In this document: one piece after another, positions 1-64,000 of the stretch | How positions within the stretch are numbered: position 1 is the stretch's first letter | Layout of the letters: every line of letters starts with the position of its first letter | From: Kribbella monticola | Lineage (GTDB): Bacteria > Actinomycetota > Actinomycetes > Propionibacteriales > Kribbellaceae | DNA length: 64,000 nt | Direction of reading: 5' to 3' | NCBI RefSeq assembly: GCF_003261635.1 | Contig: NZ_QFXK01000038.1 | Location: forward strand, 1-64,000 | Made by a program: the position numbers and the translations under genes | The notes under the pieces: model-generated | The model's database searches: none | What the model was told of the DNA's origin: nothing | What the model saw: the letters and a program-made list of their open reading frames with translations, nothing else

Positions 1-1043
1 GGCTGCACCGAACCATCCTCAGCAACAACCGGCCCCTGCCCGTCCTGCTCCAGCGCCTCCTGCTCCGCCTGCCGCTCCGGCTCGTTCTCAGCCCCGATCA
101 CCGGCTCAACAGCCCCGTCCTCGGCAACGAGCGGCCCTTGACCGTCCTGCTCCTGCTCGGGCTGCTCGGCTTGCTGGCCCTGCTGGTCCGCCTCCTGGCC
201 GGGTTGATCCGCCTGCTGGCCGGGCTGGCTCTGGTCGGGCTGGGCCTGCGGCTGCGCGGTATCGATCCGGTCCTCCTCGCGCAGGTTGCCGTCCATCCGG
301 TCGGACTCGAGCCAGGGCTTGTCCTCCGGTACGTCCAGTCCGCCACCGTCCGACTCGTTCTCCTGCGCCTCGCGCACTTCTTCGGCCAACTCCTCGGCCG
401 CCACCCCAGCGGCCGCACCCGCAGCCGCTGCCGGCACCACACTCGGCCCGTCGCGTTCCGGGTCCTGCTCAGCGCGCTCTTCGTCCTCGCGCTCGTTCGA
501 GCTTTCTTCCTCCCGCGACTCCTCGGTCTCGTCGCGCTCCTGCTCGTCGACCTCTTCGCGCTCCTCGTCGACCGCCTGGTCGTCGCGCTCGTTCTCCCGG
601 TCCTCGGTGGCGTCGCGCTGGTTCTCGACATCGTCGACCCCGTCGCGGTTCAGGTCCGTCCGGTTCGCCTCCGCCTCGGCCTCGGCATCACGGCGCGCCG
701 CGTCGTCCGGGTCGCCCCGATCCCCGTCCCGATCGGCATTCAGCTCGTCGACCTCACGCCGTACGTCGGGGTCGAGGTCGTCCGTCCGCCCGCGATCCAG
801 GTCTTCCTGCATCTGCCGGGCCAGCCGCTCGCGGACCTGCTGCCGCTCCTCGGGCGACAGCGCCTGGTAGATGCGGTTCGCCTCCTGGTGTTCCTGCAGC
901 ATGTTGCGGAACTCCTCGATCAGCACACGGAGTTCGCGGTCACGGCTGCTCGGCCGGGTCTGGCGGTTGCGCAGCAGCCTGGCCGTCAGCTTCCGGAAGA
1001 TCTTGTACAGGTCCCTCAGCAGGTCCTCTTCGATCGACGCCAT
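1..1043 (-). CDS. Acidic, coiled/disordered hypothetical protein (C-terminus beyond window)
   Basis: This open frame has no stop before the left edge, so only the first 347 or so residues are visible. Residues 1-90 look helical and mixed-charge (start MASIEEDLLRDLYK, then an EEFRNMLQEHQEANRIY stretch). After that the protein becomes extremely acidic and low in complexity, rich in Glu, Asp, Arg and Gln, with an Ala-rich hinge (VPAAAAGAAAG) near residue 210 and a Gln-rich tail (QPGQQADQPGQ-like) near 290. No signal peptide or membrane segment is visible. The ATG overlaps the stop of the upstream gene (TGATG), which indicates translational coupling. I do not recognise a family. Frames on the opposite strand here are Leu/Arg-rich shadows. 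Confidence 0.8.
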   Translation of the reverse strand, partial: MASIEEDLLRDLYKIFRKLTARLLRNRQTRPSSRDRELRVLIEEFRNMLQEHQEANRIYQALSPEERQQVRERLARQMQEDLDRGRTDDLDPDVRREVDELNADRDGDRGDPDDAARRDAEAEAEANRTDLNRDGVDDVENQRDATEDRENERDDQAVDEEREEVDEQERDETEESREEESSNEREDEERAEQDPERDGPSVVPAAAAGAAAGVAAEELAEEVREAQENESDGGGLDVPEDKPWLESDRMDGNLREEDRIDTAQPQAQPDQSQPGQQADQPGQEADQQGQQAEQPEQEQDGQGPLVAEDGAVEPVIGAENEPERQAEQEALEQDGQGPVVAEDGSVQ

Positions 1044-1606
1044 CAGGCCACCTCGCTCGCATAAACGGAATACCCGAAACCGACCGAAACGTTCGGCTTT
1101 CCGGCCTCGGGCTGGGTCGCGTACAGGTGCAGCTCGGCGCCCGGCCGCAGCCAGACCGCCAGGTGACGGCGGCGATCACGCCACTCATCAGGGATTCGCG
1201 GATCGTTGCCGGGGCCAACGAACACCGGGTCGCCCCAGTGCTTGCGCGCCAGCGCCAGCTGCCCGGGCCAGCGATCGTCGAGGCCTTCCTCGGCCAGCTC
1301 GACCTCGTCGGCCTCGATGTCGTACGCCGACCAGCCGCTCCGCGGACTGTCGGGCAGCACCGCGTCGGGCAGCACCAGCATCACGGTCTCGCGCCGGGTG
1401 ACCAGTCCCCAGGTGTACCGATCGGGGTCGATGTTGCCGGGAGCCCAGGGACGCCAGCCGGTGGCGGCGGTCACCCGCGACACCAGCGCGCGGATGGCGT
1501 CCAGACCGGTCTCGGGCGGTCCCCAGACCCGATTCCAGTCGTACACCTCCGCGAGGTCGGCCATAGCGCGCTCGTCGTCGTCCGACGACCGCTGCTGTGT
1601 CCTCAC
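1043..1606 (-). CDS. Hypothetical protein, 187 aa, coupled to the acidic protein
   Basis: A soluble protein of 187 residues with several Trp, Gly and Pro positions (WNRVWGPPETG, GWRPWAPGNIDPDRYTWG, WPGQLALARKHWGDPVF) and no signal peptide or membrane helix. The ATG at 1606 is the first start; a second Met lies 14 residues in (MADLAEVYDW) and could be the true one. Its TGA overlaps the ATG of the next gene by one base, so the two are probably co-translated. Size and composition resemble small single-domain proteins that sit beside secreted or toxin genes in actinomycetes, but I see no diagnostic motif and assign no function. Confidence 0.75.
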   Translation of the reverse strand: MRTQQRSSDDDERAMADLAEVYDWNRVWGPPETGLDAIRALVSRVTAATGWRPWAPGNIDPDRYTWGLVTRRETVMLVLPDAVLPDSPRSGWSAYDIEADEVELAEEGLDDRWPGQLALARKHWGDPVFVGPGNDPRIPDEWRDRRRHLAVWLRPGAELHLYATQPEAGKPNVSVGFGYSVYASEVA

Positions 1607-1892
1607 CTGTCCCGCTCCTCTCGATCGAACTTCCCCAGCCTAGAGCCGCCCGGTGCCACCCCGCTGGAGACGCACCTCTGATCCCTGCCCCGCACGCAGA
1701 GCCGGTCGCCCACAGGCCAGCCTCGAGGATGCAGTAGACCGGGCGTCGAGATGACACAGGCCGCGGGTTGTTTGCGAAAAGTAAGCGATAAAGGGTTGCC
1801 TCCAGAGCGGCTTCGGGCAGGGCGCGAGGGCGTTCGCGAGCAGTAATCGGCGGCGGCCACCGGCGTACGGATTCCTGCGCTGTGATGGAAAC

Positions 1893-3062
1893 ATGAAGCT
1901 GCCCGATCCGCCGACGGAGAAGTCGTTCCCGTCGCCGCTGCATCATCCGCGCACGGCCACGATGATCGGCCGTTGGCTGGGGATCGCCGTGGTGATCTGC
2001 TTCCTCACCGGGCTCTTCAGCCATTTCCAGCAACAGACACCCAGCTGGCTGGACATCCCGACGCGACCTGCTTCCTTGTACCGCGTGACGCAGGGCCTCC
2101 ACGTGCTGACGGGCACCGTGTCGGTCCCGCTCCTGCTGGCGAAGCTGTGGACGGTCTACCCCAAGCTGTTCGCCAAGCTCCCGTGGCCGCCGAGTCGCAA
2201 AGCCCTCGGCACAGTGCTCGAACGCCTGTCGATCCTCGTCCTCGTCGCCGCGATGGCCCTCGAACTGTTCATCGGCTTCCTGAACACCCTCCAGTGGTAC
2301 CCGTGGCCCTTCCCCTTCAAGGAAACCCACTACGCGCTCGCCTGGATCATCATCGGCGCCCTGCTCGTCCACCTCGCTGTCAAACTCCCCCTCATCACCG
2401 CCCATTGGCGAGCCACTCCAGCAGACCGTACGCCGATCGCCACGCACCCCGAATCGTTGCCGCCAGCAATCACCGGTTTGACCAGGCGAGGACTGTTCCG
2501 CACCGTGGTGGGCGCGGGAACCCTTGTCGGTATCGCCTCGATCGGTCAATCGGTACCGGCGTTCGGGCCCATCGCAGTACTGGCTCCTCGCAGGCCCAAC
2601 GTCGGGCCGCAGGGTCTGCCCGTCAACCGCACGGCCAAAGACGCCGGCGTGACCGCGGTCGACGCCGACTGGCGTTTCACGGTGCAGGGACCGCAGGAGC
2701 TCTCCTACTCACTCGAAGAACTACGCGCCCTGCCACAGAGCCGATCGAACCTGCCGATCGCCTGTGTCGAGGGATGGAGCCAAGGCGCCCGCTGGGAAGG
2801 GATCCGGGTCCGCGACCTGCTCGAACTCTGCGGTGCCCCCAAAGGCGCCCGGTTGCGAGTCGTCTCGATGGAGAAGGGCGGCTTCTACGCGACGAGTGAG
2901 CTACCACCTCAGTTCGCGTCCGATCCGCTCACCCTGCTCGCCCTCAAGCTCAACGGCGACGACCTGGACCTCGACCACGGTTTCCCCGCCCGCATCATCG
3001 CGCCCAACCGCCCCGGCGTCCTGCAGACGAAGTGGGTCCACCGCTTGGAGGTGCTCGCATGA
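1893..3062 (+). CDS. Membrane-fused molybdopterin-dependent oxidoreductase (sulfite oxidase family)
   Basis: 389 aa in two parts. Residues 25-170 hold about four hydrophobic helices (WLGIAVVICFLTGLF, LHVLTGTVSVPLLLAKL, LSILVLVAAMALELFIGF, YALAWIIIGALLVHLAV) with conserved-looking His residues, like a cytochrome b561-type membrane domain. An internal twin-arginine-like motif (TRRGLFRTVVGAG) at about 197-209 leads into the extracytoplasmic part. Residues 230-389 are the molybdopterin-binding fold of the sulfite oxidase/YedY family: the cofactor-ligating Cys is in IACVEGWS (Cys291), followed by the family's HGFPARIIAPN and KWVHRLEV signatures. Substrate is unknown. The stop overlaps the next ATG (ATGA). 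A second, differently built member of this family lies at 55830-57512. Confidence 0.85.
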   Translation: MKLPDPPTEKSFPSPLHHPRTATMIGRWLGIAVVICFLTGLFSHFQQQTPSWLDIPTRPASLYRVTQGLHVLTGTVSVPLLLAKLWTVYPKLFAKLPWPPSRKALGTVLERLSILVLVAAMALELFIGFLNTLQWYPWPFPFKETHYALAWIIIGALLVHLAVKLPLITAHWRATPADRTPIATHPESLPPAITGLTRRGLFRTVVGAGTLVGIASIGQSVPAFGPIAVLAPRRPNVGPQGLPVNRTAKDAGVTAVDADWRFTVQGPQELSYSLEELRALPQSRSNLPIACVEGWSQGARWEGIRVRDLLELCGAPKGARLRVVSMEKGGFYATSELPPQFASDPLTLLALKLNGDDLDLDHGFPARIIAPNRPGVLQTKWVHRLEVLA

Positions 3063-3835
3063 CGAGCCGCCCACCCGACCGTCCCACTACGGCGGAGAGC
3101 GCCGCCACAGGCGCAGCAGTCCCACCAGGCGAGCGCAGCGCCGCCGCCGGCCCAGCAGGCGCAGCAGGCGCAGCAGGCGCAGCAGGCGCAACCGTCCCAC
3201 CAAGCGAGCGCAGCGGCGCCAGCGGCGCAGCAGGCGCAGCAGGCGCAACCGTCCCACCAAGCGAGCGCAGCGCCGACGCCGCAGCAGTCCCACCGAGCGA
3301 GCGCAGCGGCGCCGGCGCGACCGACGGTGGCGCCACCTCCCCCGGCGCTGGAGGGGAAGGTGACCGGGCCAATATCGCTCTGCTTGTTCGTGGCGCGCTG
3401 GGCGTACTGGGAGTCGGCGTCGGGCTTTGGGGGCTGCGGTTGTTACTGCAGGCCGTCACCGGCGGGGCGCTCTTGAGACTGCCTCTGTGGCTGGGGGGTG
3501 CCGTGGTGGTCGACGATCTGCTTCTGATGCCGTTCACCCTGGCCGTCGGCTGGTTGGTTGCCCGCTGGTCGATCGGCCCCGACCGGCACCGCGTGGTCAC
3601 TACAGTCCGCACGACTATCCTGTACGCCGGAATCACGACCCTCGTCGCGATCCCGCTCCTGATCCGCCAGGGCAAGGGCGTCAACCCGACAGTGCTGCCG
3701 CGCAACTACCTTCTCGACTGGTTGTTGCTAGAGGCCACAATCCTGCTGACGGGGACCGTAGTCGCGGTGGTTCAGCGCAGGCGCTTGACGTTCAGGAGGT
3801 CGCGGGCCTCGTCCGGGCTCATCGGCGGACGCTGA
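3059..3835 (+). CDS. Integral membrane protein with repetitive Ser-Glu-Arg-Ser linker
   Basis: 258 aa. The ATG at 3059 overlaps the TGA of the oxidoreductase gene, which supports it over a GTG further upstream. Residues 10-105 are low complexity: a recurring VPPSERSGA-type phrase separated by Ala/Gly runs, encoded by near-identical DNA repeats. From residue 105 on there are about four membrane segments ([71 protein letters not shown]). Position suggests it is a membrane partner of the oxidoreductase, but this is inference. The last 64 bases overlap the convergent BKACE gene. No family recognised. Confidence 0.7.
   Translation: MTSRPPDRPTTAESAATGAAVPPGERSAAAGPAGAAGAAGAAGATVPPSERSGASGAAGAAGATVPPSERSADAAAVPPSERSGAGATDGGATSPGAGGEGDRANIALLVRGALGVLGVGVGLWGLRLLLQAVTGGALLRLPLWLGGAVVVDDLLLMPFTLAVGWLVARWSIGPDRHRVVTTVRTTILYAGITTLVAIPLLIRQGKGVNPTVLPRNYLLDWLLLEATILLTGTVVAVVQRRRLTFRRSRASSGLIGGR
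3087..3325 (+). repeat. In-gene repeats encoding (V)PPSERSGA phrases
   Basis: At least four copies of a CCACCAAGCGAGCGCAGCG-like core, alternating with GCAGCAGGCGCAGCAGGCGC runs, inside the 5' third of the membrane-protein gene. All copies stay in one reading frame. Confidence 0.75.
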
Positions 3836-4602
3836 GCAAGCGTCGCCAGCGTGGCAGCCCGCTCGACCAGCTCCGCGTTGTGCGAAACGGGCTGACCCTT
3901 CGCCAGCGTCAACGTGTCCTCCATGCCGACTCGCAGGTGGCCGCCCTTGGAGAGCGCCGCCAGGGCGACCGGCAACGTGCTGCGTCCAACTCCGGTGGCG
4001 GACCACGACGTCACCGCCGAGGGAAGGCCGTTGACCGCGGCAACCAACGCGTCCGTGGTACCAGGCATGCCGCCGGGCACGCCCATCACGAGGTCGCAGT
4101 GCACCTTTCCGCCGTACGGCAGGCCGAACTTGTCCAGCAACCGGTGCAGCGCGGCGACATGGCCGAGGTCGAACAGCTCGAACTCGGGCACGATCTCGCG
4201 TTCCTGGGTGAGCCGGTAGAGCTCGGTCACGAACGGCCAGGGGTTCATGAACACGTCGTCGCCGAAGTTCACCGTGCCCATCGTGAGCGAGCAGGAGTCC
4301 GGGGCCGCGTCGAGGACCCGCAGTCGGTGCTCGAACGGGTCAGTGACAGCGCCGCCGGTCGACAACTGCACGATCAGCGCGGTGTTCTCGCGGACAGCGG
4401 TCACGGTCTCTCGCAGCCGGCCGAGGTCGAGCGTCGGCCGGTGCTCACCGTCGCGGATGTGGATGTGGATCATCGCCGCGCCTGCGGCCTCGCAGCGCTT
4501 CGCGGTCTCGACCAGCTCCTCGAGCGTGGTCGGCAGCGCCGGGCAGTCGGCCTTCGCGGTCTCGGCACCGGTGGGGGCAACGGTCAGCAACGTCGACGTC
4601 AT
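3772..4602 (-). CDS. Beta-keto acid cleavage enzyme (BKACE, DUF849)
   Basis: 276 aa, the usual length for the family. Enzymes of this family condense a beta-keto acid with acetyl-CoA and split it to acetoacetate and a new CoA ester; the founding member acts in lysine fermentation. Visible signatures are the metal-binding HIHIRD near residue 45, PEFELFD, the [14 protein letters not shown] loop, WSATGVGR, and the C-terminal [19 protein letters not shown] block that carries catalytic and CoA-contacting residues. The ATG at 4602 begins the homologous N-terminus ([14 protein letters not shown]); the longer frame upstream is spurious. Substrate cannot be read from sequence. The 3' end overlaps the convergent membrane-protein gene by 64 bp, and dtd is divergent with about 95 bp between. 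Confidence 0.9.
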
Positions 4603-4696
4603 GAACGAATCGTGCCAGATGCGGGCCGGAAACGAGATATTTGCCGGTCGGTGGGCGCGAATACCGGACATTCTCCCGGCTGGCACACTTCTGCCC

Positions 4697-5122
4697 ATGA
4701 GAGCTGTGGTGCAGCGGGTGACGAGGGCTTCGGTGGTCGTCGAGGGCGAGGTGGTCGGCGCGATCGAGGAACCGGGACTGCTGGTACTGCTCGGCGTGAC
4801 CCACGACGACACCGTCGAGAAGGCAGCCGCACTCGCGGCGAAGATCTGGACACTGCGGATCCTGCGCGACGAGCGCTCCTGCTCCGACGAGGGCGCGCCG
4901 ATCCTCGCGATCAGCCAGTTCACCCTGTACGCCGATACGCGCAAGGGCCGCCGTCCTTCGTGGAGCGCTGCCGCACCAGGTCCGGTCGCAGAACCCTTGT
5001 ACGACGCCTTCTGCGCTGCCCTCGAAGACCTCGGCGCCAAGGTTGCCCGCGGCAAGTTCGGCGCCCAGATGGAGGTCTCCCTCATCAACGACGGCCCAGT
5101 CACCCTCACCCTCGAAACCTGA
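4697..5122 (+). CDS. dtd: D-aminoacyl-tRNA deacylase
   Basis: 141 aa, typical for DTD. It hydrolyses D-amino acids (and glycine mischarged on tRNA-Ala) from tRNA, acting as a cytosolic proofreading dimer. The two active-site motifs are present: SQFTLYAD near residue 76 and the cross-subunit NDGPVT near residue 132. The N-terminus [13 protein letters not shown] is the canonical start, so the ATG at 4697 is secure. It is followed by a long repeat tract and a strong hairpin before the convergent anchor-P gene. Confidence 0.97.
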
Positions 5123-5149
5123 ACCAAACCAAGCAAAACGCAAAACCAC

Positions 5150-5512
5150 GGAGAACGCGCGCCGGCGAACGCGGGGCGCGGGAGTGCGGGGCGGGAGTGC
5201 GAGCGCGGAAGTCCGCGCGGGGGCGGGGCGCGGGGTGGCACGCGCCAGCGCGCGCGGGGAGTGCGAGGTGGCACGCGCGAGCGCGCGCGGGGAGTGCGGG
5301 CGCGGGGCGCGGGGCGGGAGTGCGAGCGCGGAGGTCCGCGCGGGGGCGCGGGAGTACGGGGTGGGACGTGCGAGCGCGGGCTGCAGGGGCGCGGGAATGC
5401 GGAGTGCAGGGTGGCACGTGCGAGCGCGGGGGCGCGGGGCGCGGGGTGGCATGTGCGAGCGCGGGAGTCGGCGCGCGGGGCGTGGTAGCGCGTAGTACGG
5501 GGGTTGGGCGGT
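5150..5512. repeat. G-rich non-coding repeat tract
   Basis: About 360 bp of strand-biased G-rich, C-poor-in-runs sequence built from variants of GTGCGAGCGCGGG and GGTGGCACGCGCGAGCGCG. Two 33-bp units sit in tandem (starting 5234 and 5267), and a longer block with GTCCGCGCGGGGGCG recurs about 113 bp apart. Every reading frame here gives Arg/Gly/Ala low-complexity text, so I see no gene. It fills most of the gap between convergent dtd and the anchor-P gene. Confidence 0.8.
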
Positions 5513-5529
5513 GAGTAGTGCGGGAAAGA

Positions 5530-5575
5530 CCGGACCCCCGGGCCGGATCGGTGGGATCCGGGACCGGGGGTCCGG
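5530..5575. terminator. Bidirectional hairpin between convergent genes
   Basis: A perfect 12-bp outer stem (CCGGACCCCCGG at 5530-5541 with CCGGGGGTCCGG at 5564-5575) encloses a second 7-bp stem (CCGGATC/GATCCGG). It lies between the 3' ends of dtd and the anchor-P gene, as expected for a shared terminator. Confidence 0.8.
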
Positions 5576-5632
5576 GTGGTGCCCGTCTGAATCGGTGAGG
5601 TTCGACTCAGGGTGGGGTGGTGGCCGGCTTGA

Positions 5633-6859
5633 TCAGCCGATCACACCGGCGGCCGAGTGGCCCACGATCACCTTGGTGTTCAGGCTGTAGACGTCGATCA
5701 CCAGGGCGTTGACAGAGATGAACCGGTCCTTGCGCACGACCTGGTTGAAGGTCAGCTTGGCGATACCGGGGATGTTCAGCGTGGCGTTCGGCTGGTTCGG
5801 CACGGAGTAGACCTTGTTGCCGACGCGGATGGAGACCACGTCCGAGCTGTAGGCCAGACCGACCTTGCCGTCCTTGGTCTTCCACGCGGACGCCGACGAC
5901 TCGATCGCGCCGATCGCGAGGTTGCCGACCTTGACGCTGGCCGTCTTCGAGGTGAAGGTGATGGCGGCCTTGTCCTTGCCGATGTAGCCGTTCTTGGTGG
6001 TGGTGACAGCACCGACGAACGCGACCCGCGGGATGTTCAGCTCACCGACGGAGACCCGGACGGTCTTGCCCTCGGTGCCCTGGCAGGTGGCCTGGTACGA
6101 CGTGGGGCCGGAGGTGACCAGCTTGTCGACGTTGGCCTTCGTGCCGTATGCCTCGCCGGTGACCATCGCGATCGACGGCGTGGTGACCTCGGCGCGCGTC
6201 TTCAGGATCGCGACGTCGATGCCCTCGGGCACGAACTGGTTGCGCACGTTGGCGTGCACGACGACAGCCTGCGCGTACGAGTAGATGCCGGTGCTCGTCT
6301 TGACACCGCCGACGCGGTTCAGCACGACGTAGCCCAGACCCGGGATCGCGATCTTGGTGTTCGGCTTCGGGTTCAGCAGGTTCGGCAGCGACACAGCGCC
6401 GATCCGGATGGAGGCGAAGGTGGTGCTACCCGTGTACTGCAGCTTGCCGTCCTTGTACCACGCGGTGGTCGTGGTCTTCGCGCCGGTGATGTGCAGCAGG
6501 TTGCCGAGCCGGATGTCGGCGGCGGTCGCGTTGCTGGTCACACCGTTGCCACGCGCGTCGTTGAACGAGTGCGTGTCGGTGGTGACCGTCTTCGCGACGG
6601 CCTGGTCGTTCACGTTCGCGGTCGCGAGGTCGTTGCTCTGCGACGCGTGCGGGTTCGTGGTGCAGCTGATCTGGCTGAGCACCTGCGGGCCGCTGTTGGC
6701 CAGCCCGGTCTTGGCGTCGGTGCCGATCGAGTAACCGCTGTAACCGAAAACCTCGGCGGCGGACGCCGAGCCCGAAGTCAATGCGATCGTAGAAACCACG
6801 CCGACGGCGGCGGCAACGCCGACCGCGGCAAGCTTCTTGTATCCGATGCGGGGTCTCAT
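5633..6859 (-). CDS. Secreted choice-of-anchor P family protein
   Basis: 408 aa with a clear signal peptide: basic n-region (MRPRIGYKK), hydrophobic core, and an Ala-X-Ala cleavage region near residue 34 (GSASAAEVF). The mature part is two related halves of roughly 180 residues. Each begins with a glycine/tyrosine-rich strand, contains AxIRxGNLxxI-type strands and ends with a VLNRVGG or LTFNQVV strand, so the protein looks like an internal duplication of a beta-rich domain. The ending ALVIDVYSLNTKVIVGHSAAGV matches the family's usual C-terminus. No LPXTG or terminal helix is seen. A strong ribosome site (GGGAGGAGGGG) precedes the ATG. Molecular role unknown; surface or secreted. Confidence 0.8.
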   Translation of the reverse strand: MRPRIGYKKLAAVGVAAAVGVVSTIALTSGSASAAEVFGYSGYSIGTDAKTGLANSGPQVLSQISCTTNPHASQSNDLATANVNDQAVAKTVTTDTHSFNDARGNGVTSNATAADIRLGNLLHITGAKTTTTAWYKDGKLQYTGSTTFASIRIGAVSLPNLLNPKPNTKIAIPGLGYVVLNRVGGVKTSTGIYSYAQAVVVHANVRNQFVPEGIDVAILKTRAEVTTPSIAMVTGEAYGTKANVDKLVTSGPTSYQATCQGTEGKTVRVSVGELNIPRVAFVGAVTTTKNGYIGKDKAAITFTSKTASVKVGNLAIGAIESSASAWKTKDGKVGLAYSSDVVSIRVGNKVYSVPNQPNATLNIPGIAKLTFNQVVRKDRFISVNALVIDVYSLNTKVIVGHSAAGVIG

Positions 6860-7042
6860 GACCCCTCCTCCCTGAGTGATGACGTGACCCTAACGAGCGG
6901 GCCAGGACACAGACACAACTCAGGTGGTCGCAGTAGGTAACGAGAAGAGTGCCCTCCGAGATCAAACCGTTACATAGCCTCCAACGTCGAGAACTACGAG
7001 GTCTTGCCGGCGAAAGTCGTTTGTGCGTTAGAGAAATGCCGA

Positions 7043-7073
7043 AAGGGCCCGGACGCGCAAGATCCGGGCCCTT
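7043..7073 (-). terminator. Terminator of the sulfur operon
   Basis: Perfect 11-bp inverted repeat (AAGGGCCCGGA at 7043-7053, TCCGGGCCCTT at 7063-7073) with a 9-nt loop, 31 bp past the stop of the DUF1416 gene. Read on the minus strand the stem is followed by a short T/C run. Confidence 0.85.
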
Positions 7074-7103
7074 CGGGGCCTGCTACTACTTCCTGGGGAC
7101 GGG

Positions 7104-7400
7104 TCAGACGGCTACTGCCACCTCGGCGACCTCGCCGTACTGCGCCACGACCTGGCGGTCGACCGGCTCCGCCTTCGGGGCCAGCGTCCGCAACGTCCAC
7201 GAGCCCGGCGCCGCGAAGAACCGGAAGTGCCCGGTCGCCGAGGTCGGCACCTCGGCCGTGAACTCACCAGTGGAGTCCAGCAACCGCACGTAGGCGCCGC
7301 CGACCGGCTCCTCGCCGCGCAGTACCTGACCCTGGATCACGGCTTCCTTGTCGACGTCGACGCCCTTGAGGTCGAGGCCACCCTGCTTTGCTCCGCACAT
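7104..7400 (-). CDS. DUF1416 protein
   Basis: 98 aa. The start MCGAKQGG at 7400 is the conserved N-terminus of DUF1416; the longer upstream frame overlaps the sulfurtransferase and is not used. The protein is a small beta-sandwich, transthyretin-like in pattern (VIQGQVLRGEEPVGGAYVRLLDSTGEF, then FRFFAAPGSWTLR). Its ATG lies two bases after the sulfurtransferase stop, and this pairing is conserved in actinobacteria. Biochemical role is not established; a link to sulfur transfer is inferred from the pairing. Confidence 0.9.
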   Translation of the reverse strand: MCGAKQGGLDLKGVDVDKEAVIQGQVLRGEEPVGGAYVRLLDSTGEFTAEVPTSATGHFRFFAAPGSWTLRTLAPKAEPVDRQVVAQYGEVAEVAVAV

Positions 7401-7402
7401 GG

Positions 7403-8251
7403 TCAGGCCTTCCCGGGCTCGTCGCCAAGGGCAACCGGTACGCCGACCAGCGAGCCCCATTCGGTCCACGAACCGTCGTAGTTCTTGACGTTCTCCTGGC
7501 CGAGGATCTCGTGCAGCACGAACCAGGTGTGCGCCGAGCGCTCACCGATCCGGCAGTACGCGATGGTGTCCTTGCCGAAGTCGACACCCGCGTCGGCGTA
7601 CAGAGTCTTCAGTTCGTCGTCGGAACGGAAGGTGCCGTCGTCGTTGGCCGCCTTGCTCCACGGGATGCTGGCCGCGGTCGGGATGTGACCCGCGCGCTGC
7701 GCCTGCTCCTGCGGCAGGTGGGCCGGGGCGAGCAGCCGGCCGGCGTACTCGTCGGGGCTGCGGACGTCGACCAGGTTCTTCACGCCGATGGCGTCCTTGA
7801 CCTCGTCGCGGAACGCGCGGATGTCGAGGTTCTGCGGCTTTGCCTTGTACTGCGTGGCTTCGCGCTTCACGACCTCGTCGGTCAGCTCGCGGCTGTCCAG
7901 CTCCCAGCGCTTGCGGCCGCCGTCGAGCAGGCGGACGTCGCTGTGGCCGTAGAGCTTGAAGTACCAGTACGCGTACGCCGCGAACCAGTTGTTGTTGCCG
8001 CCGTAGAGCACGACGGTGTCGTCGTTGCCGACACCGCGCGAGGACAGCAGCGCCTCGAACTGCTCCTGGTTGACGAAGTCACGACGGACCGGGTCCTGGA
8101 GATCGTCCTGCCAGTCGATCTTGATCGCACCGGCGATGTGACCGGCGTCGTACGCCGAGACGTCCTCGTCGACCTCGATCAGTACGACGTTCTCGTCGGA
8201 CTTGTGCTCCTCGACCCAGTCGGCCGAGACGAGCGCGGATTCCCTGCTCAT
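7403..8251 (-). CDS. sseA: Thiosulfate/3-mercaptopyruvate-type sulfurtransferase
   Basis: 282 aa with two rhodanese domains. Residues 1-140 are the inactive one (VLIEVDEDVSAYDAGHIAGA, LYGGNNNWFAAYAYWYF). Residues 150-280 are the catalytic one, with VDVRSPDEYAGR, AGHIPTAASIPW and the active-site loop YCRIGERS carrying Cys233. Actinobacterial enzymes with this loop are annotated CysA/SseA and move a sulfane sulfur from thiosulfate or mercaptopyruvate to acceptors. It is the second protein gene of an operon (DUF4395, this gene, DUF1416) preceded by a Cys-rich leader peptide, so expression probably follows cysteine supply. The exact donor is uncertain. Confidence 0.92.
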   Translation of the reverse strand: MSRESALVSADWVEEHKSDENVVLIEVDEDVSAYDAGHIAGAIKIDWQDDLQDPVRRDFVNQEQFEALLSSRGVGNDDTVVLYGGNNNWFAAYAYWYFKLYGHSDVRLLDGGRKRWELDSRELTDEVVKREATQYKAKPQNLDIRAFRDEVKDAIGVKNLVDVRSPDEYAGRLLAPAHLPQEQAQRAGHIPTAASIPWSKAANDDGTFRSDDELKTLYADAGVDFGKDTIAYCRIGERSAHTWFVLHEILGQENVKNYDGSWTEWGSLVGVPVALGDEPGKA

Positions 8252-8281
8252 GTGTGCTGCTCCTCAGGTGGTAGTAGCGGT

Positions 8282-8734
8282 TCAGGTAGTAGTAGCGGTG
8301 CTTGGCGTACGCATGCGTTGGATCAGCAGATAGGCCTCGCAGCCGAGGCAGAGCCCGACCGCCGCGTTAACGAACGCGGCGACCAGAGCGAAACCGGTGG
8401 CGACCACCCCGAGCACCTCGACGCCGGCCAGGTAGCCGATCAGGCCGACGACGGCGAAGACCAGCCCGACCAGCTGGGCGAACCGGGGCGGCGTCGCGTC
8501 TTCCGTCTCCTTCGGCGGACCGAGGCGCGGCCGGATCAGCCGCTTGAAGAGCTGCCCGTACGGCGAGGCCTGGACGCCGAACGCGACCGAGATCGCGAAC
8601 ACGACGGCCTGGACCGCCAGCGGCCACGGGCTGTTCAGTACCAGCGTCAACGCGAGGACAACCGTCGTGACGCCGGCCGCGAAGCGGAGTCCGCGGGGGT
8701 CGACCTGGGATTGTGCTGCCGTCCGACTGGACAT
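8282..8734 (-). CDS. DUF4395 membrane protein
   Basis: 150 aa, about four hydrophobic segments (residues 18-35, 38-53, 88-105, 107-135). It has the family's hallmarks: the FGVQASPYGQLFKRLIRPRLGP cytoplasmic loop and GLCLGCEAYLL near the C-terminus, whose two Cys could carry sulfur or form a redox pair (inference). It precedes the sulfurtransferase by 30 bp. That spacer and the gene's 3' end contain a duplicated GGTAGTAGTAGCGGT-like string. The role may be sulfur handling at the membrane, judged by context only. Confidence 0.88.
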   Translation of the reverse strand: MSSRTAAQSQVDPRGLRFAAGVTTVVLALTLVLNSPWPLAVQAVVFAISVAFGVQASPYGQLFKRLIRPRLGPPKETEDATPPRFAQLVGLVFAVVGLIGYLAGVEVLGVVATGFALVAAFVNAAVGLCLGCEAYLLIQRMRTPSTATTT

Positions 8735-8799
8735 GACGACTCTCCGGTGGGAGGTGGAACGAGCCGGGTCCGCCCGAAGACGCGGAAGGCGACGTACTG

Positions 8800-8824
8800 G
8801 GAACCGTGCTCAGCGACCGGTTCC
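8800..8824 (-). promoter_or_regulatory. Candidate attenuator hairpin after the leader peptide
   Basis: GGAACCG (8800-8806) pairs with CGGTTCC (8818-8824) over an 11-nt loop, just downstream of the leader-peptide stop and before DUF4395. The placement suits translation-dependent attenuation; no alternative pairing was worked out. Confidence 0.35.
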
Positions 8825-8847
8825 GGAGCGTTCGAGACGCCGCCTGG

Positions 8848-8928
8848 TCAGCAGGGACGACACAGGGACGAGCGCATGCGGCAGTTGTCCACTGCCCTGC
8901 GCTTGGTCAGCCATGTCGTGTACTCCAC
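8848..8928 (-). CDS. Cys-rich (polycysteine) leader peptide, 26 aa
   Basis: A short frame missed by length cut-offs. It reads GTG-Glu-Tyr-Thr-Thr-Trp, then LTKRRAVDNCR, then MRSSLCRPC and a stop, with Cys at 16, 23 and 26. This closely follows the pattern of the mycobacterial Ms5788A/Ms4527A leader peptides (LTxRRAVDLCR, then CLCR near the end), which sit before sulfur genes and make downstream expression respond to cysteine. Here it precedes DUF4395, sulfurtransferase and DUF1416. A -10-like TACTCT (8936-8941) lies 7 nt before the GTG, so the transcript is probably leaderless, as in the mycobacterial cases. There is no ribosome site. Asn replaces the usual Leu before the first Cys. Confidence 0.75.
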   Translation of the reverse strand: MEYTTWLTKRRAVDNCRMRSSLCRPC

Positions 8929-9033
8929 GGCACCGAGAGTACGGAAAGCCGGCAGGCCGGGATCCGATTGTCCCACTTATTGAGACAACTGATCACTATG
9001 CGAGAAGCTCCACACTGAGTGACCAGTTGTGCG

Positions 9034-9903
9034 TCACCGGTGGCGAGACTGCCCCACGACGACGTTGGTGTCCGCGACCTTGTCGTGCAGCGCCTGCTTC
9101 TTGTCGTCCCAGAGCGGCCAGAGGTAGTCGAGCAGACCCAGCAGTCCGAACAGGGTGCCGACGAGCGGGACCGCGCCGAGGATGCTGAGCGCGCCGTACA
9201 GACCGAAGCGCTTGAGAACGGCGACCGGGGTCGGCGGACCGGCGACGTCGCGGAGCCGGACGCTGATGCCGACCGCCATCTTCCCCGGCGTCGCGCCCTT
9301 CCTGGTGAGGAAGAAGAACTCGTACACGAAGTAAACCAGCAAGGCGATCCCGGTGGCCGGCAGGATCCACTTGTAGACGTCCCACGGCAGGGTCGTGTTG
9401 AACCGCGGCGTGGACCCGGCCCGGGCGCTGTCGAACATGTCGCTCTCGTAGTCGAGAGCCGCCTGCAGGTAGTGGTACCAGAAGTAGCCGGTGAGCGGCA
9501 GGCTCACCACCATGACGATGAGGCCGTCCAGGAACCTCGCCCCGACGCGCTTCCACCACCCCGACAACGGCACACCATCAGGCGTCGACGGCACCACAGG
9601 CCGATAACCAAAGGCCTGCTGCCCGTACTGCGGCCCGCCGTGCGGCCCCTGGTGAGGCTGCCCGTACTGCGGGGCGCCGTACTGCGGCTGTCCGTACTGC
9701 TGTTGTCCGTACTGCTGTTGTCCGTACTGCTGTTGTCCGTACTGCGGAGCCTGGGCAGGCTGCTGCTGCGGTCGACCGAACTCGCCCTCGTACGGCGGTG
9801 GGCCTGGCCGCGGGCGGCGGTGATCGGTCCACGCCGTGCCGTCCCAGTACCGCTGCGAGGACAGGTCCTTGGGATCGTCGTACCAGCCATGCGGAAAGCT
9901 CAC
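9034..9903 (-). CDS. RDD family membrane protein with DUF2510 head and QYGQ repeats
   Basis: 289 aa from the GTG at 9903. The longer frame starting at 9984 would overlap the thioredoxin gene and precede the DUF2510 consensus, so I reject it. Residues 5-33 are DUF2510 (GWYDDP, then QRYWDGTAWTDH). Residues 40-110 are a Gln/Gly/Tyr-rich linker with repeated QQQYG units. Residues 125-280 are the RDD domain: the RDD signature appears as GARFLDGLIV, followed by membrane segments and a conserved end (LWDDKKQALHDKVADTNVV). RDD proteins are small inner-membrane proteins of unclear, possibly transport-related, role. Three relatives occur at 32096-34276. Confidence 0.88.
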   Translation of the reverse strand: MSFPHGWYDDPKDLSSQRYWDGTAWTDHRRPRPGPPPYEGEFGRPQQQPAQAPQYGQQQYGQQQYGQQQYGQPQYGAPQYGQPHQGPHGGPQYGQQAFGYRPVVPSTPDGVPLSGWWKRVGARFLDGLIVMVVSLPLTGYFWYHYLQAALDYESDMFDSARAGSTPRFNTTLPWDVYKWILPATGIALLVYFVYEFFFLTRKGATPGKMAVGISVRLRDVAGPPTPVAVLKRFGLYGALSILGAVPLVGTLFGLLGLLDYLWPLWDDKKQALHDKVADTNVVVGQSRHR

Positions 9904-9955
9904 CGGCACAGCATCCCGCACACCGAGGTCGTCTGAGTAATCAGGCAGCGAGAAC

Positions 9956-10429
9956 TCAGTGCGGCTGGTGATCGACCGCGGCACCCAGGGCCGCGATGAC
10001 GTCCGGTTTACGAGGCTGGCCGCTGGCCCGAGTCACGATGGCGCCGGCGGCATCGAGGACCAGCACGGTCGGCGTACGGAGGATGTCCAGCCGGCGCACC
10101 AGGTCCAGGTGGGACTCGGCGTCCAGCTCGACGTGCCGGACGCCCTCGACCATCGACTCGACCTCGGCGAGCGTCCGCCGGGTCGCCCGGCAAGGCGCAC
10201 AGAAGGCGGACGAGAACTGCAGCAACGTCGCCCGCTCGCCGAGCTCGACCCCGAGGTCACCCTCGGTCAGCCGAACCTTGTCGCCCGCCTCGCTCTCGAC
10301 CTGCTCGCGCACTGCTGCCTTCCTGACCGGGTGCGTCCCGCGGAAGCGCCCGTCGAACCGTGATTTGAACACACTGAGACCGACGCCGACGGCGACCGCA
10401 CAGACCAGCACGATGATCCCAGGACTCAC
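9956..10429 (-). CDS. Membrane-anchored thioredoxin-like protein
   Basis: 157 aa. Residues 1-20 form one N-terminal helix (GIIVLVCAVAVGVGLSVF), then a thioredoxin fold with the redox motif FCAPCRAT near residue 78 and the cis-Pro loop RTPTVLVLDAAG. The anchor and CAPC motif suggest a thiol oxidoreductase at the membrane; whether the catalytic domain faces in or out is not clear. Start is GTG at 10429. It lies upstream of the RDD gene on the same strand with about 50 bp between once the RDD start is corrected. Confidence 0.85.
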   Translation of the reverse strand: MSPGIIVLVCAVAVGVGLSVFKSRFDGRFRGTHPVRKAAVREQVESEAGDKVRLTEGDLGVELGERATLLQFSSAFCAPCRATRRTLAEVESMVEGVRHVELDAESHLDLVRRLDILRTPTVLVLDAAGAIVTRASGQPRKPDVIAALGAAVDHQPH

Positions 10430-10473
10430 AACAATCCACAGTACGCCGGTGCTCTTTCAGCTCAACCGGACGT

Positions 10474-10968
10474 TCACCCCTTGGACCCGAACGGCGGCGG
10501 GCCGAGGATCTCGATGCCACCGTTGGCCTGCGCGGAGGCGTGGATCCGGCCGAAATCGACGACGCCGGGCTGATCGGGATCGAACGGCTCGCTCGCACCC
10601 CAGTAGAACTCCTGGCCGATGCCGGGGGTGAGCAGGCAGAGCACCCGGGCGGTCTCCGAGACCACCAGGAACGCGTGCGGCATCCCACGCGGTACCAGAA
10701 CCAGGCCGCCCGGACCGACCTCGCGCTGCTCGCCGTCGAGGTGCATCAGGATCCGGCCGTCCAGAACGTACATGGACTCGTCGGCCTCCGGGTGCAGATG
10801 CAGCGGCGTCGTCTTGCCCTGCTCCATGTTGTCCTCGAACAACAGATAAGCCCCGTCGGTCTCGGTCGCGGTGGCCATCCACCGATGCGTTCCACCGCCG
10901 AAGAACCAGCGCCGGTCTCCCTCATCGGCTGCCCTGACGATCGCGTCCCGCACTCTGCTCACAGCCAT
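10474..10968 (-). CDS. Cupin domain protein
   Basis: 164 aa, a single cupin barrel. Metal-binding motif 1 is present as LHLHPEADESMYVLDG near residue 57, with motif 2 as PRGMPHAFLV near residue 92. The ATG at 10968 has a good ribosome site (GGGGAGCGC); the longer frame from 11013 runs through the operator and is unlikely. The gene is divergent from a TetR regulator with a perfect palindrome between them, so it is very likely that regulator's target. Substrate unknown; similar proteins include quercetin-dioxygenase-like cupins. Confidence 0.85.
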   Translation of the reverse strand: MAVSRVRDAIVRAADEGDRRWFFGGGTHRWMATATETDGAYLLFEDNMEQGKTTPLHLHPEADESMYVLDGRILMHLDGEQREVGPGGLVLVPRGMPHAFLVVSETARVLCLLTPGIGQEFYWGASEPFDPDQPGVVDFGRIHASAQANGGIEILGPPPFGSKG

Positions 10969-10992
10969 CGCGCTCCCCGCCTTTCCAGTTTT

Positions 10993-11010
10993 GTGAGACT
11001 TAAGTCTCAC
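10993..11010. promoter_or_regulatory. TetR operator palindrome
   Basis: GTGAGACTTAAGTCTCAC is a perfect 18-bp palindrome between the divergent cupin and TetR genes, 17 bp before the regulator's ATG. A partial half-site (GAGACT) follows at about 11014. Confidence 0.75.
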
Positions 11011-11027
11011 CACGAGACTGGGGTATC

Positions 11028-11657
11028 ATGAGCCTCGTGTCAACACCGTACGAGGCCGGCGGCCGGACCCGGCAGAAGCAGCGGACCCGCGACGCCCTCG
11101 TCCAGGCGGCGAAATCGCTGGTCGCCGATGGCGTGACACCGACCGTCGAGGAGGCGGCCGCCGAGGCCGGGATCTCGCGGCCCACGGCGTACCGGTACTT
11201 CGCGAACCAGCGCGCGCTGCTGGCCGCTGCCCACCCGGAGACCGACGCGACCTCGATGCTGCCCGCCGATCCGCCGAGCGATATCGCGCATCGGCTGGAC
11301 CTGGCGATCCGCACTTTCCTCGGGCTGATCGTCGAGACCGAGGCCCAGCAGCGCACGATGCTCCGGCTGTCGCTGGAGGCCGACCCGGTCGAGCGGGCCG
11401 CATTGCCGCTGCGCCAGGGCCGGGCCATCGGCTGGTTCGAGGAAGCGCTCGCGCCGCTCGCGGAGCAGCTTCCGGACGGCGCGATCCACCGACTGGCGGT
11501 CGCCATTCGCTCGGCGGTCGGTATCGAGGCCCTCAGCTGGCTGACCGACGTCGCCCGGCTGTCGCGCGAGGACGCCGTCGAGACGATGACCTGGACCGCC
11601 CAGGCGATGCTGCAGTCCGCCCTGGCCGGGCACCTTCCGCCGAACCGCCAACACTGA
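11028..11657 (+). CDS. TetR/AcrR family transcriptional regulator
   Basis: 209 aa. The helix-turn-helix is at residues 20-62 (RDALVQAAKSLVADG, then EEAAAEAGISRPTAYRYFANQRALL), typical of TetR. The rest is an all-helical ligand-binding region with no recognisable specificity. It is divergent from a cupin gene and probably represses it and itself through the palindrome at 10993-11010. Effector unknown. Confidence 0.92.
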   Translation: MSLVSTPYEAGGRTRQKQRTRDALVQAAKSLVADGVTPTVEEAAAEAGISRPTAYRYFANQRALLAAAHPETDATSMLPADPPSDIAHRLDLAIRTFLGLIVETEAQQRTMLRLSLEADPVERAALPLRQGRAIGWFEEALAPLAEQLPDGAIHRLAVAIRSAVGIEALSWLTDVARLSREDAVETMTWTAQAMLQSALAGHLPPNRQH

Positions 11658-11764
11658 CCAAAGCCCTTGCGAGCAGGGTTTCGGTGGTCGGCTGAGCGTG
11701 AGGGATGTCTCGGGCGGCTGGTTAATCAGTGCTGGCGGTCCAGGGATTCCGGTTGAATGGAGGT

Positions 11765-12190
11765 ATGGACAGCGGGCTGGTGGTGCGGACCGGGGTGGTG
11801 ATCCCCGAGTCGGAGCTGGAATGGCGGTTCTCGCGTTCCAGCGGGCCCGGTGGCCAGTCCGTCAACACCACGGACAGCCGGGTCGAGCTCAGCTTCGACG
11901 TAGCCGCGACCACCGCGCTGAACGACGTACTACGTGAGCGCGCGCTCGAGCGACTCGCGTCGCGCCTGGTGGACGGCGTACTGACCGTCGCTGCTTCCGA
12001 GCAACGGTCCCAATGGCGCAACCGCGAAGCCGCCCGGATCCGGCTGGCCAATCTGCTCCGCGAAGCGATCGCCGCGCCACCCCGCCCTCGCCGTCCGACG
12101 AGACCCAGCAAGAACGCGATCCGCCGCCGCGCCGAGGACAAGCGCCGCCGCAGCGAAACCAAACGCCTCCGCGGCCGCCCCCACGACTGA
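11765..12190 (+). CDS. arfB: Alternative ribosome-rescue factor ArfB (YaeJ-type)
   Basis: 141 aa. It carries the RF1-like catalytic domain with GGQ at residues 29-31 (SSGPGGQSVN), and a basic C-terminal tail (residues 105-141, many Arg/Lys) of the kind that reaches into the empty mRNA channel of stalled ribosomes. It lacks the codon-recognition domain of full release factors. Function: hydrolysis of peptidyl-tRNA on non-stop ribosomes. GGAGG sits just before the ATG at 11765. Stand-alone gene. Confidence 0.93.
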   Translation: MDSGLVVRTGVVIPESELEWRFSRSSGPGGQSVNTTDSRVELSFDVAATTALNDVLRERALERLASRLVDGVLTVAASEQRSQWRNREAARIRLANLLREAIAAPPRPRRPTRPSKNAIRRRAEDKRRRSETKRLRGRPHD

Positions 12191-12331
12191 CGCTGCGCCC
12201 GGCTGACCCGAGCCGATCCCGGGGTTACGACTTCCACACCGCACGGCATCGACCGGCTCTGCTTGGTGTCGCCTTGCACAGGAGACGGCCGGTGGCGTCG
12301 GTTGGTCCCCTGTGGTCGTTAGGCTTCGGGC

Positions 12332-12958
12332 GTGCAGGAAACGGGGAACGCGGAGCCGGAGGAACTGCCGGATCTTCGCGATGTGAAGGTGCGCGGCCGG
12401 ACGCTCCGCACTTGGGTGATCGGGGCAACAGTCGTCCTGCTGGCGATTTCCGCGGCATTCGGCGGCCTGAAGAAGGCCGCCGACCAGACGCCGCAGGTGG
12501 CAGCCGGTACGCCGATCGACGCCGGCCGGTTCGAGGTGACGATCGAGCGCGTGGTCGTCGTCCCCGACCTCAAGCCGCTGTACACCCCCGACCCGGGCGG
12601 CACGCTGATCGCCGTGGTGACCAAGCTCAAGCTCACCGACGACACCGGTGTCCGTCCCGGCGACGACGGCAACGGCCTCATCCGGCTGATCGGCGTACCG
12701 GGGATCAAGGACACCGACGCGCCGCTCGGCACGACCAATCTGCGTGATCAGACCGCCGACCCTGTGCTGACCCCGGAGTACGCCGAAGAGGTCGCGTACG
12801 TATGGAAGTTGCCGAAGGCCACCAAACCACCGGCCGAGGTGAAGCTCACCGTGCAGGGCTACGAGCACGTCGACGACTCCATCCTGGATCATCACGAGAA
12901 GTGGAACCCCGACAAGCTCGCCGCCGAGAGCACCGTGCCCGTGAAGGTCGTCAAATGA
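12332..12958 (+). CDS. Single-pass membrane protein, unknown (gene 1 of a coupled trio)
   Basis: 208 aa. One N-terminal helix at about residues 28-46 (WVIGATVVLLAISAAFGG) follows a short acidic cytoplasmic tail; the rest is predicted outside and beta-rich (RFEVTIERVVVVPDLKP, then TLIAVVTKLKLTDDTG), like an immunoglobulin-type DUF4352 domain. The start is GTG at 12332 with TAGGCT six bases before it, a leaderless pattern. Its stop overlaps the ATG of the next gene. The three genes 12332-14144 share this anchor-plus-beta-domain plan. No function known. Confidence 0.8.
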   Translation: MQETGNAEPEELPDLRDVKVRGRTLRTWVIGATVVLLAISAAFGGLKKAADQTPQVAAGTPIDAGRFEVTIERVVVVPDLKPLYTPDPGGTLIAVVTKLKLTDDTGVRPGDDGNGLIRLIGVPGIKDTDAPLGTTNLRDQTADPVLTPEYAEEVAYVWKLPKATKPPAEVKLTVQGYEHVDDSILDHHEKWNPDKLAAESTVPVKVVK

Positions 12959-13533
12959 CCGGCCGGCGGATCGTCAACGTCGGTCTCACGGTGTTCGTGC
13001 TGGTCGCGATCATCGCGCTGTACCGGTGGACGCCGACCCAGCAGGACTTCCAGCAGCCGGTCGCCGTCAACGGCGTGATCGGCAAACCCGTCCACACACC
13101 GCGTTTCGACCTCACTGTCGATGGAGTACGGATCAGCAAGAAGCTGCGGGTCCCCAGGACCACGCCGGATCGCGACACCCTGTCCGACTTCGTCGTGATC
13201 GACGCCACGGTCAAGGCGACCAAGGAGCCGATCCACCTCGGCAAGGTGCAGATCCGTACCTCGGACGGCTACCTGTACCTCGGCTCCAACCGCAGTGGGT
13301 TACAGGAGGCCGACCTGACCGGGTTCCAGTTCGCGCCCGACATCCCGGCCCGCGGCTCGTTCGTGGTGGAGATGCCGGCCGACAAGCTGCCCGGCGCCGT
13401 CCTGCTGGTGACGGAGAAGCCGTTCTTCACCGAACTGGAGCCGCAGGCAACGATCTCGCTGGGAGTGAAGAAGGACCAGCTGGCCGGCCTGCGCCAGCCC
13501 GTTGCCGTTCTCACCAACGCGGATGCCTCATGA
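12955..13533 (+). CDS. Single-pass membrane protein, unknown (gene 2 of trio)
   Basis: 192 aa. Helix at residues 4-22 (IVNVGLTVFVLVAIIALY), then an extracytoplasmic beta-rich domain (FDLTVDGVRISKKL, FVVIDATVKATKEPI, IRTSDGYLYLGSN). The alternation and the V/IDATVK strand resemble DUF4352-type folds and its neighbour. It starts inside the previous stop (ATGA) and ends inside the next start (ATGA), so all three should be made in fixed ratio. Possibly subunits of one surface complex (inference). Confidence 0.8.
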   Translation: MTGRRIVNVGLTVFVLVAIIALYRWTPTQQDFQQPVAVNGVIGKPVHTPRFDLTVDGVRISKKLRVPRTTPDRDTLSDFVVIDATVKATKEPIHLGKVQIRTSDGYLYLGSNRSGLQEADLTGFQFAPDIPARGSFVVEMPADKLPGAVLLVTEKPFFTELEPQATISLGVKKDQLAGLRQPVAVLTNADAS

Positions 13534-14144
13534 GGGGCGCCCGGCGGTCCCGGCGCGGCTGGCTGCGCACGAACACCTTGGCCCTGGTGTCGCTGGTGGC
13601 CGCGATCCCCTTGTCTGGTTGGGTTTTCACCCACAGCGACTACGAGTCCTGGCGCAACTCCGAGCCGCGCGACCCCGTGGTCGTCGCGGCCGGCGGTACG
13701 GCGTACATGGGCGCCACCTGGTACGCGGCCACCACGGAGGTCGATCCGGAGCAGTCGGATCAACGCGACACCCCGGCGCAACTGCCGGCCGGAACAGTTC
13801 GGGTGCGGGTGTACTTCCGGTTGCAGGTGGACGACCTCGCCAACCTCGAGAAGGGTCTCGGCGGTTGCCAGATCCACCTGCGGGCACCCGACGGGCGGAC
13901 GTGGGACGAGTCGATCCTGGAGGACGCCTTCCAGGATCGACCGACGGGCTGCACCGGTGGGTACGACGACAAGCCCCAGAGCTTCCGGCCGCCGGCGATC
14001 GCGCAGTACTACCTGAAGCCGAAGGCGGGGAAGCCGTTCGAGACGGTGGCGGTGTTCGTCGTACCGAAGGATGTCGCGGCGACTGTGCAGCCGACGATCA
14101 CCTGGGCTACGTCACTGCCTCACTATCTGGCATTCCCGAGGTAG
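13530..14144 (+). CDS. Single-pass membrane protein, unknown (gene 3 of trio)
   Basis: 204 aa. A basic n-region (RGARRSRRGWLR) precedes a helix at about 15-32 (LALVSLVAAIPLSGWVF). The outside part includes two Cys (GGCQIHLRAPDGRTW and PTGCTGGYDD) that could form a disulfide, and a beta-rich domain ending in FVVPKDVAATVQPTITW. ATG at 13530 overlaps the stop of gene 2. Its last 38 bp overlap the convergent membrane-protein gene. No recognised family. Confidence 0.78.
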   Translation: MRGARRSRRGWLRTNTLALVSLVAAIPLSGWVFTHSDYESWRNSEPRDPVVVAAGGTAYMGATWYAATTEVDPEQSDQRDTPAQLPAGTVRVRVYFRLQVDDLANLEKGLGGCQIHLRAPDGRTWDESILEDAFQDRPTGCTGGYDDKPQSFRPPAIAQYYLKPKAGKPFETVAVFVVPKDVAATVQPTITWATSLPHYLAFPR

Positions 14145-15489
14145 CGGCGGTCAGGTCGGTGACGCTGTTGTCCTCGGGCGCGGGAACGACGGCTCTCGTT
14201 CGCGGCCGCAAGTAGCCTGCGAGTCCGCCGATCATCCGGTCGTACGCCGCCGCGAGCAGGCTGATCTGCAGGGCGATCTTGAGGCCGTCGGTGACCAGGC
14301 TCAACGGCTCGTCGATGACCTTCCAGAACTCCAGCGAGTGCGGCCCGAGGACGTAGTCGCGCAGGATGATCCCGACCTCGGCGGCCACGTACGTGACGAC
14401 CGCCCAGGCGAGGAAGTAGCCGAGCATCGGCCGGATCCCCGAGCGGGCCACCAGGCGGAACGCGGAGATCACCGGCGTCCAGCGGTCCTTCCAGTCCGAC
14501 ACCATCGAGTTCCCGGCCGCGCGGACGATCTGCGGCGTCCGCTGCCAGCGATGGGTGATCCGGTCGAACCGCCAGCGCACCTGCTGCGGCTTCTCGGCCT
14601 TGTGCACGGCCCGGCCGTAGATCACCGCGGTCATCGTGATCCACATCAGCGGCAGCACGGCCGCGCTCCACAGATCACCGATGCCGGCGGCAACGAATCC
14701 GGTGACGGAGTCCCAGACCTCGCGGACCTTCTCCACGCCGAGCACGTGGTCGAGCACCCAGATGTAGGAGTCGTGCACCCACAACCAGACCTGCCGCTCC
14801 TTCAGCCAGGTCTTCGGCGAAGGGATGAACGACGTGGCCTGATAGGCGACGACGAAGATCCACAACGCCTCGAGGTAGGTGACGAACAGCTTCCGGACCG
14901 GCCCGCCGTCGGTTCCCTTGCGCTTCTTGAAGATCAGCCTGAGCAGGTAGGCGGTGACGCCCAATCCGATGAACAACCAGGTGGACAGCGCATGGAGCCC
15001 GGTCGGCTGGGCGGCGACCGTACCGCCGTTCATGACGGTGGCGCCGATCTCGTTCACCCGGTGAACGGCGAGGCTGTACTCGTAGTCCATCGCCTCCGAC
15101 TGGAGGAACTTGTACGCCGCGTAGAACGCCAGGAACGGCAGGAGCGCCGAAGCGATGGCGTCGAGCGGCCGGTACTCCTTGCCGGGCTCCATCCCGTCCG
15201 GTGCCAGCACGCCCTCGGCCACAGCCCGGCGATGGAACGGCAACTCGCCCCGCAGTACGAGGAACATCGAGACATACATCGCCAGCGAGACGAGCACAAC
15301 CAGCGCCAGTACGGCGATGCCCGCGGCCTCCGCCTTCGCCCCGGCCTGCACCGCGACCCACTGGACCCCGCGATGCACGAGCTGCGCGATCAAGAACACC
15401 GCAAACAATCGAGGCCAGGCCCGCCCGAACAACGCCCCGGCCCGCCCGACCGTAGTCAGCAAATCCCCCGACTCCTGTGCCACCCCCAA
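14107..15489 (-). CDS. Large polytopic membrane protein, unknown function
   Basis: 460 aa with about eight hydrophobic segments, e.g. LFAVFLIAQLVHRGVQWVAV, AAGIAVLALVVLVSLAMYV, LLPFLAFYAAYKFL, LSTWLFIGLGVTAYLLRLI, AVLPLMWITMTAVIYG, MLGYFLAWAVVTYVAAEVG and ALQISLLAAAY. Long hydrophilic loops hold conserved-looking Trp/Arg runs (VRWRFDRITHRWQRTPQ). The C-terminus is polar. Start ATG at 15489. No transporter signature or enzyme motif is seen. Its 3' end overlaps the trio's last gene by 38 bp, tail to tail. Confidence 0.82.
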   Translation of the reverse strand: MGVAQESGDLLTTVGRAGALFGRAWPRLFAVFLIAQLVHRGVQWVAVQAGAKAEAAGIAVLALVVLVSLAMYVSMFLVLRGELPFHRRAVAEGVLAPDGMEPGKEYRPLDAIASALLPFLAFYAAYKFLQSEAMDYEYSLAVHRVNEIGATVMNGGTVAAQPTGLHALSTWLFIGLGVTAYLLRLIFKKRKGTDGGPVRKLFVTYLEALWIFVVAYQATSFIPSPKTWLKERQVWLWVHDSYIWVLDHVLGVEKVREVWDSVTGFVAAGIGDLWSAAVLPLMWITMTAVIYGRAVHKAEKPQQVRWRFDRITHRWQRTPQIVRAAGNSMVSDWKDRWTPVISAFRLVARSGIRPMLGYFLAWAVVTYVAAEVGIILRDYVLGPHSLEFWKVIDEPLSLVTDGLKIALQISLLAAAYDRMIGGLAGYLRPRTRAVVPAPEDNSVTDLTAATSGMPDSEAVT

Positions 15490-15592
15490 AACCTACCGCC
15501 CCCCAGGTCCGCCGCAGCGCCCACCGCGGTCCCGCTCCCCGGGCCTGCCTGTGGATAACCATCTCCCCGCCCGCACCCAAACGATTAAACTC

Positions 15593-15762
15593 AGCAAGGA
15601 AGAGCAGGGGCGGGCACACGCCAGTTCAGCCGGCCACCCACGAGGGATGCATAGCAAGAACGTCGGCGGGCACCCGCCAGCTCAGCCAGCCCCACGACGA
15701 ACGCACAGCAAGAGCAGGCGCAGGCACACGCCAGTTCAGCCGGCCGCAGCGATCGACGCGGG
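15593..15762. repeat. Three imperfect tandem repeats of 54-60 bp
   Basis: Units start with AGCAAG at 15593, 15653 and 15707. Each contains GGGCACACGCCAGTTCAGCC or a variant, followed by a CGGCC/CAGCC and an ACGA/ACGC stretch. The repeats lie between the large membrane protein's promoter side and the MoaD gene's stop. The 290-bp gap holds no convincing gene. Confidence 0.75.
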
Positions 15763-15779
15763 AGCGCAGCCTCTGTCGG

Positions 15780-16019
15780 TCAGCCGCCGGCGAAGGGTGG
15801 GAGGGCGTCTATCAGGGCGCCGTCGTGGAGGGAGGTGTCGAGGTCTACGCGTTCGCCGTCGACCATGAAAGTGCAGATGCCGAGCACCCGGGCGAGCTCA
15901 GGACGATCGGCCGAAACCGCGTCGACGAGCTCCTTCAGCGAACCCGCCCGCGCGGTCCCCGTGGACTCCCCCGCCGCAGCGCGCGCCGCGGCGAAGTACC
16001 TGATGGTCACTTCCGGCAT
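15780..16019 (-). CDS. MoaD/ThiS family sulfur carrier
   Basis: 79 aa with the ubiquitin-like fold and terminal Gly-Gly (LPPFAGG) that is adenylated and thiocarboxylated in sulfur carriers. The N-terminus TIRYFAAARAAAG is typical of MoaD, the small subunit of molybdopterin synthase; ThiS is less likely at this length. MoaE and activating enzymes are not nearby. The window also encodes two molybdopterin enzymes (1893 and 55830). It is divergent from glnR. Confidence 0.88.
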   Translation of the reverse strand: MPEVTIRYFAAARAAAGESTGTARAGSLKELVDAVSADRPELARVLGICTFMVDGERVDLDTSLHDGALIDALPPFAGG

Positions 16020-16181
16020 GTGGGAGCAGCCTCACTAATCGGTTAAGTCTTCCGGTATTATGTCAGCTTGCTGTTCCAAACCAGTGTGTCTCGGGCCCCC
16101 GGCAATGACGCCGCTGGGGCCTGACGTGCAAAAGGCCCGGATCACTCACCAGGGATCCGCCGACCAGCACAAGGAGACAGC

Positions 16182-16892
16182 GTGAGCACGTTGCTTCTGC
16201 TGACGAACGCGCTGCAGGCCTCTACCGAGGTGCTGCCTTCGCTCGCCCTGCTACCCCACCAGATCCGGATCCTGCCGTCCGAGGTCGCTGCCCTCGTGGA
16301 CGCGCCGGACGCGGACGCGGTCCTGCTGGACGCCCGCCGCGACCTGGTCACGGTACGCGGCGTCTCCCGGCTGATCCGGACCACCGGCATCGACGTACCG
16401 CTGTTCCTCGTCGTCACCGAAGGCGGCCTCACCGCGGTGAACGCCGACTGGGGCGCCGACGACGTCCTGCTCGACACGGCCGGCCCGGCCGAGATCGAGG
16501 CACGGCTCCGCCTGGTCATCGGCCGCCTGGCCGCGGCCCGGAACGAGGATCCCGACACCTCGCTGATCCGCAGCGGTGACGTGGTGATCGACGAAGCCTC
16601 GTACACGGCGAAGTTGAACGGGCGCGCGCTGGACCTGACGTACAAGGAGTTCGAGCTGTTCAAGTTCCTCGCGCAGCACCCCGGCCGGGTGTTCACTCGC
16701 GAGCAACTGCTCCAGGAGGTCTGGGGTTACGACTACTTCGGCGGCACCCGCACGGTCGACGTCCACGTCCGGCGCCTCCGCGCAAAGCTCGGCCCCGAGC
16801 ACGAATCCCTTATCGGCACAGTCCGCAACGTCGGCTACCGCTTCGTCATCCCACCCACCACCCAACGCGAAACCGCCGACACCACCGTCTGA
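16182..16892 (+). CDS. glnR: Global nitrogen regulator GlnR (orphan OmpR-type)
   Basis: 236 aa. The N-terminus (LLLLTNALQ, then STEVLP) and the phrase [21 protein letters not shown] are diagnostic of actinobacterial GlnR. This is an atypical receiver without a partner kinase that works as a constitutive dimer held partly by the conserved Asp in the LLDARRDL loop. Residues 130-230 form the winged helix ([20 protein letters not shown], then [16 protein letters not shown]). GlnR activates or represses glutamine synthetase, amtB and other nitrogen genes. The C-terminal tail is short compared with Streptomyces. Start GTG at 16182 with AAGGAGA upstream. Confidence 0.93.
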
Positions 16893-17279
16893 TCCGCCAC
16901 GCGCCGACAGCCTTCGTACGCACTCCGGCTCTGGGCGCGGGCGCACAACCCGCAAACCGTACTGCGGCCGCGACTCGGTCCGGCTGAGTCAGCCCGATCC
17001 TTCGGACTGGCTCGACCCGGCTGAGTCAGCCGAACCCATCGGACCGGCTCTGAGCGGGGGTGGCGTACCGACGGACAGGACGTACTGGGTTCGAGAGGTG
17101 GTCGCCACGCTCGGCTGGTCTGTGCGCGGCCTGTTTGCGGGCATACCTCCTGTCCGTCGGTACGCCCGGCCTTCCGCGACCACGTCTGCTGGGTGCGGAG
17201 CGACTGGAAAATGGACCTTGGACCAAGGTGTGTTTTTGCTGCTACCGTGCGTATTCGGTCTTTTCACGGAAGGTGACCG
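16893..17279. other. Gene-free region with paired palindromes
   Basis: 387 bp between glnR and a small membrane gene with no supported gene. It contains GGCTGAGTCAGCC twice (16982-16994 and 17019-17031) and a long perfect inverted repeat described separately. Frames across it give unrelated low-quality peptides. Confidence 0.6.
17062..17166. repeat. 19-bp perfect inverted repeat, 67-bp spacer
   Basis: GGCGTACCGACGGACAGGA at 17062-17080 is matched exactly in reverse complement at 17148-17166. The spacer also has GC-rich partial pairings. No transposase or target-site duplication is visible. It could be a structured transcript or a cruciform between glnR and the next gene. Confidence 0.7.
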
Positions 17280-17588
17280 ATGGCGCACGTTGCTCCGACT
17301 TCGCACCGCCGCGCGACCCGCGCATCACATCGCGGCGACCGCACCGCGGACGGGCCGATCCAGACCATGACCTGGCTCGGACTCACGTTCGCACTGATCT
17401 TCGGCCTGGTACTCGTCGGCCGCGCCCACGTCGGCGTTCACGCGGCCGGGGTCACGCTGCTGATCATGCTGGTGCCGCTGACCTTCGCGGTGTTCGGCGC
17501 CGCCCTCCGCCGAGGCCTCGGCTCCGGCAAGGCCGCCCTCTCGACCGCTCTTGCGCTCGCCTTCGTCATCGTCAGGTTCCTGATGTAG
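17280..17588 (+). CDS. Small membrane protein, unknown
   Basis: 102 aa. A basic, polar head of about 28 residues is followed by three hydrophobic segments (WLGLTFALIFGLVLVG, HAAGVTLLIMLVPLTFAVFGA, TALALAFVIVRFLM). GGAAGGTGA before the ATG supports the start. It resembles small DUF3017-like membrane proteins in size and layout, but the match is not firm. Confidence 0.65.
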   Translation: MAHVAPTSHRRATRASHRGDRTADGPIQTMTWLGLTFALIFGLVLVGRAHVGVHAAGVTLLIMLVPLTFAVFGAALRRGLGSGKAALSTALALAFVIVRFLM

Positions 17589-17723
17589 CCACCGGATCAG
17601 CCCGAGACGCCACCCGGCCGCCCATCCCGCTCGAGGTAGAGCGCGACGGGCGGCCGACGTACGGCGTACCGGCGTACCGGCGTACGGTCCAGGCGGAGCT
17701 GATCCGTACGCCGGCGGGTGAGG

Positions 17724-19490
<1,767 letters not shown>

Positions 19491-19609
19491 GTCTTCTCCG
19501 TCGTCGTTTCGATCACCGCTGGTGCGCGGTTCCGGGAAAATTACCCTGCGACGGCGTGCCCGGCCAATGTCTCGACGATGAACTCGACCGGACCTTTTAC
19601 GGTATTGAG

Positions 19610-20545
19610 GTGACACTCGAAGCCGTACCTTCCCCGTTGCCCCCGGCCACCGCCGCCGCCGTCACCGAGCTCGCTCGCTCGGCTGCTCAGAGCGACGGCG
19701 TCAACCCGCTCTCCGAGCACACCTTGCTGCACCTCGACGGCGAGCATCCAGACGACGTTCACGTGCTCGCTTACGCCGGCGATCCCGGTCTGAGCGACCT
19801 CGCCGGGTACGGAGCCCTGGGACCCGACGGATCGGCCGAACTGGTGGTTGCCCCGCAGTACAGGCGTCAGGGCTTCGGTACTTCGCTCTTGCGCATGCTC
19901 CTCGATCACGGGGGTTCCCGGTTGCGGGTGTGGGCCCATGGGCGGCTTCCGGGCGCGGACGAATTGGCCGGCCGGCTGGGGCTCGAGGTTGCGCGGGAGC
20001 TGTATTTCCTCCGGCGACCGAGCGCTCCCGTGGCGGCGGCCGCTTGGCCGACAGGGATTTCGGTGCGGACGTTCGTACCGGGTGAGGACGACGCGGCGTG
20101 GCTTGCCGTGAACGCGGCCGCTTTCGCGCATCACCCCGAGCAGGGCAGCTGGGATCAGTCGGAGCTGAACGACCGGCTACAACAACCGTGGTTCGACCCG
20201 GCGGGGTTCTTTCTCGCTGTGGACGATGCTTCGGGCGAGGTGGCTGGGTTCCACTGGACGAAGGTGCACGAGGACGAGGGCGAGGCGCCGTACGGCGAGG
20301 TGTACGTCGTGGGCGTCGCGCCGTCGTACCAGGGGACGGGTCTCGGGAAGGCGCTGACGCTGGAAGGCATCCGGCATCTGCAGGAGGATCGCGGGCTGGA
20401 TTCGGTGGTGCTTTATGTCGATGGGACCAACACCGCGGCTCACGCTCTGTACACGAAGCTCGGGTTCGAGACTGCGGCTCTGGACGTCCAGTTCGCGCCT
20501 GTGAACGGTGTCACACCGGATTCGTCCCCTCACGTGGCGTCATAA
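19610..20545 (+). CDS. mshD: Mycothiol synthase
   Basis: 311 aa with two GNAT domains: a weak N-terminal one (residues 1-140, [16 protein letters not shown]) and a strong C-terminal one (residues 150-300, [19 protein letters not shown], then [19 protein letters not shown]). This tandem layout with the VDGTN phrase marks MshD, which acetylates Cys-GlcN-Ins to finish mycothiol, the actinobacterial glutathione substitute. Start GTG at 19610, with TACGGT six bases before it and no ribosome site, suggests a leaderless message. Confidence 0.93.
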
Positions 20546-20713
20546 TCCGGCCCACCACCCGTCCCACCACCAACCAGGAGCCGTCCGAGCCACTTACCCC
20601 CCAGCCGGGCGGCTCCTGGCCCTCACGCGGTTATCCACAGCTGCACCTTTTCCCATCACCCTCCGCACCCACGCCCGGTTACGATCGTGGTCGACTACGG
20701 AGAGGTGACAAGC

Positions 20714-21331
20714 GTGACTACCCGCAACAGGCCCGCATTCCCCGCCTACCTGACCCTGGCCTGCCTCTGCGTCGCGCTCCTGACCGGGTGTACGCAGAAA
20801 AGCCCAGAGGCCGGTCGGCCGGATACGACACTGTCCCAACCGTCCGAAGCGACCAGCACGCCATCAGGTCCCAGCGAGACACCTACGTCACCCACCAACT
20901 CAGTCGCTCCGCCCGAGCGACCGACCACGGCATCCGGCTCCAGCCTCGCAGCTGGGGAAGCCTTCATCGGCTACTACGTCGAACTTCTCAACTACTCGTA
21001 CATCACCGGAGATCCATCAGCATTTTTGACCGAGAGCGACAAGGGTTGTCTCGGCTGCAAAGCTCTCGCCGACTATGCAAGAAAGACCAATGCCAAGAAT
21101 GGAGGGCTGAAGGGCGATTTCAAGGACCAACTCGTCGCCGTCAAAGAGATCTACCGCGGTAAGTCGGGCCGCCTTGGCGGATCCGCCACGATCAAGACTG
21201 GAACGTATCAGGAACGCCCGACGCCTGGGGCATCTCCGATAGCACAACCGGGAAGCACAGGCACGATGGAGTTCACCCTCTCGCCGTCGGCAGGGAATTG
21301 GGTGATGTACGAGATGCAGATCGACCAATGA
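20714..21331 (+). CDS. DUF6318 family lipoprotein
   Basis: 205 aa. Lipobox LLTGC at about residue 21, then a Ser/Thr/Pro-rich linker (residues 28-70), then a compact domain with FIGYYVELLNYSYITGDPSA and the CLGC pair typical of DUF6318. The chosen GTG at 20714 has GGAGAGG eight bases upstream; an in-frame GTG at 20687 lacks one. The stop overlaps the next start. Role unknown, exported and lipid-anchored. Confidence 0.85.
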   Translation: MTTRNRPAFPAYLTLACLCVALLTGCTQKSPEAGRPDTTLSQPSEATSTPSGPSETPTSPTNSVAPPERPTTASGSSLAAGEAFIGYYVELLNYSYITGDPSAFLTESDKGCLGCKALADYARKTNAKNGGLKGDFKDQLVAVKEIYRGKSGRLGGSATIKTGTYQERPTPGASPIAQPGSTGTMEFTLSPSAGNWVMYEMQIDQ

Positions 21332-22245
21332 ATTACCACAAGTGGTGGAGCTCGTTGGTGCTTTCGGCTACCGCCACTGTCACCTGCTGGCTGCTGCTAG
21401 CCTCAGCCGGAACCCTCGCCGCTGCTGCCGAGACATCTCTAAGCGCCGCGACCTATACAAAGCCCAAGCCTCCACCCAAAACTCATGTCGAGAAGCGGCG
21501 ATGGGGTTTGACGGTCGACGCGAGGCAGAGCAGTCGCCTCCATGAGGCGACGGAACCCAATCCCAAGTCCCAACGATCGACGACTTCTGGCACCGGAAGA
21601 AATCGGCCCTCATCCCGCAGAGCCACCCCTGCTTCCGATGCAGAAAGACAACCCTTCCGGTTGAATCTGGGGATTTGTGGGCGGATGGGTACTGATGGGA
21701 CCGTGCCGGGGCCTACCAGGTGTCAGCCGTTTACGCCGGATCGGCGGGATGTGCCGCCGCCTCCGGGTGGGGTGGTGCGGCGGTTGCCTCGGCCGGAGGA
21801 TGTTACTTGGGAGCAGATATTGGCGCAATACAAGAATGTTTTGTTTCCGGGGCTTGGGGTGAAGGTTCAGCCGGTAGGGCGGACACTTGTTAACCTCGAC
21901 ACTATTGTTTATACGGATGAGAGCAAGGTGTCCGTGAAGACTGTTGATTTGTTGGGGTTTGCGGTGGTGGTGGAGGCTACGCCGGTTAGTTATACGTGGG
22001 ATTTTGGGGATGGGGTGGTGGTGACGACTACTACGCCGGGGAAGGCGTATCCGGCTAAGGAGATTACGCATAAGTATATGAAGCGGGGCAGTGTGAAGGT
22101 GACGTTGACTACTAATTACGCGGCGCGGTATGACGTGGCCGGCACGGGGTGGCAGTACGTGGATGGGACTGTGCCGATCGCTGGGCCGGCGACTGCGTTG
22201 CTTGTTCGGGAAGCGGTGCCTGTGTTGGTGGATCCGCAGCGCTGA
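21328..22245 (+). CDS. Exported PKD-domain protein
   Basis: 305 aa. ATG at 21328 overlaps the DUF6318 stop. A signal or anchor helix (SLVLSATATVTCWLLLASAGTL) is followed by a basic, disordered stretch (residues 50-120) and a PKD-like beta domain at about 195-275 (VSYTWDFGDGVVV, THKYMKRGSVKVTLTT). The DNA for residues 150-270 uses many TTG, GTT, TAT, GAT, GGG and ACT codons, unlike its neighbours. PKD folds usually mediate contacts on the cell surface. Paired with the DUF6318 lipoprotein. It ends four bases from the convergent esterase. Confidence 0.8.
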   Translation: MNYHKWWSSLVLSATATVTCWLLLASAGTLAAAAETSLSAATYTKPKPPPKTHVEKRRWGLTVDARQSSRLHEATEPNPKSQRSTTSGTGRNRPSSRRATPASDAERQPFRLNLGICGRMGTDGTVPGPTRCQPFTPDRRDVPPPPGGVVRRLPRPEDVTWEQILAQYKNVLFPGLGVKVQPVGRTLVNLDTIVYTDESKVSVKTVDLLGFAVVVEATPVSYTWDFGDGVVVTTTTPGKAYPAKEITHKYMKRGSVKVTLTTNYAARYDVAGTGWQYVDGTVPIAGPATALLVREAVPVLVDPQR

Positions 22246-22249
22246 AGGG

Positions 22250-23302
22250 TCAGAAGAGCGCTTCGCGGAGGCGGGTTGCGATGCGGAGTTGGGCGGCTCG
22301 GGTTTCGCCGCCCAGGGCGAGGATGTTGGCGAAGCCGTGGATCATGCCCGGTTCGCAGATGTGGGTCACCTCGACGCCTGCGTCCCTCAGGAGGGCGGCG
22401 TATTCGTTGCCTTCGTCGCGGAGGGGGTCGAAGCCGGCGGTGACGATGTGGGCCGGGGGCAGGCCCGACAGGTCCTTGGTGAAGATCGGGGAGACGAGCG
22501 GGTTCGAGCGCACAGCGGGATCCGGGGTGTAGTGCTCGCGGTACCAGATGATGTCTTCTTCGGTCAGGTAGAAGCCCTCGCCGAAGAGATCCCGGCTGGG
22601 GCGGCGGCCGACCATGTCGACCGACGGGTAGAGCAGCAACTGGAGTGCGGGCGACGGCAGACCGCGTAGTACGCACTGCTGGGCGACCACTGCGGCAAGG
22701 TTGCCTCCGGCACTGTCTCCACCGACGGCGACCAGAGAAGGGTCCGCGCCCAGGTCTTCAGCGTGCTCGACGGCCCAGCTGAAGGCTGCGATGGCGTCTT
22801 CGGCCGCGACCGGCGCTTCTGCCTCAGGCGCGAGGCGGTAGTCCACCGCCAGCACCCCGATCGAGGCTTCCGCGGCGAGATCGCGGCAGTAGGCGTCATG
22901 GCTGTCGAGATCGCCGACGACCCAGCCGCCGCCGTGGAAGAACACGAGCAGCCCGCGACCCGCAGTACGGGGTACGTAGAGGCGGGCGCCGAGTTGGCCG
23001 TCGGCGCCGCGGACGGTGAGTTCGGTCACGCGCTGTAGGTCGCGGGGGTGCCCGGCGACCAGTTTGGCCATCGTCACCACGTTCGACCGGGCGCTCGCGA
23101 CCGACTTGCGGCCCGACGGGAGCAGGTTTTCCAGCCGCATCAGGACCTGGAGATCCGGGTCGAGGACGTTGCCGTCGATCTGGATCGGGGCGCCCGCCAG
23201 GCGGCGCCGGAGCGCCTCCGGCAGTACGGTCACCGGCTTCAGGGCGTTGCCCTGCACCGTGCCCAGCGCGGTTCGCAGCAGGGTGTCCACTCGTCGGTTC
23301 AC
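22250..23302 (-). CDS. Alpha/beta hydrolase, hormone-sensitive lipase family
   Basis: 350 aa if the GTG at 23302 is used (TAGCGT lies eight bases before it). The frame extends further upstream but would cross the ppk start. Family motifs are intact: oxyanion HGGGWVVGD, nucleophile in [11 protein letters not shown], Asp in FDPLRDEG and His in EPGMIHGF. Residues 1-100 form the cap region. Such enzymes cleave short-to-medium acyl esters; some process lipids or drugs. Substrate unknown. Divergent from ppk. Confidence 0.9.
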
Positions 23303-23369
23303 AAGGAAGGACGCTAGCAACAACCCCCGGCTCGCCGCCTGCGCAACCTGCTGTTCACCCGGGGATGCG

Positions 23370-25532
23370 ATGCTGGACGACGTGGCTGGAGACTTGTTGG
23401 CGTCGCACAACCGGGAGTACGACGTCGAGCCCCCGTACGACATCGCGGAGGCCGGCGATCTGCCGCCGGACCGGTTCTCGGACCGGGAGCTGAGCTGGCT
23501 CGCGTTCAATCAGCGGGTGCTGGAGCTGGCCGAGGACGAGCGCGTGCCGCTGCTCGAGCGGGCCAAGTTCCTGGCGATCTTCGCGAACAACCTGGACGAG
23601 TTCTACATGGTCCGGATCGCGGGGCTGAAGCGCCGGATCGCGGCCGGCGTCGCGGTCAGGGCGGCGAGCGGGCTGTTGCCGCGTGAAGTGCTCGACCGCA
23701 GCCTGACCCGGAGCCGGGAGCTGATGGACCGGCAGGCGGAGACCTGGCGGAAGATCGTGCAGCCGGCGCTGACCGAGCAAGGCATCGAGATTCTCCGCTG
23801 GGACGAGCTGGACACCGCCGAGCGGGAAGGGATGACGACGTTCTTCAAGGACCGGGTCTTCCCGGTGCTGACTCCGCTGGCCGTCGACCCGTCGCACCCG
23901 TTCCCCTACATCTCCGGCCTGTCGCTCAACCTGGCCGTCGTGGTCCGCAATCCCGACTCCGGTGGCGAGCACTTCGCCCGGGTCAAGGTGCCACCGTTGC
24001 TGCCCCGGTTCGTCCGGGTGGCCGACGACCGGTTCGTGCCGCTCGAGGACGTGATCGCCGTCCACCTCGGCCAGCTGTTCCCCGGCATGGAGGTGACCCA
24101 GGTCCACACCTTCCGGGTCACCCGCAACGAGGACCTGGAGGTCGAGGAGGACGACGCCGAGAACCTGCTCGCCGCGCTGGAGAAGGAGCTGCTGCGGCGC
24201 AAGTTCGGTCCCCCGGTCCGGCTCGAGGTCGAAGAGTCGATCGAGCCGCAGGTCCTCAATCTGCTGGTGTCCGAGCTGGGCGTCACCGAGGCCGAGGTAT
24301 TCAAGCTGCCCGGTCCGCTCGACCTGCGCGGGTTGTTCGCGATCGCGGCGCTGGACCGGGCCGAGCTGAAGTACCCGGCCTTCGTACCGTCGACCCACCC
24401 GCACCTCGCCGAGGTGGAGACCTCCAACCCGGCCGACCTGTTCCACGCGCTCAAGCAACGCGACGTACTCGTGCACCATCCGTACGACTCGTTCTCCACG
24501 AGCGTGCAGCGGTTCATCGAGCAGGCCGCGGCCGACCCGCACGTGCTGGCGATCAAGCAGACGCTCTACCGCACGAGCGGTGACTCCCCGATCGTGGACG
24601 CGCTGATCGACGCCGCCGAGGCCGGCAAGCAGGTGCTGGTGCTGGTCGAGATCCAGGCGCGCTTCGACGAGCAAGCGAACATCAAGTGGGCCCGTCAGCT
24701 GGAGCACGCCGGGTGCCACGTCGTGTACGGCGTGATCGGGCTCAAGACGCACTGCAAGCTCTCAATGGTTGTCCGCGAGGAACCCGACGGCCTGCGGCGC
24801 TACGTCCACATCGGCACGGGGAACTACCACCCGAAGACCGCACGGCTCTATGAGGACCTCGGGCTGCTGACCAGCGACAGAGTGGTCACCGAGGACGTCG
24901 GGCATCTGTTCAACCACCTGTCCGGCTTCGGTCGCAGCAGCGGCTACCGGAGGCTGCTGGTCGCACCGCAGTCCGTACGCCGTGGTCTGCTCGAGCGGAT
25001 CGAGCGAGAGGTCCAGCACCACCTCGCTGGTCGCCCGGCACGGGTAAGGATCAAGGTGAACAGCCTGGTCGACGAGGCTCTGTCCGACGCGCTGTACCGC
25101 GCATCGCAGGCCGGCGTACCTGTTGACCTCTGGATCAGGGGCATCTGCACGATCCGGCCCGGCGTCCCAGGGATGTCCGACAACATTCGAGTCCGCAGCA
25201 TTCTTGGCCGGTTCCTCGAGCACAGCCGGGTGTTCTGGTTCGAGAACGGCGGTGAGCCGGAAGTCTGGATCGGCTCGGCCGACCTCATGCACCGCAACCT
25301 GGACCGCCGGGTCGAGGTGCTTGTCCAGCTCAAGGAGGCCGACCACGTGACCGAGCTGGGCGACCTGTTCGACATGGGCTTCGACGAAGGCACCGGGTCG
25401 TGGTGGCTGCAGCCCGACGACACCTGGCAGGCCCGGCTGACCGGTCCGGACGGCGAGCCGCTGCGCGATCTGCAAGAACGTCTGATCGCGACTCGGGGGC
25501 GCCGCCGTCTCCCGACGGATCCGACTCCGTAG
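23370..25532 (+). CDS. ppk: Polyphosphate kinase 1
   Basis: 720 aa, full length. It makes polyphosphate from ATP reversibly. The N-terminal domain has [18 protein letters not shown] and the [19 protein letters not shown] helix. The head domain has [15 protein letters not shown]. The catalytic phosphohistidine is His487 in [17 protein letters not shown]; the second conserved His is His641 in [13 protein letters not shown] at 23370 begins MLDDVAGD, matching the actinobacterial start. mutT1 follows after 10 bp, an arrangement known in mycobacteria. Confidence 0.97.
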
Positions 25533-25542
25533 GGTTGAGACC

Positions 25543-26421
25543 GTGAGTACGGCGACAGTGATCGCCGCGGGTGGCGTGGTCTGGCGGGAGCACCGCGGCG
25601 AGCGCCAGGTCCTGCTGGTGCATCGCCCCCGGTACGACGACTGGTCTCTCCCGAAGGGGAAGCTGGTCGCCGGCGAGCACGTGCTGGTGGCCGCGCGCCG
25701 CGAGATCGAAGAGGAGACCGGTCAGCGGGTGATCCTCGGTCCGCCGCTCGGCGTCCAGCGGTACGACGTACGCAAGAACGGCGCGTCCGTGCCGAAGCTG
25801 GTGCACTACTGGTCCGCCGCCGTGGACGGCAAGTCGCGCGAGTTCAGTCCGAACGACGAGGTCGACAAGCTCGACTGGCTCGGCCCGGACGAGGCCCGCG
25901 ACCGACTCAGCTATCCCCGCGACGTCGACATCCTCGATCTGCTCGACGGCACCGCGAAGGTCACCTCGTCGCTGGTGGTCGTCCGGCATGCGGAGGCGGT
26001 GAAGCGCAAGGACTGGGACGGCAAGGACACCGACCGGCCGCTCACCAGGGACGGGCAGGCGACGGCCGAGCGGCTGGTCGCAGTACTGGCTGCTCTTGGT
26101 GTCGATCGGGTGCTGAGTAGCGATGCGGAGCGGTGCGCGACCACAGTGGCGCCGTACGCGCAGGAGATCGGTAAGAAGGTCCACCTGCATCCAGAGATCT
26201 CTGAGCTCGGCTACGAAGCTCATCCGAAGGCGATGCGCGGGCTGGGCGACAAGGCGTGGCGCAAGGGCAAGGTGACGGCGATCTGCTCGCACCGGCCGGT
26301 GTTGCCCGCGCTGGCTCGGGAGTTGGGACTGCCCGTCGGCAAGTACGCGCCGGGCGCTTTCGTCGTCGCCCACAGGCTGGCCGGCGGCCGGATCGTCCAC
26401 GAACGATTCGGCGCGCCCTGA
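25543..26421 (+). CDS. mutT1: MutT1-type Nudix hydrolase fused to histidine phosphatase
   Basis: 292 aa. Residues 1-140 are a Nudix domain with the GX5EX7REUXEEXGU box (GKLVAGEHVLVAARREIEEE, then TGQ). Residues 145-290 are a phosphoglycerate-mutase-like domain with the RHA triad start (LVVVRHAEAV) and ICSHRPVLPALA. The mycobacterial homologue degrades 8-oxo-GTP and dinucleoside polyphosphates. GTG at 25543 is preceded by TAGGGT at a 7-base spacing, so it may be transcribed leaderless as well as from ppk. Confidence 0.94.
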   Translation: MSTATVIAAGGVVWREHRGERQVLLVHRPRYDDWSLPKGKLVAGEHVLVAARREIEEETGQRVILGPPLGVQRYDVRKNGASVPKLVHYWSAAVDGKSREFSPNDEVDKLDWLGPDEARDRLSYPRDVDILDLLDGTAKVTSSLVVVRHAEAVKRKDWDGKDTDRPLTRDGQATAERLVAVLAALGVDRVLSSDAERCATTVAPYAQEIGKKVHLHPEISELGYEAHPKAMRGLGDKAWRKGKVTAICSHRPVLPALARELGLPVGKYAPGAFVVAHRLAGGRIVHERFGAP

Positions 26422-26583
26422 TCGGCTGCCGTCGGCAACAGTTGGTGACAACATGTTTACGTCAAGAGACTGTCTCCACGGGGCGGTGGCCGGAGTTACC
26501 CGAGAACCAGCGGGTATCTTCCTATCGAGGCTGCATTAGGGGCGCCCGACCGGCGCCGGCTCACGGAGAGGTTCGGGCGCACC

Positions 26584-27057
26584 ATGACCAAGATGCGAGA
26601 ACTCACCCTGATCGGGATCCGGATGGAATCGCCGAACCGGGCGCCTGTGATGATGCTGCGTGAGACCGAGGGCTACCGCTACCTGCCGATCTCGATCGGC
26701 TCGGTCGAGGCGACCGCGATCGCGTACGAGGAGCAGGGCCTGCGCCCGTCCCGGCCGTTGACCCACGACCTGATGCGCGACCTGATCGAAGCCTTCGGCG
26801 TCCACATCGAAGCCGTCGAGATCGTCGAACTGCGCGACGCCGTCTTCTACGCCGAACTCGTCCTCGGCAACGGCGCCCGCGTCTCCGCCCGCCCCAGCGA
26901 CTCCGTCGCCCTGGCCGTCCGGCTCGGTACGCCGATCCGCTGCACCGAACAGGTCCTGCTCGAAGCCGGCGTGGCCACCCCGGAAGAAGAGCAGGCCGAG
27001 CTCGAACGCTTCCGCCAGTTCCTCGACGGCGTCGCCCCGGAAGACTTCTCCAGCTGA
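26584..27057 (+). CDS. Bifunctional nuclease (BFN, DUF151) family protein
   Basis: 157 aa. Starts MTKMRELTLIGIR; the DUF151 core includes RYLPISIGSVEATAIA, RPLTHDLMRDLIEAFG and ARPSDSVALAVR, whose Ser-Asp pair is conserved. The acidic tail (residues 130-157) is common in actinobacterial members. Plant homologues show DNase/RNase activity; the bacterial role is not settled. GGAGAGG precedes the ATG. It is usually found near MerR-type regulators; none is present here. Confidence 0.92.
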   Translation: MTKMRELTLIGIRMESPNRAPVMMLRETEGYRYLPISIGSVEATAIAYEEQGLRPSRPLTHDLMRDLIEAFGVHIEAVEIVELRDAVFYAELVLGNGARVSARPSDSVALAVRLGTPIRCTEQVLLEAGVATPEEEQAELERFRQFLDGVAPEDFSS

Positions 27058-27059
27058 TC

Positions 27060-27084
27060 GGAGTACGCCGGTACGTCGTACTCC
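27060..27084. terminator. Hairpin after the bifunctional nuclease gene
   Basis: GGAGTACG (27060-27067) pairs with CGTACTCC (27077-27084) over nine bases, immediately after the stop. Confidence 0.5.
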
Positions 27085-27157
27085 GCGTGCATAGAGACGG
27101 CCTCGGACTGTGACGAACGAGCGCTCGAAATCACGCAGAGTCACGGGTCTTAACTCA

Positions 27158-27286
27158 GTTCACCTGATGGCCGCCTGGTGGCATGCCGGTCGTCGCGAAA
27201 GTTAGCTGAACCGTTCACCACTCGTTCATCCGCGACCGCCCGCCCGGTCACTTGGTCTCCCTACCTTTTGTGGAAGTTCACCAAGT
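27158..27286 (+). promoter_or_regulatory. PHO box cluster upstream of pstS
   Basis: Two adjoining 11-bp direct repeats, GTTCACCACTC (27213-27223) and GTTCATCCGCG (27224-27234), match the actinobacterial PhoP box. Further GTTCACC words are at 27158-27164 and 27276-27282. Induction of the pst operon by PhoR-PhoP under phosphate limitation is the natural reading. Confidence 0.8.
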
Positions 27287-27314
27287 CTGATTCCCGCAGA
27301 AGGGCAACACTCTC

Positions 27315-28451
27315 GTGTCCGTCAACCGCCTGCTCCGCGTCGGCACCGTCGCCGTGGCATCCCTCGGCGTCCTCGCTCTGAGCGCCTGTGGCAGTGACCC
27401 GGAGCCGTCCGGCTCCTCGAACCCGTCGAGTTCCGGCTCGACCTCCGCCTCCGGCGGCGACTGCCCGAAGGGCACGCTGAACGCCGAGGGCTCCACGGCG
27501 CAGAAGAACGCCATCGAGGAAGTCATCGCCAAGTACAACGAGAAGTGCGCCGACGTCACGGTGAACTACAACCCGACCGGTTCCGGTGCGGGCATCAAGC
27601 AGTTCAACGCGAGCCAGGTCGACTTCGCCGGTTCGGACTCGGCGCTGAAGACCGTGGCCACCGACGGCGGTGAGACCGAGGCGGCCGCCGCGGCCAAGCG
27701 CTGCCAGGGCAGCCCGGCGCTGAACCTGCCGATGGTGATCGGCCCGATCACGGTCGCCTACAACGTCGACGGCCTGGACAAGCTGGTCCTGGACGGCCCG
27801 ACCGCCGCGAAGATCTTCCAGGGCACCATCAAGGCCTGGAACGACCCGGCGATCGCGAAGCTGAACGCCGGCGCGAAGTTGCCGTCGGCACCGATCGCGG
27901 TCTTCTTCCGCTCGGACGAGTCCGGTACCACCGAGAACTTCGCCAAGTACCTGTCCGCCGCGGGCGGCGGCGCCTGGACCGGCAAGCCGGCCAAGAAGTG
28001 GACCGGCACGGGCGCCGGCAAGGAGAAGTCGGCCGGTGTGGCCGAGGGCGTCAAGAGCACCAAGAACTCGATCACCTACGTCGAGTGGTCCTACGCCATC
28101 GACAACAAGCTCGGCATCGCGCAGATCGACACCGGCGCCGGACCGGTCGAGCTGACCGCCGACTCCGCTTCGAAGGCGCTCGCCGCGGCCAAGCCGGCCG
28201 GTACCGGTAGCGACCTGGCGCTGAAGCTGGACTACGCGACCAAGGCCCCGGGTGCGTACCCGATCATCCTGGCCACGTACGAGATCGCCTGCAGCAAGGG
28301 CCTGAGCGCCGAGAAGACCGCTCTGGTGAAGAGCTTCCTGAGCTACTTCGCCAGCGCCGACGGCCAGGGCGCGCTGACCGATCTGCACTACGCGCCGCTC
28401 CCCGAGGAGCTGCGGACGAAGGTCGACGCGGCCATCCAGTCGATCAGCTGA
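27315..28451 (+). CDS. pstS: Phosphate-binding lipoprotein PstS
   Basis: 378 aa. Signal peptide with lipobox LSAC (Cys24), Ser/Gly-rich linker, then the periplasmic-binding fold with phosphate-loop motifs AEGSTAQKNAIEEV, NYNPTGSGAGIKQF, FAGSDSALK and RSDESGTTENF. It delivers phosphate to the PstCA channel. GTG start at 27315. First gene of pstSCAB behind PHO boxes; about 100 bp to pstC. Confidence 0.97.
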   Translation: MSVNRLLRVGTVAVASLGVLALSACGSDPEPSGSSNPSSSGSTSASGGDCPKGTLNAEGSTAQKNAIEEVIAKYNEKCADVTVNYNPTGSGAGIKQFNASQVDFAGSDSALKTVATDGGETEAAAAAKRCQGSPALNLPMVIGPITVAYNVDGLDKLVLDGPTAAKIFQGTIKAWNDPAIAKLNAGAKLPSAPIAVFFRSDESGTTENFAKYLSAAGGGAWTGKPAKKWTGTGAGKEKSAGVAEGVKSTKNSITYVEWSYAIDNKLGIAQIDTGAGPVELTADSASKALAAAKPAGTGSDLALKLDYATKAPGAYPIILATYEIACSKGLSAEKTALVKSFLSYFASADGQGALTDLHYAPLPEELRTKVDAAIQSIS

Positions 28452-28550
28452 ACTGACTACCGCAGTACGTCGTGAGGTGAGCCTCGGCCGGTTTCCGCGG
28501 CCGGGGCTTCGCCTCGTAAGCCATCGACTCAGGCGCTTGGAGCAGCACCC

Positions 28551-29648
28551 ATGAGTAGTACAGACGGCACGGCACCGCCCGACCCGCCGGCCGGTGAGCC
28601 ATCGGCCGGCGAGCCACCGGCTCGTGCGACACCGGCTGCTGAGGCACCGGCGAAGAACCTCGACCTCGGGCCGGTCGGACATCTCGGCGACCGGCTGTTC
28701 GCCGGACTCGCCCGCGGATCCGGCGGGCTGGTGGTCCTGATCGTCGCGTTCGTCGGTATCTTCCTGCTGGCACTGGCGATCCCGGCGCTGGCCGACGACA
28801 AGAGCAGCTTCCTGTTCTCCCGGATCTGGGAGCCGGGCGGCGCGGACCCCAAGTTCGGTATCGCGGCCCTCTTCTACACGACGCTGATCAGTTCGGTGAT
28901 CGCGATGGTGATCGCGGTCCCGATCGCGGTCGGCGTCGCCTTGTTCACCACGTACTACGCCCCGAAGCGGCTGGCCGCGCCGGTCGCGCACGCGGTCGAC
29001 CTGCTCGCCGCGGTGCCCTCGATCATCTACGGCCTGTGGGGCATCCTCTTCTTCGCACCGATCCTGCGCCCGGTGATCGACGGTCTCGCGGACGCGCTCG
29101 GCTGGATCCCGTTGTTCGAGAAGCCGGCCAGCGAGGACCTCGGCGTCGTGTTCACCGCGTCCGTCGTACTGGCGATCATGATCCTGCCCGTCGTCACCGC
29201 GATCAGCCGGGAGATCTTCGCGCAGACCCCGGTCACCCATCGCGAGGGCGCGCTGGCCCTCGGCGCCACCCGCTGGGAGATGATCCGGATGGCGGTCCTG
29301 CCGTACGGGCGCTCCGGCGTGGTCAGCGCCTCGATGCTCGGTCTCGGCCGGGCGCTCGGCGAGACCATCGCCGTACTGATCATCCTGTCGGTGCCGAACG
29401 GCAACGACCCGTGGAACTCGTCGATCTTCGCCGGCGGCGAGACGTTCGCCTCGAAGATCGCCAACAACGCCGCCGAGTTCGACTCGCCGGAGAAGACCGG
29501 CGCGTACATCGCGGCCGGCCTGGTGCTGTTCGTGGTGACCTTCCTGGTCAACTCGGCCGCGCGGATCATCGTTGCCCGCAGTACGCCGGGAGGTAAGCGG
29601 CAACGCAGGCCCCGCCCGGACAAGGCCCTCGAAGGAGCGACTCCGTGA
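28551..29648 (+). CDS. pstC: Phosphate ABC transporter permease PstC
   Basis: 365 aa. A Pro/Ala-rich cytoplasmic head of about 45 residues precedes six or so membrane helices. The permease EAA loop is REGALALGATRWEMIRMAVLP, with the GLGRALGETIAVLIILS signature of PstC/PstA. It forms the channel with PstA. The stop overlaps the pstA GTG. Confidence 0.96.
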   Translation: MSSTDGTAPPDPPAGEPSAGEPPARATPAAEAPAKNLDLGPVGHLGDRLFAGLARGSGGLVVLIVAFVGIFLLALAIPALADDKSSFLFSRIWEPGGADPKFGIAALFYTTLISSVIAMVIAVPIAVGVALFTTYYAPKRLAAPVAHAVDLLAAVPSIIYGLWGILFFAPILRPVIDGLADALGWIPLFEKPASEDLGVVFTASVVLAIMILPVVTAISREIFAQTPVTHREGALALGATRWEMIRMAVLPYGRSGVVSASMLGLGRALGETIAVLIILSVPNGNDPWNSSIFAGGETFASKIANNAAEFDSPEKTGAYIAAGLVLFVVTFLVNSAARIIVARSTPGGKRQRRPRPDKALEGATP

Positions 29649-30568
29649 CCACCACCCTCGCCGCCAACCGGCCGGCGTACGACGGCAAGGCGCTCGACCT
29701 CACCGGGAAGTCCGGCGCCCGGGCGTTCCGGAACACGCTGGCGACCGTGCTGATCGTCCTTTGCTTCCTGATCGCGCTCGTCCCGCTGCTGTGGATCCTG
29801 TGGACCGTGGTGAGCAAGGGCTACCACCTGCTCCTGGACGCGAACTGGTGGAGCCAGTCCCAGCGCGGCATCACCGTACGGCGAGTCGGCGGCGGCGCGT
29901 ACCACGCGATCATGGGCACTCTGATCATGTCGCTGCTGTGCGCGCTGATCGCCGTACCGATCGCCGTGATGGGCGCGGTCTACCTGGTCGAGTACGGCAA
30001 GGGCACCAAGGCGGCCAAGGTCGTCAGCTTCATGATCGACATCCTCACCGGTGTGCCGTCGATCGTCGCCGCACTGTTCGTCTACGCGGTCTGGATCACC
30101 GTGCTCGGCTTCAACCGAGTCGGGTTCGCGGTCTCGCTGGCCCTTGTCCTGCTGATGTTGCCGGTCGTGCTGCGCTCCACCGAGGAGATGCTGAAGCTAG
30201 TCCCGGACGAGTTGCGCGAGGCGGCGTACGCGCTCGGCGTACCGAAGTGGAAGACGATCCTCAAGATCGTCGTCCCGACGGCTTTCGGCGGCATCATCAC
30301 CGGCGTGATGCTCGGTCTGGCCCGGGTGATGGGTGAGACCGCGCCGCTGCTGATCCTGGTCGGCTACTCCAAGAACATCAACACGAACCCGTTCGACGGT
30401 TTCATGGGCGCGCTGCCCACGATGATCAACCAGGACCGGACCGAACTGGCGCTGCAGCCGGCCGCGGACCGGGTCTGGGCGGCGGCGCTCACGCTGATCC
30501 TGCTGGTCCTCCTGCTCAACATCCTGGCCCGCACCATCGCGCGGTTCAGCACCATCAAGTCCAAATAG
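29645..30568 (+). CDS. pstA: Phosphate ABC transporter permease PstA
   Basis: 307 aa with six membrane segments. The EAA loop is LREAAYALGVPKWKTILKIV and the family phrase GLARVMGETAPLLILVGY is present. GTG at 29645 overlaps the pstC TGA, so translation is coupled. pstB follows after 20 bp. Confidence 0.96.
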   Translation: MTTTLAANRPAYDGKALDLTGKSGARAFRNTLATVLIVLCFLIALVPLLWILWTVVSKGYHLLLDANWWSQSQRGITVRRVGGGAYHAIMGTLIMSLLCALIAVPIAVMGAVYLVEYGKGTKAAKVVSFMIDILTGVPSIVAALFVYAVWITVLGFNRVGFAVSLALVLLMLPVVLRSTEEMLKLVPDELREAAYALGVPKWKTILKIVVPTAFGGIITGVMLGLARVMGETAPLLILVGYSKNINTNPFDGFMGALPTMINQDRTELALQPAADRVWAAALTLILLVLLLNILARTIARFSTIKSK

Positions 30569-30588
30569 TCGAGAGGCACTGAGTCGAT

Positions 30589-31365
30589 ATGGCGAAACGC
30601 ATCGAGGTCAGCGGCCTCAACGTCTACTACGGCGACTTCAAGGCCGTCGAGGACGTGTCGATGACGATCGAACCCCGGTCCGTCACGGCCTTCATCGGCC
30701 CGTCCGGCTGCGGCAAGTCCACCTACCTGCGCACCCTGAACCGGATGCACGAAGTCATCCCCGGCGCCCGGGTCGAAGGCAAGGTCGTGCTCGACGACCA
30801 GGACCTGTACGCACCGGGCATCGATCCGGTCGCCGTACGCCGGGTCGTCGGCATGGTCTTCCAGCGGCCGAACCCGTTCCCGACCATGTCGATCTTCGAC
30901 AACGTCGCGTCCGGGCTCCGGCTGAACGGCGTCAAGGACCGCAAGAAACTGGCCGAGGTGGTCGAGGCGTCGCTCAAGGGCGCCAACCTCTGGAACGAGG
31001 TCAAGGACCGGCTCGACAAGCCCGGTGCGGGTCTTTCCGGCGGCCAGCAGCAGCGGTTGTGCATCGCGCGAGCGATCGCGGTCGAGCCCGAGGTGATCCT
31101 GATGGACGAGCCCTGCTCGGCCCTCGACCCGATCTCCACGCTGGCGATCGAGGACCTGATCGAGAAGCTCAAGGACCGCTTCACCGTCGTCATCGTCACC
31201 CACAACATGCAGCAAGCAGCCCGCGTCTCCGACCAGACCGCCTTCTTCAACCTCGCCGCCACCGGCAAACCGGGCCGGCTGATCGAGATGGGCCCCACGA
31301 AGCAGATCTTCTCCAACCCCAACGAAAAAGCCACCGAGGACTACATCACCGGCCGCTTCGGCTGA
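30589..31365 (+). CDS. pstB: Phosphate ABC transporter ATPase PstB
   Basis: 258 aa, standard length. Walker A is GPSGCGKST near residue 36, the signature is [16 protein letters not shown], and Walker B is [13 protein letters not shown], followed by the switch His in [13 protein letters not shown]. It powers phosphate uptake through PstCA. Last gene of the operon; a strong hairpin follows. No phoU is attached here. Confidence 0.97.
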
Positions 31366-31379
31366 GTTCCCTCGTACTG

Positions 31380-31409
31380 CGGAGGAGCAGTCCCCACGCT
31401 GCTCCTCCG
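31380..31409 (+). terminator. Terminator of the pst operon
   Basis: Perfect 11-bp stem: CGGAGGAGCAG (31380-31390) with CTGCTCCTCCG (31399-31409), loop of eight. Confidence 0.8.
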
Positions 31410-31515
31410 GTCGCAACTGCAAAGGCGAGCGCCTATCTTCCTCTCAAACAAGGGATTGCTTGCCAACACGATGCCCACAGCAACACCCGATGCGAGCTAA
31501 CCAACAGCGCTTCGC

Positions 31516-31977
31516 TCAGAACAGATTGCGTAACACGCCGTACAAAGCCATCGCCGCGAGGAACGCCAGCGGTACGACGCGTTGTAGGCGCGCCCCGAAC
31601 CGGGGCCGAGGCAGGCGGAACCGGGTGAGGCGTTCCAGCGTCCAGGTGAGCAGCATGTATCCGACCAGCGCTGCTACGACGGGGAGAACCACGAACATGG
31701 GTGGGTTGTACGACCAGGCTCGTCCGGGATCTCCTTGCAGGAAAGCCGCCGCCATTCTCGTGGTACCGCAGAACGGGCAGTTCAGGCCGGTGATCGCGTG
31801 GAAGGGGCACGGGAGGCCGATGCGGCCGTTGGAGAGGCTGTTGACTCCGGCAAGTACTGCGCCGCCGGCCAGGGTGGCTGCCAGTCCGAGGACGCGGCGG
31901 TCCAGGGGCTCCGGTCCAGTTGGTAGTGCGCCTGGTTCCGGCTGGGCGTCTGGACGCATAGGGTGTGCCGGATACAT
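31516..31977 (-). CDS. DUF2752 membrane protein
   Basis: 153 aa from the ATG at 31977, which has TACCGT six bases upstream (leaderless layout). Residues 30-48 and two later stretches are membrane helices. The DUF2752 core is CPFHAITGLNCPFCGTTRM, with three Cys and a conserved TR, followed by FLQGDPGRAWSYNPPMF. Function unknown. Divergent from the RDD cluster; in many actinomycetes DUF2752 genes neighbour RDD or TM2-type proteins. Confidence 0.88.
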   Translation of the reverse strand: MYPAHPMRPDAQPEPGALPTGPEPLDRRVLGLAATLAGGAVLAGVNSLSNGRIGLPCPFHAITGLNCPFCGTTRMAAAFLQGDPGRAWSYNPPMFVVLPVVAALVGYMLLTWTLERLTRFRLPRPRFGARLQRVVPLAFLAAMALYGVLRNLF

Positions 31978-32095
31978 GGGACCACGGTAACCGCTTCGGC
32001 GCTGTGGATCCGGGCTCCCCGGAGCGGTGCGTAGCCGGTGAGCCGCAATATCGCTAGCCTGCAGTGACTCCTCAACCATTCAAGAAGGGACCGTC

Positions 32096-32944
32096 GTGAG
32101 CACTCCGACGCCACCACCGGGTTTCGACCCGCAGAACCCGAACCAGCCGGGCGAGCCCGACCAGACGCCCGAGCAGCCGGGTCAGTACGGTCAGCAGCCG
32201 GGGCAGTACGGACAGTCTCCCCAAGACGGCCAGCCGGGCCAGTACGGTCAGCCGGGTCAGTACGGGCAGCAGCCCGGACAGTACGGCCAGACCCCCGACC
32301 AGCCGGGCCAGTACGGTCAGCCAGGCCAGTACGGCCAGCCGGGCCAGCCGCAGTACGGGCAGCAGCCGGGGCAGTACGGCCAGCCGGGTCAGTACCCGGG
32401 GCAGCCGGCTCAGTACGGCCAGGGCGGCGCCGCACCGGGCCAGCCGGGTGGGTACGGGCAGCAGCCCTATGGCCAGCAGCCGGGCGCGTACGGCCAGCAG
32501 CCGTACGGCGCGCAGCCCTACGGCGCCTACGGGTACGGCGGCGCGGTGGGTGGCAACCTCGCGACCTGGCCGGTCCGGGTCGGCGCCTTCCTGATCGACG
32601 CGATCATCTACGGCATCCCGATCGGTATCGGTAACGCCCTGAGCAGCAACGGCTCCTCGATCATCAGCCTGCTGTTCACGCTGATCGGTATTGGCGTCTG
32701 GATCTACAACCGGATCATCCAGCAGGGCCAGACCGGCCAGAGCTGGGGCAAGAAGGCGGTCGGCCTCAAGCTGATCACCGCCGACACCGGCCAGAACGTC
32801 GGCCCGGGCAAGGCGTTCCTGCGCGAGCTGACCCACATCCTGGACGGCCTGCCGTGTTACCTCGGCTACCTGTGGCCGCTGTGGGACGAGAAGAAGCAGA
32901 CCTTCGCGGACAAGATCAACAACACCTACGTCATCAAGCTCTGA
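32096..32944 (+). CDS. RDD family protein with long QYGQPGQ tail
   Basis: 282 aa. Residues 20-145 are a repetitive cytoplasmic head made of about 15 variants of PGQYGQ, ending in a Tyr/Gly/Ala-rich stretch. Residues 155-282 are the RDD domain: [54 protein letters not shown] and the ending [22 protein letters not shown] start with AAGGGA upstream. First of three consecutive RDD genes. The Gln/Gly/Tyr head may drive clustering or wall contact (inference). Confidence 0.9.
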
Positions 32945-32962
32945 CGTAGCACCGCACATCCG

Positions 32963-32991
32963 AACGCCGTGGCCGACAAGGCCACGGCGTT
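32963..32991 (+). terminator. Intercistronic hairpin between RDD genes 1 and 2
   Basis: AACGCCGTGGCC and GGCCACGGCGTT form a perfect 12-bp stem with a 5-nt loop. The downstream T-run is short, so it could terminate or protect the first transcript. Confidence 0.7.
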
Positions 32992-33041
32992 TCGGCGTTC
33001 CCGCCCGGTACGAAATACTCGGCGCGACAGAAAGGAGTCCC

Positions 33042-33674
33042 GTGAGCACCCCTCCCCTAGGCCCACAGGACAACCCCGACCCGTACTACGGTGCGCCGGG
33101 CCAACCGCAGTACGGCCAGCAGCCGGGGCAACCAGGGCAACCGCAGTACGGGCAGCCGCATCCCCAGCAGGCTTATGGCCAACCGCAGAACCCTTACTCG
33201 TACGGGTTCGGCTACGGCCCTCCTGGTGGCGCGGAGCTGGCCAACTGGGGCCCACGCGTCGGTGCGGCCCTCCTCGACGGTCTGGTCAGTGGCGTCCCGG
33301 TCATGTTCTGCTACGCGATCTTCCTCGCCAACGTGCTGTCCCGCGCAGACCGCTCCTATCCCGATGACCGTCCAGAGGCCTGGGCTGTCGTCGTCCTTCT
33401 GCTCGGTGGACTCGCCAGCCTCAGCCTGTGGATCTGGAATCGCGTGATCCGGCAGGGCAGCACGGGGCAGAGCGTCGGCAAGAGCGCGCTGCACCTGAAA
33501 CTCGTCGATGCCCGGACCTATCAACCGATCGGGCCCGGTAAAGCGCTCGGACGTGACCTGCTGCGCGGCATCTTCGACCAGGCCTGCTTCCTCAATTCGC
33601 TCTGGCCGTTGTGGGACGACCAGAAACAAACGTGGCACGACAAGGTGCTCAACACCTACGTGGTGAAGGTCTGA
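33042..33674 (+). CDS. RDD family protein (second of three)
   Basis: 210 aa. The head (residues 1-60) is Pro/Gln/Tyr-rich with PQYGQ units. The RDD domain starts at GPRVGAALLDGLVSGVPVMF and continues with GSTGQSVGKSALHLKLVD and the family ending LWDDQKQTWHDKVLNTYVV. GTG at 33042 has AAAGGAG upstream. Its TGA overlaps the next ATG (TGATG). Confidence 0.9.
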   Translation: MSTPPLGPQDNPDPYYGAPGQPQYGQQPGQPGQPQYGQPHPQQAYGQPQNPYSYGFGYGPPGGAELANWGPRVGAALLDGLVSGVPVMFCYAIFLANVLSRADRSYPDDRPEAWAVVVLLLGGLASLSLWIWNRVIRQGSTGQSVGKSALHLKLVDARTYQPIGPGKALGRDLLRGIFDQACFLNSLWPLWDDQKQTWHDKVLNTYVVKV

Positions 33675-34276
33675 TGTCATACCCAGGACAGCCAGGACAG
33701 CCCGGGCAACCAGGCGGATACCCACCAGGACAGCCGGGACAGTTTCCGCCCGGGCAACCCGGCGGCAACCAGGGGCTGCAGCCCTACAGCCCGGTCCAGC
33801 CGGGCTACGACCCTTACCACCAAGGCGGTTACGGCTTCGCACCGCTCGGTGGCGGCCAGCTGGCCGGCTGGGGGTCACGGGTCGGCGCGTCGATCATCGA
33901 CAGCCTGTTCGCGTTGCTTCCGGTCCCGATCGGCGTGGTCGCCGGCGTCGCGATCTCCGGCAGCATGGAGCAGATGACCGACTCGGGCCGGACCGCGATG
34001 GCAGTCGGCTACCTGGCGTACTTCGTGCTGATCATCTGGAACCGGATCATCCGCCAGGGCCGGACCGGGCAGAGTCTCGGGAAGAAGGTGCTCGGCCTGA
34101 AACTCGTTGCCAAGAGCACCGGACGGCCGCTGGGCGTCGGCCGGTGCCTGGGGCGCGAGGTGTGCGGGATCTTTCTGGCCAACCTATGCTTCCTCGACCT
34201 GCTCTGGCCGCTGTGGGACCAGCAGCACCAGACGTGGCACGACAAGGTCGTCGCCAGCATCGTCGTCAAGCAGTAG
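33674..34276 (+). CDS. RDD family protein (third of three)
   Basis: 200 aa from the ATG at 33674, coupled to the previous gene. Head of PGQPGQ/PPGQPG units (residues 1-55), then GSRVGASIIDSLFALLPVPI, GRTGQSLGKKVLGLKLV, and the closing LWDQQHQTWHDKVVASIVV. The three tandem genes look like local duplicates that diverged in the head region. Confidence 0.9.
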   Translation: MSYPGQPGQPGQPGGYPPGQPGQFPPGQPGGNQGLQPYSPVQPGYDPYHQGGYGFAPLGGGQLAGWGSRVGASIIDSLFALLPVPIGVVAGVAISGSMEQMTDSGRTAMAVGYLAYFVLIIWNRIIRQGRTGQSLGKKVLGLKLVAKSTGRPLGVGRCLGREVCGIFLANLCFLDLLWPLWDQQHQTWHDKVVASIVVKQ

Positions 34277-34278
34277 CA

Positions 34279-34312
34279 CCTGCCGGTGGCACCGCGAGAT
34301 GCCACCGGCAGG
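34279..34312. terminator. Hairpin between convergent RDD and GH20 genes
   Basis: Perfect 13-bp stem (CCTGCCGGTGGCA with TGCCACCGGCAGG), loop of eight, just after the RDD stop and before the GH20 stop. Confidence 0.85.
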
Positions 34313-34319
34313 ACAAGCT

Positions 34320-36677
34320 TCAGACCTTGGTCAGAGTCCAGCTTTGCAACGCTGTACCGGTGTTCGGCTGCTGGACGAGCAGCGCTCCACTCGTTGCCGA
34401 CGCCGCCGTGATCGCCTGTCCGCTCGCGGCCGAGACAATTGCGTTGCCCCCGGCGACAGTGGCGAGTTTCCATTTCTGGTTGGCGTTTCCACTGCAGCCG
34501 TACTGGATGATCGCCGCGCCCGCGGCATTCGAGCTGCCGTAGAGATCCACGCAGAGTCCACTGCTGACGTTCTTCAGCGTGAACGTGCTGTCACTGTTGA
34601 CAGTGGCAACGAATTTCTGATTCGCCCCGGAATGCGGATTGTAGACAGTCAGTTGGGTGCCCGCCGTGGTGGAGGAAGCCGGCACGTCGATGGCCAGCCC
34701 GCTGTTCTTGATCTGGTACGTCGCCCCCGACTGAATCGCCGGACCGTAGACCTCGAACTCGTAGAGCGAATAGCCGTACGTCGTACCGCGGGCAACCCCC
34801 TGCATCCGCACGTATCGGCCCGTGCCGGTCAAGCCGGTCAGGTCGTCGATTCCACCGTCACCTGCTGCTGTCGTGTAGATGGTCGTCCAAGTCGCGTTGT
34901 CGTTGGACACCTGGATTTGATAGCCCTTGCCGTAGGCAGTTTCCCAGCGCAGCTTGACTCGCTCGATCGGCACAGCGGCGCCGAGGTCGACGGTGATCCA
35001 CTCGTTGTCGTTGTAAGCGCTGGACCAACGCGTGCTCAGCTCGCTGTCGACCGCATTGGCCGCCACCAGACTCGACGTTTCGGTGCTCGAAGCCGTCACC
35101 GGCTTACCGGCGGCGAGGTTCCCGTCCTGCACGGTTGACGGCCACGCCGGGTTGCGCCCGATGGTGGAGATCACGGAGATGAAGTTCGACCACGGTGTGC
35201 TGAGCTTGGGCGAACCCCAGGTCTGCTGCGCCACCATGCGCAGTCCGTCGCGGATGTCGGAGGCGATCCGGTCCTGGGTGGCCGCGTCAGGGTTGTCGCA
35301 CCAGACGTGCAGCTTGGTGCCCAGGTTCTTGGCCTTCGACGCCTCGGTGATGGTCTGGCTGCCCTGGAACAGATCGGGAGTCCAGGTGTCGTAGCCCCAT
35401 TGGCTGCCGGGCCCACCAGGCCCGCCCTGATAGAGCACGTAGTACGTCGGATCCCAGCTCTCGTTGGAGATCAGGTGCCCGCCGTCGATGAGCGCCTGCG
35501 GGGACTGGCCGTAGTTGTACCAGAATTCGAGGATGACGTTCGGGTTCACGGTGACGGCCGAGCCGCCGCCGATGCCGTCGTTCCAGGCCCGGGTGGTCTT
35601 GCCTGCGGCACGGACGATGTCGTTCGCCCAGTTGATGAAACCGAGGTAGGCGTCCTTGCCGATCGCGTTGGCGCCGTAGGTGGCCTTGGCGTACGTCTCG
35701 AGCTGCGGGAAGTCGCTGTAGTTCCCGATCTGGTACTCGTCGGCGCCGATGTGGAAGTACGGGCCCGGGAACAGCGCGAGGTACTCCTGGTAGAGGTCGC
35801 GGAGCAGCGTGTAGGTGCCGGGTTTACTCAGGTCGATGTTGCCGTTCTGTACCGCGCCGGTCTTGCTGACCAGCCTCAGTTCGGGATGCGCGTTGAGCAC
35901 CTGGGTCAGGTGACCGGGCGCGTCGATCTCCGGCACGACGACGATCTTGTACTTCGCGGCCAGCGCGATCAGGTCGCGTACTTCGGCCTTGGTCAGGTGA
36001 TCGGCCGAGACGACCTCCGGGTGTGAGGTGCTCTCGATCCGGAAGCCCTGGTGGTCGTTCAGGTGCAGGTGGAGGTAGTTCAGCTTGAGATAGGCCAGTT
36101 CCTTCACGTGGTCCTTCAGCCACTGGGCCGTGAAGTATTTGCGCCCGGCATCGATCATCAGGCCACGCTCGGGCTTGAGCGGCCAGTCGCGCGCGGTGCC
36201 CTGCGGGATCGCGTTGCTCTGCTTGAGCAGTTGGAGGACCGTGCGCGTGCCGTAGAAGGCGCCCCTGTCGTCGCGGGCGGTGATGCTGATCCGGTCCGTG
36301 ACCGACAACGCGTATCCCTCGGTACCGAGAGCTGTGTCGGTGGACCCGAGGGCGAGGTAGATGTCGCCGGCGCGCAGATCGGCCGTCGTACCGGTCGTTT
36401 CCGTCGGCGTTCGGCCTGTCAGGGCGCGGAGATCATCGGCGAAGACCTGGCTGGTCGTCGCCAAAGTGGTCGCCTGGGCGGTCGAGCGGACGATCCGGGT
36501 CGCGCTGGAGTAGCTGAACGAACCGGTGCCACCGGTCCACTCCTGCAGGGCGGGAATCGTCTGTGGTCTGGGGTTGGACGTGGTCTGCGCGGTCGCCGGA
36601 ACGACCGTCACCGAAAGGGTGGCGGCCGAAGCGACGACGAGGGCGAGTGCACCGAGCAGCGGTTTCAGGGGCCTCAT
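34320..36677 (-). CDS. Secreted GH20 beta-hexosaminidase with CBM32 and ricin-type lectin
   Basis: 785 aa. Signal peptide (LLGALALVVASAATLSVTVV, cut near ATAQ). Residues 35-150 are the GH20 N-terminal domain; 155-500 the catalytic barrel, with RGLMIDAGRKYFTAQWLKD, LHLHLNDHQGFR and the Asp-Glu pair in FHIGADEYQ near residue 313. Residues 510-640 are an F5/8-type (CBM32) module, and 645-785 a ricin B lectin with QxW-like repeats (NQKFVATV, NQKWKLATV, LQSWTLTKV). It releases terminal N-acetylhexosamine or lacto-N-biose; GADEY rather than GGDE recalls lacto-N-biosidases. The ATG at 36677 has GAGG eight bases upstream. Confidence 0.92.
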   Translation of the reverse strand: MRPLKPLLGALALVVASAATLSVTVVPATAQTTSNPRPQTIPALQEWTGGTGSFSYSSATRIVRSTAQATTLATTSQVFADDLRALTGRTPTETTGTTADLRAGDIYLALGSTDTALGTEGYALSVTDRISITARDDRGAFYGTRTVLQLLKQSNAIPQGTARDWPLKPERGLMIDAGRKYFTAQWLKDHVKELAYLKLNYLHLHLNDHQGFRIESTSHPEVVSADHLTKAEVRDLIALAAKYKIVVVPEIDAPGHLTQVLNAHPELRLVSKTGAVQNGNIDLSKPGTYTLLRDLYQEYLALFPGPYFHIGADEYQIGNYSDFPQLETYAKATYGANAIGKDAYLGFINWANDIVRAAGKTTRAWNDGIGGGSAVTVNPNVILEFWYNYGQSPQALIDGGHLISNESWDPTYYVLYQGGPGGPGSQWGYDTWTPDLFQGSQTITEASKAKNLGTKLHVWCDNPDAATQDRIASDIRDGLRMVAQQTWGSPKLSTPWSNFISVISTIGRNPAWPSTVQDGNLAAGKPVTASSTETSSLVAANAVDSELSTRWSSAYNDNEWITVDLGAAVPIERVKLRWETAYGKGYQIQVSNDNATWTTIYTTAAGDGGIDDLTGLTGTGRYVRMQGVARGTTYGYSLYEFEVYGPAIQSGATYQIKNSGLAIDVPASSTTAGTQLTVYNPHSGANQKFVATVNSDSTFTLKNVSSGLCVDLYGSSNAAGAAIIQYGCSGNANQKWKLATVAGGNAIVSAASGQAITAASATSGALLVQQPNTGTALQSWTLTKV

Positions 36678-36773
36678 CGCGATCCTCACAAGAGCGGGGC
36701 GGAGACAGGATCGTGCGCGGCAGGCGAGGTGAAGTCAAGAGCAAACTGCGCATAGCTAGCGAATTACGTCAGG

Positions 36774-36785
36774 TTATGCGCATAA
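36774..36785. promoter_or_regulatory. Palindrome upstream of the GH20 gene
   Basis: TTATGCGCATAA is a perfect 12-bp palindrome about 97 bp before the GH20 start, in an AT-richer patch. A half-like GCGCATA occurs at 36748-36754. It could be an operator for a sugar-responsive regulator. Confidence 0.4.
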
Positions 36786-36811
36786 ACAGTCAAAGCCTGC
36801 GCCGATATCGC

Positions 36812-37366
36812 TCAGCGCGAGAGCACCAGGCCGGCGCAGGCGACAGACCACAGGACGCTGGTGAAGGTGCCGATGATGAACCGCTCGGCCACCGCCTGCG
36901 GAGTCACCGACGCAGGCTGGTCCGGGCTCCGCAGTTCGGGGTACCGGGCCAGCCCTTTGATCGCCAGCACGATCGCGAGGCCTTCCGGGAAGCCGGCCAC
37001 CATCGACGCGTAGATGGCACCGCGCTCGAGCGCGCCGATCAGCGCGCCACCCCGCAGTACCTCACCGGCCTTCTGGGTCGACTGCGCACGGGTGTTGCCA
37101 CGGTCGACCAAGGACAGCACAGAGGTCGTCAACGGGCCGCCGCCGGTCACCGCGAGGCCCCCGGCCAGCAGGAGCAGGACGTTCCACCAGCCCTCGCGCC
37201 AGCCGGTGACGCCGTCGCCCGCGAGCAGGATGAGGCCGACCGCGGCCAGGCAGGCCAGCATCAGCCCGCTCACCACGATTTCCAGCACAGACCCGGCCTT
37301 GAGCACCAAGGCGAGGACCGCAAACACCAACCCGACGGCTGTCACCGACAGCACGACTGCCGTCAT
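36812..37366 (-). CDS. Membrane protein coupled to the SatD-like gene
   Basis: 184 aa, about five hydrophobic segments (VVLSVTAVGLVFAVLALVL, IVVSGLMLACLAAVGLILLA, VLLLLAGGLAVTGG, FPEGLAIVLAIKGLARY, ERFIIGTFTSVLWSVACAGLV). ATG at 37366 overlaps the TGA of the upstream gene. Proteins with this SatD partnership are often multi-pass and uncharacterised. No motif gives a function. Confidence 0.8.
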   Translation of the reverse strand: MTAVVLSVTAVGLVFAVLALVLKAGSVLEIVVSGLMLACLAAVGLILLAGDGVTGWREGWWNVLLLLAGGLAVTGGGPLTTSVLSLVDRGNTRAQSTQKAGEVLRGGALIGALERGAIYASMVAGFPEGLAIVLAIKGLARYPELRSPDQPASVTPQAVAERFIIGTFTSVLWSVACAGLVLSR

Positions 37367-37962
37367 GCAGCAGCACCGGAGCCGAGCAGTTCGGCCGCGA
37401 GTGCCCGGCCGCGCTGCTCCTCGACGACACCCGCCGCCTGAGCCCGCTGGGTCACCGCCGACTGGCTGATGCCCAGCTTCACGCCGATCTCGCGACGACT
37501 GAGACCCTCCGCGAGCAGGTCGGCCACCGCCCAGCCACGCTCGCTGCGCCGCCGTAGTACCGAAGCCATCAGCCAGAGCACGCTCTCCACCTGTTCGGCG
37601 TGGTGCTCGTCGGTCCCGATCACGTTGATGTGGTGGGGACTGGCCTTGGCCCGGTTCACCGCCTCGCGCGCGTTCACGAACGCGGCGCCACTGCCCGCCC
37701 TGGTACTGCGCGGCAACGGCTCGTCCACCTCGCCGATCCCGAGCCCGACGTACCACCGGTCGGCCCGGATCAGCTGGACGATCACGTCGATGGTCGCCCG
37801 TGCCTCGGCCATCACGCCTTGCACCTCGTCGCCTGCCGTCCGCTCGAACTTCCGCAGCAGCCCGGTCCGCCGGGGCCGCCGGTTGAGCGTGTTCAGCAGG
37901 TCGGGAACCACGTCCGATGTCGTTCGGCTGGCTCGCTGATCTACCGTGAGAACGAAGACCAC
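37363..37962 (-). CDS. SatD family protein with C-terminal helix-turn-helix
   Basis: 199 aa. The N-terminus VFVLTVDQRASRTTSD is the SatD hallmark. Residues 120-180 hold a sigma-70-region-4-like helix-turn-helix (GLSRREIGVKLGISQSAVTQ). A cyclase-like layout has been noted in this family, but no catalytic site is evident here. Strong ribosome site (AAGGAGGTG) before the GTG at 37962. Co-translated with the membrane protein; the pair may sense something at the membrane and act on DNA or RNA (inference). Confidence 0.8.
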   Translation of the reverse strand: MVFVLTVDQRASRTTSDVVPDLLNTLNRRPRRTGLLRKFERTAGDEVQGVMAEARATIDVIVQLIRADRWYVGLGIGEVDEPLPRSTRAGSGAAFVNAREAVNRAKASPHHINVIGTDEHHAEQVESVLWLMASVLRRRSERGWAVADLLAEGLSRREIGVKLGISQSAVTQRAQAAGVVEEQRGRALAAELLGSGAAA

Positions 37963-38288
37963 CGCCCTGCACCTCCTTCCCAGCGCATGATTAAGGCTAC
38001 AGTCTTATTCACGTAGAGTGAAGGAAAAAACCTGAATCGGTTCACCCGATCACTCCGTGTGATCGCCCCGCGGACCCGCCGATCCCCCTATTTTCCGCTC
38101 AATCCAGCCCATCCCGCGCCCCGACTCACCGCCCGCCTTCACTCCGAGTCAAGATCGAGTCAGGCCGTTTCAACGCCGGACCGGCCGGTCTCGAAACAAA
38201 CAACTGATCTTTCCACCCGTTGGTGCCGCCGCCGGAACACCAGCGCGACGAGCCGCTCCCGCCCGGAGCAGGCGGGAGCGGACCGCAG
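37963..38288. other. Gene-free region between SatD and thiC
   Basis: 326 bp. It holds the SatD promoter side, with an AT-rich patch around 37988-38035, a small inverted repeat (GATCAC/GTGATC, 38048-38064) and the thiC terminator. No credible gene. Confidence 0.6.
38253..38281 (-). terminator. thiC terminator
   Basis: An 11-bp perfect stem, CCGCTCCCGCC with GGCGGGAGCGG, loop of seven, 8 bp beyond the thiC stop. Confidence 0.75.
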
Positions 38289-40053
<1,765 letters not shown>

Positions 40054-40179
40054 ATATCAATTTGTCACCGGCAACCTTAGCCAACCCAGGCTTACGGCGT
40101 ACCGGCTCCGTGTGGCGCATCACTTCGGCTTTCCGCGCGGACCGGTGTGGCGTCAGGGTGGAACCGGTAGCGTCAGGAC

Positions 40180-40932
40180 ATGCGCGACATCCTGTACCCG
40201 CCGGTGATCGGCTTCGCCAAGACTGCCTTCAAGGTGCTCGATCTGAAGTTCCGGATGACCGGCACCGAGAACGTGCCGCGCACCGGCGGCGCGGTGCTCG
40301 CGCTGAACCACATCAGCTACGTGGACTTCGTGATCGGCGGGTTCGGCGCGCAGCCGAGCAAGCGGCTGGTCCGGTTCATGGCCAAGGAGGTGCTGTTCCG
40401 CAACCGGTACTCCGGTCCGTTGATGCGGGGGATGCACCACATCCCGGTCGACCGGGACGCCGGCTCCGCGTCGTACCGGGAGGCGTTGCGCTACCTCGGC
40501 GAGGGCGAGATCGTCGGCGTCTTCCCGGAGGCGACGATCAGCCGGTCGTTCGAACTGAAGGAGTTCAAGACCGGGACGGTCCGGATGGCCGCGGCGGCCG
40601 GCGTACCGATCATCCCGATGGTGCTCTGGGGCACCCAGCGGATGCTGACCAAGGACCACCCGCGCGACTTCTCCCGGCACCAGCGGGTCTCCATCACGGT
40701 CGGCGAGCCGATCACCGTGACGCGCGCCGACAACGCGACCGAGGCGACCGAGCACCTGCACAAGACGATGGCCGGTCTGCTCGACCGGACCATCCGGGAG
40801 TACCACGAGCAGCCGCCGGGCGCCTGGTGGCTGCCCGCCTCGTACGGCGGCGGCGCGCCGACCCCCGAAGAGGCCGACCGGCTCGACGCCGAGGAACTCC
40901 GGCTGCGCGCGGAGCGCCGGAAGAACAAGTAG
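40180..40932 (+). CDS. Lysophospholipid acyltransferase (PlsC-like)
   Basis: 250 aa. The acyltransferase HX4D motif is NHISYVD near residue 45, with GMHHIPVDRD, FPEATISRSF and VPIIPMVLWG making up the remaining blocks. It probably acylates lysophosphatidate or a related glycerolipid at the inner membrane; no clear transmembrane helix is seen. The C-terminal 30 residues are charged. ATG at 40180 with TAGCGT six bases before it indicates leaderless transcription. Confidence 0.92.
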   Translation: MRDILYPPVIGFAKTAFKVLDLKFRMTGTENVPRTGGAVLALNHISYVDFVIGGFGAQPSKRLVRFMAKEVLFRNRYSGPLMRGMHHIPVDRDAGSASYREALRYLGEGEIVGVFPEATISRSFELKEFKTGTVRMAAAAGVPIIPMVLWGTQRMLTKDHPRDFSRHQRVSITVGEPITVTRADNATEATEHLHKTMAGLLDRTIREYHEQPPGAWWLPASYGGGAPTPEEADRLDAEELRLRAERRKNK

Positions 40933-41148
40933 CACCTGCCGCAGTACGCAACCGCCCCATCGCCGCGAGTAAGCGATTTCCCTGGCTTTGTCACGCCTGC
41001 GGGAAGATTTCCGGACAGCACCTTGACCAGGTGGCGAGGCCGGAGTACGAAGGGCCTTTGTTGTCGAAGCAGGTACCTGGGGGGTCCCTCTCGACGCAGG
41101 CCGGTCGCTCGTGCGGTTGGCCGGCCGTCACGGGGTGGGGGAAGAATT

Positions 41149-41673
41149 TTGTTCGAGTTTGACGAGGAACTGCACCTCTTCGAGCCGGGGACGCTGACGA
41201 TCCCCCCTCACGTCGAAGAGGAGATTCCGGACGTCGGTGGGTTCTTCATCGCCTGGGCGACGCAAGACCTGCGTCCGGACCAGGCGCGAGAACTCGAGGC
41301 GGCCGTCAACGGCCGACGCTGCTCCAACGGCTGGTTTCCGCTGGAGAGCCTGGACAACATCGGCAGCCGCGGCTTCTGGCGCGGCCCGTTGACGTATCTG
41401 GCGCGAATCACAGCCAAGGACCCGGTGCTGGTCCAGAACTGGGCGTCCAACGGCCTGCACGGTGAAGCCAAGAGCCGCATCGACGCCACCGCGAACCACC
41501 TCCTCTTCCAGCAAGGCCACGCCGCCGCGGCCACCTGGGCGATGGCCGTCCGCCCCCAAGCCCTCCTCAACCCCACCCTCCTCGGCGAAGCCCTCTACCG
41601 CAGCTGGGAAGAAGGCATCAGCACCCTCCGCACCAAAGACATCGCCAAAGCCGTCCGCCGCTGGAACCGCTAG
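41149..41673 (+). CDS. Hypothetical protein, 174 aa
   Basis: Most likely start is TTG at 41149 with a GGGGGAAG ribosome site; the frame is open further upstream but loses protein-like composition. Sequence begins FEFDEELHLFEPGTLTIPP, contains GGFFIAWATQDLRPDQ, GFWRGPLTYLA and LYRSWEEGISTLRTKD. It is soluble, mixed alpha/beta, without known motif. Flanked by an acyltransferase and a MarR gene; 216 bp upstream are free of genes. Confidence 0.65.
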   Translation: MFEFDEELHLFEPGTLTIPPHVEEEIPDVGGFFIAWATQDLRPDQARELEAAVNGRRCSNGWFPLESLDNIGSRGFWRGPLTYLARITAKDPVLVQNWASNGLHGEAKSRIDATANHLLFQQGHAAAATWAMAVRPQALLNPTLLGEALYRSWEEGISTLRTKDIAKAVRRWNR

Positions 41674-41731
41674 TACTACGAACGCGCCGACCCCACCCAC
41701 GCAGGCTCCTCCTCCGGGCTCATTAAAGAAG

Positions 41732-41757
41732 TAACAGCACTTATATAAGTGCTGTTA
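41732..41757. promoter_or_regulatory. 26-bp perfect palindromic operator
   Basis: Half-site TAACAGCACTTAT and its exact reverse complement abut at 41744/41745. It ends 10 bp before the marR ATG, in an AT-rich promoter patch, as expected for MarR autorepression. Confidence 0.8.
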
Positions 41758-41767
41758 TTCTTTTGGC

Positions 41768-42247
41768 ATGGACGATCCTACCGAGCAGAGTCAGTGGCGG
41801 GCGTTGCATGAGTTGCTGGGTCGGATGGATGGGGAGATCGGGCGGATCTACAGCGACCGCCAGATCCAGGGCCTGAAGCCGACGTACGTGCGTGAGCTGT
41901 TGCAGTTGCACCTGCGTGGGCCGATGACGATCACCGAGTTGGCCGAGGTGATCGGGCGGACGCATTCGGCGCTCAGTCAGAAGGTCGCTGCTATGCGCAG
42001 CGCCGGGCTGGTGCGGACGGTGCCGGGTGCTGATGCGCGGAGTAAGCGGGTCACGCTGACCGCCAAGTCGAAGAAGCTCGTCGAGTTGCTCGCCGCCGAG
42101 TGGCGGGCGACAGAGGCCGCGATCACCGAGCTCGAGGCCGAGTTGCCGTACCCGATGACCCAGGTGGTCCGCGACGTCGAGGCCGCTCTGGAGCGGAAGA
42201 GCTTCTACCAGCGCGTCAGCGAGCACCTTGAAGGGGAAGCGAAGTGA
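41768..42247 (+). CDS. MarR family regulator of the adjacent MFS pump
   Basis: 159 aa with the winged helix at residues 35-105 (YVRELLQLHLRGPMTITELA, then RTHSALSQKVAAMRSAGLV and the ADARSKRVTLT wing). It probably binds the 26-bp palindrome just upstream and controls itself and the transporter gene, whose GTG overlaps its stop. Ligand unknown, most often a drug or phenolic. Confidence 0.92.
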   Translation: MDDPTEQSQWRALHELLGRMDGEIGRIYSDRQIQGLKPTYVRELLQLHLRGPMTITELAEVIGRTHSALSQKVAAMRSAGLVRTVPGADARSKRVTLTAKSKKLVELLAAEWRATEAAITELEAELPYPMTQVVRDVEAALERKSFYQRVSEHLEGEAK

Positions 42248-43479
42248 GGCGCGCGTTCATCGACCTCGGGCCGCTGCGCGTACCGGCGTACCGGCGGTTG
42301 TGGGTCGGGCAGGTGCTGTCCGGATTCGGCGGGCAACTGACGTTCGTCGCCGTGATGTTCCAGGTCTGGGATCAGACCTCGAGCCCGGCCTGGACCGGCG
42401 CGGTCGGACTGGCTCAGGCGTTGCCGCTGATCCTGCTCGGGCTGTTCGCCGGCACGCTCGTCGACCGGCTCGAACGACGGAAGATCTACCTCGTCACCAC
42501 CTGCGGACAGTTGCTCACAGCAACCGTGATGGCGAGCCAGTTGGTGATCGGCCGGGTCCCGGTGGGGGTGCTGCTGGGCCTCATCGCCGTACAGGCCTCC
42601 TTCGGTGCGACCGCGGGCCCCGTTGCGAGGACGGTCCTGCCGCAGCTGCTGACGCGCGACCAACTGGCGGCGGGGATCGCGCTGAACCGGATCGGGTTCC
42701 AGGGCGCGATGCTGATCGGCCCGGCGCTCGGTGGTCTGATCATCGGCGCCTGGGGTGTCGGCATCTGCTACCTGATCGACGCGCTGAGCTTCCTCGCCGC
42801 CCTGTACGGCGTACTCGGGCTGCCCCGGATGCGGATCGGGGCAACCGCCAAGCCCGGGCTCCGCGGGGTCTGGGACGGGTTGAGCTTCGTGGTGTCGACA
42901 CCGGTGATCCGTGGCGCGCTGGTGACCGACCTGGCGGCGACCGTGCTGTCGATGCCGATCAGCTTGTTTCCGGTGATCAACGCGGAGCGGTTCGGCAACA
43001 ACCCGCGCACGCTGGGATTGTTCCTGACCGCGATCGCGGTCGGTGGGGTGGCCGCATCGCTGTTCTCCGGATCGTTCACGCGGCTGCCGCGGCACGGTGT
43101 GGTCATGTTGTGCGGTTCGGCCGGCTGGGGTGTCGCCTTGCTGCTGTTCGCGTTCTCGCCGGTGCCGTGGCTGGCGTTGGTCTGTCTCGCGGTCGCAGGC
43201 GCCGCGGACACCATCGCCGTGGTCTCACGGAGCACGATCGTCCAGTTGCACACACCGACCGAGCTTCTCGGCCGGGTCAGTGCCGCCGAGCAGATCGTCG
43301 GCCAGGCCGGCCCCGACCTCGGCAACCTGCGCGGCGGGATCATCGCACAACTCACCTCCCCTGTCGGATCCCTCGCCTCCGGCGCACTCCTGTGCATCGC
43401 AGCGGTAGCCGCCGTCGCCGCAAGCACCCCCGGCCTCCGCACCCCTGCCGCCCCGATCGACAGCCGGCAGTACCCCTGA
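42244..43479 (+). CDS. Major facilitator superfamily exporter
   Basis: 411 aa, about 12 membrane helices. It starts with RVPAYRRLWVGQVLSGFGGQL and has an MFS loop motif in GLFAGTLVDRLERRKIYLVT (D-R-x-x-R-R/K). The pattern matches the enterobactin/macrolide exporter-like subgroup (MFS_3). Translationally coupled to the MarR regulator, so it is likely an inducible efflux pump. Substrate unknown. Ends 14 bp from a convergent gene. Confidence 0.9.
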   Translation: MRRAFIDLGPLRVPAYRRLWVGQVLSGFGGQLTFVAVMFQVWDQTSSPAWTGAVGLAQALPLILLGLFAGTLVDRLERRKIYLVTTCGQLLTATVMASQLVIGRVPVGVLLGLIAVQASFGATAGPVARTVLPQLLTRDQLAAGIALNRIGFQGAMLIGPALGGLIIGAWGVGICYLIDALSFLAALYGVLGLPRMRIGATAKPGLRGVWDGLSFVVSTPVIRGALVTDLAATVLSMPISLFPVINAERFGNNPRTLGLFLTAIAVGGVAASLFSGSFTRLPRHGVVMLCGSAGWGVALLLFAFSPVPWLALVCLAVAGAADTIAVVSRSTIVQLHTPTELLGRVSAAEQIVGQAGPDLGNLRGGIIAQLTSPVGSLASGALLCIAAVAAVAASTPGLRTPAAPIDSRQYP

Positions 43480-43493
43480 GCCGCAGCCGGGTC

Positions 43494-44063
43494 TTACGCC
43501 GGCAGGGTCAGTGTCCAGGAGGAGACGACGCTGTCGACGACGATGAGGCCGGGGCCGGGGATCTCGACCTTGCCGCGGAAGGGGGCGTTGGCGAAAGTCA
43601 GGTCTGTGTAGTGGTTGCCGGTGAACTTGTAGTGCTTCAGGTATGCGTACGACTTCGGAACGGTGAGCTGGGCTGTGGTCGCGCGCCCGGTGTAACGGAA
43701 CACGGCCGTGTGACCGCCGCTGACCGAGCCGTGGATTTCGGGAAGGCTGCTGGCGGGCCGATAACCCAGGTGCCACCTGGCAAATCCGGGTGACCTGATC
43801 GATGGAACGATCTGGACGTGGGTGTACTTCCGCGGTACGACACAACGGATCCGCTGGCGGCTGAACATACCCAGGCCCAGTTCCTCGCCGCCTTCTGAAT
43901 GGTCAGGCGTGTCGACAAGCCCGAAGACCTTCAGGCTGCCGAGTGGGCAGCGAAGTTCCAGCACGGTCCGGTCACCCTCGGGCGCATGCATCACCGGCAC
44001 GGTCCCCTTGAACCAGCCACGGAACGGCAACTCGATCTCGTCCACCCGCGGAGTATGGCGCAT
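43494..44063 (-). CDS. Hypothetical protein, 189 aa
   Basis: Starts MRHTPRVDEIELPFRGWFKG at 44063. Beta-rich, without signal peptide or membrane helix: MHAPEGDRTVLELRCPLG, RKYTHVQIVPSIRSPG, TGNHYTDLTFANAPFRGKVE, ending VVSSWTLTLPA. No family recognised. The weak spot is the start, since no strong ribosome site precedes it; a GTG six codons in is possible. Confidence 0.65.
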   Translation of the reverse strand: MRHTPRVDEIELPFRGWFKGTVPVMHAPEGDRTVLELRCPLGSLKVFGLVDTPDHSEGGEELGLGMFSRQRIRCVVPRKYTHVQIVPSIRSPGFARWHLGYRPASSLPEIHGSVSGGHTAVFRYTGRATTAQLTVPKSYAYLKHYKFTGNHYTDLTFANAPFRGKVEIPGPGLIVVDSVVSSWTLTLPA

Positions 44064-44122
44064 CAAACGGTCACGCCTCGGGCGCAGAATTCCGGTCTTG
44101 TAAAGAGCTGTCGCCCGTCGTC

Positions 44123-44560
44123 TCAGCTCTTCGTCAGGCGCCGGGAGACCAAGTCGGCGGACTCGTCGATCGGGTCGGCGTGGCGGTGAACGATCTTCCA
44201 CTCGCCGTCCTCGCGCCGGAAGATCGTCGTACTGCGGAGCATGTACGACCTCACCTCGGATCCATCGATCGACGAGGTGGTCCGTTCGATCGCGAGCAGG
44301 TAGGCGAAGTCTTCGCCGACGTCTGCCGCCACCACCTCCCACTCGCACGAACTGCAGTCGGAGAAGCGGGTGGCGAGGTCGTCGAACATCGGAGCGACCT
44401 CAGCCCAGCCGATCGGGCTGAACGCAGCGCCGTAGACGGTGACCGGATCGGTGTGCGACCACATCGCGAACCGCGGACCGGCATCGCCGTTGTGCAGCGC
44501 TGTCTCGGCCTCGTGAATACGCGGCATCATCTCGGCGAGGAACTGCTGGGTGTGGTTCAT
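44123..44560 (-). CDS. SnoaL-like (NTF2 fold) protein
   Basis: 145 aa, cone-shaped NTF2 fold typical of DUF4440/SnoaL_3: a helical start (FLAEMMPRIHEAETALHNGD), FAMWSHTDPVTVYGAAFSPI, and the closing strand FRREDGEWKIVHRHADPID. These are small-molecule binding or isomerising enzymes; the substrate is not evident. AGGAGAT precedes the ATG. It overlaps the stop of the upstream TIGR03086 gene (ATGA), so the two act together or share regulation. Confidence 0.88.
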   Translation of the reverse strand: MNHTQQFLAEMMPRIHEAETALHNGDAGPRFAMWSHTDPVTVYGAAFSPIGWAEVAPMFDDLATRFSDCSSCEWEVVAADVGEDFAYLLAIERTTSSIDGSEVRSYMLRSTTIFRREDGEWKIVHRHADPIDESADLVSRRLTKS

Positions 44561-45147
44561 CGGATCTCCTTGGTGTTCGGGTTGCGGCCCAGCTTGTGGA
44601 GCAGCTGGTCTTGTAGTGACGCGTTGCGCAGTACGGCGTCCGTCGTCGCGAACGCGTGCTGCTGCGGACCGAGATCGAGCTCGGCCGAGTACGCGAGCAG
44701 GAAGGCGACGACGTCGTCGGGGAGGGTCTCGTCCGCACCGATCGCACGGGCGAGATCCCAGGCGTGGACTGCGGCGTCGAGGATCCGCATCGCCACCAAC
44801 TCGTGCCCGGTCCGATCACCCGTCACGTGATGGGTGACGCGCTCAAGCACCCCGCCCTTGTGGAAGCACGCGATCATGCGCTCCGCACTCGCCACGAACG
44901 CCGCCACCGCGTCGTCGCCAAGGTGATCGACGGACCGAGTCGCCTCGACCTGCTCGGTCGAGGCACCGTCGAGCAGCAACTGATAGCGCACGTTGGCCCC
45001 GACGACATGGTTGACCAGGGCACGGACATCCCACTCGGTGCACGGCGTCGCCCGCCGCCAGTCCCCAGGCCCGACGAGCCGAAGTCTCCGCCCAAACTCT
45101 TCAAGAGCAATCTCAAGTAGTACAAGAGAATCCGCGCCGTCGCTCAT
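44557..45147 (-). CDS. TIGR03086 family (DinB/MDMPI-like) metal-binding protein
   Basis: 196 aa. The mycothiol-dependent maleylpyruvate isomerase-like fold is marked by TPCTEWDVRALVNHVVGAN, with metal His in NHVVG and later HAWDLARAIG, plus an IRILDAAVHAWD helix. Members are thought to use mycothiol or bind a metal; specific activity is unknown. Downstream gene overlaps by four bases. Confidence 0.9.
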   Translation of the reverse strand: MSDGADSLVLLEIALEEFGRRLRLVGPGDWRRATPCTEWDVRALVNHVVGANVRYQLLLDGASTEQVEATRSVDHLGDDAVAAFVASAERMIACFHKGGVLERVTHHVTGDRTGHELVAMRILDAAVHAWDLARAIGADETLPDDVVAFLLAYSAELDLGPQQHAFATTDAVLRNASLQDQLLHKLGRNPNTKEIR

Positions 45148-45242
45148 GCCTCTCAGCCTGCGCCCGCGCCGATCCCGCTAGGAGGGTCCACCATCCCGCT
45201 TCCCCGGGAATCATTCCCGAGCCCACAGGAGAAGGCTCAGGG

Positions 45243-45476
45243 CTAGTGCAACTGCGGGATGATCAAGTAGAGGCCGTAGAGGATTGCGGCTACGCAAGCG
45301 GCGAAGCAGAAGGCGGCGGCTGCTGTGTCGACAGGCGACGCGGACTTTCCGGCTTCGACGGCGACGGCTCGGCGGGACCAGGCGGTGATGCCGATTGCGA
45401 ACAGGACGACCAGGCCTACTCCGAAGAGGAGGCTGGCGAGGGCTACCTGGGCGAGGGCGGTCCAGTCGATGTGCAT
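45243..45476 (-). CDS. Small membrane protein at the end of the PiT cluster
   Basis: 77 aa with two hydrophobic helices (VALASLLFGVGLVVLFAIGI and AAAFCFAACVAAILYGLYLI). It starts 10 bp after the PiT stop, so it belongs to that transcript and may be an accessory of the phosphate transporter. No known family. Confidence 0.75.
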   Translation of the reverse strand: MHIDWTALAQVALASLLFGVGLVVLFAIGITAWSRRAVAVEAGKSASPVDTAAAAFCFAACVAAILYGLYLIIPQLH

Positions 45477-45486
45477 CTGCGTCTCC

Positions 45487-46623
45487 TCAGGCTGCGGTGG
45501 CGGCGGGTGCCGGGGTCGGCGTACCGGGGTACTCGTTGACGTTGGACGACGTGACCGGCTTGCGTCGCGCAGCGGCGTACAGGCCTAGTCCGGCCGCTGC
45601 GGCGGCGATGGCGATGATCGCGACGCCGAGGTTGCCCGAGTTGGCGACGCGGCCTGCTAGCGCGCCGACGAGAGCTGCGGCGGGAAGCGTGAAGAGCCAG
45701 GCCAGCGCCATGCGTCCGGCGACGGTCCAGCGCACCTCTGCGAGCCGTTTGCCGAGTCCTGCGCCAAGGATGCTGCCTGAGCAGACCTGGGTGGTGGACA
45801 GCGGGAAGCCGAGGTGTGACGACGCCAGCAGTACGGCGGTGGAGCTGCTCTCCGCCGCGAAACCCTGCGGCGACTCGATCTCGGTGAGCCCCTTGCCCAT
45901 CGTGCGGATGATTCGCCAGCCGCCCAGGTAGGTGCCGGCCGCGATCGCCAGCCCGGCCGCGAAGATCACCCACAGCGGCGGGCGCGAGCCGTGCGCCAGG
46001 CTGCCGGAGGTGATCAGTACCAGCGTGATGATGCCCATCGTCTTCTGCGCGTCCCCGGTGCCGTGCGCGAGCGAGACCAGCGACGCCGAGGCGATCTGAC
46101 CGACCCGGAACCCGTCGTCGACCGTCTTCTTCCGCGCCCGCGCGGTGATCGTGTAGACGAGGTACGTCCCGATCGTCGCCACCACACCGGCCACGATCGG
46201 CGCCGCCACGGCCGGCACGATGATCTTCTGGACCACGGTGCCGAAGTGCACCGCTCCACTGCCGGCGGCGATCCAGGTGGCGCCGATCAGCCCGCCGAAG
46301 AGCGCGTGCGAGGAGGAGCTCGGCAGTCCGACGTACCAGGTCAGCAGGTTCCACAGGATCGCGCCGACCAGGCCGCCGAAGATGATCGGAACGGTGATCT
46401 TCGCATCGTCGACGAGTCCGCTGGAGATGGTCTTGGCGACCTCGGTGGAGACGAACGCGCCGACCAGGTTGAGCACGGCGGACAGCGCGACGGCGACCTT
46501 GGGTCTGAGCGCGCCGGTCGCGATCGACGTCGCCATCGCGTTCGCGGTGTCGTGGAAGCCGTTGGTGAAGTCGAACACGAGCGCGGTGACGATCACCACG
46601 ACGACGAGGAACGACAGATCCAT
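45487..46623 (-). CDS. pit: Inorganic phosphate transporter, PiT family (copy 1)
   Basis: 378 aa, about ten helices. The duplicated PiT signature is visible as FDFTNGFHDTANAMATSI near residue 20 and GFPLSTTQVCSGSILGAG in the C-terminal half; GLPSSSSHALFGGLIG is the central repeat. It imports metal-phosphate complexes with protons. Start MDLSFLV at 46623 (a GTG three codons earlier is possible). It is less related to copy 2 than expected for a recent duplicate. Confidence 0.93.
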   Translation of the reverse strand: MDLSFLVVVVIVTALVFDFTNGFHDTANAMATSIATGALRPKVAVALSAVLNLVGAFVSTEVAKTISSGLVDDAKITVPIIFGGLVGAILWNLLTWYVGLPSSSSHALFGGLIGATWIAAGSGAVHFGTVVQKIIVPAVAAPIVAGVVATIGTYLVYTITARARKKTVDDGFRVGQIASASLVSLAHGTGDAQKTMGIITLVLITSGSLAHGSRPPLWVIFAAGLAIAAGTYLGGWRIIRTMGKGLTEIESPQGFAAESSSTAVLLASSHLGFPLSTTQVCSGSILGAGLGKRLAEVRWTVAGRMALAWLFTLPAAALVGALAGRVANSGNLGVAIIAIAAAAAGLGLYAAARRKPVTSSNVNEYPGTPTPAPAATAA

Positions 46624-46714
46624 CACGATCACATCCCGGGACTGGGCGGCGGTCAGGAGAACGCTCTCGACGCTAAGGCCCCGGGGTTAATTCGCCGTGA
46701 ACTACTCAAAAGCT

Positions 46715-46791
46715 GAACTGCCCGTACTACGAACAGCCGGCACTGCCCGTACTACGCGCTGCCGGCGACGGCCCGTACTGCGAGCTGCCGC
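46715..46791. repeat. Three 25-26 bp tandem repeats between pit genes
   Basis: Units at 46715-46740, 46741-46765 and 46766-46791 share ACTGCCCGTACTACG followed by CTGCCGGC or a variant. They fill half of the 172-bp gap between the two PiT genes. Confidence 0.75.
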
Positions 46792-46795
46792 CCGG

Positions 46796-47794
46796 CTACT
46801 CCAGGATGAGGTGGACCAACCCGTAGACCCCCGCGGCGACCAGGCCGGCCGCCGGGATGGTCAGAACCCACGCTGCGACGATGCCCTTCGCGACGCCCCA
46901 GCGGACCGCGGACAGCCGCTTGGTGGCGCCCGCACCCATCACCGCGGAAGTGATCGTGTGCGTGGTGGAGACCGGCGCGTGCAGCCCGATCGCCATCACG
47001 TACAGCACGGTCGCGGCGACCGCTTCGGAGGCGAACCCGCGCGCGGGATCCAGGTGGATGATGCGCCGGCCGAGCGTGCGCATGATCCGCCAGCCGCCGG
47101 AGTAGGTGCCGAGCGAGATCGCGGTCGCGGCGGCGAACTTGACCCAGATCGGGATCCCGTCCTCCTTGTTCACGTGACCGGTCGTCAGCAGCGCGAGGAA
47201 CATCACGCCCATCGTCTTCTGCGCGTCCTGCAGACCGTGTCCGAGCGACATCGCCGCCGCCGACACCGACTGGGCCAGCCGGAAGCCGCGGGTGGTCCGG
47301 CCGGGGTTGCTGCGCCGGAAGATCCACAGGATCCCGAGCATCAGCAGGAACGCGCCGAGGAATCCGATCGCGGGCGACAGGACCATCGGGATGACGACCT
47401 TGTCCACGATGCCGGACCACAGCACGACACTGGTCGAGGCGAGCCCCGCACCGACCAGGCCGCCGATCAGGGCGTGCGAGGAGGAGGACGGCAGACCGAA
47501 GTACCAGGTGATCAGGTTCCAGCTGATGGCGCCGATCAGGGCGGCGATGACGACCACCAGCCCGTGCCGGCCCGACGGCAAGGTGATCACGCCCTTGCCG
47601 ATCGTCTCGGCCACCTCGGTGCCCAGGAAGGCGCCGGCGAAGTTGAAGACCGCCGCCATCGCCAGCGCGACCCGCGGCGTCAGCGCGCGAGTCGAGACCG
47701 AGGTCGCGATCGCGTTGGCGGCGTCGTGGAAACCGTTCGTGTAGTCGAACGCCAGCGCGATGACGATGACGGCGACGACGAGCGCGAACTCCAC
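46796..47794 (-). CDS. pit: Inorganic phosphate transporter, PiT family (copy 2)
   Basis: 332 aa. Signatures: FDYTNGFHDAANAIATSVST at the N-terminus, GLPSSSSHALIGGLVGAGL centrally, and APVSTTHTITSAVMGAG near the C-terminus. GTG at 47794 starts right after the DUF47 gene, with GGAGAGC upstream, so the two are an operon; PiT plus DUF47 is a known phosphate uptake pair. Confidence 0.94.
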   Translation of the reverse strand: MEFALVVAVIVIALAFDYTNGFHDAANAIATSVSTRALTPRVALAMAAVFNFAGAFLGTEVAETIGKGVITLPSGRHGLVVVIAALIGAISWNLITWYFGLPSSSSHALIGGLVGAGLASTSVVLWSGIVDKVVIPMVLSPAIGFLGAFLLMLGILWIFRRSNPGRTTRGFRLAQSVSAAAMSLGHGLQDAQKTMGVMFLALLTTGHVNKEDGIPIWVKFAAATAISLGTYSGGWRIMRTLGRRIIHLDPARGFASEAVAATVLYVMAIGLHAPVSTTHTITSAVMGAGATKRLSAVRWGVAKGIVAAWVLTIPAAGLVAAGVYGLVHLILE

Positions 47795-47796
47795 GC

Positions 47797-48429
47797 TCAG
47801 CTCTCCTTGACGGCGATCTGTTCGACCGTGTTGGCGACGTGCTCGAAGGCGTCGATCGCGGCCTCCAGCAGGTCGACCACGGTCTTGTACTTCATCACCG
47901 TCAGCGCGTCGTACTCGCCGCTGAACAGCTTGGCGATGATCCGGCGGTGCACCGCGTCACCGGTGTTCTCCAGCCGGTTGACCTCGATCCAGTACTCCGC
48001 GAGGTCCTTCATCGTGCGCAGCCTGGGCATCGTCTCGGCGGTGAGCGCGCCCATCCGCTGCAGTACCTCGATCTGCTCGGCGACCTCGGCCGGCAGCTCA
48101 CTGAGGTTGAAGAGGTGGACGGCGTCGACCGCCTCCTCCATGTAATCCATCACGTCGTCGAGGTCGGAGGCCAGCCGGTAGATGTCCTCGCGGTCGAACG
48201 GCGTGACGAAGGTCGAGTTGACGCGGCGGATGATCGAGTGTGTGGTCTCGTCCGCAGCGTGCTCGGCGTCCTTCATCTGGGCGGCGATCTGGTGGCTCGC
48301 GGACAGGCCGGATCCGGCCGTACTGCCGAGCAGTTCGGCGAGGATGCGGGATCCGTCGACCAGGTGGTTGGCGGACTCGGTGAAAAGGTCGTAGAACGTC
48401 GGGTCGTTCGGACGCAGACGTAACGGCAC
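47797..48429 (-). CDS. DUF47 (PhoU-like) protein
   Basis: 210 aa, all-helical. The GTG at 48429 gives the family start PLRLRPNDPTFYDLF and has GGAG upstream; the longer TTG start adds an atypical head. Metal-binding helices show MKDAEHAADETTHSII and DLDDVMDYMEEAVDA, with WIEVNRLENTGDAVHRRII in the second half. Members regulate or assist the adjacent PiT transporter. Upstream DNA has two GTTCAC words (about 48439 and 48457), weak PHO-box candidates. Confidence 0.93.
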   Translation of the reverse strand: MPLRLRPNDPTFYDLFTESANHLVDGSRILAELLGSTAGSGLSASHQIAAQMKDAEHAADETTHSIIRRVNSTFVTPFDREDIYRLASDLDDVMDYMEEAVDAVHLFNLSELPAEVAEQIEVLQRMGALTAETMPRLRTMKDLAEYWIEVNRLENTGDAVHRRIIAKLFSGEYDALTVMKYKTVVDLLEAAIDAFEHVANTVEQIAVKES

Positions 48430-48567
48430 TTCAAGCTCCGGGTGAACGAGGGACAAACCGTGAACATGCTAGGGGCAACGGACCGCTGACGGAGCATCGG
48501 CGGTGTCAAGGTACCGCGAGATGATGAACACGTAGACTCAACACGACCAATCCGTTACCGATCAGTT

Positions 48568-48870
48568 TCAGCGAGTGATCACCGCATAGAGGTCGAACAG
48601 GCCCACCAGCAGCACCAGGCCGGCGGCGACCCGTAGTACGCGATCTGAGCCCAGACCGCCTGGTTCGTGACGGAGATGGCGGTAGACGGCACTGACAGTG
48701 GTCCAGCAGGACAGGGCCAGCACGGTGACGACGATGCCGAGCCCAAGGCGCACGTTCGACGTACCGAGGCCGGAGGCCAGTAGCAGGATTCCGTTCGCGA
48801 CCAGGCCGAGTGACGTTCGTCTCCAGGCGAGCAGGGTGCGTTCGGGCTGCAACCCGGGTGGCTGGGTCAT
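48568..48870 (-). CDS. DUF202 membrane protein (short)
   Basis: 100 aa, three helices, with the DUF202 start PERTLLAWRRTSLGLVANGI. Coupled to the next DUF202 gene upstream (overlap 48867-48870). Function of DUF202 is unknown. Confidence 0.88.
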   Translation of the reverse strand: MTQPPGLQPERTLLAWRRTSLGLVANGILLLASGLGTSNVRLGLGIVVTVLALSCWTTVSAVYRHLRHEPGGLGSDRVLRVAAGLVLLVGLFDLYAVITR

Positions 48871-49214
48871 CGCAGCAGGCTGAACAGGAGGCCGATCAGG
48901 CCGACCACGGCGATCGTTGCCCCGAGCACCAAAGGGATGCGGGTGACCGGCAGGCGCGCGCCGAGGCGCATCGCGCTCAGGTTGACCTGCCAGCGACGGA
49001 AGGCGCCGACGGTCGTGACGATCCCGGCCGTCACCAGCACGATCCCGATCACCCGACCCGGCCAGCGCGCGCCACCTAGATTGAGGAACTGCGCGGCAGA
49101 CAGACCGCCCGCGTAGCAGGCCAAGGAAGTGCGCAGGTACGCCAGGTAGGTCCGCTCGTTGGCCAGCGTGAAGCGGTAGTCGGGTTCTTGTTCTTGCTGA
49201 TCTTCTTGGCTCAA
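48867..49214 (-). CDS. YidH-type DUF202 membrane protein
   Basis: 115 aa. A polar Gln/Glu-rich head is followed by RFTLANERTYLAYLRTSLAC, the DUF202/YidH signature, and three helices. Probable TTG start at 49214 overlaps the stop of the GH3 gene (TTGA). YidH-like and short DUF202 genes commonly occur as pairs. Confidence 0.88.
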   Translation of the reverse strand: MSQEDQQEQEPDYRFTLANERTYLAYLRTSLACYAGGLSAAQFLNLGGARWPGRVIGIVLVTAGIVTTVGAFRRWQVNLSAMRLGARLPVTRIPLVLGATIAVVGLIGLLFSLLR

Positions 49215-50458
49215 CTGCAGCTCACCAGGCCGTGGTTCTGCTTCAGGGTGAGGACCCGGCGGACGCTGGCCTGCAGTAAGGCCGAGAACGCCTTGTCCTG
49301 TTGGGCTTTCTGCACCAGTGCGTTGATCATCACCGAGGTCAGGGACGACTTGGCGGTGATCACCATGTCACCACCAGCCGCCACGAACCGGGTAGCCCGC
49401 TCACCGGCCGGCACCGACGCCACCTCCGCGGCAGCGCCGACATCATCGGTGATGACGACACCGGCGTACCGCAGATCTTCGCGGAGCATGCCGCGGATGA
49501 TCGTGGCGGAGAACACCGCCCGGTTCGCGCGGTCGATCTTGGTGTACGTCGCGGTCGCGACCATCACCAACTCCGAGCCGGCCTGCATCCCGGCCGCGAA
49601 GCCGGCCAGATTCGCGTCACCACGAACCGTGACGTCGTCGACCACGCCCGAGGAGAAGTCCGTGTTCCCTCGGACCCGGCCGAGCCCCGGGAAGTGCTTG
49701 ACCGAGGTCGCGACACCGGCAGCAGCCATTCCGCGCACGAAAGCAGCGACGTGCGGCCCGACAACGGCCGACGTGCTGCCGAACTCCCGGTCCAGCTTGC
49801 CGATCGGCTCATTCGTACTGCGCTCCGACGCCGGTACTACGTCTGCCACGGGCGCGAGGTCTACGTTGACCCCAGCCTGCTTGAGCTGGTTGCCCCACTC
49901 GGTGGAGCGGCTCGTCAGCTTCGCCGTGGACCAGGTGCCTTGCACGGTGGCCGATGGGAACCTGTCGAAGCCTGCGCCCTTGAGACGCTGGATCTGACCG
50001 CCCTCCTGGTCGGCTGCGATCAGCGGGCGGATGCCTTTCACTGTGGCGGTCGCAGTCGCTGCAGCGGTCGCAGTACGGGTGTGGGAGAGGCTGCCGCCGC
50101 TACCCATCAGCAGGAGTCCGCCGGGCTTGCGGGCGTCGGCGATCGATCGCTCTGACGACGTCATGCCGGAGGCGCTGATGCCGGTCATGATCAGCTGGGC
50201 AGCCTGCTCGTGCAGCGTGAGGGCTTGCAGCTTCTGGTCCAGACAACCGAGCGGTGTGGTCGGTGATTGAGTCGGCGATTGGCTGGGCGTCGTCTGGCTT
50301 GGCGTTTGGGTCGGTGTCTCAGTGGGCTGGGTCGTCGGTGTGACGGTTGCTGAGTCCGACGGCGGCGTACTGGGGCCGGCGGTGGGTGAACTGTCGCTGC
50401 AGCCGCCGAGTAGGAGCGCTGCGGCCGCCACCGCCGCCGTGACCCGGGTTGCGCCCAC
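49211..50458 (-). CDS. GH3-type lipoprotein (beta-N-acetylhexosaminidase-like)
   Basis: 415 aa. Lipobox LLGGC near residue 20, then a Thr/Pro/Ser linker to residue 70, then one GH3 barrel. Family motifs: PLIAADQEGGQIQRLKG, KHFPGLGRVRGNTDF (acid/base His loop), and the nucleophile Asp in GVVITDDVGAAA. Single-domain GH3 enzymes of this type (NagZ-like) trim muropeptides. A surface role in wall recycling is likely. The linker has TPTQTPSQ-like repeats. First gene of a chain with two DUF202 genes. Confidence 0.9.
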   Translation of the reverse strand: MGATRVTAAVAAAALLLGGCSDSSPTAGPSTPPSDSATVTPTTQPTETPTQTPSQTTPSQSPTQSPTTPLGCLDQKLQALTLHEQAAQLIMTGISASGMTSSERSIADARKPGGLLLMGSGGSLSHTRTATAAATATATVKGIRPLIAADQEGGQIQRLKGAGFDRFPSATVQGTWSTAKLTSRSTEWGNQLKQAGVNVDLAPVADVVPASERSTNEPIGKLDREFGSTSAVVGPHVAAFVRGMAAAGVATSVKHFPGLGRVRGNTDFSSGVVDDVTVRGDANLAGFAAGMQAGSELVMVATATYTKIDRANRAVFSATIIRGMLREDLRYAGVVITDDVGAAAEVASVPAGERATRFVAAGGDMVITAKSSLTSVMINALVQKAQQDKAFSALLQASVRRVLTLKQNHGLVSCS

Positions 50459-50466
50459 CGGCCTGG

Positions 50467-50952
50467 TCAGTGCGTCTCCCAGGCAGCGCTGTCGTACGAC
50501 CCGCCCGAGTGCCGGGCCAGGGCCGCGCAGATGTCGTGCAAGTGGCCGACCTGCTCATCAGTGAGTGCGTCGAACACCGCCTGCCGAACGGTCTCGACAT
50601 GACCTGGCGCGGTCTCCTTGAGCTTCTGCCTGCCCTCTTCGGTGAGGATCGCGACCTGCCCACGCCGGTCGGACTCGATCCCCTCCCGCCGGACCCAGCC
50701 GACCTTCTCCAGCCGGTTCACGGCGTGCGACAGGCGGCTGCGCGAGCCCAGCGTCGCCACCGCGAGCTCGCTCATCCGCAGCCGGCCGTCGGCGGCGTCG
50801 GAAAGCCGGACCAGGATTTCGAAGTACGTGTGTGGCATGCCGGCGTCGCGCTGCAGTTGCTGCTCGATCCGGCCGTTGACCACGCGCTGGGCAGCGATGA
50901 ACGCTCGCCAGGCATGCTGCTCTTTTTCGTCCAGCCACCGCGGTTCCGCCAT
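50467..50952 (-). CDS. MarR family transcriptional regulator
   Basis: 161 aa, typical MarR: RVVNGRIEQQLQRDAGMPHT, helix-turn-helix with ELAVATLGSRSRLSHAVNRL, and the wing DRRGQVAILTEEG. It lies eight bases upstream of the GH3 gene on the same strand and may be its co-transcribed regulator, though it also stands close to the EamA gene. Confidence 0.9.
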   Translation of the reverse strand: MAEPRWLDEKEQHAWRAFIAAQRVVNGRIEQQLQRDAGMPHTYFEILVRLSDAADGRLRMSELAVATLGSRSRLSHAVNRLEKVGWVRREGIESDRRGQVAILTEEGRQKLKETAPGHVETVRQAVFDALTDEQVGHLHDICAALARHSGGSYDSAAWETH

Positions 50953-51000
50953 GACGGCAGCGTAGCCAGGTCGACCGACATGCGCCGCCCGGGCAGGCCG

Positions 51001-51909
51001 TCAGGAGGTGCGGTGTTGGTCTCTCAGCCGAATGAGGACGACTGCTGCCGCGCACACGACGATGCCGAGCGTCGCCAGTACGCCGATGGTCTCGTGGAAC
51101 AGGAGGAAGGCGAACAGCATGGTGGTTGGCGGTACGAGGTACAGGAGGCTGCTGATCCTGGTGGCGCCGGACAGCCTCAGGTTGACCAGGTACAGCCCCC
51201 AGCCGCCTCCAGTGGCGAGGACAACCAGCCACAGGACGGCACCGTAGAACGCTGGGTCGCGGGGCACGGTCAACTGCCCTGTCACTGCAGTCACGGAGAC
51301 GAAGAGGACTGCCGACACGAGAGTCTGCAGACAGAGGGCAGTCAGCAGTCCAACAGTCGGCTTGCGGCGCCTTTCGAAGATGGTGCCGATCACCAATCCG
51401 AACAGGCCGCCGACCGGAATCAGGAAAAGCGCTGCGTTGCCGGCGGTGAGGTCGTCCGCAACTACCAGGCCAACCCCGGCGACGCCTAGGAACAGGCCGA
51501 TCCACTGGCGCCCGGTCACCCGCTCGCCAAGGAGCGGGCCGGCCACCGTGGCGATCAGGATGGGCTGTAGGGAGCCGATGAGCGCAGTGACTCCTGCTGT
51601 GATGCCGTGATCGATACCGACGAACACGAGGCCGAGGTAGACGAACTGGCAGAGGAAAGCCATCACCGCCTGGGTGACCAGGTCTTTCCTGCTGAGCCGC
51701 GGTCTGCGCACCAGCAACACGATCGCCGCGATGCTTCCCGCGACCAGGTAGCGCCAGGCGAGTAGATCGAAGGCCGAGCTGTACTCCGTTCCCCAGCGCG
51801 CACCGATGAAGCCGCTGCTCCAGAACACGACGAACCCGGCACCGGCGAGGAGCGGGAGCGGGAGCGCCCGGCGGCGTATGGCTGTCTTCTCGAGGGTTTG
51901 AGCGGTCAT
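51001..51909 (-). CDS. EamA/DMT family transporter
   Basis: 302 aa, ten predicted helices in two EamA repeats (residues 20-145 and 160-295): AGFVVFWSSGFIGARWG, GITALIGSLQPILIA-type phrases, LGERVTGRQWIGLFLGVAGV. Such proteins export metabolites or drugs. Divergent from a TetR gene with a shared operator, so it is probably that regulator's target. Confidence 0.9.
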   Translation of the reverse strand: MTAQTLEKTAIRRRALPLPLLAGAGFVVFWSSGFIGARWGTEYSSAFDLLAWRYLVAGSIAAIVLLVRRPRLSRKDLVTQAVMAFLCQFVYLGLVFVGIDHGITAGVTALIGSLQPILIATVAGPLLGERVTGRQWIGLFLGVAGVGLVVADDLTAGNAALFLIPVGGLFGLVIGTIFERRRKPTVGLLTALCLQTLVSAVLFVSVTAVTGQLTVPRDPAFYGAVLWLVVLATGGGWGLYLVNLRLSGATRISSLLYLVPPTTMLFAFLLFHETIGVLATLGIVVCAAAVVLIRLRDQHRTS

Positions 51910-51920
51910 GGCTCCGAGGT

Positions 51921-51953
51921 AACCATACCGGTCGGTATACTGTCAGTATGGTT
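51921..51953. promoter_or_regulatory. Shared operator/promoter of EamA and TetR genes
   Basis: Outer inverted repeat AACCATAC (51921-51928) / GTATGGTT (51946-51953) encloses an inner ATACCGGTCGGTAT. TATACT at 51936-51941 is a near-consensus -10 whose start point would be the TetR ATG itself, so TetR binding should block a leaderless message. Confidence 0.75.
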
Positions 51954-52565
51954 GCCTCGTCCGTCCTGCTCACCGATCGTGGCCCCCGTACGGCGAAACC
52001 GCTCACGCCGGCCGGCGAGCGGATCCTCACCGCGGCGTCGTCACTGTTCTACGAGCGCGGCATCCGCACTGTCGGTGTCGACGCGATCGCGGATGCGGCA
52101 GAGGTGACGAAGAAGACGCTGTACGACCGGTTCGGCTCCAAGGACAACCTGATCGCCGCGTATCTGGAGCAGCGGAACCGGGTCTGGCATCTGTTCCTGG
52201 ACGAGCAACTGCGGAGCCGGGCACCGCAGACTCCCGAAGAGGTGATTCTCGCGCTGTTCGCGGCACTGACCGATTGGATGGCTGAGTCGCGACGCGGGTG
52301 CGGATTCATCAACGCCAGTGTCGAACTGGCCGCGCCGGACCATCCGGCGATGCCGGTGATCGTGGGGCAGAAGCAGTGGATGCGTGCGGAGTTCCGGGCG
52401 CAGGCGGAGCGGGCCGGGTTCCGTAGTACGGAGGAATTGGCTGACCGCTTGCTCCTGCTGCACGAGGGAGCGTTGGTGAGCTACCGGGTGGCTGCGATGG
52501 AGCACGCACCCGAGGTGGCGTATCGGGCGGCCGCTGACTTGCTGGCGGGCTGGCGGCGAGTCTAG
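51948..52565 (+). CDS. TetR/AcrR family regulator
   Basis: 205 aa. Helix-turn-helix at residues 20-65 (RILTAASSLFYERGIRTVGV, then ADAAEVTKKTLYDRFGSKDN). The ligand domain includes RRGCGFINASVELAAPDHPA, a phrase found in TetR proteins with TetR_C_6-like or LmrA-like domains. Leaderless ATG at 51948, inside its own operator. Confidence 0.92.
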   Translation: MVASSVLLTDRGPRTAKPLTPAGERILTAASSLFYERGIRTVGVDAIADAAEVTKKTLYDRFGSKDNLIAAYLEQRNRVWHLFLDEQLRSRAPQTPEEVILALFAALTDWMAESRRGCGFINASVELAAPDHPAMPVIVGQKQWMRAEFRAQAERAGFRSTEELADRLLLLHEGALVSYRVAAMEHAPEVAYRAAADLLAGWRRV

Positions 52566-52599
52566 GGCTGGGCTGGGTGATTAGGGCTCGGCTGGCTGA

Positions 52600-53259
52600 C
52601 TAGGAGCTGCGCCTGGCGACGGTGAGGCCGACGAGGCGGGAGACGACCATTGCCACGTAGCCGAGGCCTGCCAGCTGTTCGATCATCACTACGGATCGGG
52701 CCCACGACGTGATCGGGACGATGTCGCTCAAGCCGGTGCTGGACAACGTGGTGAAGCTCAAGAAGAGCAACTCCATCCAGGTGCGGTCGGCGTTCGGATT
52801 GACGGCTGCGGTGAAGCTGTGCGGCACCACTGCTTGCACGAAGACGAACAGGTAGGCGAAACCCCAAGCCACCAAGGTGAAAGTGGCACCGGTCGCGTAC
52901 AGCTCGTCGGTGCTCACATCCGGGTCGGACAGCATGTACCGCAGCAGGCTGTACGCAGCGTAGAAGTAGAACGCAGCGTGGATGACGCCGGAGACCGGCA
53001 CGATGACGTCCGTCGGGCGGAACGCGTTCACGACCGACAGCACGACAGCGGGGATCCCGAGACAGATGCTGACCCAGGTCAGGCCCGGCGTCGAGCGCAC
53101 GGAGAAGACCGCGAGAACCAGTACGACGATGCCCAGAATCTCGAACGCCACGCGCCCGCCGCGGGAACCTTCCATCGCCGGGTAGAGCAGAACGCCCAGC
53201 AGCTGGACTACGAGCAGGATCGCCGACGGGTGCCGCTTGGCGCTGGCCAGCAGGGTCAT
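52600..53259 (-). CDS. Ion channel family membrane protein (unusual filter)
   Basis: 219 aa, about six helices, the last two flanking a pore loop: LLFLSFTTLSSTGLSDIVP. The loop lines up with the potassium channel TTxTTxGYGD filter, but the residues are STGLSD, so ion selectivity may differ. ATG at 53259 overlaps the thioesterase stop. Many actinomycetes carry this form; its physiology is not known. Confidence 0.82.
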   Translation of the reverse strand: MTLLASAKRHPSAILLVVQLLGVLLYPAMEGSRGGRVAFEILGIVVLVLAVFSVRSTPGLTWVSICLGIPAVVLSVVNAFRPTDVIVPVSGVIHAAFYFYAAYSLLRYMLSDPDVSTDELYATGATFTLVAWGFAYLFVFVQAVVPHSFTAAVNPNADRTWMELLFLSFTTLSSTGLSDIVPITSWARSVVMIEQLAGLGYVAMVVSRLVGLTVARRSS

Positions 53260-53768
53260 TCGGGCGCCTCCCGGGAGGCGATGATGGCCTGCCTGCGAGC
53301 CAGCCGGTGACTGCGGCGGATCTCGGCCTCGCGCAGCCGTCTGCGGTCCTCGTCGGTCTCCGGCACGACCTGCGGCACCTCGCGCGGCTTGCCTTCCTCG
53401 TCGACCGCCACGAACACCAGGTACGCCGTGGCGACGTGGACCTGCGGGCCGACCGAGTCCCATCGGTCGGCGGTGATCCGGACGCCGATCTCCATCGAGC
53501 TGCGGCCGGTCCAGTTGACCTGCGCGTTGAAGTGCACGACGTCGCCGACCCGGACCGGGACCAGGAAGACCATCTCGTCCATCGACGCGGTCACGGCGGG
53601 ACCGCCAGAGTGCCTGGCGGCGACCACGCCTGCGACCGAGTCGACCAACGTCATCACCACACCACCGTGGACCGTGCCGAGCAGGTTCGTCTCGTTCTGC
53701 GCGGTGATGTGCGACACCGACAGCCGGGTCGCCGAGGTCGCTCTGGAAGCCGGCGTACCGGTCATCAT
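53256..53768 (-). CDS. Acyl-CoA thioesterase (hotdog fold)
   Basis: 170 aa. Starts MMTGTPASRATSATRLSVSH, with AAGGAG before the first ATG. The BFIT/YciA-like hotdog has NETNLLGTVHGGVVMTLVDS (catalytic Asn and Asp/Thr region) and MDEMVFLVPVRVGDVVHFNA. It hydrolyses fatty acyl-CoA. The charged C-terminal tail (residues 130-170) is Arg/Glu-rich. Downstream ion channel gene overlaps by four bases. Confidence 0.9.
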   Translation of the reverse strand: MMTGTPASRATSATRLSVSHITAQNETNLLGTVHGGVVMTLVDSVAGVVAARHSGGPAVTASMDEMVFLVPVRVGDVVHFNAQVNWTGRSSMEIGVRITADRWDSVGPQVHVATAYLVFVAVDEEGKPREVPQVVPETDEDRRRLREAEIRRSHRLARRQAIIASREAPE

Positions 53769-53899
53769 CGGATCCACTCCTTGACAAAGACGTCCCAGCG
53801 GGTTGACGCAGGATATCCGCCGGTTGTCCACAGGCCCGGAATTGCCACCTCGCCGACGCTGCCCGCGCTCGTACTTTCTCTGTCGAGGAGGTGGACACG

Positions 53900-54859
53900 A
53901 TGACCACCCAGCACAACCTTCCCGCCGAGCGGGCCGCAGGCAACCATCCCGGACTTCTCCCACTCACCGATCCCGAGGCCGACCACCTGATCCAGCTGTC
54001 CCGTGCGGCCTTGTCCGCTCGAGGCCTGACCACGAGCTATGTCCACGAAACCGGCACGCTCAGCGTCGCCACGTCGTCCGATCAGCTCGGCGGCGCGCAG
54101 TTCGGACTGGGGAATCTAGCCAGAACGGTGGTGAGGGAGCCGCGGCAACGCTGGGCGCAACAGGTCGAGCAGCATTTCGACGGCTTGCTCGCCAACGTGC
54201 GGCGGCCGGCCGATTCCGCTGACCTGGCGAGCCGGCTCTGTCTCCGGCTGGCAGCCACGGCGGCGGTCCCGCCGGAGTGGACTGCCGACCTACCGGAGTT
54301 CCTGCCCGGGCTCGTTGCCGTGCCTGCGACCAGCAGCGACGGCACTTTCACCCTCCACTTCGATCCCGCGGCCCTCGGCCTCAGCCGATCCGAGGCATAT
54401 CGGCTCGCTCTGGCCAACCTCACCCAGCTCACCGACAACGTCACCTACCTCGACCACAACGGAGCCCAACTTGCGATGCTCAGCGAGACCAGCTGGTCCG
54501 CATCCCGTGCCCTGGTCCTCGACACCGTCCTGCGGGAATCCCTCCACCTGGAGGACCCGAAGTACGGCGTACTGGTGGCTCTTCCCGCCCGCGATCTGCT
54601 GCTGATCCACGTCATCCGCGACCTCTCGGTGCTGCCCGCCCTCAGCGCGATGCTTCACCTCACCCACACCGCCTTCGAGAGCGCACCCGGTCCCCTCACT
54701 CCGACCGTCTACCTCGTCGACGCAACCGGCTGGCACCCCGCCACCATCGCGCTTCCCGACCATCCCCTTCCCTATCACCTGAGCCCTCAGCTCCGCGCCC
54801 TGATCCATTGCCTCGCCGAGTTCGAAGGAGCGCCTGAGCATGACCAGACAGCAACCTGA
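53900..54859 (+). CDS. Hypothetical protein, 319 aa
   Basis: ATG at 53900 with GGAGG nine bases upstream. Soluble: a helical start (DPEADHLIQLSRAALSARGL), FGLGNLARTVVREPRQRWAQ, FLPGLVAVPATSSDGTFTLH, then LPARDLLLIHVIRDLSVLPA and YLVDATGWHPATIALPDHPL. The middle recalls DUF1444-type stress proteins (a domain with an internal repeated V/L-rich strand), but the match is loose. No function assigned. A hairpin separates it from the convergent fasciclin gene. Confidence 0.78.
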   Translation: MTTQHNLPAERAAGNHPGLLPLTDPEADHLIQLSRAALSARGLTTSYVHETGTLSVATSSDQLGGAQFGLGNLARTVVREPRQRWAQQVEQHFDGLLANVRRPADSADLASRLCLRLAATAAVPPEWTADLPEFLPGLVAVPATSSDGTFTLHFDPAALGLSRSEAYRLALANLTQLTDNVTYLDHNGAQLAMLSETSWSASRALVLDTVLRESLHLEDPKYGVLVALPARDLLLIHVIRDLSVLPALSAMLHLTHTAFESAPGPLTPTVYLVDATGWHPATIALPDHPLPYHLSPQLRALIHCLAEFEGAPEHDQTAT

Positions 54860-54931
54860 TCCGGACGTAGAAGTCGACCTCCGAGGTGGTACCGCGCTGG
54901 CCGGCAGGCGCTTGCACAGTCGCCGGCACGC

Positions 54932-54970
54932 GACTGGGCGGCGCCCCGGCAGAGGTGGCGCCGCCCAGTC
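54932..54970. terminator. Strong hairpin between convergent genes
   Basis: A perfect 14-bp stem, GACTGGGCGGCGCC with GGCGCCGCCCAGTC, 11-nt loop, between the unknown 319-aa gene and the fasciclin gene. Confidence 0.85.
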
Positions 54971-55022
54971 AGTTCAGTCGGTGGCCGATTCCGGAGTGAT
55001 CCGGGCGGCTACCGGTTCGTTG

Positions 55023-55694
55023 TCAGGCCGCCGGGGGCAGCAGGACGGTGTCGATCAGGTAGACCGTCGCGTTCGCGGTCTTCACGCCACCGCAGATGAC
55101 CTTGGCGTTGTTGACCATCAAGTTGTCACCGGAACCGCTGACGGTGACGTCCTGCTTCTCGACCGTGGCGTGCTTGCCGACGACCGCCGCCGCGTCGAGC
55201 TGACCCGGTACGACGTGGTAGGTCAGGATCTTGCTCAGCAGCGCGTCGTTGGTCTTCAGCGTGGCCATCGTCTTCGCGTCGATCTTGGCGAACGCGGAGT
55301 CGACCGGCGCGAACACGGTGAACTCGCCACCGTTCAGCGTCGAGACCAGGTCGACCTTCGGATTCACCTTGCCCGATACCGCCGCGACCAGCGTCTTCAG
55401 CAGCGGGTTACCCGAGGCAGCAGTCGCGACCGGTGCGGCGGCCATGCCGTCGACCGAGCCGGCACCCGTCGGATTGGCCTTGGCGTAGTCGGCGCAGCCG
55501 GGGCCGACCAGGCCGGAGGTGTTGCCGGCCGGAGCGGAGGAGCTCATGCTCTCGCTCGGCATCGGCGCCGAGGACGAGGTGGTGGTCGAGGGGCTGCTGC
55601 TCGAGTTGTCGTCGCTGCCGCCACAAGCCGCGGTCGCGAAGAGCAGGGACAGAGCAGAGGCGGCCAGAGCGACTCGCTTGATGGTGTGGGACAT
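55023..55694 (-). CDS. Fasciclin-domain lipoprotein (MPT83-like)
   Basis: 223 aa. Lipobox-like ATAAC near residue 24, Ser/Thr linker to residue 60, then [20 protein letters not shown] and one fasciclin domain (residues 95-220) with [14 protein letters not shown] and [13 protein letters not shown], closing with [11 protein letters not shown]. It resembles mycobacterial MPT70/MPT83, surface proteins of unclear role. It follows the molybdopterin oxidoreductase gene on the same strand by about 135 bp. Confidence 0.92.
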
Positions 55695-55829
55695 GACGAT
55701 CCTTCTCCTTCGATGGTTTTTGCGTTGCGAGGTGTGCCGCGTCCTCGTCGGAGGTGCGCGGTGCGGCTGCCTGAGCTGTGCTCTGCCGGCAGATGCGGGA
55801 TGACGGCAGCCGGCTGTACTGCGAACGGA

Positions 55830-57512
55830 CTACTCGACCATCACCACCGTGTTGTGCAGTCCGCTCGACCCGTTGGGTCGAGGTGCTGCACGGTCGGCGG
55901 TCTGCACCTGTCCGTCGGCATCTGTCGCCCGGACGGTGAGTTTGTGGTTGCCCGGCGTCGCGTTCCAGCGGAACGTCCATTGCCGCCAGGTGTCGATGGT
56001 GTCCTCGGCCGCGAGTTCGGCGGGCTGCCACGGGCCGTCGTCGACCTGCACCTCGACCTTGGTGATCCCGCGGTGCTGTGCCCAGGCGACTCCGGCCGCG
56101 ACCGAGGGGCCGGCCTTCAGTTGCGCGAAGCCCTTCGGTACGTCGATCCGCGACGACGTCTTGATCGGCGCCTCGACGGCCCAGCCACGGTCGGTCCAGT
56201 AGGCGCTGAAGTCCTCGAACCGGGTCACCTCGATGTCGACGACCCACTTCGTCGCGGACACGTAGCCGTACAAGCCGGGAACCACCATCCGGACCGGGAA
56301 GCCGTGCTCGAACGGCAGCGGCTCACCGTTCATCGCGACCGCGAAGATCGCGTCCCGGCCGTCGGTCAGCGCCTTCAGCGGAGTGCCGATCGTCAGCCCG
56401 TCCACGCTCCTCGACCGGACCGCGTCGGCCTCGGCGTGAACGCCGGCTTCGCGAAGGATCTCGGCGATCGGTACGCCGATCCAGCGAGCGTTGCCGACGT
56501 ACGGGCCGCCGACCTCGTTGGAGACGCAGGTCAGGGTGATGTCCCGTTCGATCAGGCGACGTCCGAGCAGGTCGGCGAAGTTCAGTCGCAACTCGTGGTC
56601 GACCATCCCGTGCACCCGCAGCTCCCAGCTGCGCGGGTCGATCTTCGGAACGGTCAGCAAGGTGTCGACGCGGTAGAACTGCTTGTTCGGAGTGACGAAG
56701 CGGCTGACTCCCGCAACATCAGCAGACACCCCAGCCGGTACGGCGTTCGCCGGGCTCGCCGGAGCGGGGATCTTGATCCCCATCCGCGTCGCCTCACTCA
56801 CACCATCAGGCAGCACCCGCGACACCAGCAACCCACCAGCACCAGCCGCCCCGAGCGCCATCGCCGTCACAAGAAACCCCCGCCGATCGAACCCCGCCGG
56901 AGCGGTCGCCGGAGCAGGAGTGGTGACGGCAGGACGAACCGGGGCGATCGTCGGGGCTTCGGTGGTTGGCGGGGTTGTGGGGAGGCTCTCGGATTGATTG
57001 CTGTGGGCAATTGACTTGGTGCCTTCGGCGGCGGCGGCCTTCCGGTGTCCACCGCCGTCGAAGGGGTTCAGGTTCAGGGTGCGCAGGATCGCAACGATGC
57101 CGATCGTTGCTGTTAGCAACGTGACGATCCCGGGAAGGATTCGAATGAAGTGGTTGGGAGCGAGAGTTCGGCCGGTGGCTGCTGCGAGGATTGCGAGCAG
57201 GCCGAGGAGAACCGTCAGTACTACTGCGATGCGCGGCCGGGAGGCGCCGATCGCCCCGGCTAGCAAAGCGAAAACGGCTACCCCGAGGAGGACGACGCCG
57301 ATCAGGACCGGCTTGTCCGCCGTGCCGAGATTCTTGACTGCCCAGTCCTTGGCCGGCCCCGGTGCGAGATCGATCAGGTGGGTCGCGACGCCGACGACCG
57401 GCGACGTACCGCCGGCCAGCGCTGCGGTCAGCTCACCGAGGCCGAGTCCTGCACCTGCGGCGAGCACACCTCCCAGCGCGGCTGGCATCCGGCGTCGCAT
57501 CGTCGTAGTCAT
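55830..57512 (-). CDS. Membrane-anchored molybdopterin oxidoreductase (sulfite oxidase family)
   Basis: 560 aa. Four to five N-terminal helices (residues 10-145: ALGGVLAAGAGLGLGELTAA, VLIGVVLLGVAVFALLAGAI and others), a Pro/Thr linker, a twin-arginine-like DRRGFLVTAMALG near 205, then the catalytic domain. The molybdenum-ligating Cys329 is in LTCVSNEVGGPYVGN; the HGFPVRMVVPG and GYVSATKWVVDIE blocks follow, then a C-terminal dimerisation domain (VQVDDGPWQPAELA, WTFRWNATPGNHKLTVRATD). Substrate unknown. Upstream of the fasciclin lipoprotein. Confidence 0.92.
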   Translation of the reverse strand: MTTTMRRRMPAALGGVLAAGAGLGLGELTAALAGGTSPVVGVATHLIDLAPGPAKDWAVKNLGTADKPVLIGVVLLGVAVFALLAGAIGASRPRIAVVLTVLLGLLAILAAATGRTLAPNHFIRILPGIVTLLTATIGIVAILRTLNLNPFDGGGHRKAAAAEGTKSIAHSNQSESLPTTPPTTEAPTIAPVRPAVTTPAPATAPAGFDRRGFLVTAMALGAAGAGGLLVSRVLPDGVSEATRMGIKIPAPASPANAVPAGVSADVAGVSRFVTPNKQFYRVDTLLTVPKIDPRSWELRVHGMVDHELRLNFADLLGRRLIERDITLTCVSNEVGGPYVGNARWIGVPIAEILREAGVHAEADAVRSRSVDGLTIGTPLKALTDGRDAIFAVAMNGEPLPFEHGFPVRMVVPGLYGYVSATKWVVDIEVTRFEDFSAYWTDRGWAVEAPIKTSSRIDVPKGFAQLKAGPSVAAGVAWAQHRGITKVEVQVDDGPWQPAELAAEDTIDTWRQWTFRWNATPGNHKLTVRATDADGQVQTADRAAPRPNGSSGLHNTVVMVE

Positions 57513-57669
57513 GCCGGTGCTTCGGACCGACCGCGCCCCCGGATGGGTGGATCTCCAAGAAATCTTCACCCAGCCGGCAACAGGCAGCCGAAACGCCTGG
57601 CAGAGAAGCCTTGTCCCTCAAGCACTTTCCCAGTCAGCGAAAAGCACTCCTCCTACCAGCGGGAAGACC

Positions 57670-58302
57670 TCAGCGAGCGTCCGTCTCAGGTGGGGTGAAG
57701 TGTCCTGGCCAATCGCTGTTCTTGATCCGGCTGATGGAGCGGATCTCGCCGATCGTGGACCACTCGTCCTTGCCGAGGCGCGCCAGCGGGCGGAGCCGGG
57801 TGATCTCGGGATGGTCGCCGTCGAGCACGGACGAATCGACGGCGATGTGGCGGACCTGGCCGATGACGACCGTGCAGTCACCCAGCTCGAGAGTGGTGTG
57901 CAGGGTGCACTCGATCGCCACCGGGGACTCGGCGACCCGCGGTACGGCGACGGTCGTGGACGGCTCGGTGGTCAACCCCACCGCGGCGAACTCGGAGATC
58001 TCCGGCGGGAAGTCCGTCGCCGACGCGTTCACCTGTTCGTAGAGCGGCTCCGAGGCGAAGTTGACCACGAATTCGCCGGTCGCCTCGACGTTGTTCAAGC
58101 TGTCCTTGCGCCCGACCGAGGTGAACTGCACCATCGGCGGCCGCACGCATGCCACGGTGAAGAACGAATGCGGCGCCAGATTCAGGACGCCGTCCGCCGA
58201 CCGCGACGACACCCAGGCGATCGGCCGCGGCACCACCACCGAATTCAGCAACGCATAGAACGCACGCCCACTGACAGCCCCCGGCACAAAGTCGACTCGC
58301 AC
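57670..58302 (-). CDS. Flavin reductase family protein
   Basis: 210 aa from the GTG at 58302 (VDFVPGAVSGRAFYALLN). FMN-binding split-barrel with VVVPRPIAWVSSRSADGVLN and PPMVQFTSVGRKDSLNN, and ECTLHTTLELGDCTVVIGQV. Likely a flavin reductase or flavoprotein oxidoreductase; partner unknown. The longer frame to 58380 overlaps the divergent phosphotransferase and is not favoured. Confidence 0.9.
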   Translation of the reverse strand: MRVDFVPGAVSGRAFYALLNSVVVPRPIAWVSSRSADGVLNLAPHSFFTVACVRPPMVQFTSVGRKDSLNNVEATGEFVVNFASEPLYEQVNASATDFPPEISEFAAVGLTTEPSTTVAVPRVAESPVAIECTLHTTLELGDCTVVIGQVRHIAVDSSVLDGDHPEITRLRPLARLGKDEWSTIGEIRSISRIKNSDWPGHFTPPETDAR

Positions 58303-58360
58303 CCGCTCAGTATTGCCCGGCACCGAATTCGGTGGACCAGGGCAACCTGGCAACAGCACG

Positions 58361-59633
58361 ATGGAGGCAATGACGATCATCCCAGCACTCGCCGAGCGGT
58401 ACGGCGTACGCCCGGACCAGATCCGCGAGGTCCCAGGCGGTGTTGCGAACCAGACCTACACGCTCGGCGATCACCTGTTCCTGCGGATACCCCGCAGCCA
58501 GGAGTTCGAAGCCGACCTGGTGAAGGAGGTCGCGGTCATCCCGGTCGCCCGGGCCGCCGGAGTACGGACACCGGCGATCGTGGACTTCGACGACACCCGG
58601 TCGATCGTCGACGCGCCGTACGTGGTGATGGAGCGTGTCCACGCGACAGATCTCGTCGACAGCGAGGCGGAGCACCCGGAACTCTGGCCCGAGCTAGGCG
58701 ACCAGATGCGCCTCCTGCACGAGACCAAGTATCAACAAATCAAGGGAGTGCCGACCGACGAGGACAATGACCCACGCCCCACCGTAGAACGCCTGGCAAC
58801 CGATGGATGGATAGACACCGGTACTGCGAAGTGGCTGCTCACGTGGTTCGAGCACCTCGCCACCCGGTTCGATCGCGCAGCCCCCAACGTGCTGCTGCAC
58901 GGAGACCTGGCGGCACAGAACATCATGGTCGACCAGGACGGCCGGTACTGCGCACTGATCGACTGGGGCGACGCCGCCTGGGGCCCGGCGGGCGCAGAGT
59001 TCGCCAAGCTCCGCCTGGAGCAGGTCGCCCAACTGCTACCCGGCTACCGGCAAGCAGGCCACGGCGAGCTGGAAGCAGCAGCCCTCTGGTTCCACCTCAG
59101 CTGGGGCCTCTCCAACCTCCTCAGCCCGAACCAGCCCAACCCCCTCGGCTCGGGCCGGTCCAACCCCCTCGGCTCGGGCCGGTCCAACCCCCTCGGCTCG
59201 GGCCGGTCCAACCCCCTCGGCTCGGGTCGACCCAACCCCTCGGCTCGGGTCGACCCAACCCCTCGGCTCGGGCCGGTCCAACCCCTCGGCTCGGGCCGAC
59301 CCAACCCCCTCGGCTCGGGTCGACCCAACCCCTCGGCTCGGGCCGGTCCAACCCCTCGGCTCGGGCCGACCCAACCCCCTCAGCTCGGGCCGACCCAACC
59401 CCCTCAGCTCGGGCCGACCCAACCCCCTCGGCTCGGGCCGGTCGGACCTCCTCGACTCGGGTCGGTCGGACCTCCTTGGGTCGGGGCGGGGCGGGGTCGG
59501 TGGAGCGCCGCAGGAGGAGCTGCGGCATTGGACTGCGGCGCCCGCGAGTCGCCTGTTCGGCGTGCTGCGGTTCTTTGCTGGGGACCCTCCGTCGCCGTGG
59601 CGGGAGCTGGGCGGCCAGCAGCCCATCTTCTGA
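58361..59633 (+). pseudogene. Phosphotransferase (APH family), frameshifted in a repeat array
   Basis: The N-terminal 250 residues are a normal APH-type kinase: VPGGVANQTYTLGDHLFLRI, Brenner loop VLLHGDLAAQNIMVD, metal loop LIDWGDAAWGPAG. After LWFHLSWGLSNLL a 24-bp repeat array interrupts the gene. The expected C-terminus (GAPQEELRHW, then ASRLFGVLRFFAGDPPSPW, ending at 59633) is in a different frame. Both flanks share the octapeptide repeat frame; five array units lack one C each, which shifts the frame, while all-24-bp units would join them exactly. As read, translation goes on in the wrong frame to 59716. It may be a real mutation, phase variation or a homopolymer error. Start ATG at 58361 or 58370. 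Confidence 0.8.
59133..59480 (+). repeat. 24/23-bp tandem array, about 15 units
   Basis: Consensus GGTCCAACCCCCTCGGCTCG plus GGCC, encoding R-S/P-N-P-L-G-S-G. Units 5, 6, 7, 9 and 10 have four Cs instead of five and are 23 bp. The last two units have diverged (GGTCGGACCTCCTCGACTCG type). Confidence 0.92.
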
Positions 59634-59708
59634 CTGTGATCGACGTGGTTTCTGCCCGTAAAACAAGGGTTCGCGGACTTGTGCGGACATGGTGCAGACT
59701 GCTGTTTC

Positions 59709-60743
59709 GTGACTGACTACGTAGCTGCCTCCGACCGGTACGACGACCAGATGACCTATCGGCGCAGTGGCCGCAGCGGGCTGCAGCTGCCGGCGATCTC
59801 GCTCGGGCTCTGGCACAACTTCGGCGGTGACAAGCCGCTCGACACCCAGCGCGACATCCTGCGCCGTGCCTTCGACCTCGGCGTCACCCACTTCGACCTG
59901 GCGAACAACTACGGCCCGCCGTACGGCTCGGCCGAGACCAACTTCGGCGGTCACTTCGCCCGCGACTTCAAGCCGTACCGCGACGAGCTGCTGATCTCCA
60001 CCAAGGCCGGGTACGACATGTGGCCGGGCCCGTACGGTCAGGGTGGCGGCAGCCGGAAGTACCTGCTGGCCTCGCTCGACCAGTCGCTGGACCGGATGGG
60101 TCTCGATTACGTCGACATCTTCTACTCGCACCGGTTCGACCCCGACACCCCGCTGGAGGAGACGATGGGCGCACTGGATGCCGCCGTCCGCTCCGGCAAG
60201 GCGCTGTACGCCGGCATCTCGTCGTACTCCGCGGAGAAGACCCGCGAAGCGGCCCGGATCCTCGACGAGCTCGGCACGCCGCTGCTCATCCACCAGCCGT
60301 CGTACTCGATGCTGAACCGGTGGATCGAGGAGGACCTGCTCGACGCCGTCGGTGAACTCGGTGTCGGCGTGATCGCGTTCTCGCCGCTGGCCCAGGGCGT
60401 GCTGACCGACCGCTACCTCGACGGCGTACCGGAAGGCTCGCGGGCGACGCAGGGCAAGTCGCTGAGCACCGACATGCTGACCGAGGAGACCCTGAAGCAC
60501 GTCCGCGCGCTGAACGAGATCGCCAAGCAGCGCGGCCAGTCCGTCGCCCAGTTGGCACTCGCCTGGACGCTGCGCGACGACCGGGTCACCAGCGCCCTGA
60601 TCGGCGCCTCCAGCGTCGCCCAACTCGAGGACAACCTGGCCGCGGTGAACAACCTGAAGTTCACTCAGGAAGAGCTGGACGCGATCGACGCGGACGCCGT
60701 CGAGGCCGGCATCAATCTGTGGAAGAAGAGCTCCGACGCCTGA
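59709..60743 (+). CDS. yghZ: Aldo-keto reductase, L-glyceraldehyde 3-phosphate reductase type
   Basis: 344 aa from the GTG at 59709 (TDYVAASDRYDDQMTYRRSG). The YghZ subgroup is indicated by SLGLWHNFGGDKP, HFDLANNYGPPYGSAE (catalytic Asp and Tyr), STKAGYDMWPGPYG, YSHRFDPDTPLEE and QPSYSMLNRW. It reduces L-glyceraldehyde 3-phosphate and other aldehydes with NADPH; it is also annotated as a voltage-gated channel beta-like family. The 3' end overlaps the convergent beta-helix gene by 32 bp. Confidence 0.93.
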   Translation: MTDYVAASDRYDDQMTYRRSGRSGLQLPAISLGLWHNFGGDKPLDTQRDILRRAFDLGVTHFDLANNYGPPYGSAETNFGGHFARDFKPYRDELLISTKAGYDMWPGPYGQGGGSRKYLLASLDQSLDRMGLDYVDIFYSHRFDPDTPLEETMGALDAAVRSGKALYAGISSYSAEKTREAARILDELGTPLLIHQPSYSMLNRWIEEDLLDAVGELGVGVIAFSPLAQGVLTDRYLDGVPEGSRATQGKSLSTDMLTEETLKHVRALNEIAKQRGQSVAQLALAWTLRDDRVTSALIGASSVAQLEDNLAAVNNLKFTQEELDAIDADAVEAGINLWKKSSDA

Positions 60744-62958
60744 GGCGGACCAGTACGAACCCCAGTAGGCCGACCGCGGCGGCCAGCGCGGCAAGACCGG
60801 CTGTGCGCCAGTACGACGAACTGCCGGTCGTCGCCGCGGTGGCCGCGGGCGTGCTGTCGCCGCCGGACTGGTTCGGAACGACGGCAGGTGCACCGGCTTC
60901 GACGGGTTTCAGTGTGACGTCGTTGCCGGTGCCACCGGAGTAGGTGATGGCGTACTGCGTTCCGGCCAGGGGCAGCCGGGCTCCCTCGGGGAGGTCGCGG
61001 AAGGTGCCGGTGACTGGGCTCGGACCGGTGTTCTCGATGAGGGTGATCTCTCGGCGGGCACCGGGTCGAGCGGTTGCGGCTGGGATATGCAGAGCGCCGG
61101 CCAGGTTCACCGTGCCGGTGACCTGCGGCGGTTCGGCGTTGAGCGGGACTGTCAGCGCGGCAGTGCGAGTTTGGGTGTAGGCGCCGGACACGGTGAAGGA
61201 CCCGGTGAGCTGGCCAGTGTTCATCAGGGCGCCGGCTGAAATGGTGCCCGAGACGGTGGAGTTGCCACTCAAGCTCACGACGGCGCGGCGGTTCGCTGTG
61301 AGCGTTGTACCGGCGGCCATCGTGAGGTTGCGGAGGGTTTGGTTGCCGGCAGCGGTCAGGTCCAGGCGAGCGCCGGAGCTGGTGATGGCGGCAGCGCTGC
61401 TGTTGCGGAGGGTGCCTGCGGTGAGAGCCAGTGTTCCCCTGGAGATCGTGGTTCTGCCGGTGTAGGTGACGTCGCCGGTCAGGCGGGTCGTGGCCGGCCC
61501 GGCTTGAGCGAAGGAGCCCGTGCCGCTGATCTTCGACAACGAGACAGCATGGCGCACGTTCTGCACCACGAGTGAGCCGTTGTCGATCACCTTGAAGAGC
61601 GCGGCCTTCGTCAGCAGGCTGCCGTCGCCACCCGACCGCCCGCTACCCAATCGGAGTACGGCGCCCGAATCGATGGTCGTCGAGCCGTCGTAGTACTGGT
61701 CCGCTGCGAAGGTCACGTCGTTGCCGGGCACTGCCTTGATCACGATGTCCCCCGCCCCCGGCGATTTGAGCGTGTCGTGGAAGACGCCGCCGCCGATGGG
61801 CGCGCCCAGAGTGACCGGGCCGTTGTAGGCGAAGGTGAGCTTCGAGCGGGACCGCGCCGCCAGCAGGTTGATGTAGACGGTGTCCGCGGTGCCCGGCATG
61901 AAGATCTCGTGCGTGCTGCCGTCACCCCACTGGACATCGGCGCCCTTGATGTTGGTCCCACGCTTGTTGAGGTCGTGCGGGATCTTTCGCCAATTGATCC
62001 GGAGATCGCTCAGCGACGGGTCGGCGTCGCCGCCTCGATCGGAGTAGCTGTACTGCCCGGCCAGCACCACCTTGCCGCCCGGGCGGGAGTGGACGTTGAT
62101 GTCGCTGCCGTATTCGCGCTGGTAGAAGTTCTGGCGCAGTACGACGGTCTGGCCGAGCGGGGTGTCGACGGTCCACGTCCCCTGGTTGAGGACCGCACGA
62201 ACGTTGGGCAGCGCGACCGCGGACTCGGGTTTGCCGGCTGCCGTACCGGTGCCGTTGTCGATCACGCCGGAGAACGGCTGCGTACCGGCGAGATCGAGCG
62301 TGCCCCACAGGAACCGCGGCTGCGTGACCAGCCCGGAGCCGCTGATGGTGCCGAGGTTGATCGCCCGGGTGACCGACAGCCGGAGGGTGCCGTTGACTTC
62401 GATGTTGTCCTGGTTGAGCTCGAAGCCCGGTGTCTTGTACGGGAAGCGCCCGATCACGCCGGTCGTGCCGCCGTTTCCGTACTGCAGGGTGGCGCCACGA
62501 TCGATGATCACCGCAGCCGGGTCGGGCGTGGCGACGACGACGTACGGATGATTGCCGCCGAGGATCCGGACGCTCTGCCGCTGCTGTGCCTTCAGCAGAG
62601 TGAAGTCGCTGTCCCTGGTCAGAATCAGCGTGCCGCGTCCCCTGATCCGCAGAGTCCCTTCACCGCGGATGACGCCTGCGTACGTCGTGGTCCCGCCCGG
62701 CACCGTGATCGACGCATCCCCGCCGAGCGTCACATCCCGCCCAGCCAGAACGTCACCGGTGATGTCCCGAGCACCGACCGCCACCGCCGCCACCGCTTGC
62801 ACCGCCGCCCCCGGTTGCACTGCTGCCCCCAGCTGCACTGCCGTCTCCGGTTGCACCGCTGCCACCGGCTGGACTGTCGCAGCCCCTGGGCCGGCGAGCG
62901 CGGCGAGGGTAAGCAAGAGCTGGGTCGCACGCAGCGCGCCGGGGCGTCGTACCGTCAC
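60712..62958 (-). CDS. Exported beta-helix surface protein with autotransporter-type repeats
   Basis: 748 aa. GTG at 62958 with GGGAGG upstream; signal peptide ATQLLLTLAALAGPGAA, then a short AAVQP repeat block (residues 30-60). Residues 65-640 are low-charge, Gly/Thr/Asn-rich strands such as GEGTLRIRGRGTLILTRDS and TRTTISRGTLALTAGT-like units (autotransporter-associated beta repeat), probably a right-handed helix. The C-terminus has one helix (TAGLAALAAAVGLLGFVLV) and a basic end, so it is membrane-anchored; no LPXTG. Possibly an adhesin or polysaccharide-binding protein. Confidence 0.8.
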   Translation of the reverse strand: MTVRRPGALRATQLLLTLAALAGPGAATVQPVAAVQPETAVQLGAAVQPGAAVQAVAAVAVGARDITGDVLAGRDVTLGGDASITVPGGTTTYAGVIRGEGTLRIRGRGTLILTRDSDFTLLKAQQRQSVRILGGNHPYVVVATPDPAAVIIDRGATLQYGNGGTTGVIGRFPYKTPGFELNQDNIEVNGTLRLSVTRAINLGTISGSGLVTQPRFLWGTLDLAGTQPFSGVIDNGTGTAAGKPESAVALPNVRAVLNQGTWTVDTPLGQTVVLRQNFYQREYGSDINVHSRPGGKVVLAGQYSYSDRGGDADPSLSDLRINWRKIPHDLNKRGTNIKGADVQWGDGSTHEIFMPGTADTVYINLLAARSRSKLTFAYNGPVTLGAPIGGGVFHDTLKSPGAGDIVIKAVPGNDVTFAADQYYDGSTTIDSGAVLRLGSGRSGGDGSLLTKAALFKVIDNGSLVVQNVRHAVSLSKISGTGSFAQAGPATTRLTGDVTYTGRTTISRGTLALTAGTLRNSSAAAITSSGARLDLTAAGNQTLRNLTMAAGTTLTANRRAVVSLSGNSTVSGTISAGALMNTGQLTGSFTVSGAYTQTRTAALTVPLNAEPPQVTGTVNLAGALHIPAATARPGARREITLIENTGPSPVTGTFRDLPEGARLPLAGTQYAITYSGGTGNDVTLKPVEAGAPAVVPNQSGGDSTPAATAATTGSSSYWRTAGLAALAAAVGLLGFVLVRLRRRSSSSTD

Positions 62959-63008
62959 GCGACGGGCCTCCCTGAGGTCGATTCCCGCCGCCTGGCGAGG
63001 AGCGACCA

Positions 63009-63362
63009 CCCTAAGTGGACGTACGTCGCAACACAGAGCGATTCACGCAAATCTTCACGGAGCGCTTCACTCGCTGACCACACCCGCACTCACCACACCG
63101 GTACGGCGGGTCGCCTGGCAGTCCCCGGAGTGAAAGCGGCCGGGCCCGTGGTCCGGGCGGATGCCTCCGCTCGGTACGGGCCCGGCCTGAAACCCTCCCC
63201 CACTGCGCCTGGTCGTGAGGGTGGGCCTTCTACCCGCCTCCGCTGCGCCTGGTGTGCGGAGGAGGGCTTTGGTTCCCGCCTCCGCTGCGCCTGGTGTGCG
63301 GAGGCGGGATCTTGCGCCCTCCCCCGCTGCGCCTGGAATGCGGGGGAGGACGGGTCTGTGGG
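63009..63362. other. Intergenic region with hairpin array
   Basis: 354 bp between the TRAP receptor stop and the beta-helix gene's promoter. The left part is the presumed promoter region of the beta-helix gene, with TTCACGCAAATCTTCACGG. The rest is filled by GC-rich inverted repeats. No gene is supported. Confidence 0.6.
63192..63353. repeat. Four-fold hairpin array sharing a TGCGCCTGG loop
   Basis: Four units of 35-40 bp (about 63192, 63232, 63273 and 63314) each place GCTGCGCCTGG or CACTGCGCCTGG between complementary arms such as CCCGCCTCCGC and GCGGAGGCGGG. Arms differ between units but stay self-complementary, which suggests selection for structure. Confidence 0.8.
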
Positions 63363-64000
63363 TTACTTCAGCGCTTCGATCGCCTTCTTCGCGCCGGGGT
63401 GCAGCGGCACCGGGTCGGTCTTCTCGGCGTTCTCGATCGTGATGCCCTTGGCCGCCGCGTTCACCTGAACCAGCGCGTCCTTGTTCTCGAAGATCGCCCT
63501 GGTGAGCTTCTCGGCGAGTTCGTCGGACATGTTCTTCCGGACCAGCAGCACGTTCGGCACGATGATCGTCGGCACCTCGGCCGGCTGCTTGTAGGTGGCA
63601 GCCGGAATGGTGCCCTGGGCATAGATCGTGCCGTAGGTCTTCTGCAGCGCGGGGAGCAGGTCCGTGATCGGGATCAGCTTCACGTCCTTACCGAGGCTGG
63701 TGGTCAGGTCGGTGATACCACCGGTCGGCAGCCCGCCGGACCAGACCAGCGCATCGATCGAGCCGCTCTTCATCGCATCCACCGATTCCGGCAGCCCGAG
63801 CCGCTGGGCGGTGACGTCGCGGGTCGGGTTCAGCCCGGCCGCTTCGAGCAGCCGCCGCGCGATCACCTCGGTGCCGGAGTTGGGCGACCCGGTGGAGACC
63901 CGCTTGCCCTTGAGATCGGCGATCTTGGTGATTCCCGACGAGGCCCGGACCGCGACCTGGGTGTAGTTCGGGTACAGCCGCGTCAGCGCGACCACGTCCT
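63363..64000 (-). CDS. TAXI family TRAP transporter receptor (N-terminus beyond window)
   Basis: Partial, about 212 residues, open at the right edge on the 5' side. The TAXI-type solute receptor shows LYPNYTQVAVRASSGITKIA, DLKGKRVSTGSPNSGTE, RLGLPESVDAMKSGSIDALV and GLPTGGITDL, ending in ENAEKTDPVPLHPGAKKAIE. It should work with a fused TRAP permease, which would be outside the window (none is visible here). Substrate probably a carboxylate; unknown. Confidence 0.93.
   Translation of the reverse strand, partial: DVVALTRLYPNYTQVAVRASSGITKIADLKGKRVSTGSPNSGTEVIARRLLEAAGLNPTRDVTAQRLGLPESVDAMKSGSIDALVWSGGLPTGGITDLTTSLGKDVKLIPITDLLPALQKTYGTIYAQGTIPAATYKQPAEVPTIIVPNVLLVRKNMSDELAEKLTRAIFENKDALVQVNAAAKGITIENAEKTDPVPLHPGAKKAIEALK

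Follow-up and report, generated by a model that had tools for sequence, protein, structure and literature searches.

A short, most likely leaderless frame with a constant UGU codon precedes the DUF4395–rhodanese–DUF1416 operon in Kribbella and may link it to cysteine supply

In Kribbella monticola, a short open reading frame stands in front of an operon encoding a DUF4395 membrane protein, a rhodanese-type sulfurtransferase and a DUF1416 protein, which raises the question of whether this frame is a relative of the mycobacterial Cys-rich leaders and whether it ties the operon to the supply of cysteine. We analysed the locus within a stretch of 64,000 nucleotides (hereafter, the window) and suggest, with a probability of about two thirds, that the frame acts as a regulatory leader ORF, most probably leaderless, through which the level of charged tRNA-Cys would govern the sulfur operon by translational attenuation.

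The first-pass annotation had proposed a 26-aa frame ahead of the sulfur operon, and this frame is real (Table 1). Its codons run GTG GAG TAC ... CGT CCC TGC TGA, it is translated as (M)EYTTWLTKRRAVDNCRMRSSLCRPC before the stop, and it is separated from DUF4395, located on the same strand, by 113 nt. The label “polycysteine” given to it was wrong: the window leader has three Cys, none of them adjacent and two of them conserved in the genus, while 27 of the 30 unique leader sequences of the genus Kribbella have two, and a run of consecutive Cys codons is absent both from the window leader and from these 27, in which the Cys are isolated.

Table 1. Features of the leader and sulfur operon region (window coordinates)
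Feature	Position	Strand	Basis
Imperfect palindrome TTGTCTCA-N5-TGGGACAA, candidate transcription-factor operator	8968..8988	(-)	conserved
-10 box TACTCT	8936..8941	(-)	TANNCT conserved before GTG
Leader peptide ORF, 26 codons + TGA, GTG start, predicted leaderless	8848..8928	(-)	NF042933 match, conservation
Codon 16, first conserved Cys codon (UGC); Gly or Arg in some leaders	8881..8883	(-)	codon counts
Codon 23, UGU Cys codon, proposed sensing codon	8860..8862	(-)	constant UGU
Stem-loop right behind leader stop codon	8787..8845	(-)	alignment A1, helices 3-5
Second stem-loop	8769..8786	(-)	alignment A1, helix 6
CUCC-CACC-GGAG hairpin hiding DUF4395 Shine-Dalgarno (SD)	8742..8753	(-)	alignment A1, helix 7
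DUF4395 membrane protein, first operon gene	8282..8734	(-)	PF14340 E 1.7e-48
Rhodanese-type sulfurtransferase (CysA2/SseA type)	7403..8251	(-)	PF00581 E 5.8e-34; NF008557 E 1.9e-35, below cut-off
DUF1416 protein (SseC type)	7104..7400	(-)	PF07210 E 2.1e-41

The start of the frame has the anatomy that was expected of a leaderless gene. The TACTCT box lies exactly where the first-pass annotation had placed it, seven bases ahead of the GTG, and a TANNCT box precedes the GTG by 6 nt in 25 and by 7 nt in 13 of the 38 sampled Kribbella genomes; all 38 keep the GTG start, and none has an SD-like sequence upstream of it. A consensus promoter scan gave no match at the promoter region of the window leader. 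Judging from the sequence, this leader is probably leaderless, its GTG being located where the promoter box predicts the transcript start.

Further upstream, the motif of the palindrome, TTGTCTC[AG]-N5-[TC]G[AG]GA[CT], is present 61 to 40 nt before the GTG in 38/38 sampled Kribbella genomes. Since its genome count (18 with no more than one mismatch, both strands) does not exceed that of a reversed control (17), only the conserved position speaks for an operator role. GTCTCA/TGAGAC-like sites also occur upstream in some other families. In Streptomyces coelicolor, NdgR binds upstream of cysA (SCO4164) (PMC4340878), and the regulator acting at the palindrome would possibly be NdgR-like, though the published NdgR motif differs. 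At another locus (L120), a perfect GTCTCACTCAATGAGAC (1501-1517) stands upstream of MRSILLVLVRRAD (1569-1610), which is likely a leader peptide of the branched-chain kind, and the gene behind this peptide reads like ilvB; the occurrence of the palindrome at both places hints that one regulator may serve both.

Among the operon proteins, the rhodanese matches a named contig of Kribbella catacumbae at 93% identity. Close to its C-terminus, the DUF4395 protein has the CxxC motif CLGC (window 8339-8350), which may fit a thiol role. A neighbouring DUF2510/RDD membrane protein carries a glutamine-rich repeat of the YGQQQ type (window about 9610-9760).

The kinship with mycobacterial Cys-rich leaders, which had been proposed at first from the sequence of the frame, is supported by the model NF042933 (“Ms5788A family Cys-rich leader peptide”), which matches the window leader with 34.9 bits (E 9.1e-9). 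This family includes the M. smegmatis uORF before Msmeg_5788 and the M. tuberculosis uORF before cysA2, and the window leader shares with them the LTKRRAVDxCR core, the place before a rhodanese–DUF1416 operon, the likely leaderless start and the UGU codon for the motif Cys. Unlike them, it has no long Cys run but three separate Cys, whereas the leaders of the mycobacterial-looking family f7 have 6-8. With the second model, NF042934 (“putative leader peptide”, cis_reg_atten), the window leader shares the [VI]DxxRxxxxxC core and scores 19.8 bits, and the genus peptide of another locus (L010) scores 22.4. The frame may be called “unlisted” in the sense that neither of the two NCBIfam leader models gives it a score that reaches the cut-off (45 and 27, respectively). 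NF042933 reached its cut-off in none of the 147 genomes of the order; it was exceeded in at least 28 of the 197 genomes of the class and by a leader of the Streptomyces-like family f22 (46.5 against 45). The window leader is a genuine relative of the known Cys leaders; it belongs to a branch poor in Cys, whose scores under the public models are too low for it to be named.

Such leaders have a published history. Cys-codon leaders before cys operons were predicted by Seliverstov in 2005, including those of Propionibacterium acnes and Bifidobacterium longum; the window leader resembles them in its placement and differs in that those cases are described as Cys codon runs near the stop (PMC1262725). 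In mycobacteria, Cys-rich uORFs precede cysA2/Msmeg_5788, Rv0485 and nirA, and ribosome occupancy was shown for the cysA2 uORF (PMC4633059). Canestrari 2020 is cited for Cys-dependent attenuation in M. smegmatis (PMC9031893 and PMC13236596), which the latter source terms translation attenuation. The uORFC-8-2, a cysS attenuator candidate of Rhodobacterales, is likewise a Cys-codon uORF read as a tRNA-Cys sensor, but it differs from our case in its tandem Cys codons dominated by UGC, its intrinsic terminator and its alphaproteobacterial hosts (PMC8632094).

To what extent the leader accompanies the operon was assessed in two surveys. In the order-level survey (147 genomes, leader match threshold E 0.05), DUF4395 was found in 110 genomes and a leader match in 100. 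The leader is located upstream of DUF4395 on the same strand in 88 genomes, at 76-229 bp in 84 of them and at 1.8-1.9 kb in four; 22 of the 110 DUF4395 genomes have no leader match nearby, and 51 of 139 leader matches lie elsewhere than ahead of DUF4395. The leader + DUF4395 pair is present in 38/38 sampled Kribbella genomes, so the peptide is conserved before DUF4395 in relatives and the objection from a lack of conservation, which the first-pass annotation had raised against itself, fails.

In the class-level survey (197 genomes, all counts being lower bounds), at least 115 of the 147 listed DUF1416 genomes have the leader no more than 3 kb upstream of that gene, and the number rises to at least 129 when 14 leaders of the family f23, found later, are included; 18 genomes are without a leader among the matches listed. 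In f22, the distance from the leader to DUF1416 is about 1.0-1.1 kb and no DUF4395 adjoins the leader (15/15 among the matches listed); in the named Streptomyces loci (4/4), 223-260 nt separate the end of the leader from the rhodanese gene. The leader thus keeps to the head of the operon. For f23, the profile search gave a leader in 1/15 genomes among the matches listed, and the upstream regions of all 15 hold a single-Cys leader (10 unique); the apparent absence is therefore explained by leader divergence. These leaders (L133-L147) keep the core, have lost the first Cys (IDFGR, IDYRR), retain one Cys and resemble the leader found in Jiangella. The leaders of Microlunatus flavus and Friedmanniella show DHGR.

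We suppose that under plentiful cysteine the ribosome would run through the leader, and the stems located behind it would keep DUF4395 translation low. When Cys-tRNA is scarce, the ribosome would stall at the conserved UGU (codon 23), a stall to which the nascent chain (K)RRA[VI]DxxRxxxxL, itself conserved, would contribute; the RNA would then rearrange and the operon would be expressed. Control at the level of translation is more likely than terminator control. With so few Cys codons, a sensor working by codon starvation alone is less obvious.

The RNA structure was analysed in an alignment of 36 genus sequences (A1; 38 minus two repeats), in which seven chosen helices have 98.8% of cells paired, although this structure was derived from the same sequences, which favours it. 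Covariation amounts to 6 two-sided pairs against 1.2 in shuffles (0/500), four of the six belonging to helix 5 in the post-stop stem-loop, where 4/9 pairs are changed on both sides. The hairpin claimed behind the leader stop is present and is larger than the “small” one described. Helix 7, which covers the DUF4395 SD, has 96.5% of cells paired and a variable loop. Two stems fall within the ORF; as they show hardly any variation, they are little informative. In overall fold stability the region does not stand out (z = -1.57 for 8925-8715 and +0.24 for 8850-8715), and stability alone provides no evidence.

In folding without a ribosome, the unpaired probability of the SD of the window leader region was 0.015, and the mean over the sequences was about 4-5% both with no ribosome and with one placed on the start, codon 16 or the stop. 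A simulated stall at UGU, compared with the stop-codon state, increased SD accessibility by more than 0.05 in 12/36 sequences and decreased it in 2, while stalling at codon 16 brought no net change (1 up and 4 down, or 3 up and 3 down, by footprint). In the window itself, the UGU stall opens the SD (0.69 vs 0.007), and the start codon stays paired. The support that ribosome-position folding gives to the proposed switch is weak.

A different way of using the same leader would be Rho-dependent transcription attenuation, in which the ribosome on the leader covers or uncovers a Rho site and the hiding of the SD is irrelevant. Rho was proposed in 2005 for the mycobacterial leaders because terminators were missing (PMC1262725), and the window leader has none either, as no intrinsic terminator (GC-rich stem + U run) was found in 8600-9100. 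Rfam gave no match above the gathering score in 8000-10000, the sole sub-threshold match (9587-9703, E 0.36) being outside the leader region. However, the Rho-site prediction of 2005 was called rather weak in the same paper (PMC1262725), and at our locus the stretch behind the stop is structured and conserved, its last stem pairing with the SD. Conserved stems and SD pairing suit translation control, and we consider the Rho scenario unlikely.

The sensing role that translational attenuation would assign to codon 23 is addressed by the codon data. The last Cys of the motif, which follows Leu (or Cys in f7), is encoded by UGU in 100/100 unique leaders from 16 families, and the search pattern demanded no Cys at this position. 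At the codon 16 position, the same leaders have TGC (86), TGT (4), GGT (7) or CGG (3), and the active-site Cys of rhodanese, where visible in these loci, is UGC in 69/69 cases (15 families, f23 not included). A second set of 80 named loci, chosen by rhodanese similarity only and overlapping the first sample by at least four records (L198, L199, L200 and L203, genomes already sampled), contains a pattern-matching leader in 70 loci, with UGU in all 70 (56 unique), and UGC for the rhodanese active-site Cys in 80/80; the ten loci without such a leader are three Glycomyces, Hoyosella, one Microlunatus and five metagenome bins. For the broader NF042934 family, UGU is present in 30/30 of the loci listed; many of these are the same operon, and in 11 the core differs. 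In unique leaders outside f7, the base after UGU is C in 91/93 cases, though the residue encoded there varies among R, P, Q, L, C and M. The core Ala codon is GCA or GCG in 91/100 unique leaders, although ten window ORFs use GCC most often for Ala. UGU would be read by wobble if a tRNA-Cys with the anticodon GCA is the only one present. No published statement of a UGU rule was found in our literature search, which did not reach the key papers.

Across the 16 families, the number of Cys per leader is 6-8 only in f7, 2-4 in most others and one in f23. If the leader were a mere ribosome loader or translational coupler, without cysteine sensing, the two Cys of most genus leaders and the single one of f23 would be accommodated. 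Yet this reading is improbable in view of the Cys codon kept at the same place in every unique leader though not asked for, and of the gap of about 113 nt, compared with the 10-11 bp linked to reinitiation (PMC4833913).

Is the frame itself under selection, or is the DNA conserved as an RNA element in which the frame is incidental? Within the genus, 25 unique sequences give a pN/pS of 0.169 when read as the leader, and the same DNA gives 1.435 and 6.736 when read in the alternative frames (23 unique sequences each, stops read as a residue), indicating that the leader is selected as a peptide. Class-wide, pN/pS of the six core codons [KRQ]RRA[VI]D is 0.135, a value lowered by the use of the core in the search pattern. 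An RNA element would account for the constrained synonymous sites (UGU in all leaders, the restricted Ala codons) and, in one of three analyses, for a leader 5′ segment that pairs better with the UGU segment belonging to it than with UGU segments taken from other families; it would not account for the low in-frame pN/pS or for a core kept while its codons vary, and we regard it as highly improbable.

The outcome of the pairing analysis depends on the grouping of sequences: p was 0.19 with 13 clusters, ranged from 0.14 to 0.002 across five thresholds of clustering, the Cys-run leaders being included or left out, and from 0.00005 to 0.03 with 16 families including f23 (five windows, with and without f7), four control windows in this family-label analysis giving z of 0.06, 0.17, -0.59 and +2.0. 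The f7 leaders show no such pairing. Pairing of the leader 5′ segment with its own UGU segment is thus suggestive; in the genus, RNAalifold prefers another partner for the 5′ segment, the DUF4395 start region. A chance open frame, which has nothing but short length in its favour, is rejected by its presence at the same place in 38/38 sampled genus genomes and in 16 families and by the codon pattern.

Leaders of this type are not restricted to the DUF1416 operon, and UGU is kept in 20/20 further cases away from it. In the same genome, the leader HIDLLRVSSALC (G000 C51:127914) precedes a putative amino-acid ABC transporter permease and the leader HVDLGRMRSAIC (G000 C72:143079) a putative sulfite/nitrite-reductase-like gene, both with UGU at the motif Cys; these two leaders, which have the same core, lie at loci L099 (1474-1560) and L100 (1483-1575), respectively, and the gene names are readings of the sequence. 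The reductase-side leader HVDLGRMRSAIC recalls the mycobacterial uORF before nirA. At L099, GGAAGGAG lies upstream of the ATG, and this leader may therefore not be leaderless.

UGU is thus kept ahead of different genes, also where only one Cys is left. We tentatively propose, at somewhat less than even odds, that the actinomycete Cys leaders share one device which is not a codon-run counter: the chain [VI]DxxRxxxxx would sensitise the ribosome at a single UGU, and the mycobacterial runs would be a later elaboration.

The link of the leader to DUF4395–sulfurtransferase–DUF1416 outside mycobacteria, suggested in the first-pass annotation, holds with respect to the conserved operon position, but it is already known. 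The extension beyond mycobacteria is not new because the f22 leader passes NF042933 and the 2005 paper includes non-mycobacterial leaders (PMC1262725). The tie of DUF4395 to sulfur by regulation is not new either, as the title of Lyubetsky 2014, given in the reference list of PMC4833913, joins the regulation of PF14340 to sulfur metabolism. Specialists may not expect an unvarying UGU in combination with a conserved core of the peptide; both are facts of the sequence, while their cause is inferred. The contrast of UGU with its synonymous UGC turns the vague notion of a “Cys-rich leader” into a sharp testable prediction, and in many families of actinomycetes the DUF4395–rhodanese–DUF1416 operon is likely to be under a control that is linked to cysteine.
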